Shown here piece by piece: positions 1 to 50,959 of a stretch of 50,959 nt of DNA. The stretch spans positions 1 to 50,959 of the forward strand of contig JAIXXV010000012.1 of assembly GCA_027490575.1 (NCBI GenBank), read 5' to 3'. A program made the translations under genes and the position numbers. Positions within the stretch are counted from its first letter, which is position 1; the number at the start of each line of letters is the position of its first letter. Below the pieces are notes generated by a model. That model searched no databases and was not told the origin of the DNA. It saw only the letters and a program-made list of their open reading frames with translations. The stretch is from a bacterium (GTDB lineage Bacteria; Patescibacteriota; Minisyncoccia; Phycocordibacterales; CAIZLB01).

Positions 1-86
1 AGTGTGTAAAAATAAAAACCAAGTAAACCACCTATAAGTAGACTCGCTATAATTAAAACCAATAAGATTGCATTCTTCTTAGACAT
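1..86 (-). CDS. N-terminus of a membrane-anchored protein (partial)
   Basis: An ATG at 84-86 opens a minus-strand frame that stays open to the window edge, so only the first 28 residues are visible. It begins MSKKNAILLVLII and continues as one hydrophobic segment of about 22 residues, a signal anchor or uncleaved signal peptide. A TGATATAAT box lies 10 nt upstream, which supports the start. It is the next gene after the pilin-transglycosylase fusion on the same strand, so it may belong to the secretion locus. The function cannot be named from this fragment. Confidence 0.6.
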   Translation of the reverse strand, partial: MSKKNAILLVLIIASLLIGGLLGFYFYT

Positions 87-96
87 TACTTACATG

Positions 97-102
97 ATTA
101 TA
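97..102 (-). promoter_or_regulatory. Extended -10 box, short or no leader
   Basis: TATAAT preceded by TGA (TGnTATAAT form), 10 nt before the ATG of the partial gene at 86. There is no good -35 hexamer. Confidence 0.45.
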
Positions 103-164
103 TCAGATTTTGTTTTTTGAGAATACTTTTTGATCTCATAAATAACATTTTTACACCACTGTGT

Positions 165-1154
165 TTATCTAAGTGTTGACCAATATGCAGAACCACCCCT
201 CCATCCACCAGGTTGTCTACAAGATATACAACCATCATTTCTAAGTTGTCTTGCGAGTATCTCAATACCTACATCTAAGTTTTTATATGGATCTTGTAAA
301 TCAGCTTGAGTATAACCCCTTCTTTTAACTTCAGGATCATCTGTCGAGAGTTGTAGTAAGCCAACCGAGTATTTATTCATAGACGTTTCCCAGTATAAAG
401 TATCAGGTTTAAAACTAGATTCTAGTTTTACCATACCAGCTATAATCGAATTCCATCCAGCTGCTGTTACTTCTCCGTTTGGAAAAAACCTGCTTGCATC
501 TGATGGATTTATATCTAGCAATCCATGTCTTGCTATCAACTCATTAACATAATTGGTTGTTTCGGGGTTTGTAAAGCTAGATAATCTAAACTTTTCTGTA
601 CCAGGTATTAAGTCCCCTGTATAATTACCATTCTCATCCCAAGTTGTAGAAGGTCCGTTGTTTTCACCGTTATTTCCTCCGTTGTTACCCCCACCCCCAT
701 CCAAATCAATACCACCATTACCATTGATACCAGGAAGAGGAGCGAGTGCATTTATCTGTACATCATTACGTAAAAGCGCAGGATTAAGCTGATTAAGAAT
801 CAAAACAGATGTAAGTGCCAAAAGTAGACCAAGTAATGCTTGCTGAATGATTGCTTTACCCTCACCTTTACCAGTAATCGCATCAGTAGATGTATACAAG
901 AAACCACCATACATCACCATTATCAATGCTAAACCTGTAGCTATTGCAATACCAGCTCTAAACAATGCATCAAAATATGCAGATATACCACCCTCTGTAC
1001 TAATGTTAACTGTGGGGCCAAACAATGTACCTAGTGGTGCCAGCAAAGTGTAGGTGCCGTTCCATGAGCCGATTTGCTCTTGGGCTATAGCAAAATAAAA
1101 AGGTGTAACACTGCTTATTAAAAAAAGTAAAAATAATAGTTTTTTAAATTTCAC
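165..1154 (-). CDS. VirB2-like pilin domain fused to a lytic transglycosylase
   Basis: 329 aa. Residues 1-24 form a signal peptide. Two membrane helices (about 68-88 and 102-121) with the motif MVMYGGFLYT between them give a TrbC/VirB2-like pilin-type domain, which places the C-terminus outside the membrane. A Gly/Asn-rich linker (about 143-168) leads to a C-terminal lytic-transglycosylase-like domain: Glu245 in MVKLESSF is the likely catalytic acid and GLLQLS (265-270) is the usual following motif. Known family role: cleaving glycan strands so a secretion apparatus or pilus can cross the wall (VirB1 role). Residues 26-150 are nearly identical to the neighbouring upstream gene. Pilin domain fused to hydrolase is seen directly; a role in a T4SS-like machine is inferred from the locus. 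Confidence 0.8.
   Translation of the reverse strand: MKFKKLLFLLFLISSVTPFYFAIAQEQIGSWNGTYTLLAPLGTLFGPTVNISTEGGISAYFDALFRAGIAIATGLALIMVMYGGFLYTSTDAITGKGEGKAIIQQALLGLLLALTSVLILNQLNPALLRNDVQINALAPLPGINGNGGIDLDGGGGNNGGNNGENNGPSTTWDENGNYTGDLIPGTEKFRLSSFTNPETTNYVNELIARHGLLDINPSDASRFFPNGEVTAAGWNSIIAGMVKLESSFKPDTLYWETSMNKYSVGLLQLSTDDPEVKRRGYTQADLQDPYKNLDVGIEILARQLRNDGCISCRQPGGWRGGSAYWSTLR
702..1078. repeat. Direct repeat copy 1 (pilin-domain coding)
   Basis: A 377-bp segment aligns without gaps to 1731-2107 (offset 1029). I counted about 21 mismatches by hand, roughly 94% identity. It encodes the shared pilin domain, and most differences are synonymous. Confidence 0.9.
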
Positions 1155-1193
1155 AAATATATTTTATCACAAATTAAAAACAAATATTTAGAT

Positions 1194-2249
1194 TTACCTT
1201 ACCGGTGTCCCTGCCCTATATATATAAGTACTCAAACCTTTCCCAGTATAATAATTGTACCAAGAAGTAGGTGTTTGATTATCTCTTACCTCTTGAGCGG
1301 AAGTACTATTAGAAACTATTCTACCGTTAGATGTGTATATTCCTACGTGTCCTATATTATCACCTTGGGTTGGAGATATGATGATGTCACCAGGTCTAAG
1401 ATCCGAGGCTTGATTTCCTGCATAGAAAAAAGTATCACTGTTTCTTAGGTCTCTATACATATCAGCTGTCAGTCTCCCAAAACTAGCCTCATTGTCAGGT
1501 CTACCAGTAATCGGTTTTCCTAAGGCGTCGTTAACTATATCGTTTACAACATACGCACAGGCTAATTTTCCGTTTCCTGTATTAACAACATTACAAGTAT
1601 CTTTACCTATCATGTTTCTTGCAACTGTATCAAGTCTTTGTGCCTCTGTTCCGTTTATAACCCCTCCTGTGAAAACAGGTGCATCAGTTCCGTTGTTTAC
1701 TGGGTTTAGACCACCATTCCCACCCCCACCCAAATCAATACCACCATCACCGTTGATACCAGGAAGAGGAGCGAGTGCATTTATCTGTACATCATTACGT
1801 AAAAGCGCAGGATTAAGCTGATTAAGAATCAAAACAGATGTAAGTGCTAAAAGTAAACCAAGTAATGCTTGTAAAATGATTGATTTACCCTCAGCTTTAC
1901 CAGTAATTGCATCAGTAGATGTATACAAGAAACCGCCGTACATCACCATTATCAATGCTAAACCAGTAGCTATTGCAATACCAGCTCTAAACAATGCATC
2001 AAAATATGCAGATATACCACCCTCTGTACTAATGTTAACTGTAGGACCAAACAATGTACCTAGTGGAGCTAGGAGTGTGTAGGTGCCATTCCATGAGCCG
2101 ATTTGCTGGGGCGCTTGTCTTTGTAAAGGAACGGTGTTTGCTAAGGAAATATCAGCTGGTAAAAGCAAAGACATGAAAGAAAGCGACAAAACCATAAAAG
2201 TAAAAATTGCCACAAAGAGTCCTTTAAGTTTTAATCTTAATATTTTCAT
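1194..2249 (-). CDS. VirB2-like pilin domain fused to an NlpC/P60- or CHAP-type peptidase
   Basis: 351 aa from the ATG at 2249; a GTG at 2276 would add nine residues, but the ATG leaves a cleaner signal peptide (1-37). Residues 49-170 repeat the two-helix pilin domain of the downstream gene almost exactly. After a Gly-rich linker, residues about 200-351 form a papain-like amidase/endopeptidase: Cys231 in ACAYVV, the substrate-cleft motif LRPGDIII (284-291) and His301 in GHVGIYT. Family role: hydrolysis of peptidoglycan peptides. The paired gene carries the glycan-cleaving activity, so the two could open both wall bonds under the same membrane anchor. NlpC/P60 and CHAP cannot be separated by eye. 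Confidence 0.8.
   Translation of the reverse strand: MKILRLKLKGLFVAIFTFMVLSLSFMSLLLPADISLANTVPLQRQAPQQIGSWNGTYTLLAPLGTLFGPTVNISTEGGISAYFDALFRAGIAIATGLALIMVMYGGFLYTSTDAITGKAEGKSIILQALLGLLLALTSVLILNQLNPALLRNDVQINALAPLPGINGDGGIDLGGGGNGGLNPVNNGTDAPVFTGGVINGTEAQRLDTVARNMIGKDTCNVVNTGNGKLACAYVVNDIVNDALGKPITGRPDNEASFGRLTADMYRDLRNSDTFFYAGNQASDLRPGDIIISPTQGDNIGHVGIYTSNGRIVSNSTSAQEVRDNQTPTSWYNYYTGKGLSTYIYRAGTPVR
1731..2107. repeat. Direct repeat copy 2 (pilin-domain coding)
   Basis: Partner of 702-1078. Identity ends abruptly at the Gly-rich linker on one side and just before the shared QIGSWNG segment on the other, so only the pilin module is shared. Confidence 0.9.
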
Positions 2250-2285
2250 TATTTCTAAATGATAAATGAGTGCCACTTTGTGAAC

Positions 2286-3539
2286 CTATGAACCAAATGA
2301 TTCCCCAGATCCATCTGTAGCAGGGTTTTGTTCTGAGTTTGTGCTTGTCTGAGGTATTTCATTTCCTTCTGTTACCGGGCTTTCTGTTCCAAAGCCTTCA
2401 GATCCACCTGATCCAAATGGTGTTGTGTTGGAAGTTTTATCGTATATAACATTTACCAAAGCAGAAGCTTTTTGGAGTATGTGAGTAGGGTTTCCGACCA
2501 CAACAGCCACTGAAGAAACACCTGACTCTTCATCTGTTCTTCTGAAAACAGTAGATGACTGCTTGTTCTGTATATTTAAAGGTGAATCATTTAGAAACCA
2601 TCTAAAAGTTGTATTCATAGATCTGTCTGGTGTACTAAAGTGAAAAGGATAAGCAACAAGTCTAAACTCTTTGCTTCCCAAAGTAACATCACCTTCTATG
2701 TTTTTGTTGAAAAGTATACCCAGTGTCGGGTGATCTTCGTAGAACAATACTTGTGGGTTTACTCTGTTCAAAACAAGACTATTTCTACCTTTTACATTTC
2801 GGTTTGATACAGCGTATACCTCTGTTTGGATACTATCATCTCTGTTTATGATAGGTCCTTTGTATTTAAATGAGTTTCTACCAAAGCCAGAACTAGGAAA
2901 TTTCAAGTCATAGTTTACTTTCCAGTTATAGACAATATCAGCAGGGTTTATACGTCTGTTTTGTATAACCATGTTGGGTAATGCTACCAGTGTAACTTCA
3001 GATTCTGGCGTGTATAGAGCTTTTCCTTTGTAAAAAGGTGGTGTGTATGTATTTGCTTGCCACAAAAAGTCCACGTCTACTGGATTGAAAGTGAACGACC
3101 TTTCTATGGTCATACCCACTGACGGGTCTATTTTTACTTTCACATTTGATAATTCCCCTGCTCTACCTGCTTTAAACGTAAACCTAAACTCACCGAAACC
3201 TTTTAGAGACTCTCTTCCGTTGATGGTCCATGTATAAAAGTTTGTATTTGTATCTACTCCAAAAGTTTGAATAGTTATTGTTACATCTTTACCTGGTTGT
3301 GGTATTTCAGGAACAATGTCTACAGATAACTGCTCTTCTATACCTGGAACTCCTGATGAGCTAGTGTTAGACATTGATCCTGTTGATTGTGAACCCGTGC
3401 CACCTGTTGTGTAAAGGTTGGGTGTAATTTGAGCTGTAGCAGTATTGTAAAAAAACACATTAAGCACAACTAACAACGTGATTACTGATAACAGAAAATT
3501 ACTAGATTGGTTTTTTGATGAGCTTTTTACTATCAACAT
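2286..3539 (-). CDS. Secreted beta-rich protein with PKD/Ig-like repeats, unknown role
   Basis: 417 aa with an N-terminal signal or anchor helix (about 14-36), a Ser/Thr/Gly-rich stretch, then PKD-like segments (PGKDVTITIQ followed by FYTWTINGRES, and later FRWFLNDSPL), and a Ser/Gly/Glu-rich tail. Its stop lies 36 nt before the ATG of the NlpC/P60 fusion gene on the same strand. It is probably an extracytoplasmic structural component of the secretion locus, but no known T4SS subunit is recognisable. The ATG at 3539 is supported by a -10 box 6 nt upstream. Confidence 0.6.
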   Translation of the reverse strand: MLIVKSSSKNQSSNFLLSVITLLVVLNVFFYNTATAQITPNLYTTGGTGSQSTGSMSNTSSSGVPGIEEQLSVDIVPEIPQPGKDVTITIQTFGVDTNTNFYTWTINGRESLKGFGEFRFTFKAGRAGELSNVKVKIDPSVGMTIERSFTFNPVDVDFLWQANTYTPPFYKGKALYTPESEVTLVALPNMVIQNRRINPADIVYNWKVNYDLKFPSSGFGRNSFKYKGPIINRDDSIQTEVYAVSNRNVKGRNSLVLNRVNPQVLFYEDHPTLGILFNKNIEGDVTLGSKEFRLVAYPFHFSTPDRSMNTTFRWFLNDSPLNIQNKQSSTVFRRTDEESGVSSVAVVVGNPTHILQKASALVNVIYDKTSNTTPFGSGGSEGFGTESPVTEGNEIPQTSTNSEQNPATDGSGESFGS

Positions 3540-3545
3540 AAAAAC

Positions 3546-3551
3546 ATTATA
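3546..3551 (-). promoter_or_regulatory. Extended -10 box 6 nt before ATG
   Basis: TGATATAAT, then 6 nt, then ATG (3539). Initiation about 7 nt downstream of the hexamer would start the transcript at or next to the start codon. Confidence 0.6.
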
Positions 3552-3573
3552 TCAAAGTATCTAGATTAAAACA

Positions 3574-4101
3574 TTATTTTGCACCCGGAACCATACCGCC
3601 AACAATCTCCTTTGCTTCAACACTACCGTAGTTTAATAATACATTTAATATAAATCCTGGGAACATGTTCAGTACAGGTACAAGTTCTATGAGAGATGCG
3701 CCACCAAACTTAGCAACAGCTTTTGCGCTTTTGAACTCTATACCGCGTCTTTTATACATAAACCAAAGTGTTAGTGTGCCTGTAGGTGTAATGAATATTG
3801 TTGAAATAACACCACCTATCGCTGGTATAAGGTTTATAAGACCAGACAAAAGGTCAAAGAATCCAGCAACTCCTAACATGAAAACAAAATCAATTTTTGA
3901 TGTTTTTTTACCATTTGTTCTAACCGATGACACTCTGCTATTTTTCGCCATTTTCTTTTGTCGCAAAAATTGATTCATGTTCATTTTTAGGCCTTCCAAC
4001 CTTGCCTTGTGGTACTCCTGAATATCCACCTTTCTGTTTTCTAAGGTGTTTTGATCTCCTCCTGTTGTTGCTGAGCTCTCTGTATTTTCGTTTTCGTCCA
4101 T
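3574..4101 (-). CDS. Small polytopic membrane protein, unknown
   Basis: 175 aa. The first 60 residues are polar and charged (Glu/Thr/Asn, then basic). Three hydrophobic segments follow at about 71-90, 94-113 and 134-158, with glycine- and proline-rich turns such as NLIPAIGGVIS. It lies 50 nt downstream of virB4 on the same strand, so it is probably an inner-membrane accessory of the secretion apparatus. The hydrophobic pattern loosely recalls DUF4112-type proteins; I cannot confirm that assignment. Confidence 0.5.
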   Translation of the reverse strand: MDENENTESSATTGGDQNTLENRKVDIQEYHKARLEGLKMNMNQFLRQKKMAKNSRVSSVRTNGKKTSKIDFVFMLGVAGFFDLLSGLINLIPAIGGVISTIFITPTGTLTLWFMYKRRGIEFKSAKAVAKFGGASLIELVPVLNMFPGFILNVLLNYGSVEAKEIVGGMVPGAK

Positions 4102-4151
4102 ATTTTTAAAGGTTTTTGGGGATTATATCTAGCCCGCATATGTTTAACAAA

Positions 4152-6032
4152 CTATTTTCCTTGCACTATATTGGTCTGGTTGTCAGGATCATTCATCATC
4201 ATATTGTTGCTATCCACCACACCCTTTGAGGCCAGCTCTACTCTAGCCCTCTTCATGTTTAGGATTTCAGAAGGAGTTGAAGTGATGATTTGGTCTTCAG
4301 TATATGAGGCTATGATCTTTATGGCTACGTGTTTTAGACCTGCAAAGAATATACCCTCTCCCACGTCAGACTCAAGCAGTAGATATTTTTCTTCATCAGT
4401 TAGGTTAAATGTTTTTTGAACTACATCTATAGATGATGGTGATTGCTTTAGGAGTACTTGTATCGAAGAGTTGGTGATGATAGGTAGTCCATAAGGCGAT
4501 TTCAAGAAGTCTTCTACATCTTGTGTGATAGTGGCTAGTCCTAGATAGTATTTACGGCCTCTTTTGGCAAGACCTAGCAAAAAAGAAGCAGTATCTTCTG
4601 ATTTCATCATCCACCATGCCTCATCTATAACCAAAAGCCTTTTCTTTAGCTCTTTTCTGATCTGGTTCCATATGAAGTGCATTACAATGTACATTGCCAC
4701 GGGTTTCAACTCATCTTCCATGTCTCTAAGTGAGAACACTACAAGTTTTTTGTTGATATCAACATTTGATGGTCTGTTGATAAAACCTGACCAAGTACCT
4801 TTCGTATACTTTGTAAGTCTTTGCACAAGCGACTCTCCCCCTTCCATACCAGCAAGCACTAGCTCAAAGTCAGACATCAAAGGCGGCTCAACTTTTGAAA
4901 AATCAGAATCAGCTGTAATGTCTTTAAGTGCATATGTTTCTGTGATTGCTCTATCGATAATAGAGTCTTCTTCTGGAGTCAGACCCCCGAGCATTATACG
5001 AAAAAGCCCTACTAGGTTTACGATGTTTGATCGTAGTACATCGGCACTAGACTCGTCTTCTCTGGGTGTTGGAAGGTCAAATGGGTTTATATGGTGCTCA
5101 GATGTTAGTGATATGTTGAAAAAACGCCCACCTGTAGCCTCCGCTAAGTACTCATACTCTCGCTCTGGGTCCATGATTATAACGTCCGTATCGAACATCA
5201 TTGATCTCAAAACCTCCAGCTTTGTGGCATAAGACTTACCAGAACCAGACTTTGCAAAGGTTATAGAGTTATAGTTTTCAAGTGAGAATCTATCAAAAAG
5301 TATAAGACTTGAGTTGTGTCTGTTGATACCATAAAGAATACCTTTGTCTGATGTAAGGTCGAATGATATGAATGGGAAAATACTAGAAAGTGGTGATGAG
5401 TTCAACTTTGAATAGATCTTTAGTTGGTCATCAGCAATAGGTAGAACACTCTTGTAACCTTGCTCTTGCTGGAATAATGCTGGTTTTAGATAAACAAGAC
5501 TAGCTTCAAGTATAGATTTTACTTCAGACTCTATCCTGTCTAGTTCTGACTCATTGTCTCCATATATAGATATATATAATCCTACATCGAAAATCCTCTC
5601 CTGCGCTTGTTGTAGGCTATCTCTGAGAGATTCTAGGTCTTGGTAGGCGGTGTCCAGTATAGGGTCTCTCACAAGCCCCTTCTCCTCTCTAAGGTGTATC
5701 TGACTTTGTACCTCCGCCACTTTCTTTTGGAATGTTCTAAGTATAGACGCTGTATCTATAGGATGAATGCTTATGGAAATATCAAAAATTTTATCTAGGT
5801 TGATGATCGGGGCAAACCAGCTTTCAGACAAAAATCTAGGATATGATATTACAAAAAAAGTTCTTACCAGCTTGTCTCCCAAGTTCAACGCTCTCGGACT
5901 TACTTTTAGTGCAGAAGGTGCAATGATATCTTGAAGTTCTAGAACTCCAGACTGGTAAATCTCCTGTGGTAGAACAGATGCTATAGGGCTAGTATCATTT
6001 TTTTTACTTGAGAATATGTTAAAAAGTCCCAT
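4152..6032 (-). CDS. virB4: VirB4/TraC-family T4SS ATPase
   Basis: 626 aa. Walker A KSGSGKSY at about 262-269, the following IIMDPEREY segment, Walker B LLVIDEAWW at about 465-473, and the later ITQDVEDF motif are classic VirB4/TraC features. The N-terminal 240 residues are the ATPase-associated CagE/TrbE-like part. Family role: hexameric motor at the cytoplasmic face of a type IV secretion channel. A separate 210-aa gene just upstream encodes an additional TraC-like N-terminal domain, so the usual single polypeptide appears to be divided. No VirD4 coupling protein or VirB11 is in the window. Confidence 0.9.
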   Translation of the reverse strand: MGLFNIFSSKKNDTSPIASVLPQEIYQSGVLELQDIIAPSALKVSPRALNLGDKLVRTFFVISYPRFLSESWFAPIINLDKIFDISISIHPIDTASILRTFQKKVAEVQSQIHLREEKGLVRDPILDTAYQDLESLRDSLQQAQERIFDVGLYISIYGDNESELDRIESEVKSILEASLVYLKPALFQQEQGYKSVLPIADDQLKIYSKLNSSPLSSIFPFISFDLTSDKGILYGINRHNSSLILFDRFSLENYNSITFAKSGSGKSYATKLEVLRSMMFDTDVIIMDPEREYEYLAEATGGRFFNISLTSEHHINPFDLPTPREDESSADVLRSNIVNLVGLFRIMLGGLTPEEDSIIDRAITETYALKDITADSDFSKVEPPLMSDFELVLAGMEGGESLVQRLTKYTKGTWSGFINRPSNVDINKKLVVFSLRDMEDELKPVAMYIVMHFIWNQIRKELKKRLLVIDEAWWMMKSEDTASFLLGLAKRGRKYYLGLATITQDVEDFLKSPYGLPIITNSSIQVLLKQSPSSIDVVQKTFNLTDEEKYLLLESDVGEGIFFAGLKHVAIKIIASYTEDQIITSTPSEILNMKRARVELASKGVVDSNNMMMNDPDNQTNIVQGK

Positions 6033-6043
6033 AATTTATGTAA

Positions 6044-6049
6044 AGTATA
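6044..6049 (-). promoter_or_regulatory. Extended -10 box before virB4
   Basis: TGTTATACT (TGnTATACT), 11 nt before the virB4 ATG. Confidence 0.4.
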
Positions 6050-6088
6050 ACACAGTTGTAAAGTGTTTATAACAACTATATATCAGAA

Positions 6089-6721
6089 CTAGGAAACGTG
6101 TATTGGTTTTTCAACATCACCAGGGTTGAATATCTTGTAGAAAAGTTCTATAAGCTCTTCGGTCCCTAGCTCAGCTATACGTATACCGCAACGTACTAGA
6201 CCTTGCTCAACCACCTCTATCCTTTGCTGTAGCTGACTTCTGTTTTCCTCAAATGTAGATTTTTCATCACTTATATTTGTTTTATTACCAAAAAAGGCTT
6301 TTTTAACATTGGTTGTATTGGCCAGCGATGGAGAATAAGGTATCACTACAAAAAAGCTTTTGGTCATGATGTTTGTAGACTCCGTAAAGCTCTTTATGAA
6401 ATCTATATATTCTCTCGTTTGCATTTTCATCAAATCGCCAGTTTGATCCTTTAGCCTTTCCTCTAAAAGCGCTATATATGGCCTTATATCAAGCCTTCTG
6501 GACTGTGTATATATTTGAACACTGAAGTTTATAGAGTTCAAAAAGTTTTGAAATTGGAAAAGTATTGATTGTTGTTCATCCACTGACTTCAGGGCAAAGT
6601 TTAGAGATGAGGCGAGTAGTATCGCTCTCATACTATTGTCTTTCAAAACCAATATACCATCACGTATTTCTTTTATAGGTACAAATGCTTGTGTAGGTTT
6701 TGAATTCGGTTTAGAGTCCAT
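6089..6721 (-). CDS. Separate TraC/VirB4 N-terminal-domain protein
   Basis: 210 aa with no Walker motifs. It begins with a VPIKEIRDGILVL-type strand and continues as alternating strands and helices (LLASSLNFAL, FLNSINFSVQIYTQSR, SFFVVIPYSP). This pattern matches the N-terminal domain of TraC/VirB4 proteins that contacts the membrane complex. It sits between the PrgI-like gene and virB4, the order usual in PrgI-type loci. The VirB4-related fold is inferred from pattern and position, not from a database hit. Confidence 0.65.
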   Translation of the reverse strand: MDSKPNSKPTQAFVPIKEIRDGILVLKDNSMRAILLASSLNFALKSVDEQQSILFQFQNFLNSINFSVQIYTQSRRLDIRPYIALLEERLKDQTGDLMKMQTREYIDFIKSFTESTNIMTKSFFVVIPYSPSLANTTNVKKAFFGNKTNISDEKSTFEENRSQLQQRIEVVEQGLVRCGIRIAELGTEELIELFYKIFNPGDVEKPIHVS

Positions 6722-6728
6722 TGATATT

Positions 6729-6734
6729 ATTATA
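6729..6734 (-). promoter_or_regulatory. -10 box 7 nt before ATG
   Basis: TATAAT, then 7 nt, then the ATG at 6721. The spacing predicts a leaderless or near-leaderless mRNA. Confidence 0.5.
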
Positions 6735-6799
6735 ACCTAAAAAGTGTAAAACTCATCTATTGTGTGCAAAAAATTAAACACACAAGTGCACCTTGATAC

Positions 6800-7264
6800 T
6801 TAAAAGTGGTTTCTCGGCATTGCACCATCCCTACTCTGCAACTTACCTGTGTCTTTTGAGTAAATAGTTTCGTTGATGTCTAAACTCCAAGTTAGGTCTT
6901 TTAGCTTACTTTCAGATAGCTTGGGCACTGATATGGATGTTTTTGTCATCTCAATGATATCTTTATCCTTAGCTGATATTTTCTTGTCTTCTTTTCTCCA
7001 TATATAAAGTTTGTGTGAAAGTGCAAAGTTGAACGCTGCCTCAAGTGTGTCTATAAAAGGTCTATTGTTAGGTCTATAAAATGCTAGCATACCAGAAACT
7101 GCTACTACAGGTAGTATTATCAACACTGAAACATATATTGGAAAAAATCTATACGCGATAAAACTAAGTCCTGCTCCACCGATCATGAAAACAAATTGTT
7201 TAAATGTGAATGGTCCAAATATTTTATCTTCTACTTCTATGAATTGAGGAACTTGGTATTTCAT
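6800..7264 (-). CDS. PrgI-family membrane protein of the T4SS locus
   Basis: 154 aa. It starts MKYQVPQFIEVEDKIFGPFT, the signature opening of PrgI-family proteins, followed by two adjacent membrane helices (about 23-63) and the segment FIDTLEAAFNF before the soluble tail. PrgI proteins are VirB3-like partners found beside virB4 in Gram-positive conjugation loci and in CPR genomes. Its place directly upstream of the TraC-like domain and virB4 fits. Confidence 0.8.
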   Translation of the reverse strand: MKYQVPQFIEVEDKIFGPFTFKQFVFMIGGAGLSFIAYRFFPIYVSVLIILPVVAVSGMLAFYRPNNRPFIDTLEAAFNFALSHKLYIWRKEDKKISAKDKDIIEMTKTSISVPKLSESKLKDLTWSLDINETIYSKDTGKLQSRDGAMPRNHF

Positions 7265-7274
7265 AACTTACTTG

Positions 7275-7280
7275 ATTATA
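7275..7280 (-). promoter_or_regulatory. -10 box before the PrgI gene
   Basis: TATAAT 10 nt before the ATG at 7264. Confidence 0.4.
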
Positions 7281-7283
7281 CAC

Positions 7284-7625
7284 CTATACAATCAAATCTT
7301 CCATGTCTTCTGTTTGCACTTTCTTCATTAGCTCCTGTATAGGTCTAAGTATCATTGAATTGGCATCAAATGCAATTTCTCTTGCTTTTTCTTCATCAAA
7401 CCTAAGATCGGTCATTATCTTCTCAATCAAAGATTGTGGCCTTATCTCTCCAAAAATAACCATCGCTATGGCTTGCTCTAATGCATATGACTGGTCAATA
7501 TGTAAGTGGTGCTTTTTGTGTATCTCTTTCATGTACTTGTCATAGTCAAAGAGTTTTATGGCTTCTCTGGCAACTTCTGGTAACAATTCAAATTTTTCTG
7601 TCATTAGTTCTAGTGAATTTGGCAT
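7284..7625 (-). CDS. Small all-helical protein, paralogue of the next upstream gene
   Basis: 113 aa, almost entirely one predicted helical domain and soluble. Residues about 15-105 align with residues 17-110 of the 303-aa protein encoded just upstream: both have a LPxVxR start, an (E/D)Q..AL/LLA..I..VI(F/L)G core, and a final R/FxPI(Q/K)xxxK helix. Function unknown. Position between the VirB6-like and PrgI genes suggests a cytoplasmic accessory of the secretion system. Confidence 0.65.
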   Translation of the reverse strand: MPNSLELMTEKFELLPEVAREAIKLFDYDKYMKEIHKKHHLHIDQSYALEQAIAMVIFGEIRPQSLIEKIMTDLRFDEEKAREIAFDANSMILRPIQELMKKVQTEDMEDLIV

Positions 7626-7641
7626 ATAATCATTTTACACC

Positions 7642-7674
7642 AAAAAATCCCAAACATGTAATGCTAGGGATTTT
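7642..7674 (-). terminator. Rho-independent terminator
   Basis: AAAATCCC (7667-7674 read on the minus strand) pairs with GGGATTTT (7644-7651), ending in a run of six T. It lies after the 303-aa gene and before the 113-aa gene. Confidence 0.65.
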
Positions 7675-7683
7675 AAGCTTCTT

Positions 7684-7742
7684 TCTGCTAACTACTAACT
7701 ACTAAATGCTATCTGCCACCTGTTATCTGATACCCGCTAACT
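7684..7742 (-). repeat. Stop-codon-proximal degenerate repeat, copy A
   Basis: On the minus strand it begins at the TAG stop of the 303-aa gene (CAGTTAG) and continues GGTATCAGATAACAGGTGGC and then CAGATAGC with further TTAGTAG steps. It shares its core with copies at 43725, 45550 and 48650. Confidence 0.7.
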
Positions 7743-8648
7743 GTCTATAGGTTCTCTATAAGGATCAAATGATATATTGGTCTTTGGTATGGGTACCACT
7801 GTCTCAGATACTGGACTACTCACTACACCATCCAGTTTTTGTGATAGTTTATCCGCAACCATCTTTGAAGGGTCACTGATCTGTTGTACTGATGTTTGTG
7901 GGCCGATGTCAGCTAATGGTTTAAATGATGTCAGGCTTGATCCTACATCGTGATGTATTGAACCGGGTATGAACACTTGTCCGCGCTCTTGCACCTGACC
8001 AGTCACCTCTTCATTTTGAAGCTCTAGGTCTAAAGTCGGGTTTTTATAAGAGTCAAAGTCGCTGTACTCTGGCGCCACCGGTGCTGTGGGCATTGTAGGT
8101 GCTTTAGAAACAGAAGGTGTTGGGTTCTCTATCTCACTAAGTATGTCGTGATGTGAAAGTGATTCATTGTCAGTGAAAATGTTTTCATCATTAAGTGCGC
8201 TAGCAGGACTTTGGGTTGGTGTTTGCAAAGTTGATGACAGTGGCGCAGGGCTTTTAACAGGTATAGAAACTTGCGATGGTTTTTTAAATGATATACCGTC
8301 TATACTTTGTCTTATACCACCCATATCATCATCTGAATCTTTAAGAAACTTTTTTATAGGTTGAAATACTGTTCCGTATACTTCTGTACTAACAGACAAT
8401 GCTCTACTTGGTGGCAAACCAACATTGTCTTGCAGTAGTTGTCTGAAACGTGTGATAGGCGTGTAACCAAGTATTACATAGCCAATCTCGTCAGCCAGCA
8501 GATCAGACTGCTCTTCTTTTAGATTGTTTTTACTAGCTATTTCTATGATGGCAGACCCAATATCTTCTGAGTCAATAACATTTCTAACAACGCTTGGTAG
8601 GTCGTCATATTTTTCTTCTATAAGTTGTTGAATAGATGGTCTGTCCAT
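7737..8648 (-). CDS. Helical-domain protein with a long disordered tail
   Basis: 303 aa. Residues 1-115 form an all-helical domain homologous to the whole 113-aa protein encoded downstream. Residues 116-303 are low-complexity Pro/Ser/Thr-rich sequence with no membrane segment. The paralogy of two adjacent genes implies a tandem duplication in which one copy gained (or one lost) the tail. Function unknown; the locus suggests a regulatory or scaffolding role at the cytoplasmic side of the secretion complex. It ends at the TAG inside repeat copy A. Confidence 0.65.
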   Translation of the reverse strand: MDRPSIQQLIEEKYDDLPSVVRNVIDSEDIGSAIIEIASKNNLKEEQSDLLADEIGYVILGYTPITRFRQLLQDNVGLPPSRALSVSTEVYGTVFQPIKKFLKDSDDDMGGIRQSIDGISFKKPSQVSIPVKSPAPLSSTLQTPTQSPASALNDENIFTDNESLSHHDILSEIENPTPSVSKAPTMPTAPVAPEYSDFDSYKNPTLDLELQNEEVTGQVQERGQVFIPGSIHHDVGSSLTSFKPLADIGPQTSVQQISDPSKMVADKLSQKLDGVVSSPVSETVVPIPKTNISFDPYREPIDS

Positions 8649-8724
8649 GTTGTGATAAATGTTCTTTGTTGAGAAATGTATGCGTGCTGTTTTACAAAAA
8701 CATTAACTAAGTAAATTGTAATAC

Positions 8725-8753
8725 AAAACACCGATTGGTGCTAATCGGCGTTT
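8725..8753 (-). terminator. Rho-independent terminator after the VirB6-like gene
   Basis: Minus-strand stem CGCCGATT / AATCGGTG (8743-8750 with 8729-8736) with a 6-nt loop, followed by TTTTG. Confidence 0.7.
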
Positions 8754-8764
8754 GTGGATTTGGT

Positions 8765-10810
8765 CTAATTTCTGTTCTGTGTAGTTTTCTTTTTCCATCC
8801 TTTACTTCTTATATAAGCCTGAGCTTTGGTTCTTTCTTTCCTCATATCATCTATTGCCCTCACGTAACCTTTTTGATTTCCAGCATCTTTACTCCAGGTT
8901 CCATTGGCGTCATCGAACCTGTCGTATTTAACCTCTTCTATTTCTTCTAGTGTCTCAAGTTCAGCTAACTCTGCTTTATCAAGGTCTTTAGTAGAATCTC
9001 TACTCTTTATTTGTTTTTGTTTATCATTCAGATATTTGATGCGTTTCATTGGACCCTCTTCAATCTCCTTGATCCTTTCTGTATATTTAGTAACTTCCTC
9101 ACTAATTGCAGTTTTCATCAGATCATCAGAGGCTTTAGAATTTGACCTCCCCCATCTTGATGAAAGACTCCTTGCGTACTTCGATCTACCAACTTGACCC
9201 ATTGTATTACCAAATTCAGTTTTACTTTTTGCCTTATCTTCAATGGCTTGTTTTATACCACCTGTCTTCTCATCACCAAGATTTATACCTTGTGAACCAA
9301 GTCCTTTTTTAAGTGATGATATGCCTCTCAAGTCCATACTGGCTTTAGATGTTTTACTTAAAGCAGAAAAAACATTTCTCCCAACATATCCTGTTGAGTT
9401 TTTACCACCCCATGCTTTCTCACTACTCGCCCACGCGTTCGCAGCTCTCCCGACAGTTTGTCTACTTGCCCATGCCGCCGTACCAAGTACTGCCCCACCT
9501 GCAACTTTACTAGCCATCCCTGCTCCGGCTGCCCCAGCTTTGTTGGCTACAAGTATACACCCTATCATCAATGCGTTTAGTACTACAAAAGTAAATGCTG
9601 TAACAGCAACACTATCGACACCAGACCCTGTAAACATTCCCAAGAAGTCTACAGTCCTGTTACCCCTACCTATGATCATACTCATTACCACGTACATCAA
9701 CATCATATACACAGGTGCATACATCAAGTTGCTAGAAAGTGCGCTCCACCACTTACTAGAAATCTCTTTTGTCATTGGAAGTATTCCGCCAATCCATGCG
9801 AAAGGTGACATTATCATTAGGAATATTAAAACCAAAGTTCTAACCAACATCATAATTGCTCCGGCCAGGAACACAACCGCTGTGACCATTATAAATACAG
9901 AACCAAAAACGCCGGCTGTAAGGATGTTTAACCAGTCTAAATCATTTTGTGCACTTGCTTCTATGTCCACTGCATTTCCTTGAGTACCAGCTGACCATAT
10001 TTGGTCTAGACCCATTGCATGTGCAAAGGCAGCTGATATACCAGAGTCGGCATCATTGAGGTATTGTTGGTTACCACCTGCAACAAGAGAGTCGGTTGAG
10101 TTTTGAACTATCTTGGTGTAGAACTGCAATGCGAGTATGTTTGATGCATCAACCATAGCCTTTGTGAAAAACAAACTAAAGTTTATAAGTATTGCTGCAA
10201 CTATCACTTGCGAAAGAAGTTTTTTTGATCCAAATGCTTCTTTTCCAACAATCATATTTATGGCTATAAATAGTATTATAAATACAAAGAATACCAATGA
10301 TATGTCTCTAAATGCTCCCCATCCCACATCTATGATATTGAATTGCTCTATAAATTTAGGCATGTTCAATGTGTAATCTAGTATGAAGTTGAATGCTATA
10401 CCTGAAAAGTAAAGGAAATATCCTGACGTTGATAGCATTATGTATGACATACACGTCGTTACTTGGGATGCATAAGTCCCCTTTTCAAAAAAACCAAAAT
10501 TACAAAAGTCTTTTGAAGGTACACCCGGACCTGTTCCAGATGCTAAGGAAGGTGTGACTCCTACAGCCGCTTCTGCTCTTCCCCCTTCGCTTACACCTCT
10601 TTCATTGGGTGTGACCTGTTGTTGAGATGCTCTACCGTCAGGGTTTGAACTGTTCGGTATTCGACCGCCAGGGTTGACCTGCAGTTCCCCGGCACCTCTT
10701 TGTGGAGGTGTCTCTGCATCCACCCCCTGCGGAACCATCATCAAACAAACAACTAGCAACATCAAAACACTGATTGTTTTTTGAAGAGTTTTGTTTGAAA
10801 AGAAGTTCAT
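8765..10810 (-). CDS. VirB6/TrbL-like polytopic membrane protein
   Basis: 681 aa from the ATG at 10810; a GTG at 10852 would extend it by 14 residues, but the ATG gives a clean signal sequence (ending near GVDAE). After a Gly/Pro-rich region, six or more membrane helices follow between about residues 125 and 445, with the patterns IILFIAINMIVG, LVRTLVLIFLMIMSPFAWIG and LNALMIGCILVANKAG typical of the TrbL/VirB6 superfamily. The C-terminal 230 residues are charged and probably cytoplasmic. Family role: inner-membrane channel component of T4SS. Confidence 0.8.
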   Translation of the reverse strand: MNFFSNKTLQKTISVLMLLVVCLMMVPQGVDAETPPQRGAGELQVNPGGRIPNSSNPDGRASQQQVTPNERGVSEGGRAEAAVGVTPSLASGTGPGVPSKDFCNFGFFEKGTYASQVTTCMSYIMLSTSGYFLYFSGIAFNFILDYTLNMPKFIEQFNIIDVGWGAFRDISLVFFVFIILFIAINMIVGKEAFGSKKLLSQVIVAAILINFSLFFTKAMVDASNILALQFYTKIVQNSTDSLVAGGNQQYLNDADSGISAAFAHAMGLDQIWSAGTQGNAVDIEASAQNDLDWLNILTAGVFGSVFIMVTAVVFLAGAIMMLVRTLVLIFLMIMSPFAWIGGILPMTKEISSKWWSALSSNLMYAPVYMMLMYVVMSMIIGRGNRTVDFLGMFTGSGVDSVAVTAFTFVVLNALMIGCILVANKAGAAGAGMASKVAGGAVLGTAAWASRQTVGRAANAWASSEKAWGGKNSTGYVGRNVFSALSKTSKASMDLRGISSLKKGLGSQGINLGDEKTGGIKQAIEDKAKSKTEFGNTMGQVGRSKYARSLSSRWGRSNSKASDDLMKTAISEEVTKYTERIKEIEEGPMKRIKYLNDKQKQIKSRDSTKDLDKAELAELETLEEIEEVKYDRFDDANGTWSKDAGNQKGYVRAIDDMRKERTKAQAYIRSKGWKKKTTQNRN

Positions 10811-10889
10811 ATAAAACAAAATGAATTTTGCAAATGACGCTTTTTTCTGCACTTATGTGCAGACTGCGTTAATGCAATATATATTTAAA

Positions 10890-10895
10890 ATTATA
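10890..10895 (-). promoter_or_regulatory. Possible -10 box for the VirB6-like gene
   Basis: TATAAT on the minus strand in the AT-rich 134-nt gap. It would give a leader of about 70 nt to the ATG at 10810. No matching -35. Confidence 0.35.
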
Positions 10896-10986
10896 CACTA
10901 AAATATCTAAAAGTATCTGTTTAAAATTAAACAATGTGTATAATTTGCTCGATACAACACCTTGCAAGTGAACCTTATGTAATATT

Positions 10987-12138
10987 TTACTGTTCCTGAG
11001 TCTCCTCTAGTACTTTATCAAGTGCAACTCGTATCAAACCGTTCACTACCGCGGTTATCATTTGATCAAACTCTTGTGCAAGCACTAGTCTGTCTTTTGA
11101 AAGACCAAGTGACTTGTTCAGTGTTGACTCTATAAGTGTTCCAGGGGTGTGTATTACACAGCTGTTTGTATCCTCGGGGTTAGAACATTTTTTGAAGTTT
11201 AACCAACCTCTGTTTAGACCAATCTCAAACCTCGCTGTGTTTTCTTGTAGTTGAACTTGGCCATAGAGAAGGTCGTTGGCCATTATATATGAACCCCAGA
11301 TATTATTTTCCGGCCTCCTTGCCTCGTTCCATGTCCTCCAATAGTTCGGTAACCCAAAACCACCATTTCTAGGGCTACCAAACCCTACTGTTGCATTAGA
11401 AGCATTTTCCCCTATTTCACTCAAACTACATGTCAGTCTACGGGCGTCTAGTCCTCTACCGTATTCATCTGCAAGTCTAAGTGCTATCTCAACTCTAAAT
11501 GGCTCACAAACATTGACACCTGTTGTGTTGTAGGCAATCTGTTGTATGAAACTAGCAGCTTCCATGTCAGCAAGCTCTTTGAAAAATCTCTCTGGGTTTT
11601 CCAGGAAAGCTGGCTTACCCTCAAAGCCATTGTTTGCCCAAGCAATTGTAGCTTCAGAAATATATCTGATAATTTCGTTGACTATACACCATGCTACAGA
11701 GTCCCAACTCGGTGCTATCGGAATACCCATAAATGTTACCATCACCTCCTTTGATGTTTGGTATTTTGAGTCTATTCTCGGTGTACCCGTTTGAGTTATG
11801 GGAACAGACGGTGATATTGGTTTTATTTTATCTACCACCTCCTCGCCAAAAGCTTCAGCTATCGTTGATAACAATGAAGTAAGTCCATATGCAATAATAC
11901 CAGCTAATATAGATCCAGCTCCACAAACAAATACGCCTTCAACGATATCCTGTGCTGGAATTTGCTGTTCTTGAGTTGGTTGCGTACCCTGCAAGTATTG
12001 TTGACTTTGAGGTGTTAGACCTTCTGTGGCAGTTGGTGTAGTCTCTTGGGCATAGACTACTGAATGTCCAGGAAGTAAAAAAACAGATAGAAATATCGAT
12101 GTTATTAGTATTGATGATATTGTCTTTTTAAAAATCAT
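10987..12138 (-). CDS. Secreted protein of the T4SS locus, unknown
   Basis: 383 aa with a signal peptide (1-30, ending SVVYAQ), a Gln/Pro/Thr-rich segment, then a hydrophobic stretch (GAGSILAGIIAYGLTSLL, about 74-92). The rest is mainly helical and soluble, with scattered cysteines that could form disulfides outside the membrane. The start is 4 nt downstream of the previous gene's stop, so the two are co-transcribed. I recognise no named family. Confidence 0.6.
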   Translation of the reverse strand: MIFKKTISSILITSIFLSVFLLPGHSVVYAQETTPTATEGLTPQSQQYLQGTQPTQEQQIPAQDIVEGVFVCGAGSILAGIIAYGLTSLLSTIAEAFGEEVVDKIKPISPSVPITQTGTPRIDSKYQTSKEVMVTFMGIPIAPSWDSVAWCIVNEIIRYISEATIAWANNGFEGKPAFLENPERFFKELADMEAASFIQQIAYNTTGVNVCEPFRVEIALRLADEYGRGLDARRLTCSLSEIGENASNATVGFGSPRNGGFGLPNYWRTWNEARRPENNIWGSYIMANDLLYGQVQLQENTARFEIGLNRGWLNFKKCSNPEDTNSCVIHTPGTLIESTLNKSLGLSKDRLVLAQEFDQMITAVVNGLIRVALDKVLEETQEQ

Positions 12139-12142
12139 TTTC

Positions 12143-12985
12143 TTAATTGTTTTGACCCGTCGTTATACCCCAAACATACCCAGGTTCATTTGATGAGAAA
12201 ATTATATCATTTTGTTTGAAATAATTATTGATTGTTTTGAACAATTCAATTTGTTTTGCCATTGAGTCTTGAACTAGTCTCAATGCGAGAAGTGATTTTA
12301 CTGGATCTTTTGCCTGGTCTTCTATCAAAGGTAGTGATTCAGAGATAATATCAAAAGCATTTACAAGCTGTAGGTGTGGCACTGAAACAGTGTTGGGAAC
12401 GTTTAAGGTAAGAAGTTTTAGAGATATGTTTTTGTATAAAGTAGCAAGGCTTCTAAGTGATGTATTGTACTTTGTAGGGTCGCTCTGTACGGGCGCTATT
12501 CCATCTAGGTATATAGCCCCAAAATCATTACCATACTTTCTGATCTGATCTTTATTGTTTGCTACAAAGACTTTTACATCTGACATTGTGTACTTTTCTT
12601 TTGGAAGATCATTTGTTTTTACTTGGTTGACTATACCAGAAACCAAACTCTCGGTGTTTACGTTTTTGTCTTGGTCGTATTTTATGTATGCAGAAAATAT
12701 ATTTTTAGCAAATGAGTCTGAAGTATTGTCTTCTGGGGAAGGCAAAAATGGGTTTTGTATATCGGCAATGGACTCGTATCGCGTTTGTTGGAGTGCAGCT
12801 TCTACTCTTGCATCGCTTTGACTTAAGCCGTCTACACTACCAGCCACTACTTGGCCACCTCCTAGTCTAGTTAGCAAAGCTTTTTTCTCTTGGTTTAGTT
12901 TGTATGAAAATGAAACCAAAACCACCGTGATACAGATAGATGCAACAACTAGAACTTTCTTATTTGGCAAAGAAGAATTAGACAT
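12143..12985 (-). CDS. Membrane-anchored protein of the T4SS locus, unknown
   Basis: 280 aa. One N-terminal membrane helix (about 9-26) follows a short cytoplasmic start, so most of the protein faces outward. The rest is predicted helical, with no catalytic motif visible. It is the first gene of the secretion cluster in transcription order. Its promoter appears to overlap the end of rsmA. Confidence 0.6.
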   Translation of the reverse strand: MSNSSLPNKKVLVVASICITVVLVSFSYKLNQEKKALLTRLGGGQVVAGSVDGLSQSDARVEAALQQTRYESIADIQNPFLPSPEDNTSDSFAKNIFSAYIKYDQDKNVNTESLVSGIVNQVKTNDLPKEKYTMSDVKVFVANNKDQIRKYGNDFGAIYLDGIAPVQSDPTKYNTSLRSLATLYKNISLKLLTLNVPNTVSVPHLQLVNAFDIISESLPLIEDQAKDPVKSLLALRLVQDSMAKQIELFKTINNYFKQNDIIFSSNEPGYVWGITTGQNN

Positions 12986-12995
12986 GATTGATATT

Positions 12996-13001
12996 AGTAT
13001 A
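12996..13001 (-). promoter_or_regulatory. Extended -10 box overlapping the rsmA 3' end
   Basis: TGATATACT, 10 nt before the ATG at 12985. It would start transcription of the secretion cluster separately from rsmA. Confidence 0.4.
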
Positions 13002-13868
13002 TCAACTCAGAATATTTTTTGCTATGTTTACATACACTTTATAATCAATCTCTTCGGCTCTTAAGTTCATATAATCTTCATCAGATTTGAATCGTTGTGC
13101 TGAATCTACGGTAGACTTTTTTATTAGCTCTACCCATTCGGTCGTATCTTTACCAAAAAGACCTTCCAGGTTTCTAACCAGACGCTTTCTTTTATGAGAA
13201 AATGCTTGCTTTATTATTTGAAAATAAACCTCTTCAAGTTTGGGGTCTGGTTTTTTTATACCACCTATTTCAAGTATTGCAGAATCTACATTTGGAGCTG
13301 GTACAAAAGCCCCTCTTGGAACATTCGCAATCTTTTTAGGTGTTCCGTAAAACTTTATACTCGCCGACATCAGGTTTTCTTTGTGAACACCTTCTTTGTT
13401 TTGATTGTCCTTACCTGTCCCCACAACCCTATCAACCACCTCTTTTTGCATCATTAGTATCACTTTCTCTGGTAATACCTTTTGTGAGAAAACCAGCCTT
13501 ATTATTAGGCCTGTTATATAGTATGGGATATTAGCTATGACCTTATATGGTGCACCAAAACCATGTGAACCAAGGTCTTTTAGGGTGTAAAAATCCTGTA
13601 TATCCAAGATATCAGCATGGATTATGTCTATATTATTTGAGGTTTTTTTGAACTTTTCTTGAAGTTTTGGTATAAGGCGATCGTCTTTTTCTATAACAAT
13701 CAGTGTTTTAGGGTTTTTTTCGAGTATTTTTTCAGTTAAAACACCTTCTCCAGGTCCTATTTCAACAATAGTGTCTATGCCACTGACAATACCCCCTGCA
13801 TCAACAATCTTTTGCAATGCGGATTCGGATTTTAGGAAGTTTTGACCAAGTGACTTTTTTTGAAACAT
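13002..13868 (-). CDS. rsmA: 16S rRNA dimethyladenosine transferase RsmA (KsgA)
   Basis: 288 aa, the usual length. KSLGQNFLKS (5-14) is the family opening. EIGPGEGVLTE (about 37-47) is the SAM-binding glycine motif, NIPYYIT (about 116-122) is the catalytic NxPY motif, and APNVDSAIL and RKRLVRNL lie in the C-terminal half. It dimethylates two adjacent adenines near the 3' end of 16S rRNA during 30S maturation. It sits between the helicase and the secretion cluster, same strand. Confidence 0.95.
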   Translation of the reverse strand: MFQKKSLGQNFLKSESALQKIVDAGGIVSGIDTIVEIGPGEGVLTEKILEKNPKTLIVIEKDDRLIPKLQEKFKKTSNNIDIIHADILDIQDFYTLKDLGSHGFGAPYKVIANIPYYITGLIIRLVFSQKVLPEKVILMMQKEVVDRVVGTGKDNQNKEGVHKENLMSASIKFYGTPKKIANVPRGAFVPAPNVDSAILEIGGIKKPDPKLEEVYFQIIKQAFSHKRKRLVRNLEGLFGKDTTEWVELIKKSTVDSAQRFKSDEDYMNLRAEEIDYKVYVNIAKNILS

Positions 13869-13880
13869 ATTATTTCGTCT

Positions 13881-13886
13881 ATTATA
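13881..13886 (-). promoter_or_regulatory. -10 box before rsmA
   Basis: TATAAT 12 nt before the rsmA ATG. Confidence 0.4.
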
Positions 13887-13908
13887 CAGTCACTATACAA
13901 CCAAAGCA

Positions 13909-16002
13909 TTAAAAATCAATAAAAATAGACTTTATGCCGCTTATAGGTTGAGGATCGTCCTTTTCAACAAGATCATCGTCTATATCATCTAGGAACTCTG
14001 AAGGCGCTGTTACTTGCCTACTACCAAATATAGTACGAACACTGGCATGAGAAAGATAAAGCTTTTTTCTTGCTCTGGTTAAGGCTACGTAGAAAAGTCG
14101 TCTCTCTTCTTCCTCCTGCTCTGGAGACATATTCTCTTCTCTCTTCATTTTTGTATGTGGAAATAAGTCTTGCTCCATACCCGTAATGAAAACATTGTCG
14201 AACTCAAGCCCTTTTGATGCATGGACGGTCATAAGTTTTACAGAGTCAGCAGGATTTTCACCAGCTTTTTTGTTTCTCTTGTTTTGAGTGTTTCTATCCA
14301 TGTCGTCTTGATCGCTCGCAAGAGCCGAGTCCTCTAGTAACTTTTCTGTGCCTGTAGGTATAGGCATCTCGTCGTATCTAAGGGCAAGTGATGCAAGCTC
14401 CTTTACGTTTTCAAGTCTTTCATCATCACCTTCTTCTCGTAATGATTTCTCAAGACCTGATACAAAGAGTGCATGTTTTACAACTTCAGAAGTTTTTTCT
14501 GTATTTATCTTTTTTTCTATACTTTTTAGTATTCCCCTAAAATCATTAAGCTTTATCTTTGCACCTTGTGGTAGGTCAGACTCTTTTCCTTCAAGTATTT
14601 TGAGCAGTGTTGTTTTACCTATACCGCGCGCTGGTGTGTTTATAATCCTCTTTATATCAGCTATAGACTCTTGATTCATAGAAGCACGTATATAAGACAA
14701 TGCATCTTTTACTTCTTTTCTTTCAAAGAACTTTGTACCAAGTAATGTGTACTGTATACCTTTTCTCAAAAATGACTCCTCAAGTGCTCTAGACTGAAAG
14801 TTCGCTCGAAAAAGCACAGCAATCTCGCCGCCCTTTACGCCTTTGTCTATAAGCTCTCTGGCAGTGTTTGAAACAAAGTTAGCTTCATCATTCTCATCAA
14901 AAGCATTATATATGTTTATCTTTCCACCCTCTTCGTTTTTAGTGAAAAGGTTTTTCTTTTTTCTGTATATATTTTTTTCAATGACTTTGTTTGCTGCACT
15001 AAGTATTGTCTGAGTCGATCTATAGTTTTGTTCCAGTAGTATAGTGGTTGCGTCTGGATAGTCCTCTTCAAATCTAAGTATGTTTTTTATATCCGCACCT
15101 CTCCAGCCATATACTGATTGGTCTGCATCTCCTACCACCGCAATGTTCTGTTCTTTGCCTACAAGCAGTTGTACTATCCTGTATTGCACTTGGTTGGTAT
15201 CCTGATATTCGTCGATGTGTATGTATTTCCAAATATTTTGATAATGCTCTCTGACATCCTGATGCTTTGCCAATAGACTTGCTGTTTTAAACAGAAGGTC
15301 GTCGAAGTCTAAGGCTCCTTCTTTGTGTAATGCACTATCATATTTTTTCCAAACTTCAGAAACTATACCACCTATATAGTCATCTCCATTTTTAACTTCA
15401 TACTCATCTTGAGATACAAAGTCCCCCTTCTCTCTCGATATGATTGATAGTATTTTACTCGGCTCAATCTTCTTTGGATCATGACCTAGGTCTACCAATG
15501 CTTGTTTTACTGTATTTTTTGAATCTCCTCTGTCATATATAACAAAGTTTCTCTTTATACCTATGCTTTGACCTGACTCTTTTAGGATATGCACTGCCAA
15601 TGAGTGAAAAGTTGATACAAAAGGCTTACCTTTTTCTCCAATATATGAGCCATGTGAATGAGAAAAAGACTGTGAGTGTAAAGGCAGATTGAAGTTTCTG
15701 TCTTTGTTCAGCAGAGTCATCACCCTTTCACGCATCTCTTTAGCAGCTTTATTTGTAAATGTGATTGCCAGGATCTTTTCAGCAGGAATACCTTGGCTTA
15801 TAAGGTGAAGTATTCTATGCGTAACAGTCTTTGTCTTTCCGGCGCCAGCACCTGCGAGTATGAGCAGCGGCCCTTCTGTTGTTAGTACCGCCTTTTTTTG
15901 CTCAGGATTCAGTCCTGTTGTATAGATTTCTAGGTCTTCTGAACCGCCTTGTGCGACGTTACTGCCGATATTGTCTTGTGTATTGTTGTCTTCAAAATCC
16001 AT
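13909..16002 (-). CDS. pcrA: UvrD/PcrA-type superfamily 1 DNA helicase
   Basis: 697 aa. Q-motif LNPEQKKAV (31-39), Walker A AGAGAGKT (50-57), motif Ia FTNKAAKEM, motif II IDEYQDTNQ (about 266-274), motif III VGDADQSVYGWRGAD, motif IV LEQNYRST, motif V LMTVHASKGLEFD and motif VI YVALTRARKKLYLSHA are all intact. It acts as a 3'-5' translocase in repair and replication-fork maintenance. PcrA and UvrD are not distinguishable here. The acidic N-terminal 25 residues lie outside the conserved core. Confidence 0.95.
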   Translation of the reverse strand: MDFEDNNTQDNIGSNVAQGGSEDLEIYTTGLNPEQKKAVLTTEGPLLILAGAGAGKTKTVTHRILHLISQGIPAEKILAITFTNKAAKEMRERVMTLLNKDRNFNLPLHSQSFSHSHGSYIGEKGKPFVSTFHSLAVHILKESGQSIGIKRNFVIYDRGDSKNTVKQALVDLGHDPKKIEPSKILSIISREKGDFVSQDEYEVKNGDDYIGGIVSEVWKKYDSALHKEGALDFDDLLFKTASLLAKHQDVREHYQNIWKYIHIDEYQDTNQVQYRIVQLLVGKEQNIAVVGDADQSVYGWRGADIKNILRFEEDYPDATTILLEQNYRSTQTILSAANKVIEKNIYRKKKNLFTKNEEGGKINIYNAFDENDEANFVSNTARELIDKGVKGGEIAVLFRANFQSRALEESFLRKGIQYTLLGTKFFERKEVKDALSYIRASMNQESIADIKRIINTPARGIGKTTLLKILEGKESDLPQGAKIKLNDFRGILKSIEKKINTEKTSEVVKHALFVSGLEKSLREEGDDERLENVKELASLALRYDEMPIPTGTEKLLEDSALASDQDDMDRNTQNKRNKKAGENPADSVKLMTVHASKGLEFDNVFITGMEQDLFPHTKMKREENMSPEQEEEERRLFYVALTRARKKLYLSHASVRTIFGSRQVTAPSEFLDDIDDDLVEKDDPQPISGIKSIFIDF

Positions 16003-16028
16003 AAAGTAAAAAAATATAGCGATAAATT

Positions 16029-16034
16029 ATTATA
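16029..16034 (-). promoter_or_regulatory. -10 box before the helicase gene
   Basis: TATAAT 26 nt before the ATG at 16002, in an AT-rich gap of 86 nt that also holds a TGATATAGT box. Confidence 0.35.
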
Positions 16035-16088
16035 TTTATCACTATATCATAGTTGTATAAAACAGAGTCTAGCCCTGATGGGTTTTTA

Positions 16089-16412
16089 CTAGTCTAAATC
16101 ATCTTGCTGGATTTTTGATATGAGTTTTTTCCTAACTGCGGTTATTTTTAAATTGTCATCGATCTCTTTTTCACCCAAATCCACAGCCTTCAATGCTTCC
16201 AAAGTAGAGTTTAGTTGTTCTAGATACTGAGCATTCATTTCATTTGTGAGTTGCATATAGGCCATCATATCGTCTGTTAGCATCTCACCCTTATCCTTCT
16301 TTTCAGTTTTTTGTTTAGTAAATGAATCAATTAAAGCTCGGATTTTTTTCTCATCACGAGATTCTATTGCCTCTCTCAATTCATTTTCATCAATTGTTTT
16401 TTTATTTTTCAT
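16089..16412 (-). CDS. Small charged helical protein, partner of the 1130-aa gene
   Basis: 107 aa, strongly charged (Lys/Glu/Asp) and predicted helical, with no membrane segment. Its start overlaps the last 11 bases of the upstream 1130-aa gene in another frame, which implies translational coupling and a shared role. No family recognised. Confidence 0.55.
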   Translation of the reverse strand: MKNKKTIDENELREAIESRDEKKIRALIDSFTKQKTEKKDKGEMLTDDMMAYMQLTNEMNAQYLEQLNSTLEALKAVDLGEKEIDDNLKITAVRKKLISKIQQDDLD

Positions 16413-19400
16413 TTTGGTTTGCTAGTTTTAAGTCACGTATTATCAAATTGATACTTCTTCTTTTCATAGCTAACTCATCTTTCTTTTCTTCTGATGGAAC
16501 TTTTTCTCTTTGAGCCAGTTCGTCATCTTTTTCTCTTAGTATCTTTGCTACAAAGTCTCTTGCTTCTTTCTTTTCCATAGTACCATAGCTTATATCTCCC
16601 CTAAGTGGATTGTTAGTCACCCTCATTATCAAGTCATGGAAGTTTTTATGAGCACTTGCTGTACCCTCTTTCTGTGCACTGATTTTTTCTATTGCGTCTC
16701 TGACCTTTTTTGCCAACACATCCTTAAAAGCCGTATCTATTTCCTTTTGAACTTTTTCTATCAAACCTTTGTCAACAAGGTGGTCGTACTCACTGTCTGT
16801 AGATTCTAGATGCTTTTTAACCGTCTTGATTTTTCTTTGACCTTTCTCTAGGTACCCTACAGCTGCTCCATCTATACCTGCTTTTTCTGTATTTTCTATG
16901 TTTTGATTTATCTGCCCAATGATTTCTTTTGTAAGAGAATATCTAACTAGATGAGTTATTGTAGAATCTGAAACAAGTTTTTTTCTAAGCTGTTGATATC
17001 TGACTTTTGCATTTCTTTCAAATGCTTCCATTTCCTCAATCTTTTTAAGCGCATTTTCATATTCTTCCTTTTTGGCTTTGTGCTCAAGTCTGATTTTTTC
17101 TGCAGCTCTTTTTATTTTTCCTGTAGTCCCAAACATTCTGCCAAAAAGTCCCAATCCTCTGTCTGCTTCTGTTTTAGACAGGTGGCCATTTTTTAGCAAT
17201 TCACCAACTTGTCTAACTCTTTGGTGCCACTTATACGGCTCATGCTTAATCTCATCAGCTTGTTCTTTATATACTTTTTGTGCGTATTTTGCCTCATCCC
17301 CTGTCCAAGCACTATCCTTTGAGACCCATTCACCTTTTGAAACCTCTATTATGTTTTGAAGTATTTCTGATGGCTTTGAAATGATCCTAACATATTCAAC
17401 ATCGTCTCTACTTGGATCTTTTGACTTACCTTCCTCAAGTAGCCCAAGTTCGACTAGTTCATCTATACAAGCATCAACCTCCTTTAGGCTCATACCCGCC
17501 CATAGCGCCAATGCACCCGTGGTTGCTTGAGTTATTCCGTTTGTCCTATCAATATTGTACGCAGATCTCTCTTCATTTTCTGCAAGTCTGTTAATGAGTT
17601 TAACTGTTTCTGGTCTTATACTGTGCAAATCAGGAAAAACTGAAGCTACTTTATATATAGGTTTTTCGCTTACCTTTCTCTTTTTCTCAACTGACTTATC
17701 AAGCTTATCAGCCATATTAAGCTGGACACCTCGTTCTGCTATTTTTGACCTCAGGCTTTCTTTGATGGTCTCATTATCTTGCAAACCAGGTTGGTCCTTC
17801 CATTTACTAAGCTCTTCCATCAGCTCATTCTCAGCCTTTTTTATCTTACCTGGAGCAGTTTTAAAATCTAAGATTGTCTGGAACATTTCCTCTATCCTGT
17901 CACTACCTCCGTTTAGAGCGAGACCTTCCAAATACAGCCTGATGTTTTCTACGGCCTCAGCATTCAGTGTTGATTTTTCAGAAGTCTTTTTGTCTTTGTT
18001 TGCGGTTTCTTTATTTGTGTTTGCCCTTTCCACTGCGCCGAAGTCTAGTTTTTCAGAAACAAGTTCTCTGTACGCTTCTGTTATTTCTTTTTCAACCACT
18101 CTTACTTTTCCATATTTTATGAAAATTTGTTCTATCGAATCTTCATCACCTCCCCTAATCAACTCATTTATATCAAAACCGTTTGCTCGGCCATACTCAT
18201 TTGCAAAGGTTATAAATGTGTCATCTTCCAATACTTTATCAAAACCAGGATACGGTTCAGGGTTTACTAAGTCCATACCTACTATTAAATCACCTTTAAA
18301 AATCTTAGATTTCTTTTTTATCTCTGGAGTTTTGTTATCTGGAACTTGATCTGCTGAAATTAGCTTAGCCCCCTCTTCAATATTTTTTGTTACAAACGCT
18401 TCTACTTTATCTGCATCTTTTGGAGCACTTGTAGCGTCGGTGGCATTTTCTGGATTGTCTATGTTGTCTACATGAGCTGTCTGTAAATAAGATTCTTTAG
18501 TATCGACCTCAGCCTTTTTAACACCTTTTATTTTCTTTTTAGTCATAGACCTGTCAAGTAAAACCTCAGAATCATTGAGACTATAATCTCTGAAAAAATC
18601 ACTGTCTACACCCTGCACATTCGCCTCATACATTTTTTCTCTGTCTGTTTTGAAAGCACCCTCTTTTCTTCTATTGTTTGAGTTCGATGCCACCCTTTTG
18701 TCTTCAGGCTTTTTGTAAAAACTCCAATCTATAGATGCATAAACATCCTTCAATTCCTCTATCAAGCTTTCTCTAAGTAAGTTTTCATTATCCGCGCCAC
18801 CTTTATTTGAAAATTGTGTGTCTCCGATTTTTTTGAAAATACGTCGAAACTCCTGCTCGATCTCTGTGGCATTACCTTTGTTACTGACTAAAGACCTCAA
18901 AGAATCAATGTCTTTCATTGCTCTAGTGAAGTTGTCTGGTCGATGTTGGATTTCTGAAACAGATTCATTTGAAATAACAACATCTGGTTCTTGTTGTTCA
19001 ACCTGTTCCGGCACATCAACTGTGCTGTCGACAGTCGAGTCATATCTATCAACAGGAGTCTTTTCTGTAGGTCCAGTATATTTATATAAATTCTTCCTGT
19101 CAGTTTTAGACGGGGCATCTCTTGTATCTCTATCGCCTTTTGACCATACATAATTTTTCTTAGATTTCCTTGGTACTTTTTCATCACTGCTGTCAGTGTT
19201 TGATCTAGGTATCTGCTTTTCTAGTTCGGCAGTTATATCCTGCTCTAAATTAGCCAATAAGGAATTTTTCAATTCACTGTCAATCTCCGCATCTAATTTA
19301 CTAAAGGTAGTACGTTCAATCTCGCTTCTAACTCTCTTAACCTCAGTCTTTTTTTGAGAATCACTTTTACCTCCATCTTTTACATATGATCGCAGTCTTT

Positions 19401-19794
19401 CTAGCATCAAATAAGCTTGCCTGAGTATTCTATTGGTTCGAGCTTCATCCTCAGCTTTCGCATCCGGGCCAGTTTCTTCTACATTAGCGTTTTCGATATT
19501 GATCACAGGCTCCTCTTCACCTGGTTTTCTTTTGTTTCTGGATTTACGGCCCGAAGCAGATTTTCCACCCTTTTTGTCCAAGTCATCCCCACTCTCACTG
19601 CTTCTACTGGCGCCTCTTTTCTTACCTATCATTTCAACCCCACCTTCAAGTGCTTCTGCAGGTTTACTACCACCCCTCTTTTTTTTATGAGGCTTTAAAT
19701 CTTTGTGTCCAGATTCAACATGGTCAGGAAAACCACCGCTATCTATATCATCAAACGGTCCTCTCAGTCCACCCGATTCTAGTCCTCTTGGCAT
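16402..19794 (-). CDS. Large charged protein with a possible winged-helix segment, unknown
   Basis: 1130 aa, no signal peptide or membrane helix. Residues 1-480 are low-complexity and highly charged, probably disordered. A more ordered region follows; around residues 725-800 the pattern INRLAENEERSAY, MSLKEVDACIDELVELGLL looks like a winged helix-turn-helix. The C-terminal 300 residues are coiled-coil rich. Base composition matches the neighbours. It overlaps the following 107-aa gene. Function unknown; a large cytoplasmic scaffold or nucleoid-associated protein is possible but speculative. Confidence 0.6.
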   Translation of the reverse strand: MPRGLESGGLRGPFDDIDSGGFPDHVESGHKDLKPHKKKRGGSKPAEALEGGVEMIGKKRGASRSSESGDDLDKKGGKSASGRKSRNKRKPGEEEPVINIENANVEETGPDAKAEDEARTNRILRQAYLMLERLRSYVKDGGKSDSQKKTEVKRVRSEIERTTFSKLDAEIDSELKNSLLANLEQDITAELEKQIPRSNTDSSDEKVPRKSKKNYVWSKGDRDTRDAPSKTDRKNLYKYTGPTEKTPVDRYDSTVDSTVDVPEQVEQQEPDVVISNESVSEIQHRPDNFTRAMKDIDSLRSLVSNKGNATEIEQEFRRIFKKIGDTQFSNKGGADNENLLRESLIEELKDVYASIDWSFYKKPEDKRVASNSNNRRKEGAFKTDREKMYEANVQGVDSDFFRDYSLNDSEVLLDRSMTKKKIKGVKKAEVDTKESYLQTAHVDNIDNPENATDATSAPKDADKVEAFVTKNIEEGAKLISADQVPDNKTPEIKKKSKIFKGDLIVGMDLVNPEPYPGFDKVLEDDTFITFANEYGRANGFDINELIRGGDEDSIEQIFIKYGKVRVVEKEITEAYRELVSEKLDFGAVERANTNKETANKDKKTSEKSTLNAEAVENIRLYLEGLALNGGSDRIEEMFQTILDFKTAPGKIKKAENELMEELSKWKDQPGLQDNETIKESLRSKIAERGVQLNMADKLDKSVEKKRKVSEKPIYKVASVFPDLHSIRPETVKLINRLAENEERSAYNIDRTNGITQATTGALALWAGMSLKEVDACIDELVELGLLEEGKSKDPSRDDVEYVRIISKPSEILQNIIEVSKGEWVSKDSAWTGDEAKYAQKVYKEQADEIKHEPYKWHQRVRQVGELLKNGHLSKTEADRGLGLFGRMFGTTGKIKRAAEKIRLEHKAKKEEYENALKKIEEMEAFERNAKVRYQQLRKKLVSDSTITHLVRYSLTKEIIGQINQNIENTEKAGIDGAAVGYLEKGQRKIKTVKKHLESTDSEYDHLVDKGLIEKVQKEIDTAFKDVLAKKVRDAIEKISAQKEGTASAHKNFHDLIMRVTNNPLRGDISYGTMEKKEARDFVAKILREKDDELAQREKVPSEEKKDELAMKRRSINLIIRDLKLANQNEK

Positions 19795-20094
19795 ATATAT
19801 TGGAATTATTAAAAAAAGATAAAAATTTACTAAATACTATCAAAATACTACCAATATTTTAAACCCATTATTCAATATTGACAAACATCGGGCGTACTCT
19901 TAACATATATGTATACAGTTATTTCAGAACGATATTCACCAAAAAAGCCCTTATTTATAGGCATTTTTTGTTTCCAGTGGTCCGCAAAACCAACTAATTT
20001 AAACTATATTTTAAAGACCCCTCAAGATTTACACAGCAGGCCACAGTCAGGTAGCTATGTAAAGACATACAAGAAAAGTAAGAAATTGCTCGGT

Positions 20095-21246
20095 ATGAGT
20101 ACTTTTGAGGCTTTCAATCCAACAACTTTTAAATCTAAAGTGCTGTTTTTTTCTATTACGACTATATTATTAGGGACTTCAGCTACCGCTGCCCTTGTTC
20201 CAAAGGAGTCATCAGCTGACATGTTCTCACTACTTTCATCTGTATTCCAGTCTAGTTCTGTTGGAAAAGAGCCAGAAATAACGATTTCTGAGAAAAACAT
20301 ACAAAGTATGCAACTTCTTGCTCCTACTAGGGTCCCAGTGAAAACCGCCTCAAGTACAGAAGATCTAAAGTTGTTTATGAAAGAATCATCTAGAGTTGTT
20401 GACGGTATTGCTCTTAGTAATGAGAATACAGCAACTGTAAATGGCCACACTGATTTATTTGATAAAGATCTTCAATCAGACAAGATAAGTCTATATACGG
20501 TCAGAAATAACGATACTATAGAGCAAATAGCGCGTATGTTTGGAGTAAATGTCAGTACTATACTATGGGCCAATGATTTAAAAAGAGGTGTAGCCCTAAA
20601 ACCTGACCAGGTTTTGGTTATAATGCCGATCTCAAGTATTCAGCACATTGTTTCAAGGGGTGAAACAGTCCAATCTATTTCTAAAAAGTACGGTGCAGAT
20701 ATAGAAGAGGTTATTCAATTCAACAACATTGGTGATGACCAAAAACTTACCGTTGGCACTGTTATCATTATCCCTGATGCCGAAGGCTCACTAACTCTAG
20801 CTGAGTCTAAGAAAAAGGAAGAGGAAGACAAGAAGTCATCGAAGGCTCAGTCAAAGACCAAGAAAGGTACACTTTCTTCAAAGATAACTACAACAAGTTC
20901 AGCTGGTTACTTCTCTAGACCAGTTGCAGGTGGTGTCAGGACTCAAGGTATACACGGTCACAATGGTATAGATATTGCAGCTCCGCTAAATACGCCTATA
21001 CTTGCTGCGGCTTCAGGTAGGGTTGTAGTTGCCAAAGATGGTGGTTGGAATGGTGGGTACGGTAGCTATGTTGTTATTCAGCACGACAATGGTATGCAGA
21101 CCCTTTACGCTCACCTAAACAGAGTTGATGTAAGTGTTGGAAACACTGTATCAAAAGGTCAGACTATAGGAGCGATGGGTACTACTGGAAGATCTACAGG
21201 TATACACCTACACTTTGAAGTTAGAGGTGGTAGAAATCCTTTCTAA
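20095..21246 (+). CDS. LysM-LysM-M23 cell-wall endopeptidase
   Basis: 383 aa from the ATG at 20095; the frame is open from 19909, but the later start puts the export helix (KVLFFSITTILLGTSATAA, about 15-33) at the N-terminus. Two LysM domains (about 134-180 and 182-228) bind peptidoglycan. A Lys/Ser-rich linker leads to an M23 metallopeptidase (about 277-383) with HNGIDIA near 288 and HLHFEVR near 370 as zinc/catalytic motifs. Family role: cleaving peptide cross-links, or activating other hydrolases, during growth and division. The end stops at GGRNPF, slightly short of the usual NPxxYL. The gene converges on comM and overlaps it by 26 bp. Confidence 0.85.
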   Translation: MSTFEAFNPTTFKSKVLFFSITTILLGTSATAALVPKESSADMFSLLSSVFQSSSVGKEPEITISEKNIQSMQLLAPTRVPVKTASSTEDLKLFMKESSRVVDGIALSNENTATVNGHTDLFDKDLQSDKISLYTVRNNDTIEQIARMFGVNVSTILWANDLKRGVALKPDQVLVIMPISSIQHIVSRGETVQSISKKYGADIEEVIQFNNIGDDQKLTVGTVIIIPDAEGSLTLAESKKKEEEDKKSSKAQSKTKKGTLSSKITTTSSAGYFSRPVAGGVRTQGIHGHNGIDIAAPLNTPILAAASGRVVVAKDGGWNGGYGSYVVIQHDNGMQTLYAHLNRVDVSVGNTVSKGQTIGAMGTTGRSTGIHLHFEVRGGRNPF

Positions 21247-22807
21247 TATATCCCGAGGCCTCAAGTATTGAGACCTCATCTATGTATTTCTTTTCATCTA
21301 TGTCGGCTATTGTCCTTGCTAGTAGTAAAAGAGATACAGATTTTCTTGGATTAAGTTTCAGTGATAAAGATATTTTTTTATATGCACTTGTATCATTGTT
21401 TTCATCTACAGACTCTCTTGCATAGATTAGTTCCCTCATATTTTTTCTATTTATAACCGCATCAGCTGATTTTTTAGTTTTGTTTATCTGACTAAACCTA
21501 TCCTTCTGAATATCGCGAACCCTTTTGATTGTTTCACTAATATATTTTGAATTATAAATGCTAGCTGAGTCTGTGTGTTGCTCAGTACTGACAAACATAT
21601 CAAACCTTTCTATGACAGGGCTACACAATTTGTTGGAATAGCTCAGTAATCTTTGCGGTGAACAAATGCACTTCTTATCAAAAGAGCCCTTAAATCCACA
21701 CGGACAAAAATTGGTAGTTGCGATACAACAAAAATTTATAATGTCACCAAATATACTACCTTCTTCAAGAGGCTGACGTAAGCTCTCCAGAGTTCTCCTA
21801 TCGAATTCTGCCCATTCATCAAGTACTAATATTGAGTTGTTTAGATTTGACATTAGACCTCTTTTTTCAAAACTTCCAATCATTTTTCCATAGCTTATGG
21901 TATGGTGCGGTGAAAATAGAGTTTGATTAGGTAAGTACACTTCTTGGTTGTTAAATTGCCTTAGAAAATGATGCGGATCAGACTTTTTTGAGATCAACTC
22001 GCCCAATGATTTTGCCAGCATTGTTTTACCTGTTCCAGGAAATCCACTAATCATCATATGGTGGTTTCCAGAAAGAGCTATCATTAAGGCTCTCTTTACG
22101 TGATTTTGTCCGACAACTCTGTCTATTTGCTTGTCACTCCCTGTTTCTTTATCTATATCTGCCCCAAACTCTTTGGTCAAATTAGAGTCGGTGCAAAAAT
22201 TAGAGTCAGCACGAGATTCATGCCCGGACTGGTCAGTTATAAAGTTTTCCCACGTATTATTTTTTACACGATTTATCGCATCGGTAATATCATTAGCAAA
22301 TATGATTTTTATATCATCATAAAATGGGTTTCGATCGCCAGAATCTTTGCTGTCATTAATTAGTTTATTTATCTCATCCTCATCTCTACTTGAGCAAATA
22401 ATTCTCTTAATATTTGAATTTATTAGTTGATAGATGTGTGATTTTATATTTATCACACTTTTTATCTCTCCAGATAGTGATAATTCACCAAGTGCACCAA
22501 TGTCTTTTTCAAGATTAAATTCACCTATTTTGTTTAGATAGGACAATACTATGGCTAAATCAAAGTGCGAACCCTCTTTCTTTTTATGTGCCGGGCTCAG
22601 TAAAACAGTTATCCTCTTTTTTCTTTGATAAACAGATTTAAACCCAGTATTTTTTATTGCAGCCAAGACCCTTAGTTTTGATTCCTCAACTGCCCTGTCA
22701 CCCAAACCTATGATGTCAAATCTAAATATACCACCACTAACATCGGTTTCAACCTCTACACAAAACAAGTCATTTCTATAATGACTTGAACAATATATTT
22801 TAAACAT
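21221..22807 (-). CDS. comM: ComM/YifB-type Mg-chelatase-like AAA+ ATPase
   Basis: 528 aa. The N-terminal ChlI-like domain (VEVETDVSGG, FDIIGLGDRAVEESKLR, LLSPAHKKK) is followed by Walker A SGFPGTGKT (about 254-262), Walker B LVLDEWAEF (about 330) and FCPCGFKG. The C-terminal segment is the Mg-chelatase-related domain. ComM is a hexameric helicase that promotes branch migration in natural transformation, which fits a genome with type IV pili, though ComEC is not in the window. The last 26 bp overlap the convergent M23 gene. Confidence 0.9.
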   Translation of the reverse strand: MFKIYCSSHYRNDLFCVEVETDVSGGIFRFDIIGLGDRAVEESKLRVLAAIKNTGFKSVYQRKKRITVLLSPAHKKKEGSHFDLAIVLSYLNKIGEFNLEKDIGALGELSLSGEIKSVINIKSHIYQLINSNIKRIICSSRDEDEINKLINDSKDSGDRNPFYDDIKIIFANDITDAINRVKNNTWENFITDQSGHESRADSNFCTDSNLTKEFGADIDKETGSDKQIDRVVGQNHVKRALMIALSGNHHMMISGFPGTGKTMLAKSLGELISKKSDPHHFLRQFNNQEVYLPNQTLFSPHHTISYGKMIGSFEKRGLMSNLNNSILVLDEWAEFDRRTLESLRQPLEEGSIFGDIINFCCIATTNFCPCGFKGSFDKKCICSPQRLLSYSNKLCSPVIERFDMFVSTEQHTDSASIYNSKYISETIKRVRDIQKDRFSQINKTKKSADAVINRKNMRELIYARESVDENNDTSAYKKISLSLKLNPRKSVSLLLLARTIADIDEKKYIDEVSILEASGYIRKDFYHL

Positions 22808-22906
22808 TATCTACAAGTAAATTAATTTTATCTTGTATCTATCAGTATTTACTTAAACAGTATTTGCATTAAATCAAAAATGCGATGGGAATGAGGCATC
22901 ATCCGC

Positions 22907-23272
22907 CTAGGCCTGCAACCACTCGTTTATATGAGATTTACAAGTTCTTGCTGAAGGATTTGCTTCAAGTCTATCCTCTTCTATTTCTTCACCACTAACC
23001 TCACATATACCATATGTTCCAGAGTCTATTTTGCTAAGAGCGTGTTCAACCTCTGAAAGTTGAGTCTCAAGCACTCTTACAACCTCATCTTTTTCTTGAT
23101 AGCCTTCGATGTTTAGTGCAACGTCTTCTCTATCTGCTGTATCGACTGGATCAACTGCACTTGCTTCCCATGCATCACCTCCTTTGTTCTGAGCCAAGTC
23201 TGATAATTCTGAAACTATCAAATCCTTCTCTTTTATAAGAAGATTTTTGTAATGATTTAGGTCTTTGTTCAT
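22907..23272 (-). CDS. DksA/TraR-family protein with a degenerate zinc finger
   Basis: 121 aa. An N-terminal coiled-coil hairpin (about 1-80) carries the acidic DPVDTADRED segment, followed by GTYGICEVSG and RTCKSH. The family's C4 finger is reduced: the first pair is CxxS and the second CxxH. Role in the family: secondary-channel binding of RNA polymerase, with or without ppGpp. Whether zinc is still bound is uncertain. The start is set by a -10 box 6 nt upstream. Confidence 0.8.
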   Translation of the reverse strand: MNKDLNHYKNLLIKEKDLIVSELSDLAQNKGGDAWEASAVDPVDTADREDVALNIEGYQEKDEVVRVLETQLSEVEHALSKIDSGTYGICEVSGEEIEEDRLEANPSARTCKSHINEWLQA

Positions 23273-23278
23273 ATAATG

Positions 23279-23284
23279 ATTATA
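23279..23284 (-). promoter_or_regulatory. Extended -10 box 6 nt before ATG
   Basis: TGATATAAT, then 6 nt, then the ATG at 23272. Confidence 0.6.
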
Positions 23285-23287
23285 TCA

Positions 23288-24583
23288 TTATCTAACTATC
23301 CTGCCAGCTGTAAGTCTGAAAAGCACTTCCCTCAACGTTTTATCACTTGTGGCAATAACAAGTGTTTCTTTGTCTACAAATGTGTACAACATCAATATAC
23401 TTCCTTCAGAATCAACAAGCGCTCTAGAATCCTTATTTTCAATAACTTTGTCTACAAAAACATTCCTTGTAAAAGAAGCGTCAATCAAGTTTGTACTTGT
23501 ACTAACTGATGTGGTACCTCCCTCGTTATTTTCACCACTGTCACTCGTGCTATTTGCAGTATTAATTCTTTGTAGGTTCTCAGTGGAAATGAATATACCA
23601 CCAAGGTCTCTTTCTAGTGTTGATTCCCATTTTAACATCTCTGCAAAAGCTCCATCATAAAAATCAACATTGAATATCGCAAATGATTCATATGGATTCT
23701 TGGCATAAATACCAAGCATAAAATTGCTCTTTAGAGATCTAACTAAAGCACTGGTAACTCTAGAGTTGGTCGCATCAAAAAATTCACCCGTTGTTATAGG
23801 TCTACTAGATGTGCCAATACCAGTTGTATACAGGATATATTTTAGTGAACCAAGGTCAATTTCTTTTGTTTTCTCTATCTGTGTCAACCTAACTATTTCC
23901 TGTGCAGTTCTGTCATCTATGTTTATAAATGTGTTTTCCTCAGCGTATATTATGGATGGGTTAGGATTTGTTGCAGTTGGCGTACCTAGTGGTATTGATG
24001 GAGATTTTATAAATACATACAGTGCTGTCGCTACAAGTCCTACAAATAACAATACTACTGCAGATATTATTACTGTGAATTTAATGTTCTTGTTCTCTTG
24101 CGCAATCTGATCCATTGAACCCATCTTGTCTTGCCTCTTTTTCTCCGCAAGAGCAATCTTTATCATTGTTACATTATCATTTTTAACCGCACTTGATATG
24201 TCAGATTGATAGGTTCTGATATTTTTCTCTGATAACTGGCCGTCTGTTTGTGCATTCAATGCATCTACTATGTGAACCACAGGTTTGTCATTGACCGGCC
24301 CCTCGATGACAGGTTTCATCAAGTCTATAGAATCACTATGCGCATGTTCTTTAACCATATCCCTGAGTGATTTGTGGGAATGAGCTTCAGGTGATGAACT
24401 GTTGGTATTAGTGTTAACAGAACCTTCAGCAATACCTGTTCTGTCTTGGTCTAGTTTCGGCTGTGCTAATGAGTTTTCCATCTCTCCACTTTGAGCAACT
24501 TGATCAGAGTTTGGAAAAGAAAATTTTCTCACTCCAGGGTTACCAGAGTCTGGAGAATAATTTTTTATAGGATTATCATTCAT
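23288..24583 (-). CDS. Single-pass membrane protein, unknown
   Basis: 431 aa from the ATG at 24583; the frame runs upstream to a TTG at 24613, but a TATAAT 9 nt before the ATG favours the shorter form. About 165 polar cytoplasmic residues precede one membrane helix (FTVIISAVVLLFVGLVATAL), leaving about 240 residues outside. The outer part has alternating strands and helices and ends ETLVIATSDKTLREVLFRL. I recognise no family. It lies directly upstream of the DksA-like gene. Confidence 0.6.
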   Translation of the reverse strand: MNDNPIKNYSPDSGNPGVRKFSFPNSDQVAQSGEMENSLAQPKLDQDRTGIAEGSVNTNTNSSSPEAHSHKSLRDMVKEHAHSDSIDLMKPVIEGPVNDKPVVHIVDALNAQTDGQLSEKNIRTYQSDISSAVKNDNVTMIKIALAEKKRQDKMGSMDQIAQENKNIKFTVIISAVVLLFVGLVATALYVFIKSPSIPLGTPTATNPNPSIIYAEENTFINIDDRTAQEIVRLTQIEKTKEIDLGSLKYILYTTGIGTSSRPITTGEFFDATNSRVTSALVRSLKSNFMLGIYAKNPYESFAIFNVDFYDGAFAEMLKWESTLERDLGGIFISTENLQRINTANSTSDSGENNEGGTTSVSTSTNLIDASFTRNVFVDKVIENKDSRALVDSEGSILMLYTFVDKETLVIATSDKTLREVLFRLTAGRIVR

Positions 24584-24592
24584 ACTTTTAAT

Positions 24593-24598
24593 ATTATA
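24593..24598 (-). promoter_or_regulatory. -10 box that decides the start at 24583
   Basis: TATAAT 9 nt before the ATG at 24583, lying inside the upstream extension of the frame. Confidence 0.45.
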
Positions 24599-24685
24599 CT
24601 CCAACCAGCTCAAAATCTAAACAACTTATATATTATTTTTTGTTATATATAGATATATAATCCGCCAAATATTTTTTTGCCGAAA

Positions 24686-24724
24686 GTTATCGGCTAAATA
24701 TTAAATAATATCTGCTAAATACTA
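24686..24724 (-). repeat. Stop-proximal degenerate repeat, AT-rich variant
   Basis: Begins at the TAG stop of the NYN gene: TAGTATTTAGCAGATATT then TTTAATATTTAGCCGATAAC. It has the same TTAGCAGATA step as the other copies but is more AT-rich, so membership is uncertain. A GCCGA/TCGGC hairpin lies at its end. Confidence 0.4.
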
Positions 24725-25540
24725 TTTACCAAATATTTTAGCCAAGTCACTTGATGTCATGAACCCTCCGTCGTCTTTAGCGTCTATTTCCTTTGTGTTT
24801 ACTGCTGAGTTGCTCGACGCGTGTTTTTTGCCGGCATTAGGCTTACTTCTCTGTGTTGGTCTGACCCCACTAGTTCTTTGTGAAGGACGAGTTTGCTTAG
24901 GTGTAAATCTTGCAGATTTGGTTGGTACAGATGAAACATCGTTTGCACCTGATACTGCTGGCGATACCGCTGACGGTGCTTTTATATCATTTACTTTTGT
25001 ATGTGGTTTAGACGTATAGCTGTCGCCGTACTGACCCCCTATTGTATATTTCTTAGGATCTAAACACATGTCTATAAAGTCATCCGTAACCTCACGTAGT
25101 CTGCCTGATGATGATTTTCCAAATGCAATAACCTCAACCTGGCAACCCTCATTTGTTTGTAGATACTCCACTAGCGGTATAAAGTCACCGTCACCTGAAG
25201 CAATAATGACTGTGTCCAGTTTCGGTGCCATTTTGATAGCGTCTACGGCAAGTCCAACATCCCAGTCAGCTTTCTTTGCACCACTATTGAATATCTGTAT
25301 GTTTTTTGTTTTTGTTTCTATACCAAGTTTTTCTAGTGCTTCGAAAAACCCTTTCTCCTCGCCTGTTTCTGTTGTGATTACATATGCAACCGCTCTGATA
25401 AGTGCCCTGTTTGCGACCACCTCCTTCATGATTGCACCAAAATTAACCCTTGCATGATAAAGGTTTTTTGCACTATGGTATAAGTTTTGTGTATCTATGA
25501 AAATCCCAACTCTTTGTTCTTTGTGTTTTATAACTGTCAT
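24722..25540 (-). CDS. NYN-domain (LabA/DUF88-type) predicted RNase
   Basis: 272 aa. GIFIDTQNLY (13-22), ADWDVGLAVDAI and IIASGDGDFIPLVEYL supply the conserved acidic residues of the PIN-like NYN nuclease fold in residues 1-165. The C-terminal 100 residues are Ser/Thr/Lys-rich and disordered, ending SSDLAKIFGK. NYN proteins are metal-dependent RNases implicated in RNA turnover; the substrate is unknown. Confidence 0.85.
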   Translation of the reverse strand: MTVIKHKEQRVGIFIDTQNLYHSAKNLYHARVNFGAIMKEVVANRALIRAVAYVITTETGEEKGFFEALEKLGIETKTKNIQIFNSGAKKADWDVGLAVDAIKMAPKLDTVIIASGDGDFIPLVEYLQTNEGCQVEVIAFGKSSSGRLREVTDDFIDMCLDPKKYTIGGQYGDSYTSKPHTKVNDIKAPSAVSPAVSGANDVSSVPTKSARFTPKQTRPSQRTSGVRPTQRSKPNAGKKHASSNSAVNTKEIDAKDDGGFMTSSDLAKIFGK

Positions 25541-25612
25541 TGTTTTGAATTCTTTTGAATTTATTAAAATTTACTAAAAATCTAATATTAAATATTATGA
25601 AAATGCTCTGAT

Positions 25613-25621
25613 ATTATATCA
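25613..25621 (-). promoter_or_regulatory. Extended -10 box for the NYN gene
   Basis: TGATATAAT on the minus strand, immediately after the rpsO terminator, giving a leader of about 66 nt. Confidence 0.5.
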
Positions 25622-25628
25622 TTAAATT

Positions 25629-25657
25629 AAAAAAGTAAGCTGATTGCTTACTTTTTT
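25629..25657 (-). terminator. Terminator downstream of rpsO
   Basis: Perfect 12-bp inverted repeat (AAAAAAGTAAGC / GCTTACTTTTTT) with a 5-nt loop. It can end transcription in either direction; it serves rpsO here. Confidence 0.85.
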
Positions 25658-25701
25658 ATCTTTGGACTTTTTCAGGTATATCTACCTGTATATCAAGTTG
25701 T

Positions 25702-25977
25702 CTAAGCTGTTTTGTTTTTTAGACCTAGCTTCTTTGCTACAGTGTCGAAAGCTTTAGGGTCTTTCTTTTGTAGGTATTTGATATGTTTTTGTCTGTCGGC
25801 AACAAGTTGTAGTAGGCCTCTTCTAGAGTGGACATCTTTTTTGTGAGTCTTAAGATGTTTTGTAAGCTCCTCAATTCTTTTTGAAATGATAGCAATCTGA
25901 ACAGGAGCAGAACCTGTGTCATCCTTGTGAATGGCTACTTCTTTTATAACTTTTTGCTTTTTTGTCGTTGTAAGCAT
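25702..25977 (-). CDS. rpsO: Ribosomal protein S15
   Basis: 91 aa, standard length. DTGSAPVQIAIIS (21-33), the RIEELTKHLKTHKKD helix and HSRRGLLQLV are the S15 signature. It binds the central domain of 16S rRNA and nucleates platform assembly. It is transcribed alone, followed by a strong terminator; a small CAGGTA/TACCTG inverted repeat sits at 25673-25688 just after the stop. Confidence 0.97.
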   Translation of the reverse strand: MLTTTKKQKVIKEVAIHKDDTGSAPVQIAIISKRIEELTKHLKTHKKDVHSRRGLLQLVADRQKHIKYLQKKDPKAFDTVAKKLGLKNKTA

Positions 25978-26163
25978 GATGGCGTGATATTAGCATATAT
26001 ATCCAATTTAGGCAATATGCTACAATATATCCAAATGACAGTTGGCGAAATACTCTAAGTGCATCAATAGGTGTATCAACATTGCACCAAATGATACATA
26101 AAATTGGCCAAATAGCGCCAATGTCGCCAAAATATCATTAACAATACATTGACTTAAGCTTTG

Positions 26164-26169
26164 TAAAAT
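26164..26169 (+). promoter_or_regulatory. -10 box 6 nt before the Xer start
   Basis: TAAAAT, then 6 nt, then ATG at 26176. Confidence 0.45.
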
Positions 26170-26175
26170 ACAGAA

Positions 26176-27147
26176 ATGCACCCTACATACGAAAATACGG
26201 CCCAAAACCTAGATCTATACCAGCTTAAAAGGCAGTTTTTGGAGTATATCGAGATAGAAAAAGGCAGATCGCTTAAAACCGTTGAAAATTATGATCGTTA
26301 CCTGACACTGTTCCTGGTTTTTTTGGAAAGTAAGGTGAATTCTCCCAAGCCCATGCCTGACACCATAAACCCTGATATCCTTCGCGAATACCGTCTCTGG
26401 CTAAACAGAAAGGAATCTGGTAAGAAAAACCTTGATTCTGGAAGTTATTATGGAATGTCTTCAAATATGACATTGAAAAAGAGGACGCAAAACTACTATT
26501 TGATAGCTTTAAGATCGTTTTTGAAATATATGACCAAAAGGTCAATAAAATCATTGCCAGCAGACAATATCGAGTTGGCAAAGGTACCAGAAAGATCCCT
26601 CGATCTCATAAGTTCAGACGAGCTAGAGAGAATAATGTCCGCCCCAGAAAAAGAGAAAGATGAGCAAAAAAAGCTCAGAGATAAGGCTATTCTGGAAATG
26701 CTCTTCTCAACCGGACTGCGTGTTTCAGAACTCTGTTCACTACCCCGCGACTTAGACCTGTCAAAGGACGAGTTTTCTGTTAGAGGAAAAGGCGAAAAAG
26801 TTAGAGTTGTCTTCTTGAGCGATACTGCAAAATCATCTGTAAAGGAATATTTGTCTAAAAGAAAAGACTTAACTGGTGGAAAAATGTTCGATATCACCCC
26901 TAGATCAGTCGAAAGGATTATAAAGGACTATGGTATAAAGGCAGGTGTTTCCAAAAAAGTCACCCCACACGTTATAAGACATAGTTTTGCAACAGATCTG
27001 CTACAAAATGGAGCTGACCTTAGATCTGTCCAAATGCTACTAGGACATGCCAATATTACGACAACGCAAATATATACCCACATTACAGATAGGCATTTGA
27101 AAGAAATACATAAAAACTTTCATGGTAAAAATCAAAAAAAGAAGTAA
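26176..27147 (+). CDS. xerC: Xer-type tyrosine site-specific recombinase
   Basis: 323 aa. N-terminal SAM-like core-binding domain (about 12-125) and C-terminal catalytic domain with the first Arg in TGLRVSEL (about 182), HVIRHSFAT (about 266-274), LLGHANITTTQIYTHI with the nucleophilic Tyr near 299. It is expected to resolve chromosome dimers at a dif site. XerC, XerD and the single-recombinase XerH/XerA types cannot be separated by eye. A single copy in the window and no mobile-element context argue for the housekeeping role. Confidence 0.88.
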   Translation: MHPTYENTAQNLDLYQLKRQFLEYIEIEKGRSLKTVENYDRYLTLFLVFLESKVNSPKPMPDTINPDILREYRLWLNRKESGKKNLDSGSYYGMSSNMTLKKRTQNYYLIALRSFLKYMTKRSIKSLPADNIELAKVPERSLDLISSDELERIMSAPEKEKDEQKKLRDKAILEMLFSTGLRVSELCSLPRDLDLSKDEFSVRGKGEKVRVVFLSDTAKSSVKEYLSKRKDLTGGKMFDITPRSVERIIKDYGIKAGVSKKVTPHVIRHSFATDLLQNGADLRSVQMLLGHANITTTQIYTHITDRHLKEIHKNFHGKNQKKK

Positions 27148-27150
27148 AAT
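27145..27150 (+). promoter_or_regulatory. -10 box overlapping the Xer stop codon, 6 nt before exoIII
   Basis: TAAAAT includes the TAA stop of the Xer gene and lies 6 nt before the next ATG, so exonuclease III could have its own leaderless transcript. Confidence 0.4.
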
Positions 27151-27156
27151 ATAGGC

Positions 27157-27933
27157 ATGAAAATAATATGCTGGAACGTTAATGGAATAAGAGCTAATTA
27201 CAAAAAGGGTGCATTTCAGTGGCTTATAGGTGAATCCCCTGAAATTATTTGTCTGCAGGAGACGAAAGCTCACCCAGATCAACTTCCAGACGAGGTCAGA
27301 AGTCCTATAGGATATAAGTCATTCTTCGACCACTCAAAGTTAAAAAAAGGATATAGCGGAGTGGCTATATACAGCAAGAAAGAACCCGTAGGTCTAAAAG
27401 ACAGCTTTGATTTAGATAAGGACAATACAGATCAAGAAGGTAGATTTTTTCAGATTGAATACAAAGACTTTGTCCTTATAAATTGCTACTTCCCCAACGG
27501 GGGTGGGGCCAAGGAACGCCTTGAATACAAGCTATATTTCTATGATGCGTTTATCAGACATTTACAGGCCTTAATAAAAGACAAAAAGGAGGTAATTGTA
27601 TGTGGCGACTTCAACATAGTCCACAAGGACATAGATGCTAAAAGATCAAAGGAAAATGCTGGTAGTATTGGATTTTTACCAGAGGAAAGACAAAAACTGG
27701 ATTCATTTATCGATATCGGTTTGATAGACGTATTCAGACACTTCAATCCAGAAAAGGAAGATGCCTATACATGGTGGGATATGAAGAGTTATGCAAGAGA
27801 TAGAAATATAGGGTGGCGAATAGACACATTTTTTTGCACAAAAGGTATATTGAAAAGTATAAAGGACATAAATATACATAGTGATGTATACGGGTCAGAT
27901 CACTGCCCAGTTTCTATAGAAATTTCTAAATAA
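27157..27933 (+). CDS. exoA: Exodeoxyribonuclease III / AP endonuclease
   Basis: 258 aa. ICWNVNGIRA (4-13), CLQETKA with the metal-binding Glu near 34, the Tyr region, CGDFNIVHKDID (about 149-160), TWWDMKSYARDRNIGWRID and the final SDHCPVSIE are the complete xth/ExoA motif set. Role: base-excision repair, cutting abasic sites and trimming 3' ends. It starts 9 nt after the recombinase gene. Confidence 0.95.
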   Translation: MKIICWNVNGIRANYKKGAFQWLIGESPEIICLQETKAHPDQLPDEVRSPIGYKSFFDHSKLKKGYSGVAIYSKKEPVGLKDSFDLDKDNTDQEGRFFQIEYKDFVLINCYFPNGGGAKERLEYKLYFYDAFIRHLQALIKDKKEVIVCGDFNIVHKDIDAKRSKENAGSIGFLPEERQKLDSFIDIGLIDVFRHFNPEKEDAYTWWDMKSYARDRNIGWRIDTFFCTKGILKSIKDINIHSDVYGSDHCPVSIEISK

Positions 27934-27982
27934 AAATACCCAGAAGGGCCGTTCATATTTAAGTAGCTGTACATAAAATAAG

Positions 27983-27991
27983 TTATCCACA
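27983..27991 (+). promoter_or_regulatory. DnaA box, exact consensus
   Basis: TTATCCACA, all nine bases of the standard DnaA box. A lone box can occur by chance. Confidence 0.4.
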
Positions 27992-28251
27992 TGAGCATGC
28001 TATTTGTCCTTTACAGTGTGTCTTATAAAAAATATAATAAAGGACAGATGAGCGATACGGTTAGTTAGCAAAAGTTCTTTGTCATAGCTAAGGGTGTGTC
28101 GGTTATAATTAAGGGACAAAATCTCATTTTTATTTATTTTTTTGGATTTGTTCGCCCCAGACGTACAACTAGTGCATCCCTCAAGCAATATTTTCCTGGT
28201 CAAAGAGTTTAAGCAAACTTTTGTATCCGCGTTTATTTTCATAGTATAAAA

Positions 28252-28267
28252 TGTTACACGTGAACCG
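28252..28267 (+). promoter_or_regulatory. Weak parS-like site
   Basis: TGTTACACGTGAACCG matches the parS consensus TGTTTCACGTGAAACA at 13 of 16 positions. Confidence 0.25.
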
Positions 28268-28337
28268 ATCTAGCACACTTGCTGTAGGGCTTCACAAGAA
28301 ACATAACAACGTTGGTATTAAAGTTTGCTTAAGCTCC

Positions 28338-28445
28338 AAAGCCGACTCATGAGCTAGGCGCTTATTTCACTTTAGATTAATCATTTTAATCTTGTTCTTT
28401 GGTTTCCAATCTTTCCCCGCCTTACTCTTAGAGTCGGCTTTTTTT
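28338..28445 (+). ncRNA. Candidate structured small RNA ending in a terminator
   Basis: An 11-bp perfect stem, AAAGCCGACTC (28338-28348) with GAGTCGGCTTT (28431-28441), closes about 80 nt and runs into seven T. Inside, GAG/CTC and GGCG/CGCC pair in the same nested order and GATTAA/TTAATC forms an inner hairpin, so the closing arms are part of a larger fold. A possible promoter (TTCACA at 28291, TGGTATTAA at 28313-28321) lies just upstream. It sits between the converging exoA and cca genes. I could not match it to tmRNA, RNase P, SRP or 6S RNA. Confidence 0.45.
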
Positions 28446-28556
28446 ATTGCTTTTTTATATATGCGCAACTGAGCTTTTTTGTGCAACTTTGCGCTACAAA
28501 GTTTCGCAATAAAGCGGTTTTACCCCTCACCCTTTCTCTCTCAATGACCTAAACCC

Positions 28557-30029
28557 TTATTTTACTGAATATTTTCTATTTATCTCATCAATCTCCTCTT
28601 TTTCTTTTGCTAACCTAGCTTTCTCGCCATTATCTGCAAGTTTCATAAGTAATGTTTCGTCACCAGAATCAAGTGCCTTTGCCCTATTCAGCAAGTATTC
28701 ACTGGTATTTTTTGTTGGATCCTCTAGCACTTCCTCCATCAAAGCTTTAAGAATAAGGCCAATTTTTCTACCTGGGACTACCATAACTGTATTTATAAGG
28801 TCGTTGCCATCTATTTTTAGCATCCCTACCGTAATCGGATCTTTCATTACCTGTTCAATCATAGAGGTATACTTTCTAAGCCTGTATGGGTTTTCCTTCG
28901 GTCTGCCTGTACCTACCCTGTCGCACACTCTAAGATTCATTAAATCCCAGATATTCTCCTTTCCAACGTTTGTTACCATTCTCCTGACCGCCGAAAGTGT
29001 TATTTGCTCAGTGTCCGAGAAAAACATATGCCATCTGACAAATTTTACAACTAAATCTGTTGTTTTGTTTGGAAAATGCAACCTACCCATTATTTCCTTG
29101 ACCATCTGCGCTCCAATAACTTCATGTCCATAGAATGTGTAATCATTCTTTTCTGGTGAAAATCTTCTTGATCTAGGCTTACCAATGTCATGAAACAAAG
29201 CAGAAAGCCTTATTTCTAGCCTAAAACCCTTGTCTGCCGAACACTGCAGACTTCTAAGTAGGTGCTCAAATACACCGAATGAATGAGCTTGGTTCTGTTT
29301 CATGTGTAACCCTTCTTCAAGTTCAGGAACTATATACTTCAATATTCCGTATCTTTGGCACATAAAAATACCTGCCATGGGTAAATCCGACATTATCATC
29401 TTTACAAATTCATCCCTAACCCTCTCCTTAGCTATAAATGAAAGTGTTTCATGTGAACCAATGAGGTCATCCTCTGTATTTTTCTCTATAGAAAAACCCA
29501 ACTCAGTAGAAAGTCTAACTGCTCTAAGTATACGTAATCCATCCTCTTCAAATCTGTCCTTTGGATTACCTACCGCACGCACAGTTTTGTCTTTTATGTC
29601 TTTAATACCATCAAAAGGGTCAATAAACTCGCTTGAAATTGGGTCATATGCAATAGCATTCATTGTAAAGTCCCTACGTTTAAGGTCATCTTGAATAGAT
29701 TTGCTGTATTGGACATTGTCTGGTCTCCTTTTGTCAGAATAGGATGATTCTGTCCTATAAGGAGTAATCTCAATAACCATATCTTCTTCTGGTGTTAACC
29801 CGCCTACTACAACACCTACTGTTCCATAGTCGTTTTCATAGAAGGTCTTTTCATAGATAGAGATAATCTCATCTGGCACTGCATCTGTAGTAATATCCCA
29901 GTCTTTAGGTTCTCTGCCAATAATCAGGTCTCTCACACAACCACCGACCAAATAGCCTCCAAAGCCCGCACCATGAAGTTTCTTTATTATTTCTATTACC
30001 TCGCCTGGAATTTTATTTGTATAATCCAT
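28557..30029 (-). CDS. cca: tRNA CCA-adding enzyme / poly(A) polymerase family with HD domain
   Basis: 490 aa. The nucleotidyltransferase head has GGYLVGGCVRDLI (24-36) and DWDITTDA (43-50). RRDFTMNAIAYDP and the RFEEDGLRILRAVR segment follow, then an HD domain with HDIGKPRSRRF near residue 280. Class II CCA-adding enzymes and bacterial poly(A) polymerases share this plan; CCA addition is favoured because the adjacent tRNA-Arg and tRNA-Gly genes lack encoded CCA ends. About 90 residues follow the HD domain. Confidence 0.88.
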   Translation of the reverse strand: MDYTNKIPGEVIEIIKKLHGAGFGGYLVGGCVRDLIIGREPKDWDITTDAVPDEIISIYEKTFYENDYGTVGVVVGGLTPEEDMVIEITPYRTESSYSDKRRPDNVQYSKSIQDDLKRRDFTMNAIAYDPISSEFIDPFDGIKDIKDKTVRAVGNPKDRFEEDGLRILRAVRLSTELGFSIEKNTEDDLIGSHETLSFIAKERVRDEFVKMIMSDLPMAGIFMCQRYGILKYIVPELEEGLHMKQNQAHSFGVFEHLLRSLQCSADKGFRLEIRLSALFHDIGKPRSRRFSPEKNDYTFYGHEVIGAQMVKEIMGRLHFPNKTTDLVVKFVRWHMFFSDTEQITLSAVRRMVTNVGKENIWDLMNLRVCDRVGTGRPKENPYRLRKYTSMIEQVMKDPITVGMLKIDGNDLINTVMVVPGRKIGLILKALMEEVLEDPTKNTSEYLLNRAKALDSGDETLLMKLADNGEKARLAKEKEEIDEINRKYSVK

Positions 30030-30096
30030 TTAAGCATATACTATATTATCCTTTGCTATTTGGCTATTGTGTTGTACTATAAGCTCAAATAGCAAT

Positions 30097-30168
30097 GCAC
30101 CCATGGTGAAATGGATATCACAACGGTCTTCGGAACCGTTATTCTAGGTTCGAATCCTGGTGGGTGCA
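30097..30168 (+). tRNA. tRNA-Arg (anticodon TCG)
   Basis: Acceptor GCACCCA pairs with TGGGTGC. Anticodon stem ACGGT/ACCGT holds loop CTTCGGA, giving anticodon TCG. The T-loop is TTCGAAT. CCA is not encoded. Confidence 0.92.
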
Positions 30169-30280
30169 CAAATTTTCACTTTCTAGACACTGTTTTTCTT
30201 GGATTTAACTCTGAAATAAACAATTTTTTGCTAAATTTCACCTGCTATTGGCAATAATAGGCCGGATTAGTAAACATACT

Positions 30281-30309
30281 ATTGTAATTTAGTTATTTTC
30301 GATTACAAT
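30281..30309. repeat. Inverted repeat upstream of tRNA-Gly
   Basis: ATTGTAAT (30281-30288) and ATTACAAT (30302-30309) are perfect inverted arms 13 nt apart, just ahead of the tRNA. They may be a promoter-associated operator or chance in AT-rich DNA. Confidence 0.35.
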
Positions 30310-30319
30310 ATAAAAACAT

Positions 30320-30390
30320 GCGGGATTGGTTTAGTGGTAGAATACGTCCTTGCCAAGGATGAGACAGGAGTTCGATTCTCCTATCCCGCA
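30320..30390 (+). tRNA. tRNA-Gly (anticodon GCC)
   Basis: Acceptor GCGGGAT pairs with ATCCCGC. Anticodon loop TTGCCAA gives GCC; T-loop TTCGATT. CCA is not encoded. The first 24 bases are identical to the tRNA-Gly at 33667. Confidence 0.93.
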
Positions 30391-30510
30391 CATTAGTCAG
30401 CGTTTTCAATATTAAGGTTATTGTTTTTTTAAACAGTAACTCCCCATTTCTTAAAACATCCCGCCCTCCTTTTACACCCCCTCCTCAAGTAAAGAGAAAC
30501 ACCAGATTAA

Positions 30511-30555
30511 AGTCCTTGATCAGATTAATATGTAGATATCTCCATATCAAGGACT
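30511..30555. repeat. 10-bp perfect inverted repeat
   Basis: AGTCCTTGAT and ATCAAGGACT flank a 25-nt AT-rich centre that contains GATATC. No T-run follows, so it is not a standard terminator. Confidence 0.5.
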
Positions 30556-30608
30556 GAAACAATATAAAAAGACAGTCAATACATTTTTTAATTCGAGCAT
30601 TATTTAGC

Positions 30609-30622
30609 AACATTATAATGTT
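30609..30622. repeat. Perfect 14-bp palindrome beside the DnaA boxes
   Basis: AACATTATAATGTT is its own reverse complement and ends 5 nt before the first DnaA box. Confidence 0.5.
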
Positions 30623-30627
30623 AAAAC

Positions 30628-30656
30628 TGTGGATAACTAAGTGGATATGTGTATAA
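30628..30656 (-). promoter_or_regulatory. Cluster of DnaA-box-like sequences
   Basis: Read on the plus strand: TGTGGATAA (30628-30636, exact box in reverse), AGTGGATAT (30640-30648, 7 of 9) and TGTGTATAA (30648-30656, 8 of 9). All three have the same orientation, with start-to-start steps of 12 and 8 nt. Confidence 0.45.
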
Positions 30657-30822
30657 AAGACATAAAAAGACTTTTTAACTCAGACATAAATGTTGTCCTA
30701 GAAAAACCCATATAAATAGAGGATATTTCATCTTAGCCTTTATTTTGGCTGTATTTTGTCTGTTTGAATTGAAATAATAGGACAAGTCTGTGTAAATAAG
30801 TATATTTTCAGTCGAGCATATT

Positions 30823-30838
30823 AGTTTCACGTGAAACT
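30823..30838. promoter_or_regulatory. parS-like ParB-binding palindrome
   Basis: AGTTTCACGTGAAACT is a perfect 16-bp palindrome. Its inner 14 bases, GTTTCACGTGAAAC, are identical to the core of the widely conserved bacterial parS site. Confidence 0.75.
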
Positions 30839-30847
30839 CCATAATTA

Positions 30848-30863
30848 TGTTACACATGTAACA
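30848..30863. promoter_or_regulatory. Second parS-like palindrome
   Basis: TGTTACACATGTAACA matches parS at 13 of 16 positions and keeps perfect 7-bp arms. It lies 9 nt after the exact-core site. Confidence 0.4.
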
Positions 30864-30992
30864 ACTTTTGAACCACAAAACCTTTTTAAGCTGGGGCTGA
30901 GTATCCGTTTTTATATATATTTTAACTTTACTTAAGGGTGTTTATGTAAATATTATTGAATTACAAGGGTTGGCTTAATTCAATTTGCTACT

Positions 30993-31556
30993 ATGATTAA
31001 ACAAATTGTTCCAGATAGATTATATGAATCTGGATACGGAACAGGTTCTGAATCAGTCAGTAAGGTACTCGAAGGTAAATTAAAAGACAGGCAATCAATT
31101 AATAGAAAACTTGTGGGGCAAATAGGGGAATCGTCCGCTGTATTCTATCTTAAGAACAAAGGATATCGTATTGTTGGTAGAAATATAAGGTTCTCGAGGG
31201 GTGAGGTGGATATTCTTGCATTAAAGGACGGTGTGGTGAGGTTAGTTGAGGTTAAGGCCGGATTATCAAGATTTGTGAGATCTGTGAAGTCTAATGTTTC
31301 ACCTGAAACTAATTTTAACCTTAGAAAGGTGGCGAAGTTGAAGTCAATTGCCCAAGAAATAGTCTCTTCCTATCCTTTTCCATTTAATCATTTGCTTGAT
31401 TTTGATGTTAAAAATGGCTCAGAAACTATGGTTTTGAGAGACTCTGATGATGTAAATGTTCAAATAGAGGGTGTGGTCGTTGTCATAAATATACGTAAAA
31501 GCAGCGTAGATAGTGTTACTATTCGCCATTATGAAGACCTGGAGAATGTTTCATGA
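30993..31556 (+). CDS. yraN: YraN/UPF0102-family putative endonuclease
   Basis: 187 aa. The core runs from GQIGESSAVFYLKNKGYRIVGRNIRF (given here as GQIGESSAVF at about 42-51 and GYRIVGRN at about 57-64) through RGEVDILALKDG and VRLVEVKAG: the (E)..D..E-x-K arrangement of the restriction-endonuclease-like fold. Typical family length is about 120; here an extra 40 residues precede the core and about 30 follow. The biological role of the family is unsettled (DNA processing or Holliday junction). Two parS-like sequences lie in its 3' half. Confidence 0.85.
   Translation: MIKQIVPDRLYESGYGTGSESVSKVLEGKLKDRQSINRKLVGQIGESSAVFYLKNKGYRIVGRNIRFSRGEVDILALKDGVVRLVEVKAGLSRFVRSVKSNVSPETNFNLRKVAKLKSIAQEIVSSYPFPFNHLLDFDVKNGSETMVLRDSDDVNVQIEGVVVVINIRKSSVDSVTIRHYEDLENVS
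31295..31310. promoter_or_regulatory. parS-like sequence inside yraN
   Basis: TGTTTCACCTGAAACT matches TGTTTCACGTGAAACA at 14 of 16 positions; the core differs at a single base. Confidence 0.45.
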
Positions 31557-31562
31557 GAAACA
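31547..31562. promoter_or_regulatory. parS-like inverted repeat over the yraN stop codon
   Basis: TGTTTCATGAGAAACA matches parS at 14 of 16 positions. With flanking bases, AATGTTTC and GAAACATT form perfect 8-bp arms that enclose the TGA stop. Confidence 0.45.
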
Positions 31563-31690
31563 TTCGCCTAATAATGGTTTGCTGCACTTGTTTAATGTGA
31601 GTCCAGGTGTGAGTCTTTATATACTCGATTTAGACATAGAAGGTGTTTTGAATTGGAAATATATCAACATCTATGTTATGCTCTTTTTCA

Positions 31691-31765
31691 TCGGGGTGTG
31701 GTGTAACGGCTAACATGCCTGTTTTGGGTACAGGTGACTCCGGGTTCGAATCCCGGCACCCCGAC
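31691..31765 (+). tRNA. tRNA-Pro (anticodon TGG)
   Basis: Acceptor TCGGGGT pairs with ACCCCGA. Anticodon stem CCTGT/ACAGG holds loop TTTGGGT, giving TGG. T-stem CCGGG/CCCGG with loop TTCGAAT. The 3' CCA is not encoded. Confidence 0.92.
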
Positions 31766-31817
31766 TAGAAAGAAACTATATAAACCTTGCGAAAACAAGG
31801 GGACAATGCTGATCTGA

Positions 31818-31823
31818 GATAAT
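31818..31823 (+). promoter_or_regulatory. Possible extended -10 box for the RNHCP gene
   Basis: TGAGATAAT (TGnGATAAT), 14 nt before the GTG start at 31838. Confidence 0.3.
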
Positions 31824-31837
31824 CTATCTAAAGTAAA

Positions 31838-32173
31838 GTGCCAAAAAGATTCATAAAAAAGAAAGAAGATTTTGTATGTGAAAAATGCGGTTTTTCTGTG
31901 GTAGGGAATGGTTACACAAATCATTGTTCAGAATGCTTATACAGTAAGCATGTGGATATAAATCCAGGGGATAGGGCGTCTGTTTGCCAAGGCCTTATGA
32001 AGCCACTTCGTATAGAAGGCTCAACGGGGGATTATAAAATACTGCATAAGTGTCTAACTTGTGGTTTTCAGAAGGTAAATAAGCTAGATGACAATGACAA
32101 TATGGATACTGTGGTTGCGATAATAAACGAAAACTCAAAGAAGTTTCTTGGACGTATTAAGGCGACGCGTTAA
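31838..32173 (+). CDS. RNHCP-domain protein
   Basis: 111 aa from a GTG start. CEKCGF (14-19), TNHCSECLYSKHVD (27-40), PGDRASVCQGLMKP and HKCLTCGF follow the RNHCP family pattern: a run of Cys and His pairs that probably binds zinc. The usual family motif RNHCPxCLxSxHVD is present with Thr for Arg. Function of the family is unknown; RNA or nucleic-acid binding is a guess. It converges on the protease gene 25 nt downstream. Confidence 0.82.
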   Translation: MPKRFIKKKEDFVCEKCGFSVVGNGYTNHCSECLYSKHVDINPGDRASVCQGLMKPLRIEGSTGDYKILHKCLTCGFQKVNKLDDNDNMDTVVAIINENSKKFLGRIKATR

Positions 32174-32198
32174 TCTGGCCAAAACAACTGGAAAAAAA

Positions 32199-33539
32199 CT
32201 ACTTTAGGTAACTATCAAACAAGTTGGCCAACTTATCTTTGTCTTGCTGAGCAAATTTTGTTTCTAGAACTTGAGATCCGTAAAGTGATATTGATTCTAA
32301 TCCACCAGAAACGTACTCAGAAAGATCTTTGTTGATGTGATAGGGAGTTATGCCTCTTATTGGCTTATTTTGGCCCGAAGCACGCGGTTGAATCACAATT
32401 GTGACCATTGCTTGCATATTGTTTCCAAGTGTTGCTATAAGACCTCCTGATGAGCCACGTTGTGCAAGTGTACTTGGGCCTGTTTCTATAATGTCAAACT
32501 GTTCAGATGTTTCACCTACATAACTACTAAATCTTTCTCTCTTATCAAGTGAAACTCTTTCTGACATTAGACTGAGATTTGTACCAGGACTTGTTGCAAG
32601 TATGTCTGCGGGGTATGAGTTAATGATCAAACTTGAACCGATCGGCTGTGTTTCATAAGAAATGTTTACAGGTCTTAGGCCGATTTGAGCCATATTTCTA
32701 TTGGTTATTTTAAGAAGTGCATAGTCATAAACCCCTGTTTGAGTTGTACCTCCTGTGTTTATGAACTGTGCATTTGTTTCAGACCATCTTGGTGAAACAT
32801 AAACTACTTTTACTGGATGTGATTGCTCGGTCTTGTTTCCTGATCTTGCTGTGCAAGTTACGGACGTATTTTTTTCTGCAACAAGGGGGAACTGCGCTAC
32901 GTGAGCATTTGTAAGTAATGTCCCATCGCTGTGTATTAAGATGCCACTTCCTGTAAATGTTTTTCGAAGTGTTCCAACTTTTTGAATACAATATATGTTT
33001 ACAACATTGTTTTGGTTTGCTGAGAGTACTGGTGGAGTGATGACGGGTGAAAGGGTAGGCTTGATTGGAGTTGGTGAGGGTGTCTGTGCGGGTACAGTTG
33101 GCTTCTGTGTTGAAGGTGGTGTAATTACCGCTGGAGCATTAACAGGTAGTTGATTTGATATCTGATCTCTTATTACAGAGGGTGCATTGAGTATTCCTGT
33201 GAAAAGATTGGACAGGGTAGTCGGTACCGTGCTGTTCTGGTTGTTTGTTGTCGCTTGCCTAGGTACAAAAGTATTTTTAGTTGTAGGGACAAGTGAAAAA
33301 GTAGGAGCTTTTAGTTGAAGAAACTTCAGTGGTTCGATACTGAAGAAGTTCAGTGCTCTTGATGAAAATGAGCTGTTTGTTGCAGATGCACTAAAGTCTG
33401 GAATGTCAGAATTATTGAAACCAAGAGTTGATAAAAAAGAAGGTGAGAAAACTGAAAAAACCACAACTGTAGCCACAACAGCGGTTGATACCACCGTTGC
33501 TCTTATAGCCAATTTGTTGTGAATGGTTATTTTTATCAT
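32199..33539 (-). CDS. Exported trypsin-like serine protease
   Basis: 446 aa. An N-terminal membrane/signal segment (about 12-37) and a long Pro/Thr/Gln-rich linker (about 90-175) precede an S1C-like domain: TNAHVAQF with His near 212, VYDYALLKI with Asp near 272, and QRGSSGGLI with Ser near 364. The triad order H-D-S is intact. No PDZ domain is recognisable, unlike HtrA/DegP. Likely an envelope-anchored quality-control or processing protease. It is also a convergent neighbour of the RNHCP gene. Confidence 0.85.
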   Translation of the reverse strand: MIKITIHNKLAIRATVVSTAVVATVVVFSVFSPSFLSTLGFNNSDIPDFSASATNSSFSSRALNFFSIEPLKFLQLKAPTFSLVPTTKNTFVPRQATTNNQNSTVPTTLSNLFTGILNAPSVIRDQISNQLPVNAPAVITPPSTQKPTVPAQTPSPTPIKPTLSPVITPPVLSANQNNVVNIYCIQKVGTLRKTFTGSGILIHSDGTLLTNAHVAQFPLVAEKNTSVTCTARSGNKTEQSHPVKVVYVSPRWSETNAQFINTGGTTQTGVYDYALLKITNRNMAQIGLRPVNISYETQPIGSSLIINSYPADILATSPGTNLSLMSERVSLDKRERFSSYVGETSEQFDIIETGPSTLAQRGSSGGLIATLGNNMQAMVTIVIQPRASGQNKPIRGITPYHINKDLSEYVSGGLESISLYGSQVLETKFAQQDKDKLANLFDSYLK

Positions 33540-33580
33540 TTTATGTGAATTTCACTAATTCTATATGATTTATGTCAAAG

Positions 33581-33609
33581 TTGAAAATAGTCAAAGTGTT
33601 TGGTATAGT
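33581..33609 (+). promoter_or_regulatory. Promoter of tRNA-Gly (TCC)
   Basis: TTGAAA, 17-nt spacer, TATAGT with a TGG extension. It would begin transcription about 50 nt before the mature tRNA. Confidence 0.6.
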
Positions 33610-33666
33610 ATTTGTCACATGGCTTCAGGGCAATCAATCTTGGTTGTTTTGTTCAGAAACCAGTAT

Positions 33667-33740
33667 GCGGGATTGGTTTAGTGGTAGAATGACTGCCTTC
33701 CAAGCAGTAGACAAGAGTTCGATTCTCTTATCCCGCACCA
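33667..33740 (+). tRNA. tRNA-Gly (anticodon TCC)
   Basis: Acceptor GCGGGAT pairs with ATCCCGC. Anticodon stem ACTGC/GCAGT with loop CTTCCAA gives TCC. Here a CCA follows the discriminator A in the DNA, unlike the other three tRNAs. Confidence 0.93.
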
Positions 33741-33757
33741 GAACGTAAAATCCATAC

Positions 33758-34684
33758 CTATGAAGTATGGTTTTTATTTTCCATAAAATCATAAACCACC
33801 TTGGCTAGTTTCCCAATCCGGAAATAACTAGTTGGTGATATGGATTTATTAACAGAGAGTGTGGCTATTGAATACTTAGACTTTTGCCCTGTGACAACTC
33901 CCGCATCATTACTCCAGCGTATTATCGCCCAACCCTTTTTGATAATTGCATTTAGAGCAGACAAAAGACTATGTTTATATAAATTTGTTTCAAACCAGCC
34001 ACCTTTACAATAGTATTCTGAATATACGTTTGCTAGCCACAAACCCTTTTTACTTTTTTTATCAAAATGGAGCATGTAATCTTTGAGCCTTTTTGAAACA
34101 AAAGGAGACACCAGTTCTTGAGTTTCAACAAGATAGAAAAACTCTACTAGGTGTCGAGCGCAAGAAAGAGTTGTGGATGAAAACTGATATTTACCATCTT
34201 CTTTTTTTCTATCCAAAAATTTTCTTGTAATCTCGCTTCCTTTCCAATTATATCTATTGATAATGTTGCTGGTTATGTTTTCTCGACCAATAACATCTAT
34301 AAGTGTATTTGAGGCGGTATTGTCGCTTCTTGTTAGCATAAGATCAAGTAGATGATCAATAGAAACATTTTCACCAGCATTGAGTATCTTTCTGGTGTCT
34401 CCTGGAAATATTTTACTATCTTTGTCTACGTCATTCGGAGACTTAATCTCTACGATTTGTTCAAGTGAAAGCTGTCCAATTTCAATCTGTCTAAGGGCCT
34501 CTGCGGCTATAAAAATCTTATAAACAGATGCGGGATATATAAAATGATCCATGTTATACCCAAAAACATGTGGTGCAAGATTGTTTAAATCTATAACAGC
34601 AAGCCCGATTTCGTTCTCTGTAAAACCGTCTTTGGTCAGAAGATTTGAAATCTCTTTGCTGAGTTCTGTGTTTTCAGGAAACAT
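33758..34684 (-). CDS. Serine beta-lactamase/PBP-fold protein without signal peptide
   Basis: 308 aa. PASVYK near residue 50 (SxxK with the nucleophilic Ser), TRSDNTAS near 115 (SDN) and CKGGWF near 228 (a KTG-like triad, here Lys-Gly-Gly) follow the class A beta-lactamase order and spacing. No signal peptide or membrane helix precedes the fold. A TGCTATATT box 6 nt before the ATG supports this start. Possible roles are a peptidoglycan-related hydrolase or a true beta-lactamase; absence of export makes a cytoplasmic esterase or peptidase equally possible. Confidence 0.75.
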   Translation of the reverse strand: MFPENTELSKEISNLLTKDGFTENEIGLAVIDLNNLAPHVFGYNMDHFIYPASVYKIFIAAEALRQIEIGQLSLEQIVEIKSPNDVDKDSKIFPGDTRKILNAGENVSIDHLLDLMLTRSDNTASNTLIDVIGRENITSNIINRYNWKGSEITRKFLDRKKEDGKYQFSSTTLSCARHLVEFFYLVETQELVSPFVSKRLKDYMLHFDKKSKKGLWLANVYSEYYCKGGWFETNLYKHSLLSALNAIIKKGWAIIRWSNDAGVVTGQKSKYSIATLSVNKSISPTSYFRIGKLAKVVYDFMENKNHTS

Positions 34685-34690
34685 ATTTTA

Positions 34691-34696
34691 AATATA
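34691..34696 (-). promoter_or_regulatory. Extended -10 box 6 nt before ATG
   Basis: TGCTATATT, then 6 nt, then ATG at 34684. It lies directly after the hup terminator. Confidence 0.45.
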
Positions 34697-34703
34697 GCAG
34701 AAA

Positions 34704-34738
34704 AACCAAAAACCCCACCATCTCTCGACGTGGGGTCC
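34704..34738 (-). terminator. Rho-independent terminator of hup
   Basis: Minus-strand CCCCAC / GTGGGG stem (34730-34735 with 34713-34718), then TTTTTGGTTTTT. Confidence 0.85.
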
Positions 34739-34812
34739 TTAGTAAGTGTGATAAACCAGATCGCTTAACTTATAACTTGCATTGGTGCATAGAATCGCAC
34801 CAAAAGCTTAGA

Positions 34813-35088
34813 TTATTTGTTAACTGCGTCTTTTAGAGCTTTAGCAGCTCTGAACTTTGCAACTTTCATAGCTGCAACTTTTACCATCTCTCCAGTTCTA
34901 GGGTTTCTAGCTGTTCTAGCTGCTCTAACTTTCGCTGAGAAGATACCAAAACCTGCTATAGAAACTTCATCTCCTTTTTTAAGAGTAGAAACGATACTGT
35001 CGAAAACAGTGTCAACAATCTGCTCTGCTTGTACTTTAGTTGATCCAAGTACTCCGTGTACTTTCTCAACAAGGGCTGCTTTGTTCAT
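34813..35088 (-). CDS. hup: HU-family nucleoid protein
   Basis: 91 aa. MNKAALVEKV start, GDEVSIAGFGIFS (about 39-51) and the DNA-binding arm with RTARNPRTGE (about 58-67) are diagnostic. HU bends and compacts DNA. It is a monocistronic unit with its own terminator and a probable promoter about 55 nt upstream. Confidence 0.97.
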   Translation of the reverse strand: MNKAALVEKVHGVLGSTKVQAEQIVDTVFDSIVSTLKKGDEVSIAGFGIFSAKVRAARTARNPRTGEMVKVAAMKVAKFRAAKALKDAVNK

Positions 35089-35142
35089 AAGATAAATGTG
35101 AATTTTTCTTGTTAAAGGTCGACCAATCTTTCCGTGATGTTA

Positions 35143-35148
35143 ATTATA
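35143..35148 (-). promoter_or_regulatory. -10 box for hup
   Basis: TATAAT on the minus strand; predicted leader about 48 nt to the ATG at 35088. Confidence 0.4.
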
Positions 35149-35217
35149 TATTAAGGTCTTTTTTAAGCAAGTGTTTAAAGGGTATTTTAGGGGTTGTGAA
35201 GAATGCTCTTAAAAACT

Positions 35218-36750
35218 CTATTTTGCAAACTCCTGAATCCTTGTTTCTCTTATGACTGTTACTTTTATTTCACCGGGATACCTTAGATTTCTCTCTATAT
35301 TTTTAGCTATATTTATAGCCATATTTTGGGCTTGTGTGTCAGACACTTTTTCTGGTGCTACAAAAACCCTGAGTTCTCGGCCTGCTTGAAGGGCGTATGC
35401 TTTATCAACACCTCTTTCAGATAGCGCAATGTTTTCTAACTCTGTCAACCGCTTTATGTACTGCTCAATGTTGTCTTTTCTAGCACCTGTGCGTCCTCCA
35501 GATATTGCATCTGCAGTCTGTACTATGCGTGATTCGAGTGTTTCATAAGGATATTCTTCATGGTGAGAACGCATAGCTTTTATGACTTCTTCATCGGCTC
35601 CAAACTTCTGCAGTATCTTTATACCTATCTCTACATGACTTCCATCTACCTCATGATCAAGTGCTTTTCCAATATCATGTACCAACGCACCTATCTTGGC
35701 CACAGACACATTGGCGCCCAGTTCAGATGCCAACATTGAGGCTATGTTTGCGCACTCTATAGAGTGTTGGAGCACATTTTGCCCATAACTTGTTCTAAAG
35801 TGTAGTCTGCCAAGTATACTAACTATTCTAGGGTCTAGGTTCGTGATGCCAAGCTCGTATATGGCATTTTCACCTTGTTTTTTAATGATTTTCTCGATGT
35901 CTTTTTGTGCATCCTCTACCACTTTTTCAATCTTTGCTGGTTGTATTCTTCCATCAAGTATGAGGTTTTCTAATGCATTTTTGGCAACCTGTCGTCTGAT
36001 GGGGTCAAAGGCAGACAGTGTGATAGATCCTTGAGCCTCATCAACTAGCACTTCAACACCCGTTGCTCTTTCAAATGCCTTAATGTTACGACCTTCTTTT
36101 CCTATGACTTTTCCTTTTATTTCTTCAGATTCTATTTGTACATGACTTGTGAACATTTCGCTGTTTACAGCGGAAGCTAGTCTTTGCACTGTAGAAGTCA
36201 GTATTTCACGGGCTTTATCCTCAACTTTCTCTTCAGAATTATTTTCAAGTTTGTGTACTCTGGATAGTATACTTTCTTCATACTCTTTTGATATTTTCTC
36301 AAGGATTATATTTAGAGCCTCTTCCTTTGTTGTATTGGCTATATTATATAGCTTGGATTCTGCATCACTTAACTTTTCTTGATAAAGCTCTTTGATTTTC
36401 TTTATTTCTGCGACACGCTCTTTCAAAGCCTCCGCTTCATTATGCAAATCATTTTCTTTTTCTTGGAGCAAAGCGTCCTTTTGTGAAACTCGTTCTTCAC
36501 TTTTGTTTAAGGCCTCTTCCCGCTCTTTTGTCTGCTGTCTTGCAGACTTAAGTGTCTCAGCAGCCTTGTTTTCAGCCTCCAAAACCGTGCTCTCGGCCTT
36601 CTCACGAGCATTCATCATTATTTTTTTGATGTCCAACTCAATAGAATTCCTCTTGCTTAAAGCAACAAGAATACGAATGAGATACCCCAGACCAAAACCA
36701 ACACCTACTCCCAAGATGGTGAGTAGTATAGCACTTTGTATTGATAACAT
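35218..36750 (-). CDS. rny: Ribonuclease Y
   Basis: 510 aa, the typical length. A single N-terminal membrane helix (about 5-28), a long coiled coil (about 45-180), a KH domain with GKVIGKEGRNIKAFE near 213-227, and an HD domain with HDIGKALDHE near 360. It is the membrane-bound endonuclease that starts mRNA decay in many bacteria lacking RNase E. It precedes clpP on no shared transcript evidence other than same strand and a 58-nt gap. Confidence 0.96.
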   Translation of the reverse strand: MLSIQSAILLTILGVGVGFGLGYLIRILVALSKRNSIELDIKKIMMNAREKAESTVLEAENKAAETLKSARQQTKEREEALNKSEERVSQKDALLQEKENDLHNEAEALKERVAEIKKIKELYQEKLSDAESKLYNIANTTKEEALNIILEKISKEYEESILSRVHKLENNSEEKVEDKAREILTSTVQRLASAVNSEMFTSHVQIESEEIKGKVIGKEGRNIKAFERATGVEVLVDEAQGSITLSAFDPIRRQVAKNALENLILDGRIQPAKIEKVVEDAQKDIEKIIKKQGENAIYELGITNLDPRIVSILGRLHFRTSYGQNVLQHSIECANIASMLASELGANVSVAKIGALVHDIGKALDHEVDGSHVEIGIKILQKFGADEEVIKAMRSHHEEYPYETLESRIVQTADAISGGRTGARKDNIEQYIKRLTELENIALSERGVDKAYALQAGRELRVFVAPEKVSDTQAQNMAINIAKNIERNLRYPGEIKVTVIRETRIQEFAK

Positions 36751-36808
36751 GTGTTTATCGATTAGGTTGTACTAGTGGATATCAAAAGTGATATCAAACT
36801 CATTGAGT

Positions 36809-37381
36809 CTAACTAAGTACCTTGTCGATAATACCGTATTTTTTAGCTTCGTCTGCATCTAGCCAGAAGTCTCTGTCCATATCATTTTTGATCTTGTCTA
36901 GCTTTTGACCAGTATTTTTAGCTAGCATTTTAGCCAAAAGTTCTTTCGACTTAATGATATGTCTTGCTGAGATTTCGATGTCAGTTGCCTGACCGTCTGC
37001 ACCACCTAGTGGTTGATGGATCATGACTTCTGCATTTGGTAGAGCAAATCTTTTACCTTTTTGACCAGATGAAAGTATCATTGCTCCCATAGAAGCAGCC
37101 ATACCAACACAAATAGTAGAAACATCGTTCTTTATATGGTTCATTGTGTCTATGATTGCCAGTCCGTCTTTGATGTGTCCTCCAGGGGAATTAACATACA
37201 GGTGTATGTCTTTCTTAGGATTTTCAGATTCTAGGAATAGTAGTTGTGCAATAACAATATTTGCAACATTGTCATCAATGGCGCTTCCTACAAAAATGAT
37301 GTTTTCACGTAAAAGGCGAGAGTATATATCATATGCTCTTTCTCCAAATTGCGATTTTTCTATTACTGTTGGTATTAACAT
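36809..37381 (-). CDS. clpP: ATP-dependent Clp protease proteolytic subunit
   Basis: 190 aa. [17 protein letters not shown], the active Ser in [11 protein letters not shown] (near 98), active His in MIHQPLGG (near 122) and the [18 protein letters not shown] ending give the complete ClpP pattern. It forms the double-heptamer chamber that works with ClpX or ClpA/C, not encoded here. A GATAAT box 6 nt before the ATG marks the start. Confidence 0.96.
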
Positions 37382-37387
37382 TTCGGT

Positions 37388-37393
37388 ATTATC
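37388..37393 (-). promoter_or_regulatory. -10 box 6 nt before the clpP ATG
   Basis: GATAAT (5 of 6 to consensus), then 6 nt, then ATG at 37381. Confidence 0.4.
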
Positions 37394-37538
37394 AATTTTT
37401 ACGTTATTAAATAAGGCTAGAGGTAGGATTTCTGGGGAATTTGTTCGCGTTTTGCTAAGGCTTTTGTTGTACTTTTAACTTATGCAAAATTGGCGAATTT
37501 GCTATATCGGGACTCTTCTGTTAGCCTTTCATTCGTAC

Positions 37539-37544
37539 TATACT
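37539..37544 (+). promoter_or_regulatory. -10 box before rsmE
   Basis: TATACT 8 nt before the ATG at 37553, which lies inside the longer frame that opens at TTG 37490 and so supports the later start. Confidence 0.4.
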
Positions 37545-37552
37545 ATATAAAT

Positions 37553-38431
37553 ATGAGATTGCACAGGTTTTACATAAAAGGCAAAAGTTTAGCAGATAAG
37601 GGCCCAGCTGATAGGTTTGTTCTGGACACATTTGATAATAATGCTTACGGTCCGTTAATCCACCAATGGCGTGATGTTTTTCGATACATGGCAGGTGGCC
37701 AGGTCATACTTTTTGATGACTCTAAGACGGAGGTTCATGCTTTGATAGAGGTCATAACAAATACAAGGGTTAACCTGGTGGTACTGGAAGTAATGAGTAA
37801 GCCGGAGGTTAAGGCTAAGGTTGGTGAGAAAGGTAGTAGTAAATCTAAAAGCGCAGTTAAGGCAAGTGACGATGTTAAGTCAAAATTAACTAAATCTAAA
37901 GATAAATCTACCAGTACAAAAAGTTCAAGCAAAAATAGCGAAGCCGAAACTTGGCTTTTCATAAGTGTTCTTAAGGGCGATAACTTTGATATGGTTGTAC
38001 AAAAAACCACTGAGCTCGGAGTTGATCACATAGTACCTTTCATCTCTGATAGAACTATAAAAAAGAATCTAAACATATCTCGTTTGGAAAAGATTGCCAT
38101 AGAAGCAACAGAGCAGTCGGGGAGAAGGTCAGTACCTAAAGTTCACGAGATTATAAAATTTTCAGAAATATTTGATTTGATTTCTGCTGAGGATGTTCAG
38201 GCGTTTGTTTGCCATCAAGACGGAAAAAACTTTACTGAGGTTTTTAAGGGTAAGGGCAAGGGCAATGTAGGGAAGTCATTGGCGTTTATCGTTGGACCAG
38301 AAGGCGGATGGTCAGCAAAAGAAGAGAAATCATTTGATGAAAATAGAGTAAAGAAAGTCTCAATAAATAATAATGTTTTGAGAGCTGAGACGGCGGGTGT
38401 TTTGGTTGTGGGACTAGCGGTTGGCTGTTAA
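37553..38431 (+). CDS. rsmE: 16S rRNA m3U1498 methyltransferase RsmE with a Lys/Ser-rich insertion
   Basis: 292 aa from ATG 37553 (MRLHRFYI, the family opening). An N-terminal PUA-like domain (1-85) and a C-terminal SPOUT domain with KGDNFDMVVQKTTELGV, EQSGRRSVP, FIVGPEGGWS and LRAETAGVL, which forms the SAM-binding knot. Between them, about residues 85-130 are a Lys/Ser/Thr-rich linker that ordinary RsmE proteins lack. It methylates U1498 in the decoding region of 30S subunits. Confidence 0.93.
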   Translation: MRLHRFYIKGKSLADKGPADRFVLDTFDNNAYGPLIHQWRDVFRYMAGGQVILFDDSKTEVHALIEVITNTRVNLVVLEVMSKPEVKAKVGEKGSSKSKSAVKASDDVKSKLTKSKDKSTSTKSSSKNSEAETWLFISVLKGDNFDMVVQKTTELGVDHIVPFISDRTIKKNLNISRLEKIAIEATEQSGRRSVPKVHEIIKFSEIFDLISAEDVQAFVCHQDGKNFTEVFKGKGKGNVGKSLAFIVGPEGGWSAKEEKSFDENRVKKVSINNNVLRAETAGVLVVGLAVGC

Positions 38432-38457
38432 TGGTTATCAATTAGCTATTAGCAATT
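38429..38457 (+). repeat. Stop-proximal degenerate repeat, weak copy
   Basis: Begins at the TAA stop of rsmE: TAATGGTTATCAATTAGC then TATTAGCAATTA. It shares the TTATCA and TTAGC steps with the stronger copies. Confidence 0.4.
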
Positions 38458-38466
38458 ACACAAAAT

Positions 38467-38497
38467 AAAAAACCATCTTAATCAAAAGACGGTTTTT
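38467..38497. terminator. Bidirectional terminator between rsmE and tig
   Basis: AAAAAACCATCTT pairs with AAGACGGTTTTTT (one mismatch). T-runs on both sides serve the two converging genes. Confidence 0.85.
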
Positions 38498-38522
38498 TAT
38501 TTATACCAATTGAATGTAGAAC

Positions 38523-39602
38523 CTAAACCTCCCCCACACTCTCCAACCATTGCCACACTTTCTCATTCAACAAAACATTCTCTACGTACATTTGTGCACG
38601 AGTTTTGTCTATGTCTTTGTAGTGTTGCATGATTTGCTCAACTTCTTTAGCGATCTCTTCTTCACTTGCTGTAATCTTTTCTTCAAGTGCAACTTGGTTC
38701 AAGATAAGTTGAGTCTTTGCTCTTTTTTCTGCATCAGGAAGCCATTCTTTTTTCAAAGCATCTATGTCTTTTCCGATGTGTTTCAAGTAAGACTCGATAG
38801 TAAGACCCATTTGCTGTATGTTGGCTGACATTTCGTGAACCATTCTACTTAGCTCTGATTCTATCAACATTTTTGGCATCTTCACTTCAGCATTTGCTAT
38901 AAGTTCATCCATAAGTTTAAGTCTTTTCTTCTCTTTCTCTTTTCGAGACTTATCTATAGTCAGACCTTCTTTCACTTTGTCTTTAAATGCTTCTATCGTC
39001 TCAAAGTTTCCAAATTTCTTTGTAAACTCAAGATCAACTTCTGGAAGTGGCAGATCATTACCTGCTCCGCCGTGATCATGACTATGATCTTCTGGATGTG
39101 AAGTGTGATAGTCAGCATGTGCAACTTGTCTTTGTAGGTCAGTGATAGCTTCTTCTATTTCTTTATCTGAAACAGTGGCTTCAGTTTTTTCTGCCATAAT
39201 TTTCTTAGCAGTTTTTTTGTAGTCTTTTATCTTGACCTCAGGCATCAATGCAACTTTGATAGAAAAACCAAAAGCTTCACCGGGTGCAACCTTTGTAATA
39301 GTTACAGCAGGAGAACCTAGCGGTCGTATCTTTGCTTTAGCAATAGCTTTTTCTAAGATATCACCATAATGTTTTTCAAGTGCTATTCTTCCGGCTTCTT
39401 CAGTCAGAGCCACTTCACCAAACTTGTCGATGATAACTTTTTCAGGTATGTGTCCAGGTCTGAAGCCGTCTATTTTTATAGTCATGCCAAGTTCCTTTAC
39501 TGCCTGGTCTTTGAAACTTGTTACTATGTCCGCGTGCATCTCTCCGTCTATCTGATATTCATTGTCAGGTAAGTCTTGATGTTTAGTTATTGTGAATGCC
39601 AT
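38523..39602 (-). CDS. tig: Trigger factor lacking the PPIase domain, with a His-rich loop
   Basis: 359 aa, against about 430 in the usual family. The ribosome-binding domain (1-145) has GFRPGHIPEKVI at 46-57, the family GFRxGxxP motif. The chaperone domain (about 190-359) is present. The FKBP-type PPIase domain normally between them is absent; its place is taken by a short segment rich in His and Asp (HSHDHGG and neighbours, about 163-180). It binds nascent chains at the ribosomal exit. The His cluster could bind metal, which is inference. Confidence 0.92.
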   Translation of the reverse strand: MAFTITKHQDLPDNEYQIDGEMHADIVTSFKDQAVKELGMTIKIDGFRPGHIPEKVIIDKFGEVALTEEAGRIALEKHYGDILEKAIAKAKIRPLGSPAVTITKVAPGEAFGFSIKVALMPEVKIKDYKKTAKKIMAEKTEATVSDKEIEEAITDLQRQVAHADYHTSHPEDHSHDHGGAGNDLPLPEVDLEFTKKFGNFETIEAFKDKVKEGLTIDKSRKEKEKKRLKLMDELIANAEVKMPKMLIESELSRMVHEMSANIQQMGLTIESYLKHIGKDIDALKKEWLPDAEKRAKTQLILNQVALEEKITASEEEIAKEVEQIMQHYKDIDKTRAQMYVENVLLNEKVWQWLESVGEV

Positions 39603-39675
39603 ATTTAATTCTGAGTTTTAACTTTTAATTTTTCGTCGTCTATTCGGTGATTTCTTAATTCTTAATTTATTCTGC
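39603..39675 (-). repeat. Stop-proximal degenerate repeat with AATTAAGAATT units
   Basis: On the minus strand it begins at the nusA end: GCAGAATAAATTAAGAATTA, with TAA as the stop, and later AAAGTTAAAACTCAGAATTA. The AGAATTAA unit is also in the copies at 45550 and 48650. Confidence 0.5.
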
Positions 39676-40917
39676 TGCTACTTCATCATTTACAGCATCT
39701 ACTTCCTCAGCTGTCTCTAGCTCTGGAGCGCTAACTTCTACTGCATCAGCTATTGTAGGTTCTTCGATACCTGCCATAGTCGGAGCTTCTATACCTTGAG
39801 ATTCATCCATAGTTTTACCACTTGATTGGATATCTATTCTCCATCCAGTTAGTTTTGCTGCGAGTCTTACGTTTTGACCACCTTTTCCAATAGCCAGTGA
39901 TTGTTGGTCTTCTGCAACTTTAACTTTTGCAGTTTTGTTTTCTTCGTCTACTTCAACACTTATGACTTTAGCAGGGGATAGTGCATCTTCTATGTATTGA
40001 GTCGGGTTCTCATTCCACTCTATGATGTCTATCTTTTCACTGTTTCCAAGTTCACTCATAACAGTCAGAACTCTAACACCTCTTTGACCAACCATAGATC
40101 CGATAGGGTCAATGTGCTCATCTGTAGAATGCACAGCAATCTTTGCTCTTGCACCAGCTTCTCGGGCTATAGACTTAACCTCTATAGTTCCAGCTACGAT
40201 TTCAGGTACTTCTATCTTGAAAAGTTCAGCAAGAAACTGAGGGTGTGATCTTGAAAGTCTTACAAATACACCCCTTGGAGTTTCTTCAACTCTTAGAAGT
40301 ATCATTCTAAGTCTTTCTCCTTGTTTATAATGCTCATGTGGGATTTGTTCCTCATATGGAAGCATACCTATTGCACGTCCGAGGTCGATAAACACATTTC
40401 CTCTCTCTACTCTTTGAACTGTTCCTGAAACAATCTCACCCTCTTTTTTACCAAACTCAGCGAGTACAGATGTTTTCTCAGCCTCTCTTATCTTTTGAAT
40501 GATTACTTGCTTTGCTGTCTGAGCTGCGATTCTACCGAAATCATCTTTGTATTCAAGGTCGAAAACTATCTCATCACCAACTTTTACATCCTTTTTAATG
40601 AGTTTTGCATCATCTACAATCATATGTCTTTCCTCATTGAAAATAACTTTTTCTTCTCCCGGAGCCGGGTTTTCAGGAAGTTCTTCTTTTGTTTCTACAA
40701 TCTGGTCCTCGCCAACGACGTTTTTAACTTGAAAAAACTCAGTTTTACCTGTAGCCACATCAAAATGAGCCCTTATAAATTGGTCTTTTCTGCCATGCTC
40801 TTTTTTGTAAGCAGTTGCAAGTGCCATTTCTATGGCTTCTATGATTCTTTCACGAGGTATCCCTCTTTCTTCTTCTAGTTGATCTAGGACTGAATGTATA
40901 ACTTTTAAGTCGAACAT
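39667..40917 (-). CDS. nusA: Transcription factor NusA
   Basis: 416 aa. The N-terminal RNA-polymerase-binding domain has IEMALATAYKKEHG. An S1 domain (about 158-225, GTVQRVERGNVFIDLG) precedes two KH domains with GSMVGQRGVRVLTV and IGKGGQNVRLAAKLTGW (near 345-361). The tail after about 375 is acidic and lacks the C-terminal acidic-repeat domains of E. coli NusA. Acts in pausing, termination and antitermination. Transcription probably begins about 190 nt upstream, through an attenuator-like leader. Confidence 0.96.
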   Translation of the reverse strand: MFDLKVIHSVLDQLEEERGIPRERIIEAIEMALATAYKKEHGRKDQFIRAHFDVATGKTEFFQVKNVVGEDQIVETKEELPENPAPGEEKVIFNEERHMIVDDAKLIKKDVKVGDEIVFDLEYKDDFGRIAAQTAKQVIIQKIREAEKTSVLAEFGKKEGEIVSGTVQRVERGNVFIDLGRAIGMLPYEEQIPHEHYKQGERLRMILLRVEETPRGVFVRLSRSHPQFLAELFKIEVPEIVAGTIEVKSIAREAGARAKIAVHSTDEHIDPIGSMVGQRGVRVLTVMSELGNSEKIDIIEWNENPTQYIEDALSPAKVISVEVDEENKTAKVKVAEDQQSLAIGKGGQNVRLAAKLTGWRIDIQSSGKTMDESQGIEAPTMAGIEEPTIADAVEVSAPELETAEEVDAVNDEVAAE

Positions 40918-41108
40918 ATGTTTATTTGTATTTAATTTTTATTTAATTGTTGTTTTTGTAGCCTATTTACTGACTTTTTTGGCTTGTTTGGCGCACTGGG
41001 CATGTTTGACAGCTTAAGTCACACCGCCGGTATTGATTTACAATGCCAAAATAAGGCTTGAATCCTTTCAAAAAAACAAGCCCGCCTTTTGGGCGCGCTA
41101 TTTCTGAT
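40918..41108 (-). promoter_or_regulatory. nusA leader with mutually exclusive hairpins
   Basis: About 190 nt from the predicted start to the nusA ATG. Early in it (minus strand, 41094-41070) a GC-rich hairpin runs into TTG and seven T, a terminator form. The 3' arm includes GGCTTG (41082-41077), which can instead pair with CAAGCC (41060-41055), placing the T-run in a loop. The two structures cannot form together. Attenuation is inferred, not shown. Confidence 0.45.
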
Positions 41109-41114
41109 ACATTC

Positions 41115-41142
41115 ATTATATATATTGTATAGCCAAAGTCAA
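41115..41142 (-). promoter_or_regulatory. Promoter for nusA
   Basis: TTGACT (41137-41142), 16-nt spacer, TATAAT (41115-41120) on the minus strand. One of the few places in the window with both hexamers recognisable. Confidence 0.6.
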
Positions 41143-41196
41143 TAACCAAAAAAGCTATGTTTATAGGCATTCTGTAGGTGGTAGGTCTAATATATA

Positions 41197-41226
41197 TTGA
41201 CAGATACGCATTTGTGATGTTATAAT
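41197..41226 (+). promoter_or_regulatory. Consensus sigma-70-type promoter with extended -10
   Basis: TTGACA, 18-nt spacer, TATAAT, with TGT before the -10 (TGnTATAAT). Both hexamers match the consensus exactly. Divergent from the nusA promoter. Confidence 0.8.
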
Positions 41227-41319
41227 ATACGCAACTGGAGCTGATGCACTAGTCGGATAGGTAGCGGTTTTCATCGCTATTTGTTTGTTAGATCATTCAA
41301 AACCCACAAATTCATTCAC

Positions 41320-41655
41320 ATGTTTAGTCAAAATAATCGCAGTAAGAAAGTGCTCAAGCGGGCGCTCTTGGTCAAGCTATTGATTGCAAATCTGGTAATC
41401 GGTACCTTAGCAGCATCGGTTACCCCCAATCTTTGGGTCAGGATTTTGATCAGCGCACTCTTGTGCACCCTTGCCGCTTTTGTTGCATTCTATTTCTGGT
41501 TCGACCAACCAGAAAAGGAGTTTGGACTGGTCACTCGGTCTCAAGTTATCCGCGCTAGGTTCAAATCCTGGCTTGCCAGCCTCGAGACTCGCCTTGCAGA
41601 GAAGGCCTTCTTCAAAGCCTGGCTCAATCTCCGCTCAGGTGAGAGTCTGTGGTAA
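41320..41655 (+). CDS. Small two-helix membrane protein with foreign codon usage, unknown
   Basis: 111 aa from ATG 41320; the frame extends to a TTG at 41281. The basic start (NNRSKKVLKRA) precedes two membrane helices (about 17-33 and 40-59) and a cytoplasmic, Arg/Lys-rich amphipathic tail. By hand count about 58 of 95 codons end in G or C, and CGC, CGG, CTC and CTG are common. Neighbouring pilC has 3 of its first 28. It is a single-gene unit: exact promoter, about 87-nt leader, strong terminator. No family recognised. Recent acquisition fits best. Confidence 0.6.
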   Translation: MFSQNNRSKKVLKRALLVKLLIANLVIGTLAASVTPNLWVRILISALLCTLAAFVAFYFWFDQPEKEFGLVTRSQVIRARFKSWLASLETRLAEKAFFKAWLNLRSGESLW

Positions 41656-41674
41656 CCATCCCACACCTCTCACT
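41639..41674 (+). other. Hairpin enclosing the stop codon
   Basis: GTGAGAG pairs with CTCTCAC and, inside, TGTGG with CCACA; the TAA stop is in the loop. It precedes the terminator hairpin and may protect the transcript 3' end. Confidence 0.5.
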
Positions 41675-41683
41675 TCACAAGCT

Positions 41684-41725
41684 CCGCGCTAAGTGTTCAC
41701 ACACTTTCGCGGGGTTTTTCTTTTT
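41684..41725 (+). terminator. Strong rho-independent terminator
   Basis: CCGCG/CGCGG and AAGTGT/ACACTT nested stems, then TTTTTCTTTTT. Confidence 0.9.
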
Positions 41726-41828
41726 GTCATATTTTTCGCAATAGAAAGAAGGCAAACAAAGAAACAAAGTTTATAGTATATTTATTAACACTTCACACTT
41801 CATTTTCAATATTTAAAATTAAAGTTCG

Positions 41829-41837
41829 TGATATAAT
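41829..41837 (+). promoter_or_regulatory. Extended -10 box of the pilus operon
   Basis: TGATATAAT, giving a leader of about 66 nt to pilB at 41910. Between the preceding terminator and this box the sequence is AT-rich with no other feature seen. Confidence 0.5.
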
Positions 41838-41909
41838 TTTTTCAATGAATCTTTAAAAAGATTTCAATAATCTTTGACCTGTACCAAAATAATCAGTACC
41901 AAATAATTT

Positions 41910-43727
41910 ATGTACATTGAACCTACTCAACTTAAAAAATATATTCTTGAATCAGGACTAGTTTCATCCAAGGATATCATTGCTGCAGAAAAAGCTGCTG
42001 AGGAGGCAAATGCAAAAGAGGGTGTTGTTAATAAACAAGACGTTGGAGATGTGCTTGTGTCACAAGGTAAGATTTCTGAGGATGACTATAGAAGGATGCA
42101 GTCGCATATACTAGGAATTCCATATGTTGATTTGAAAAAGCAAAAGTTGGAGTTTGAAGTTTTGTCTTTAATACCTGAGCCTATTGCAAGAAATCACAAC
42201 ATCATCGCATTTAAAAAAACTACAAGTACAACTCCAAATGCGAAGGGTGAGAAAGAAGGATCACTTGAAGTTGCGATGTTGGATACTGATGACTTAGGAG
42301 CTATTGATTTTATAAAAAAGAAAACGGGTTTGAAGATACTTCCGCGACTTACAAACACTGAGTCGATGAAGTCAGCATTGATTCAATATCAAAAAAGTCT
42401 AAAGGCGGATTTCGGAGATATTATTCAACAAGAAGCTTCTACTTTGAAAGTGACAGGTGAAGGGGATGGGTCAGCTGATGTGTCTGGTGATGATTTGAAG
42501 AAGCTAGCTGAGGATCTTCCTGTGGTGCGTATTGTTGATACGCTTTTAAAGCACGCAGTTTTGCAGGACGCTTCTGATATACACATTGAGCAGATGGAGT
42601 ATGAAGTTGTTGTTAGATACCGTATAGACGGTATGTTGCATGATGCGATGATACTTCCAAAGGTTGCCGGTTCAAGTATTATTGCGCGTATAAAAGTATT
42701 ATCGAGTTTGAAGCTTGATGAGAAAAGACTTCCACAAGATGGTCGTTTTCGTATTGAACTAAACGGTGAGAAGATATCATTTCGTGTTTCGATACTACCT
42801 ACATACTTTGGTGAAAAGATTGTTATGAGACTTTTGCGAGAAACTGTTTCTGGATTTACACTTGAGAAGCTTGGATTCCACGGTGTTGATCTTGAAATGC
42901 TGCACGAGGCAACAAACATGTCAGAAGGGTTGATACTTACGACAGGTCCAACAGGTTCTGGTAAGACTACTACTTTGTATACCATGCTTGATCTTGTAAA
43001 TACTCCAGATGTAAACATATCTACTGTAGAAGATCCTGTTGAATATCAGATGAAAAGAGTCAATCAAACTCAAGTAAAGCCGGAGATTGGATTTACTTTT
43101 GCATCAGGACTTCGTTCACTACTTCGACAAGACCCGGATATCATCATGGTAGGAGAAATCCGAGATAATGAAACAGCTTCACTTGCGATCAACGCAGCGC
43201 TTACTGGTCACTTGGTACTTTCTACTTTGCACACCAACTCAGCTGCTGGTGCAATACCGAGACTTATGGATATGAAATGTGAACCTTTCCTTCTTGTGTC
43301 TACATTGAAGATTGTCATTGCCCAGAGACTTGTTCGTCGTCTAAACGATACAAAAGAAAAATACATATTAACAAAAGAAGAACTCGAGTCTATAAAGAAA
43401 AAGATAGACATGGATTTTGTTCTTAAGAGACTCAAGGAAGAGAGGATTGTTGGTGCAAATGATGATTGGTCTACAATTCCTCTGTATAGACCAAAGCAGG
43501 ATCCTATTAACGAAGCAGAGGATGGATATCATGGTCGTCTTGGTATTCACGAAGTTTTGAAGTTTTCTTCAGCTATTAAAGAGATAGTTATGAAAAATGG
43601 TACAAGTGATGATATAGAGAAACAAGCAAGATCTGAAGGTATGATGACTATGATAGAAGATGGTATATTTAAGGCGGTACAAGGACAAACTTCTGTTGAG
43701 GAGATACTTAGAGTTGTATCGGAATAG
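41910..43727 (+). CDS. pilB: Type IV pilus assembly ATPase PilB (GspE family)
   Basis: 605 aa. The N-terminal GspE-N domain (about 1-150) is followed by the ATPase with Walker A GPTGSGKTTT (near 347), the Asp box VEDPVEY, Walker B DIIMVGEIRD (near 411) and the His box STLHTNSA. The zinc-binding tetracysteine loop usual in PilB/GspE is missing: after AQRLVRRL the segment NDTKEKYILT has no Cys. It powers pilus extension. It starts the cluster with pilC and the pseudopilins. Confidence 0.94.
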   Translation: MYIEPTQLKKYILESGLVSSKDIIAAEKAAEEANAKEGVVNKQDVGDVLVSQGKISEDDYRRMQSHILGIPYVDLKKQKLEFEVLSLIPEPIARNHNIIAFKKTTSTTPNAKGEKEGSLEVAMLDTDDLGAIDFIKKKTGLKILPRLTNTESMKSALIQYQKSLKADFGDIIQQEASTLKVTGEGDGSADVSGDDLKKLAEDLPVVRIVDTLLKHAVLQDASDIHIEQMEYEVVVRYRIDGMLHDAMILPKVAGSSIIARIKVLSSLKLDEKRLPQDGRFRIELNGEKISFRVSILPTYFGEKIVMRLLRETVSGFTLEKLGFHGVDLEMLHEATNMSEGLILTTGPTGSGKTTTLYTMLDLVNTPDVNISTVEDPVEYQMKRVNQTQVKPEIGFTFASGLRSLLRQDPDIIMVGEIRDNETASLAINAALTGHLVLSTLHTNSAAGAIPRLMDMKCEPFLLVSTLKIVIAQRLVRRLNDTKEKYILTKEELESIKKKIDMDFVLKRLKEERIVGANDDWSTIPLYRPKQDPINEAEDGYHGRLGIHEVLKFSSAIKEIVMKNGTSDDIEKQARSEGMMTMIEDGIFKAVQGQTSVEEILRVVSE

Positions 43728-43777
43728 CCAGACAGGTAACAAATAGCAGGTATCAGATAACAGTTAAGAATTGGCGG
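43725..43777 (+). repeat. Stop-proximal degenerate repeat, copy B
   Basis: Begins at the pilB TAG stop: ACAGGTAACAAATAGC, then AGGTATCAGATAACAGTTAA and GAATTGGCGG. The GGTATCAGATAACAG core equals that in copies A and D. Confidence 0.7.
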
Positions 43778-43788
43778 TCGGTCGGGGG

Positions 43789-43794
43789 TATAAT
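43789..43794 (+). promoter_or_regulatory. -10 box before pilC
   Basis: TATAAT about 48 nt before the pilC ATG, next to repeat copy B. Confidence 0.4.
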
Positions 43795-43842
43795 AAATTT
43801 GGAAAGAAATCGAAAACATGAAATAAACAAAACAGCAAACAA

Positions 43843-45057
43843 ATGAATTTTTCATACACAGCTATAAATAAAGAAGGTCAAAAATACACAGGTACTCTTG
43901 AAGCTCAGAGTAAATCTGATTTTTATGCACAAATAAAAAAGACAGGTGACTCTCTTGTTTCGGTCAAACAACAAGGTAAAGCTGGATTGTCATCATTCAA
44001 CATACAGCTTACATTTTTGGATAGGATAAAAATGTTAGACAAAATAACTTTTGCAAGAAACCTGGGAAACATGCTAGATGCTGGACTTGAACTCTCTCGC
44101 GCATTGAGTGTAATGGAAAGGCAGGCTAGTAGCCCTAAACTTAAGGGCATATACAAGAAAGTCGGAGAATCTATATCCGAGGGTAAAAGTTTTCACGAGG
44201 CGCTAGAACTTCATCCCAAAGCATTTTCAAAACTTGTAGTTGCGATGGTTAAGGTAGGTGAAGAGGGTGGAAACCTAGCAAGCACCTTACAACAAGTTGC
44301 ACTACAGATGGAAAAAAGCTATCAACTCAAGAAAAAGATAAAGGGTGCAATGATGTATCCGTCTGTGATTATAGGTGTGATGATTGTCATTGCAATATTG
44401 ATGATGATATATGTTGTTCCTGGTCTAACTAAAACCTTCACTGAACTAAAGGTTCCATTACCGGCATCTACTCAAATGGTAATAAATGTCAGTGACTTTA
44501 TGAGTAATAATTCAATACTAACATTTGTAATTTTGATTGTAGCGGTAGTATCTTTTATATTGCTACTTAGGACAAAGATAGGAAAAAGATCTTTTGATTA
44601 CATTGTTTTAAAGATTCCTGTTGTCAGCACTATTATAAAAGAGGGAAACTCAGCGCAAATGTCCCGAACACTTTCATCGCTTTTGTCATCCGGAGTCGAT
44701 CTTGTAATGGCAGTTAGGATAACAGGTGAGGTTTTGCAAAACTCGTATTATAAAGATGTTTTGATAAGAAGCGAAAAAATAGTTGAAAAAGGGGAGCCAC
44801 TCTCTACTGTTTTTATGGCTGAACAAAAACTTTTTCCTATATTTGTAGGCGAAATGATGAATGTTGGTGAAGAAACTGGACGTATGGCACCTATGCTTGT
44901 TGGTGTTGCCACTTTTTATGAAAATGAAGTAGACCAAAAGACAAAAGACCTCTCTACTATCATTGAGCCAGTACTGATGGTATTCATAGGTTCAGCTGTA
45001 GGATTCTTTGCTATATCAATGATCAAACCTATATATTCAATAATGAATAATGTTTAA
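43843..45057 (+). CDS. pilC: Type IV pilus inner-membrane platform protein PilC (GspF family)
   Basis: 404 aa. Two GspF repeats: FARNLGNMLDAGLELSRAL (about 67-85) and MSRTLSSLLSSGVDLVMAV (about 273-291), each followed by helices VAMVKVGEEGGNL and GEMMNVGEETGRM. Three membrane helices at about 171-196, 225-245 and 375-395. It is the membrane platform between PilB and the growing pilus. Confidence 0.95.
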   Translation: MNFSYTAINKEGQKYTGTLEAQSKSDFYAQIKKTGDSLVSVKQQGKAGLSSFNIQLTFLDRIKMLDKITFARNLGNMLDAGLELSRALSVMERQASSPKLKGIYKKVGESISEGKSFHEALELHPKAFSKLVVAMVKVGEEGGNLASTLQQVALQMEKSYQLKKKIKGAMMYPSVIIGVMIVIAILMMIYVVPGLTKTFTELKVPLPASTQMVINVSDFMSNNSILTFVILIVAVVSFILLLRTKIGKRSFDYIVLKIPVVSTIIKEGNSAQMSRTLSSLLSSGVDLVMAVRITGEVLQNSYYKDVLIRSEKIVEKGEPLSTVFMAEQKLFPIFVGEMMNVGEETGRMAPMLVGVATFYENEVDQKTKDLSTIIEPVLMVFIGSAVGFFAISMIKPIYSIMNNV

Positions 45058-45060
45058 ATT

Positions 45061-45552
45061 ATGTCTGAAATAAATCTGAAAAATTATACAAAAAAAGATA
45101 AAGGCGGATTTACGCTAATGGAAATATTGGTAGTCATAGGTATTTCAGCGCTAATACTAACTGCTACCATAACAACATTCTCTGCAATGGGGGATATGCA
45201 ATCTTTGGACAAAGATGTAGAAGTAGCAGAGTCTTATCTTATAAAGGCAAAAAATCAAACTGTGAATGCCAGATCTGGAATACAGTACGGTGTACATTTT
45301 GCTAGCAGTACGGTTACATTGTTTGACGGCACTGTTTATTCAGCAGGATCATCTACGAATTCTGTTTATAGATTATCAAATAAGTCCGAAATATCATTGA
45401 TAGGCTTGTCAGGCCAATCTAGAGTGTATTTTGAGGAAGTAACCGGAAAACCAAGTGCAACTGGAACTGTAACATTTAGACTTAAATCAAACCCAAGTGT
45501 AACTAAATCTTTAATAATTCATGCGACAGGTCTTGTTGAGGTTAGTAATTAA
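45061..45552 (+). CDS. Type IV prepilin-like protein (pseudopilin 1)
   Basis: 163 aa. Basic leader, then the prepilin-peptidase site KGG/FTLMEILVVIGISAL with Glu at +5 of the mature form, followed by one hydrophobic helix and a beta-rich head. GspH/FimT-like by its arrangement. It starts 3 nt after the pilC stop, so it is translated from the same message. Confidence 0.88.
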   Translation: MSEINLKNYTKKDKGGFTLMEILVVIGISALILTATITTFSAMGDMQSLDKDVEVAESYLIKAKNQTVNARSGIQYGVHFASSTVTLFDGTVYSAGSSTNSVYRLSNKSEISLIGLSGQSRVYFEEVTGKPSATGTVTFRLKSNPSVTKSLIIHATGLVEVSN

Positions 45553-45655
45553 CAGATAGAAGTTATCAGATGACAGATATCAGGTGTCAGATAACAGGTA
45601 ACAGGTGGCAGTTAGCAGGTAGCAGTTGCCCGGCAGAATTAAGAATTGAATAATG
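45550..45655 (+). repeat. Stop-proximal degenerate repeat, longest copy C
   Basis: Begins at the TAA stop of pseudopilin 1. Successive steps include CAGATAGAAG, TTATCAGATGACAGATATC, AGGTGTCAGATAACAGG, TAACAGGTGGCAGTTAGC, AGGTAGCAGTTGCCC and GGCAGAATTAAGAATTG. Confidence 0.75.
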
Positions 45656-45729
45656 TAGGCAAGAGAAAGAATTTAGAAGTTATATACAGACCTTTGTTAT
45701 TAGTGAGATATAAAAATATGAATTAGTGA

Positions 45730-45735
45730 TAAAAT
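45730..45735 (+). promoter_or_regulatory. Extended -10 box 6 nt before pseudopilin 2
   Basis: TGATAAAAT, then 6 nt, then ATG at 45742. Confidence 0.45.
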
Positions 45736-45741
45736 ATAAAT

Positions 45742-46251
45742 ATGTTTTTTCTGAATAATTATAAAAATGGTATGTCTCGTGTGCATGGCATGTCGCTTGT
45801 AGAGGTTATAGTCGGTTCTGCGATTATGCTTACCTCGATGGTATCTATCATAGGTGTTTATGGAAGTTTGACGTCCATGTCATTGCGTACTACACCTAGG
45901 GTTCAAGCAGCAATGTTAGTGGAAGAGACTGCAGAAGTCTTGAGGTTCATGAGAGATACTAGTTGGAACCAAAACATTTCAATCTTGGCAGATGCTACTT
46001 CATATCATTTACTCTGGTCAAATAACAGATGGGTGGCCACTACCAGCCCTGTCACAATTTCAAATCAATTTGTTAGAACGTTCATCTTATCACCGGTCAG
46101 TAGAGATGGTACTAGTTATGACATAGTGCAAACTGGCGGATCAGTAGATACAGGTACAAGAAAGGCGGACATAAATGTGTCATGGTTCGATGGCAATTCC
46201 ACAAGTACAAGGAGTGCTGAGATGTATGTCCATAATATATTTAGTAATTAA
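45742..46251 (+). CDS. Type IV prepilin-like protein (pseudopilin 2)
   Basis: 169 aa. A leader with a cleavage site at G/MSLVEVIVGSAIML, Glu at +5, and one hydrophobic helix. The globular part has AAMLVEETAEVLRFMRD, seen in GspI/PilV-like minor pilins. It starts a second pilin block with a probable promoter of its own after repeat C. Confidence 0.85.
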   Translation: MFFLNNYKNGMSRVHGMSLVEVIVGSAIMLTSMVSIIGVYGSLTSMSLRTTPRVQAAMLVEETAEVLRFMRDTSWNQNISILADATSYHLLWSNNRWVATTSPVTISNQFVRTFILSPVSRDGTSYDIVQTGGSVDTGTRKADINVSWFDGNSTSTRSAEMYVHNIFSN

Positions 46252-46255
46252 ATAA

Positions 46256-46780
46256 ATGATCAAATATAATAAAATTAGAACAAAGGGATTTACGCTTGTA
46301 GAAACAATTGTGTACCTGGCTTTATTCGTAGTTTTACTGGTAGGAATCATTAACTCAGTCTTAATACTTACGTCTTCATATAGAAATGTGAGGGTCGCCA
46401 GATCTATAGAGTCATCGGCAATAAATACTATGGATAGGATTATCCGAGAGGTTAGAAATGCTGAAAGTATAGATTATTCTCAATCAAATTTTGGCATAAA
46501 CCCAAGCGCCTTATCTTTAAATACAGTTGATGAATTGGGTAATACCGGCACAGTAAGGTTTTACGTTCAAGGTAACAGAGTCTTTTTACAAGAAAATGGA
46601 GTACTGTCCGGTCCTCTCACAAATGCAAATGTTACAGTGTCATCACTGATATTTAGAAATATTGTCTCAACTTCATCAACCGCTGTAAAAATTGAAATGT
46701 CTATATCAAGTACTTCTACCAATTCAGTTTTCATAACTAGAGACTTTCAAGGAACAGCTGTAATCAGAGGCTCGTATTAG
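46256..46780 (+). CDS. Type IV prepilin-like protein (pseudopilin 3)
   Basis: 174 aa. Leader and cleavage site KG/FTLVETIVYLALFVVLL, Glu at +5, then a head with MDRIIREVRNAESI typical of GspJ/PilW-like minor pilins. Starts 4 nt after the previous stop. Minor pilins of this set prime assembly and cap the fibre tip. Confidence 0.85.
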   Translation: MIKYNKIRTKGFTLVETIVYLALFVVLLVGIINSVLILTSSYRNVRVARSIESSAINTMDRIIREVRNAESIDYSQSNFGINPSALSLNTVDELGNTGTVRFYVQGNRVFLQENGVLSGPLTNANVTVSSLIFRNIVSTSSTAVKIEMSISSTSTNSVFITRDFQGTAVIRGSY

Positions 46781-46810
46781 TAATATGATTCACTGTATAA
46801 TCAATATAAA

Positions 46811-48652
46811 ATGAGTGAAAACCAAATAACTAAAAGGCATACAAACATTAAACATATGAAAAGAAGTACATTATATAAAAGCAGACAATCAGGTCAGATT
46901 ATAATAACCGCCGTTATTTTCTTCTTATCTGTTTCTTTGATTGTTCTTATTGGTATAACTTCACCTATAGCATTCCAGATAAGAAATGCAGCTGATTTCA
47001 CTCAGACAAAACAAGGTTATATTGGTGCTGACAATCTCAATGAAGAGGCTCTATATAGACTCAATAGAGGAAGATCCCTTCCTGGTAATCTTGTATTGTC
47101 TTTTTCTCAATCAACATCTAGTGCTACAATTGTCAGCTCAAATGGAGCTTGGGAAGTTGTTTCGACAGGTATCTCAGGTTTATTCTCAAGAAAATCTAAA
47201 GCTGTATTTTCTCAGGGTCAAGGAGTTTCACTTATATATGGACTTCAGGTAGGTACTGGTGGTGTGGATATGTCAGGTGGTGCAGGAATCATAGGAAATC
47301 TTTTTAGTAATGGTGAGGTGGTAGGTAGTGGAGGGCCATATGTCACAGGTTCAGTTTTTGCTTCAAATGTTTCTGAACCATACCTCGATCAAACAAGTGT
47401 CGGTCAAATACCTTCATCATCCGTAATAAACTTTGGCGGACAATTAGATTCATCAAATCCTAACCCAAATGATTTCGCTCAAAGCTTTACTGTTTCAACA
47501 ACTACACCTATAAGTATGGTTAGATTTCATATGAAGCGTCACGCAAGCGTTTGGATGAATAATATTACTGTCAGGGTTACCAATGACGCAGTGAGTAGAC
47601 CTGGTGGTACAACTTTGGCATCAGCTACTATAGATCATTCTGCTGTTCCTACAACTTATTCTTATATAACAGTACCATTTGATACTCGGCCAACACTTGT
47701 TCCTGGTACGACATATTGGCTAGTGATGGACACTTCAAACACATGGAGCTCTTTTTACTCAGTCTCAGCTTCATCTAGTGTGTATTCAAGCGGATCAAGC
47801 AGACTTGGATCATGGTCATCAAGTGGGGGTGGTACGTGGAGTAATACTAGCCCATCTACATTAGATGCATATTTTGATGTATTTGCTGGAGGTCAAACAG
47901 GTCTTATATCAGGAGTCATAGTTCAAGGGGGTGATGCAAAAGCATTTAGAATACAAAACTCAACAATTGCTGGTATCCCATACTGCCAATCAGGTTCTGG
48001 TAATAACAAATCTTGTAACACATCTCAAGCTACACCTTCACAGGTAGAATATCCTATAAAAGATACAAATATAGAGACATGGAAAGATGAAGCATCAGCA
48101 GGGTCAGTCAGAGGTTCTTGGAGCATAGGTGGAAATACAGCAACATCTACAACTGGGGCAATGCGGATAAATGGCGACTTGACCGTAGGATCAGGTGCCG
48201 TACTTACTTTAGGTGGAACTCTATATGTAACAGGAAACATAAATATGAGTGGTTCAGGAAGGATACAGATTGCTAATTCATTTGGAAATAGACCCTTGGC
48301 TGTAGTTGTTGATGGCCTTACTACAATGACGGGCGGATCTCTTGTGACTGGTAACGGTGGTAATAGAAGCTATGCATTGTTGGTATCAACAAATAGGTGT
48401 CCAAATGTTGCAGGTTGCAGTGGTAACAATGCAATAAGTGCTTCTGGTGGTACTGGATCGGTAGTACTTATTGCACAAGAGGGTACAATATCGTTTTCAG
48501 GCGGTACAAGTGCCAAGTCAGCAGTTGCAAGAAAGATGATAATGTCAGGTGGAACCACATTAAACTATGAAACAGGTCTTTCAGATCTTGATTTTACAAG
48601 TGGTCCTTCAGGTGCATGGACTGTGGAAAGCTGGAGAGAGGTGGCGGATTAA
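46811..48652 (+). CDS. Large PilX-like surface protein of the pilus operon
   Basis: 613 aa. One N-terminal membrane helix (ITAVIFFLSVSLIVLIGITS, about 32-51) after a basic stretch, without a consensus prepilin-peptidase site: PilX/GspK-like placement. Three parts follow: a Gly/Ser-rich strand-repeat region (about 140-200), a beta-sandwich-like domain (about 210-355) with AQSFTVSTT and LVPGTTYWLVMD that resembles choice-of-anchor/carbohydrate-binding modules, and a second Gly/Ser-rich region with repeated MSGG and TGN turns (about 430-595). Probably a pilus-tip adhesin; inferred from position and domain pattern. Confidence 0.65.
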   Translation: MSENQITKRHTNIKHMKRSTLYKSRQSGQIIITAVIFFLSVSLIVLIGITSPIAFQIRNAADFTQTKQGYIGADNLNEEALYRLNRGRSLPGNLVLSFSQSTSSATIVSSNGAWEVVSTGISGLFSRKSKAVFSQGQGVSLIYGLQVGTGGVDMSGGAGIIGNLFSNGEVVGSGGPYVTGSVFASNVSEPYLDQTSVGQIPSSSVINFGGQLDSSNPNPNDFAQSFTVSTTTPISMVRFHMKRHASVWMNNITVRVTNDAVSRPGGTTLASATIDHSAVPTTYSYITVPFDTRPTLVPGTTYWLVMDTSNTWSSFYSVSASSSVYSSGSSRLGSWSSSGGGTWSNTSPSTLDAYFDVFAGGQTGLISGVIVQGGDAKAFRIQNSTIAGIPYCQSGSGNNKSCNTSQATPSQVEYPIKDTNIETWKDEASAGSVRGSWSIGGNTATSTTGAMRINGDLTVGSGAVLTLGGTLYVTGNINMSGSGRIQIANSFGNRPLAVVVDGLTTMTGGSLVTGNGGNRSYALLVSTNRCPNVAGCSGNNAISASGGTGSVVLIAQEGTISFSGGTSAKSAVARKMIMSGGTTLNYETGLSDLDFTSGPSGAWTVESWREVAD

Positions 48653-48762
48653 CAGTTAGAAGGTATCAGATGGCAGATATCAGATAACAGTTAAAAGGCG
48701 GGGGGGGCAGGGGCAGAATTAACAATTAAGAATTGCCCGACAAAATTGCCCGCAAGCCCGTA
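48650..48762 (+). repeat. Stop-proximal degenerate repeat, copy D
   Basis: Begins at the TAA stop of the 613-aa gene: CAGTTAGAAGGTATCAGATG, GCAGATATCAGATAACAG, then a G-rich run, GGCAGAATTAACAATTAAG and two AATTGCCCG units. Confidence 0.75.
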
Positions 48763-48788
48763 AGGTTGGAGTGATATTTTTAAACTGG

Positions 48789-48794
48789 TATAAT
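48789..48794 (+). promoter_or_regulatory. Extended -10 box that decides the tpiA start
   Basis: TGGTATAAT, then 7 nt, then ATG at 48802. The earlier ATG (48793) overlaps the -10 hexamer itself, so it would not be transcribed from this promoter. Confidence 0.6.
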
Positions 48795-48801
48795 GTCCAG
48801 T

Positions 48802-49884
48802 ATGAAAATCAAGAAAAATGTACTTTTGGTAGCAAATTGGAAAATGAACCCCAAGACTTTACAGGAGGCAAAGAAGAGATTCGGAGATATAAAGAAAAAC
48901 TCATTAAAATATAAAGATTTGAGTTTGGTGGTATGTCCTCCCTTCGCTTTCATATCATCTCTAGGCGATACTCAGGCTGGTTCACAAAAGTCCAAGTCAA
49001 AAGTTCTACTTGGTTCACAAGATGTTTCTATTTATGAAGAAGGATTGTCTAAAACAGGCGAAGTGGGCGCTTTCATGGTCAAAAGCTCTGGAGCTGACTA
49101 TGCAATCGTCGGACACTCTGAGAGAAGGCAAATGGGCGATGCTGGTCAAACTATAGCCGTAAAGGTTCAACAAGCACTAAAAGCTGGACTTGAAGTTATA
49201 TTATGTGTTGGTGAAAAAGACAGAGATGCAGACGGTGGATATTTTGAGGTCATAAAGACTCAGATAAAAGAAGCTTTAGCAGGAGTTGGCCGACCAGATT
49301 TTCATCGTATTGTTATTGCGTACGAACCAGTATGGGCAATAGGTAGAAAGGACAACCTGGCACTTACATCATATGATCTTCATCAAATGGTTGTGTACAT
49401 AAGAAAGTTTTTGAGAGACTCACTTGGCGAAACTATTTCTTCAATGACAAAGATTTTATACGGTGGGTCTGTAACTGCTGAAAATGCCGAAGATATTATT
49501 TGGAACGGTGAAGTCGATGGACTGCTTATAGGTAGGGCGAGTTGGGAAGCTGCAAGTTTTGATGACATTTGTAGTGCTATAGTTGGTTCAGAAAAAGTTC
49601 AGGATAAAAAAGATTTAAAGAAAAAGATAATAACTGCAAAGAACAATAGAATACAAGCTCGTTTGGGTTCTGGTGTTAGTAAGGTGGTATCGAAAAATGT
49701 GGCCGCACTGAAAAATAAAAGGGTTGTGACAAAACCTGCTAAAAAAAGTGCTAGTAAGAAAGTTACTTCAGTTAAAAGTAAAACGGTTTCAAAGAAAGTG
49801 TTAAATGGTAAAGCCAATAATCCGCGAAAACCTATAACAAAAAGCCAGTCAAAAAAATCTAAAAATATTTCTAAACGAAAGTAA
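48802..49884 (+). CDS. tpiA: Triose-phosphate isomerase with a Lys-rich C-terminal extension
   Basis: 360 aa from ATG 48802 (363 aa from 48793). Residues 1-258 are a complete TIM barrel: Lys in NWKMN (near 14), His in GHSERR (near 103), Glu in AYEPVWAIG (near 174), and ILYGGSVTAENA and DGLLIGRASW closing it. About 100 further residues are Lys/Ser/Arg-rich and lack structure, with repeats such as KKSASKKV and SKTVSKKV, recalling histone H1-like tails. The reading frame is continuous with no stop or frameshift. Catalysis of DHAP/GAP interconversion should be intact. It lies directly upstream of pgk. Confidence 0.93.
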   Translation: MKIKKNVLLVANWKMNPKTLQEAKKRFGDIKKNSLKYKDLSLVVCPPFAFISSLGDTQAGSQKSKSKVLLGSQDVSIYEEGLSKTGEVGAFMVKSSGADYAIVGHSERRQMGDAGQTIAVKVQQALKAGLEVILCVGEKDRDADGGYFEVIKTQIKEALAGVGRPDFHRIVIAYEPVWAIGRKDNLALTSYDLHQMVVYIRKFLRDSLGETISSMTKILYGGSVTAENAEDIIWNGEVDGLLIGRASWEAASFDDICSAIVGSEKVQDKKDLKKKIITAKNNRIQARLGSGVSKVVSKNVAALKNKRVVTKPAKKSASKKVTSVKSKTVSKKVLNGKANNPRKPITKSQSKKSKNISKRK

Positions 49885-49895
49885 AAATAAACTAT

Positions 49896-50959
49896 ATGAT
49901 TGATCAAAGTAAAATAAATAAATTATCAAATATAAATGAAAGCCTGTCTGGTAAAACCGTGCTAGTAAGATGTGATTTCAATACTGCCTTGGATGACAAT
50001 GGAAATGTTATTGATGATTTACGTATTAGAAAAACATTGCCAACAATTAGTTTCTTAAGAGAGAATGGTGCAAAGATTGTATTGATATCTCATATTGAAA
50101 ACAAAAATGGTTTCGGACTAGAGTCAGTTTTCATGCATATACAAAATAAGTACGGTGATATTGTGGGCAATATACAATTTATACCTGAGCCTTATGCAGA
50201 AGGACTAAACGCAGCTGATGAAAAAGCTATATCTGTAAAAAACATGGTCGCTTCTTTGTCTAATGGCCAAGTAGTTCTACTTGAAAATCTTAGAAATAGT
50301 AAGGGTGAAAAAGATAATAGTATTGAATTTGCAAAATACCTAGTTGAAATTACAAAAGCAGATATGTATGTAAATGATGCTTTTGCTGTATCACATAGAG
50401 AGCACGCATCTGTTGTTGCTCTACCTTCACTTTTTGACACAAACTCTAGATACGCAGGTATACAAATGTCTAATGAAATAGTTCATTTGAGTGAAGCTCT
50501 AAAACCTGAGAAACCTTTTATATTTATTTTAGGTGGTGCAAAGTTTGATACGAAACTACCTTTGATACAGAAGTTTAGTGATGGAGAAAAGTCAGCGGAT
50601 CACATTGTTTTAGGTGGGGCACTTCTAAATGACGTCATGAAAGCCAAAGGTATGGAGGTGGGTATGTCATATGTTTCTGATAAGGAGATAGATATGAGCC
50701 AGATAATTTCAAATACCAAAATCATTATGCCAACAGATGTCGTTGTAAGTAAAAATGGCATAGATGAATCTTCTATAAAAAATATATCAAGTGTAGAAGC
50801 TGATGAAGCTGTATACGATGTCGGTCCATCCATTGCAGAAGAGGTCAAAAAAGTTTTCGAGAATGCGAAATTTGTTTTGTGGAATGGTCCTATGGGGAAT
50901 TATGAAAATGGTTATAAAGCCCAAACTCTTTCAATAGCAAAACTTGTTCTTGATTATAC
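49896..50959 (+). CDS. pgk: Phosphoglycerate kinase (partial, runs off the window end)
   Basis: An ATG at 49896 opens a frame with no stop through the last base (354 codons visible of about 390-400). RCDFNTALDDNGNVIDDLRI is at residues about 28-47, LLENLRNSKGE near 129, YVNDAFAVSHREHAS near 151, ILGGAKFDTK near 209 and WNGPMGNYENG near 329: the PGK substrate- and nucleotide-binding motifs. It makes ATP in lower glycolysis and starts 11 nt after tpiA, so the two are probably co-transcribed. Confidence 0.95.
   Translation, partial: MIDQSKINKLSNINESLSGKTVLVRCDFNTALDDNGNVIDDLRIRKTLPTISFLRENGAKIVLISHIENKNGFGLESVFMHIQNKYGDIVGNIQFIPEPYAEGLNAADEKAISVKNMVASLSNGQVVLLENLRNSKGEKDNSIEFAKYLVEITKADMYVNDAFAVSHREHASVVALPSLFDTNSRYAGIQMSNEIVHLSEALKPEKPFIFILGGAKFDTKLPLIQKFSDGEKSADHIVLGGALLNDVMKAKGMEVGMSYVSDKEIDMSQIISNTKIIMPTDVVVSKNGIDESSIKNISSVEADEAVYDVGPSIAEEVKKVFENAKFVLWNGPMGNYENGYKAQTLSIAKLVLDY

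Follow-up and report, generated by a model that had tools for sequence, protein, structure and literature searches.

At the end of a T4SS operon in the window, by which we mean the whole stretch of DNA analysed (a contig of 50959 bases), two adjacent genes on the minus strand encode a pilin-SLT fusion of 329 aa from a GTG start (165..1154) and a pilin-NlpC/P60 fusion of 360 aa from a GTG, or 351 aa from Met10 (1194..2276). The two proteins have a common layout: behind a signal peptide come two helices that form a module of about 100 residues, then a linker rich in Gly and Asn, and finally the enzyme at the C-terminus. In the SLT fusion, whose model has a pLDDT of 72, the module occupies aa 32-134 (753..1061), the linker aa 135-189 (588..752; pLDDT mostly 40-55), and the SLT/lysozyme domain aa 190-329 (168..587); in the NlpC/P60 fusion, the module lies at aa 63-165 (1782..2090) and the enzyme at about aa 211-360 (1197..1646), all on the minus strand. 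Both open reading frames of the original prediction are thus present, and the membrane domain that they were said to share is identical at 100 of 103 residues (94.3% at the DNA level). In each gene, the near-identical tract begins shortly after the signal peptide and ends where the linker starts (aa 26-155, 690..1079, and aa 57-186, 1719..2108, both minus strand), and 367 of 389 nucleotides are the same when the copies are aligned. With 22 differences, about 15 of them synonymous, the pair is not a single sequence assembled twice. The signal peptides and enzymes of the two proteins are mutually unrelated, and the paralogy originally proposed extends to the pilin module alone.

The neighbouring genes, also on the minus strand, are those of a patescibacterial (FATA-like) T4SS, with a CD1110-type VirB4 accompanied by PrgI and a sub-cut-off TrsD. 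Immediately upstream of the pilin slot lies the conserved gene O417 (2286..3539), followed by O175, a small membrane protein in the interval between VirB4 and O417 (3574..4101), the VirB4 ATPase of the CD1110 family (4152..6032; NF045971, 2e-110), a TrsD / VirB4 N-terminal-like protein (6089..6721) whose matches to TraC_F_IV (6.9e-5) and TrsD (1.4e-5) are both below cut-off, the VirB3-like PrgI (6800..7264; PF12666, 3.3e-11), and a polytopic protein without a family match that is, from its sequence and position, a candidate VirB6 (8765..10852). Downstream, a conserved gene assigned by synteny to the O463 family is cut by the contig end, with its start in the window (1..86). The VirB4 of the fusion operon is the only one found in the genome. 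Elsewhere in the window, inspection by eye picked out a type IV pilus-like cluster with PilB-/PilC-like and several prepilin-like proteins (41910-46780, plus strand), a further wall-enzyme candidate whose C-terminus is M23-like and which has LysM-like repeats (19909-21246, plus strand), and a serine hydrolase of the beta-lactamase/penicillin-binding type, recognized from its PASVYK motif (33758-34684, minus strand).

The C-terminus of the first fusion matches Pfam SLT at 4.3e-6, above the curated cut-off, and the catalytic residue foreseen for it, E245, was correctly numbered and forms an E245-S246 motif. Among solved structures it is closest to Bdellovibrio bacteriovorus DslA (6TA9; phmmer 9.7e-16; Foldseek 2.8e-4, probability 1.00), with which VIA aligned 136 residues at Z 9.3 and an rmsd of 3.4, as expected of a member of the SLT / GH23 lysozyme superfamily. 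By alignment, E245, E256 and Y324 of the window protein correspond to DslA E143, E154 and Y228, the last in a YW motif, with E256 placed in a low-confidence loop of the model. The second C-terminus had been read as NlpC/P60 or CHAP, of which the former stood and the latter did not: NLPC_P60 scores 2.6e-5 (24.6 bits against a cut-off of 23) and PDB chains of NlpC/P60 enzymes are matched at 5e-5, whereas CHAP remains below its Pfam cut-off. Its active-site residues are C240 and H310 when counted from the GTG start; the C231/H301 first given for them fit the ATG start at Met10. Because the enzyme part of the full-length model is poor (pLDDT about 40-78) and the fold search was uninformative, with no NlpC chain among the Foldseek and VIA rows, we limit claims about fold to the SLT domain, and the catalytic geometry singled out for checking is supported by sequence in both enzymes and by fold in SLT.

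The VirB2-like character assigned to the module could be upheld by profile, but not by a direct Pfam match, as neither window protein matched T4SS_pilin (PF18895) at E<1. However, relatives in the same genomic slot exceed the curated cut-off of that family, some adding sub-threshold matches to TrbC/VirB2, and the profile tests succeed in both directions. The window genome (G000) carries on contig C19 six tandem small genes of the T4SS_pilin family (L036:5246-7785), far from its single virB4, which are probably partners or main pilins; an HMM of this array matches both window copies (about 1e-3 to 3e-3), and in reverse the profile of the module family, built with the array excluded, matches the array down to 2.6e-8. 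The strongest evidence for the pilin identity of the module is synteny. Nearly all of the loci fetched preserve the order VirB4 - [O175] - O417 - PILIN - O463, in which the pilin position is taken by a fusion or by a bare pilin (about 105-170 aa). The module can thus be placed, by profile, in the T4SS_pilin family, which runs counter to its being an unrelated anchor, one of the findings that would have spoken against the original prediction. AlphaFold predicts a confident helical hairpin in both proteins (residues 57-89/93-123 in the SLT fusion, pLDDT mostly 86-96, where the family profile scores 7e-32; pLDDT mostly 82-95 in the NlpC/P60 fusion), and among pilus structures the nearest is 8dfu, a conjugation pilin of Aeropyrum (VIA Z 8.3 and 8.0; 73 aligned residues, 18-19% identity), a match that is compatible rather than specific because a helical hairpin is a common shape. 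The likeness to archaeal conjugation pilins (CedA1, PDB 8dfu; TedC) consists of this two-helix hairpin of ~75 residues and argues weakly for kinship, and the known archaeal pilins, unlike the window fusions, have no C-terminal enzyme. A search of PDB sequences with the pilin profile for a conjugation pilin gave none, returning ArcB alone at E 0.8.

What had been described as one pair turned out to be real but also to exemplify a pattern that spans the phylum and in which the enzymes are interchangeable. The module is present in 276 of 297 genomes of the order and in 137 of 153 sampled across the phylum. In our first sample, which held mostly one genome per family and whose loci we counted ourselves, about a third of loci had a hydrolase-type fusion and five had two modules. 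The C-terminal payloads include SLT, SLT_3, glucosaminidase, 3D, GH75 chitosanase-like (a barrel matching a viral chitosanase at 4e-4), NlpC/P60, M23, and M15 domains, and two further clusters are M15/hedgehog-like with an invariant His, Asp, His. Searches gave no match to the PDB for the M15-like cluster A4, no meaningful match for the CHAP-like C-terminus of G002 and G137, and no match for the C-terminus of the second G049 fusion. The arrangement is also not restricted to one genome: G179, a distant member of another family, repeats the SLT and NlpC/P60 pair on identical modules, and pilin-hydrolase fusions are met again throughout the order. Those seen in other classes of the phylum carry SLT, M15, M15-like or NlpC-like domains, and G374 has adjacent SLT and M15 fusions. 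The two G179 fusions (L088:3055-7562) further share about 400 identical residues preceding the module, so that their enzymes alone differ. Among other observations, pilin modules were seen with a C39 peptidase (L128), with an N-terminal GDSL lipase plus SLT (L135), and, by eye, with a long repeat-rich, beta-helix-like C-terminus (L056). Orthologous fused pilins of one family (L135 and L136, 67% identity) carry SLT in one and an NlpC-like domain in the other, an apparent exchange of enzymes.

Where two enzymes occur together, they are complementary. In all 12 double-enzyme pairs (G000, G179, G049, G123, G151, G057, G082, G137, G002, G203, G148, and G374), one member cuts glycan and the other peptides, and in 8 of 12 both sides are clearly assigned by Pfam or profile clusters, although the G082 lysozyme and G374 M15 are below Pfam cut-offs. 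In the remainder (G049, G137, G002, and G148), the peptide side was assigned from motifs or, in G148, from a degenerate M15-like domain. Were types drawn at random (p = 0.5), 12 of 12 mixed pairs would have a probability of 2e-4 and 8 of 8 a probability of 4e-3, a calculation that ignores relatedness between the genomes.

The modules of same-genome pairs mostly resemble each other more than those of other genomes. In a tree of 97 sequences, all 14 same-genome pairs tested were sisters, with bootstrap 100 or identical sequences except for the near-identical G179 pair, which had a low fork value yet was grouped in all resampled trees. Module identity within pairs is 61-100% (at least 82% in 13 of 14), as compared to 46-69% to the nearest other genome, and within these pairs the signal peptides and enzymes differ despite the likeness of the modules. 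Fused and bare pilins of one genome are likewise similar (G017 91%, G191 88%, G086 82%). Enzymes, by contrast, can be followed between genomes: the SLT domains of G049 and G123, of the same genus, are 53% identical while their modules are 55% identical between and 98-100% within genomes; the M15-like enzymes of G151 and G191 are 53% identical with modules at 69% between and 88-100% within; and the 3D enzymes of G137 and G203 (59%) and the CHAP-like domains of G002 and G137 (52%) each exceed a module identity of 46%. Because shared enzyme lineages keep locally matching modules, these data indicate that modules are homogenised, by gene conversion or by re-fusion of enzymes onto the local pilin. 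Homogenisation is common but not automatic, as shown by G402 and G360, in which the fused and bare pilins of one locus are only 41% and 35% identical and follow ordinary orthology (67% across genomes). The peptidase genes of G049 and G123 also have N-terminal extensions that are more alike than in any of 1000 shuffles; since similar short motifs seem to recur in other members, we do not take this likeness to prove orthology.

Taken together, we favor the view, with a probability of roughly 0.6, that these are fusions of the VirB1-VirB2 type, in which pilin modules bring complementary hydrolases to one T4SS so that they open the peptidoglycan together. With a signal peptide and a K-rich loop between the helices, both termini of the hairpin are predicted to lie outside the membrane, and the enzyme, on its flexible linker, would face the wall. 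The hairpins would dock a glycan cutter and a peptide cutter at the same T4SS assembly, where we infer that both would be active and would jointly open the peptidoglycan for a pilus or channel. As the original prediction had it, the enzymes may sit on a pilus or at its base. Matched modules are to be expected if the two have to fit a single partner lattice or platform; gene conversion, or enzymes being fused again and again to the local pilin, could preserve their likeness even as the enzymes themselves diverge or are swapped. The simplest reading would be that VirB1 function is borne by VirB2-type subunits.

It is possible, though we hold it doubtful, that the enzymes instead sit on the pilus or at a contact site and cut the wall of a host, a lysozyme of the DslA type sparing the wall of the bacterium itself. 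Patescibacteria are thought to be epibionts (PMC11665869), and DslA, which aids Bdellovibrio in leaving its prey, is specific for GlcNAc-deacetylated peptidoglycan, using E143, E154, and a selective Tyr228 (PMC7511926). The window, G003 and G069 share its E143/E154/Y228 signature; in G086 and G106 the ES and YW motifs are retained but not the second acid. Given the closeness to DslA and this signature, deacetylated peptidoglycan may be the target of the window SLT domain, and a further glycan cutter, the GH75 chitosanase-like domain, is found on pilin modules. Searches of the window genome (93% complete) and of G001, G002, G003, G005, and G069 for a CE4 deacetylase gave no match, which together with the DslA-type residues would favor a non-self substrate. 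However, this specificity is deduced from three residues, one of them (E256) in the low-confidence loop; the genomes are incomplete, and deacetylase families other than CE4 exist. Moreover, many fusions bear ordinary SLT or peptidase domains, and opening the bacterium's own wall would alone require the same enzymes. The DslA protein also differs from the window enzyme in that it is not fused to a pilin. The most elaborate version, in which subunits with matched enzymes build the pilus or its base, an epibiont breaches the wall of its host, a lysozyme tuned to deacetylated peptidoglycan spares self, and the payload is swappable on a module evolving in concert, we consider unlikely as a whole.

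The hairpin could also serve only to anchor VirB1-like enzymes close to the T4SS, without ever becoming part of a pilus. Main-text passages of a December 2025 T4SS review (PMC12857230) describe the Gram-positive VirB1 homologues known so far as all membrane-anchored, and a hairpin would suffice for anchoring alone. An anchor, however, need not stay 82-100% identical across unrelated enzymes or between fusion and bare pilin, and the module sits exactly in the slot of the bare pilin, so we judge this account an unlikely one. Less probable still is that the modules match through neutral recombination with no selection for matching, whether by passive conversion of tandem repeats, which the tandem gene order favors, or by frequent duplication of the pilin part. 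The dS is about 0 in five pairs, which could have arisen by recent duplication plus domain swap, but exceeds 1 in others, and three (G002, G086, and G191) hold 82-88% protein identity at a dS of 0.9-1.7 (in G002, 83% at 1.71). In addition, the borders of the module coincide, or nearly so, with the ends of the tract in 9 of 10 pairs (G179 departs from this, its tract extending 400 residues further upstream), the enzymes of each pair are complementary every time, and the neighbouring pilins of G402 and G360 show that homogenisation need not occur. An assembly artefact, in which mis-joining duplicated the repeat, is hardly credible: the contig ends in or beside the module in G003 and G005 indicate that assemblers do stumble there, but the window copies differ at the 22 positions noted above and the same pattern is seen again in many independent assemblies. 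These contig ends (L117 and L040 in G003, L037 in G005) are suggestive of near-identical copies breaking assemblies.

Close counterparts among known systems are the Gram-positive VirB1-like proteins CwlT, PrgK, and TraG of pIP501, which are also encoded with a T4SS, tethered to the membrane, and able to cut both glycan and peptide. Whereas these hold both activities in one protein on a plain anchor, neither window protein carries both hydrolases; as originally predicted from the comparison with CwlT, the complementary activities are split over two proteins, each with a pilin-family module. Among the VirB2-like pilins of Patescibacteria, the arrays described in passages of a 2025 T4SS survey (PMC12102498) belong to the same T4SS_pilin family and lie near virB4, as do the window fusions, but have a mean identity of 25% and at most 54%, whereas the paired modules described here bear hydrolases and show, in most cases, 82-100% identity. 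The same passages report that some VirB1 homologues have an additional M23 or LysM domain, and conclude that a VirB2 pilus is made without VirB1, most genomes with VirB2 lacking it. Pilin-hydrolase fusions were not found in the searched main-text passages of PMC12102498, PMC12857230, PMC10936435, PMC11665869, and PMC11452946. The consecutive Pfam entries T4SS_pilin (PF18895) and the lysozyme-like SLT_3 (PF18896) may mean that curators saw both together.

T4SS genes are essential in the sole patescibacterium studied genetically. The fusions suggest that VirB1 has been missed because it is hidden within a pilin gene, and that enzyme-bearing and bare pilins co-assemble. The SLT E245 and Tyr324 and the NlpC C240 offer concrete targets for the question of whether the bacterium's own wall or that of a host is cut. 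The fusions thus hint at how, in tiny host-dependent bacteria, a pilus machine reported to be without wall-cutting parts may pass the cell wall.
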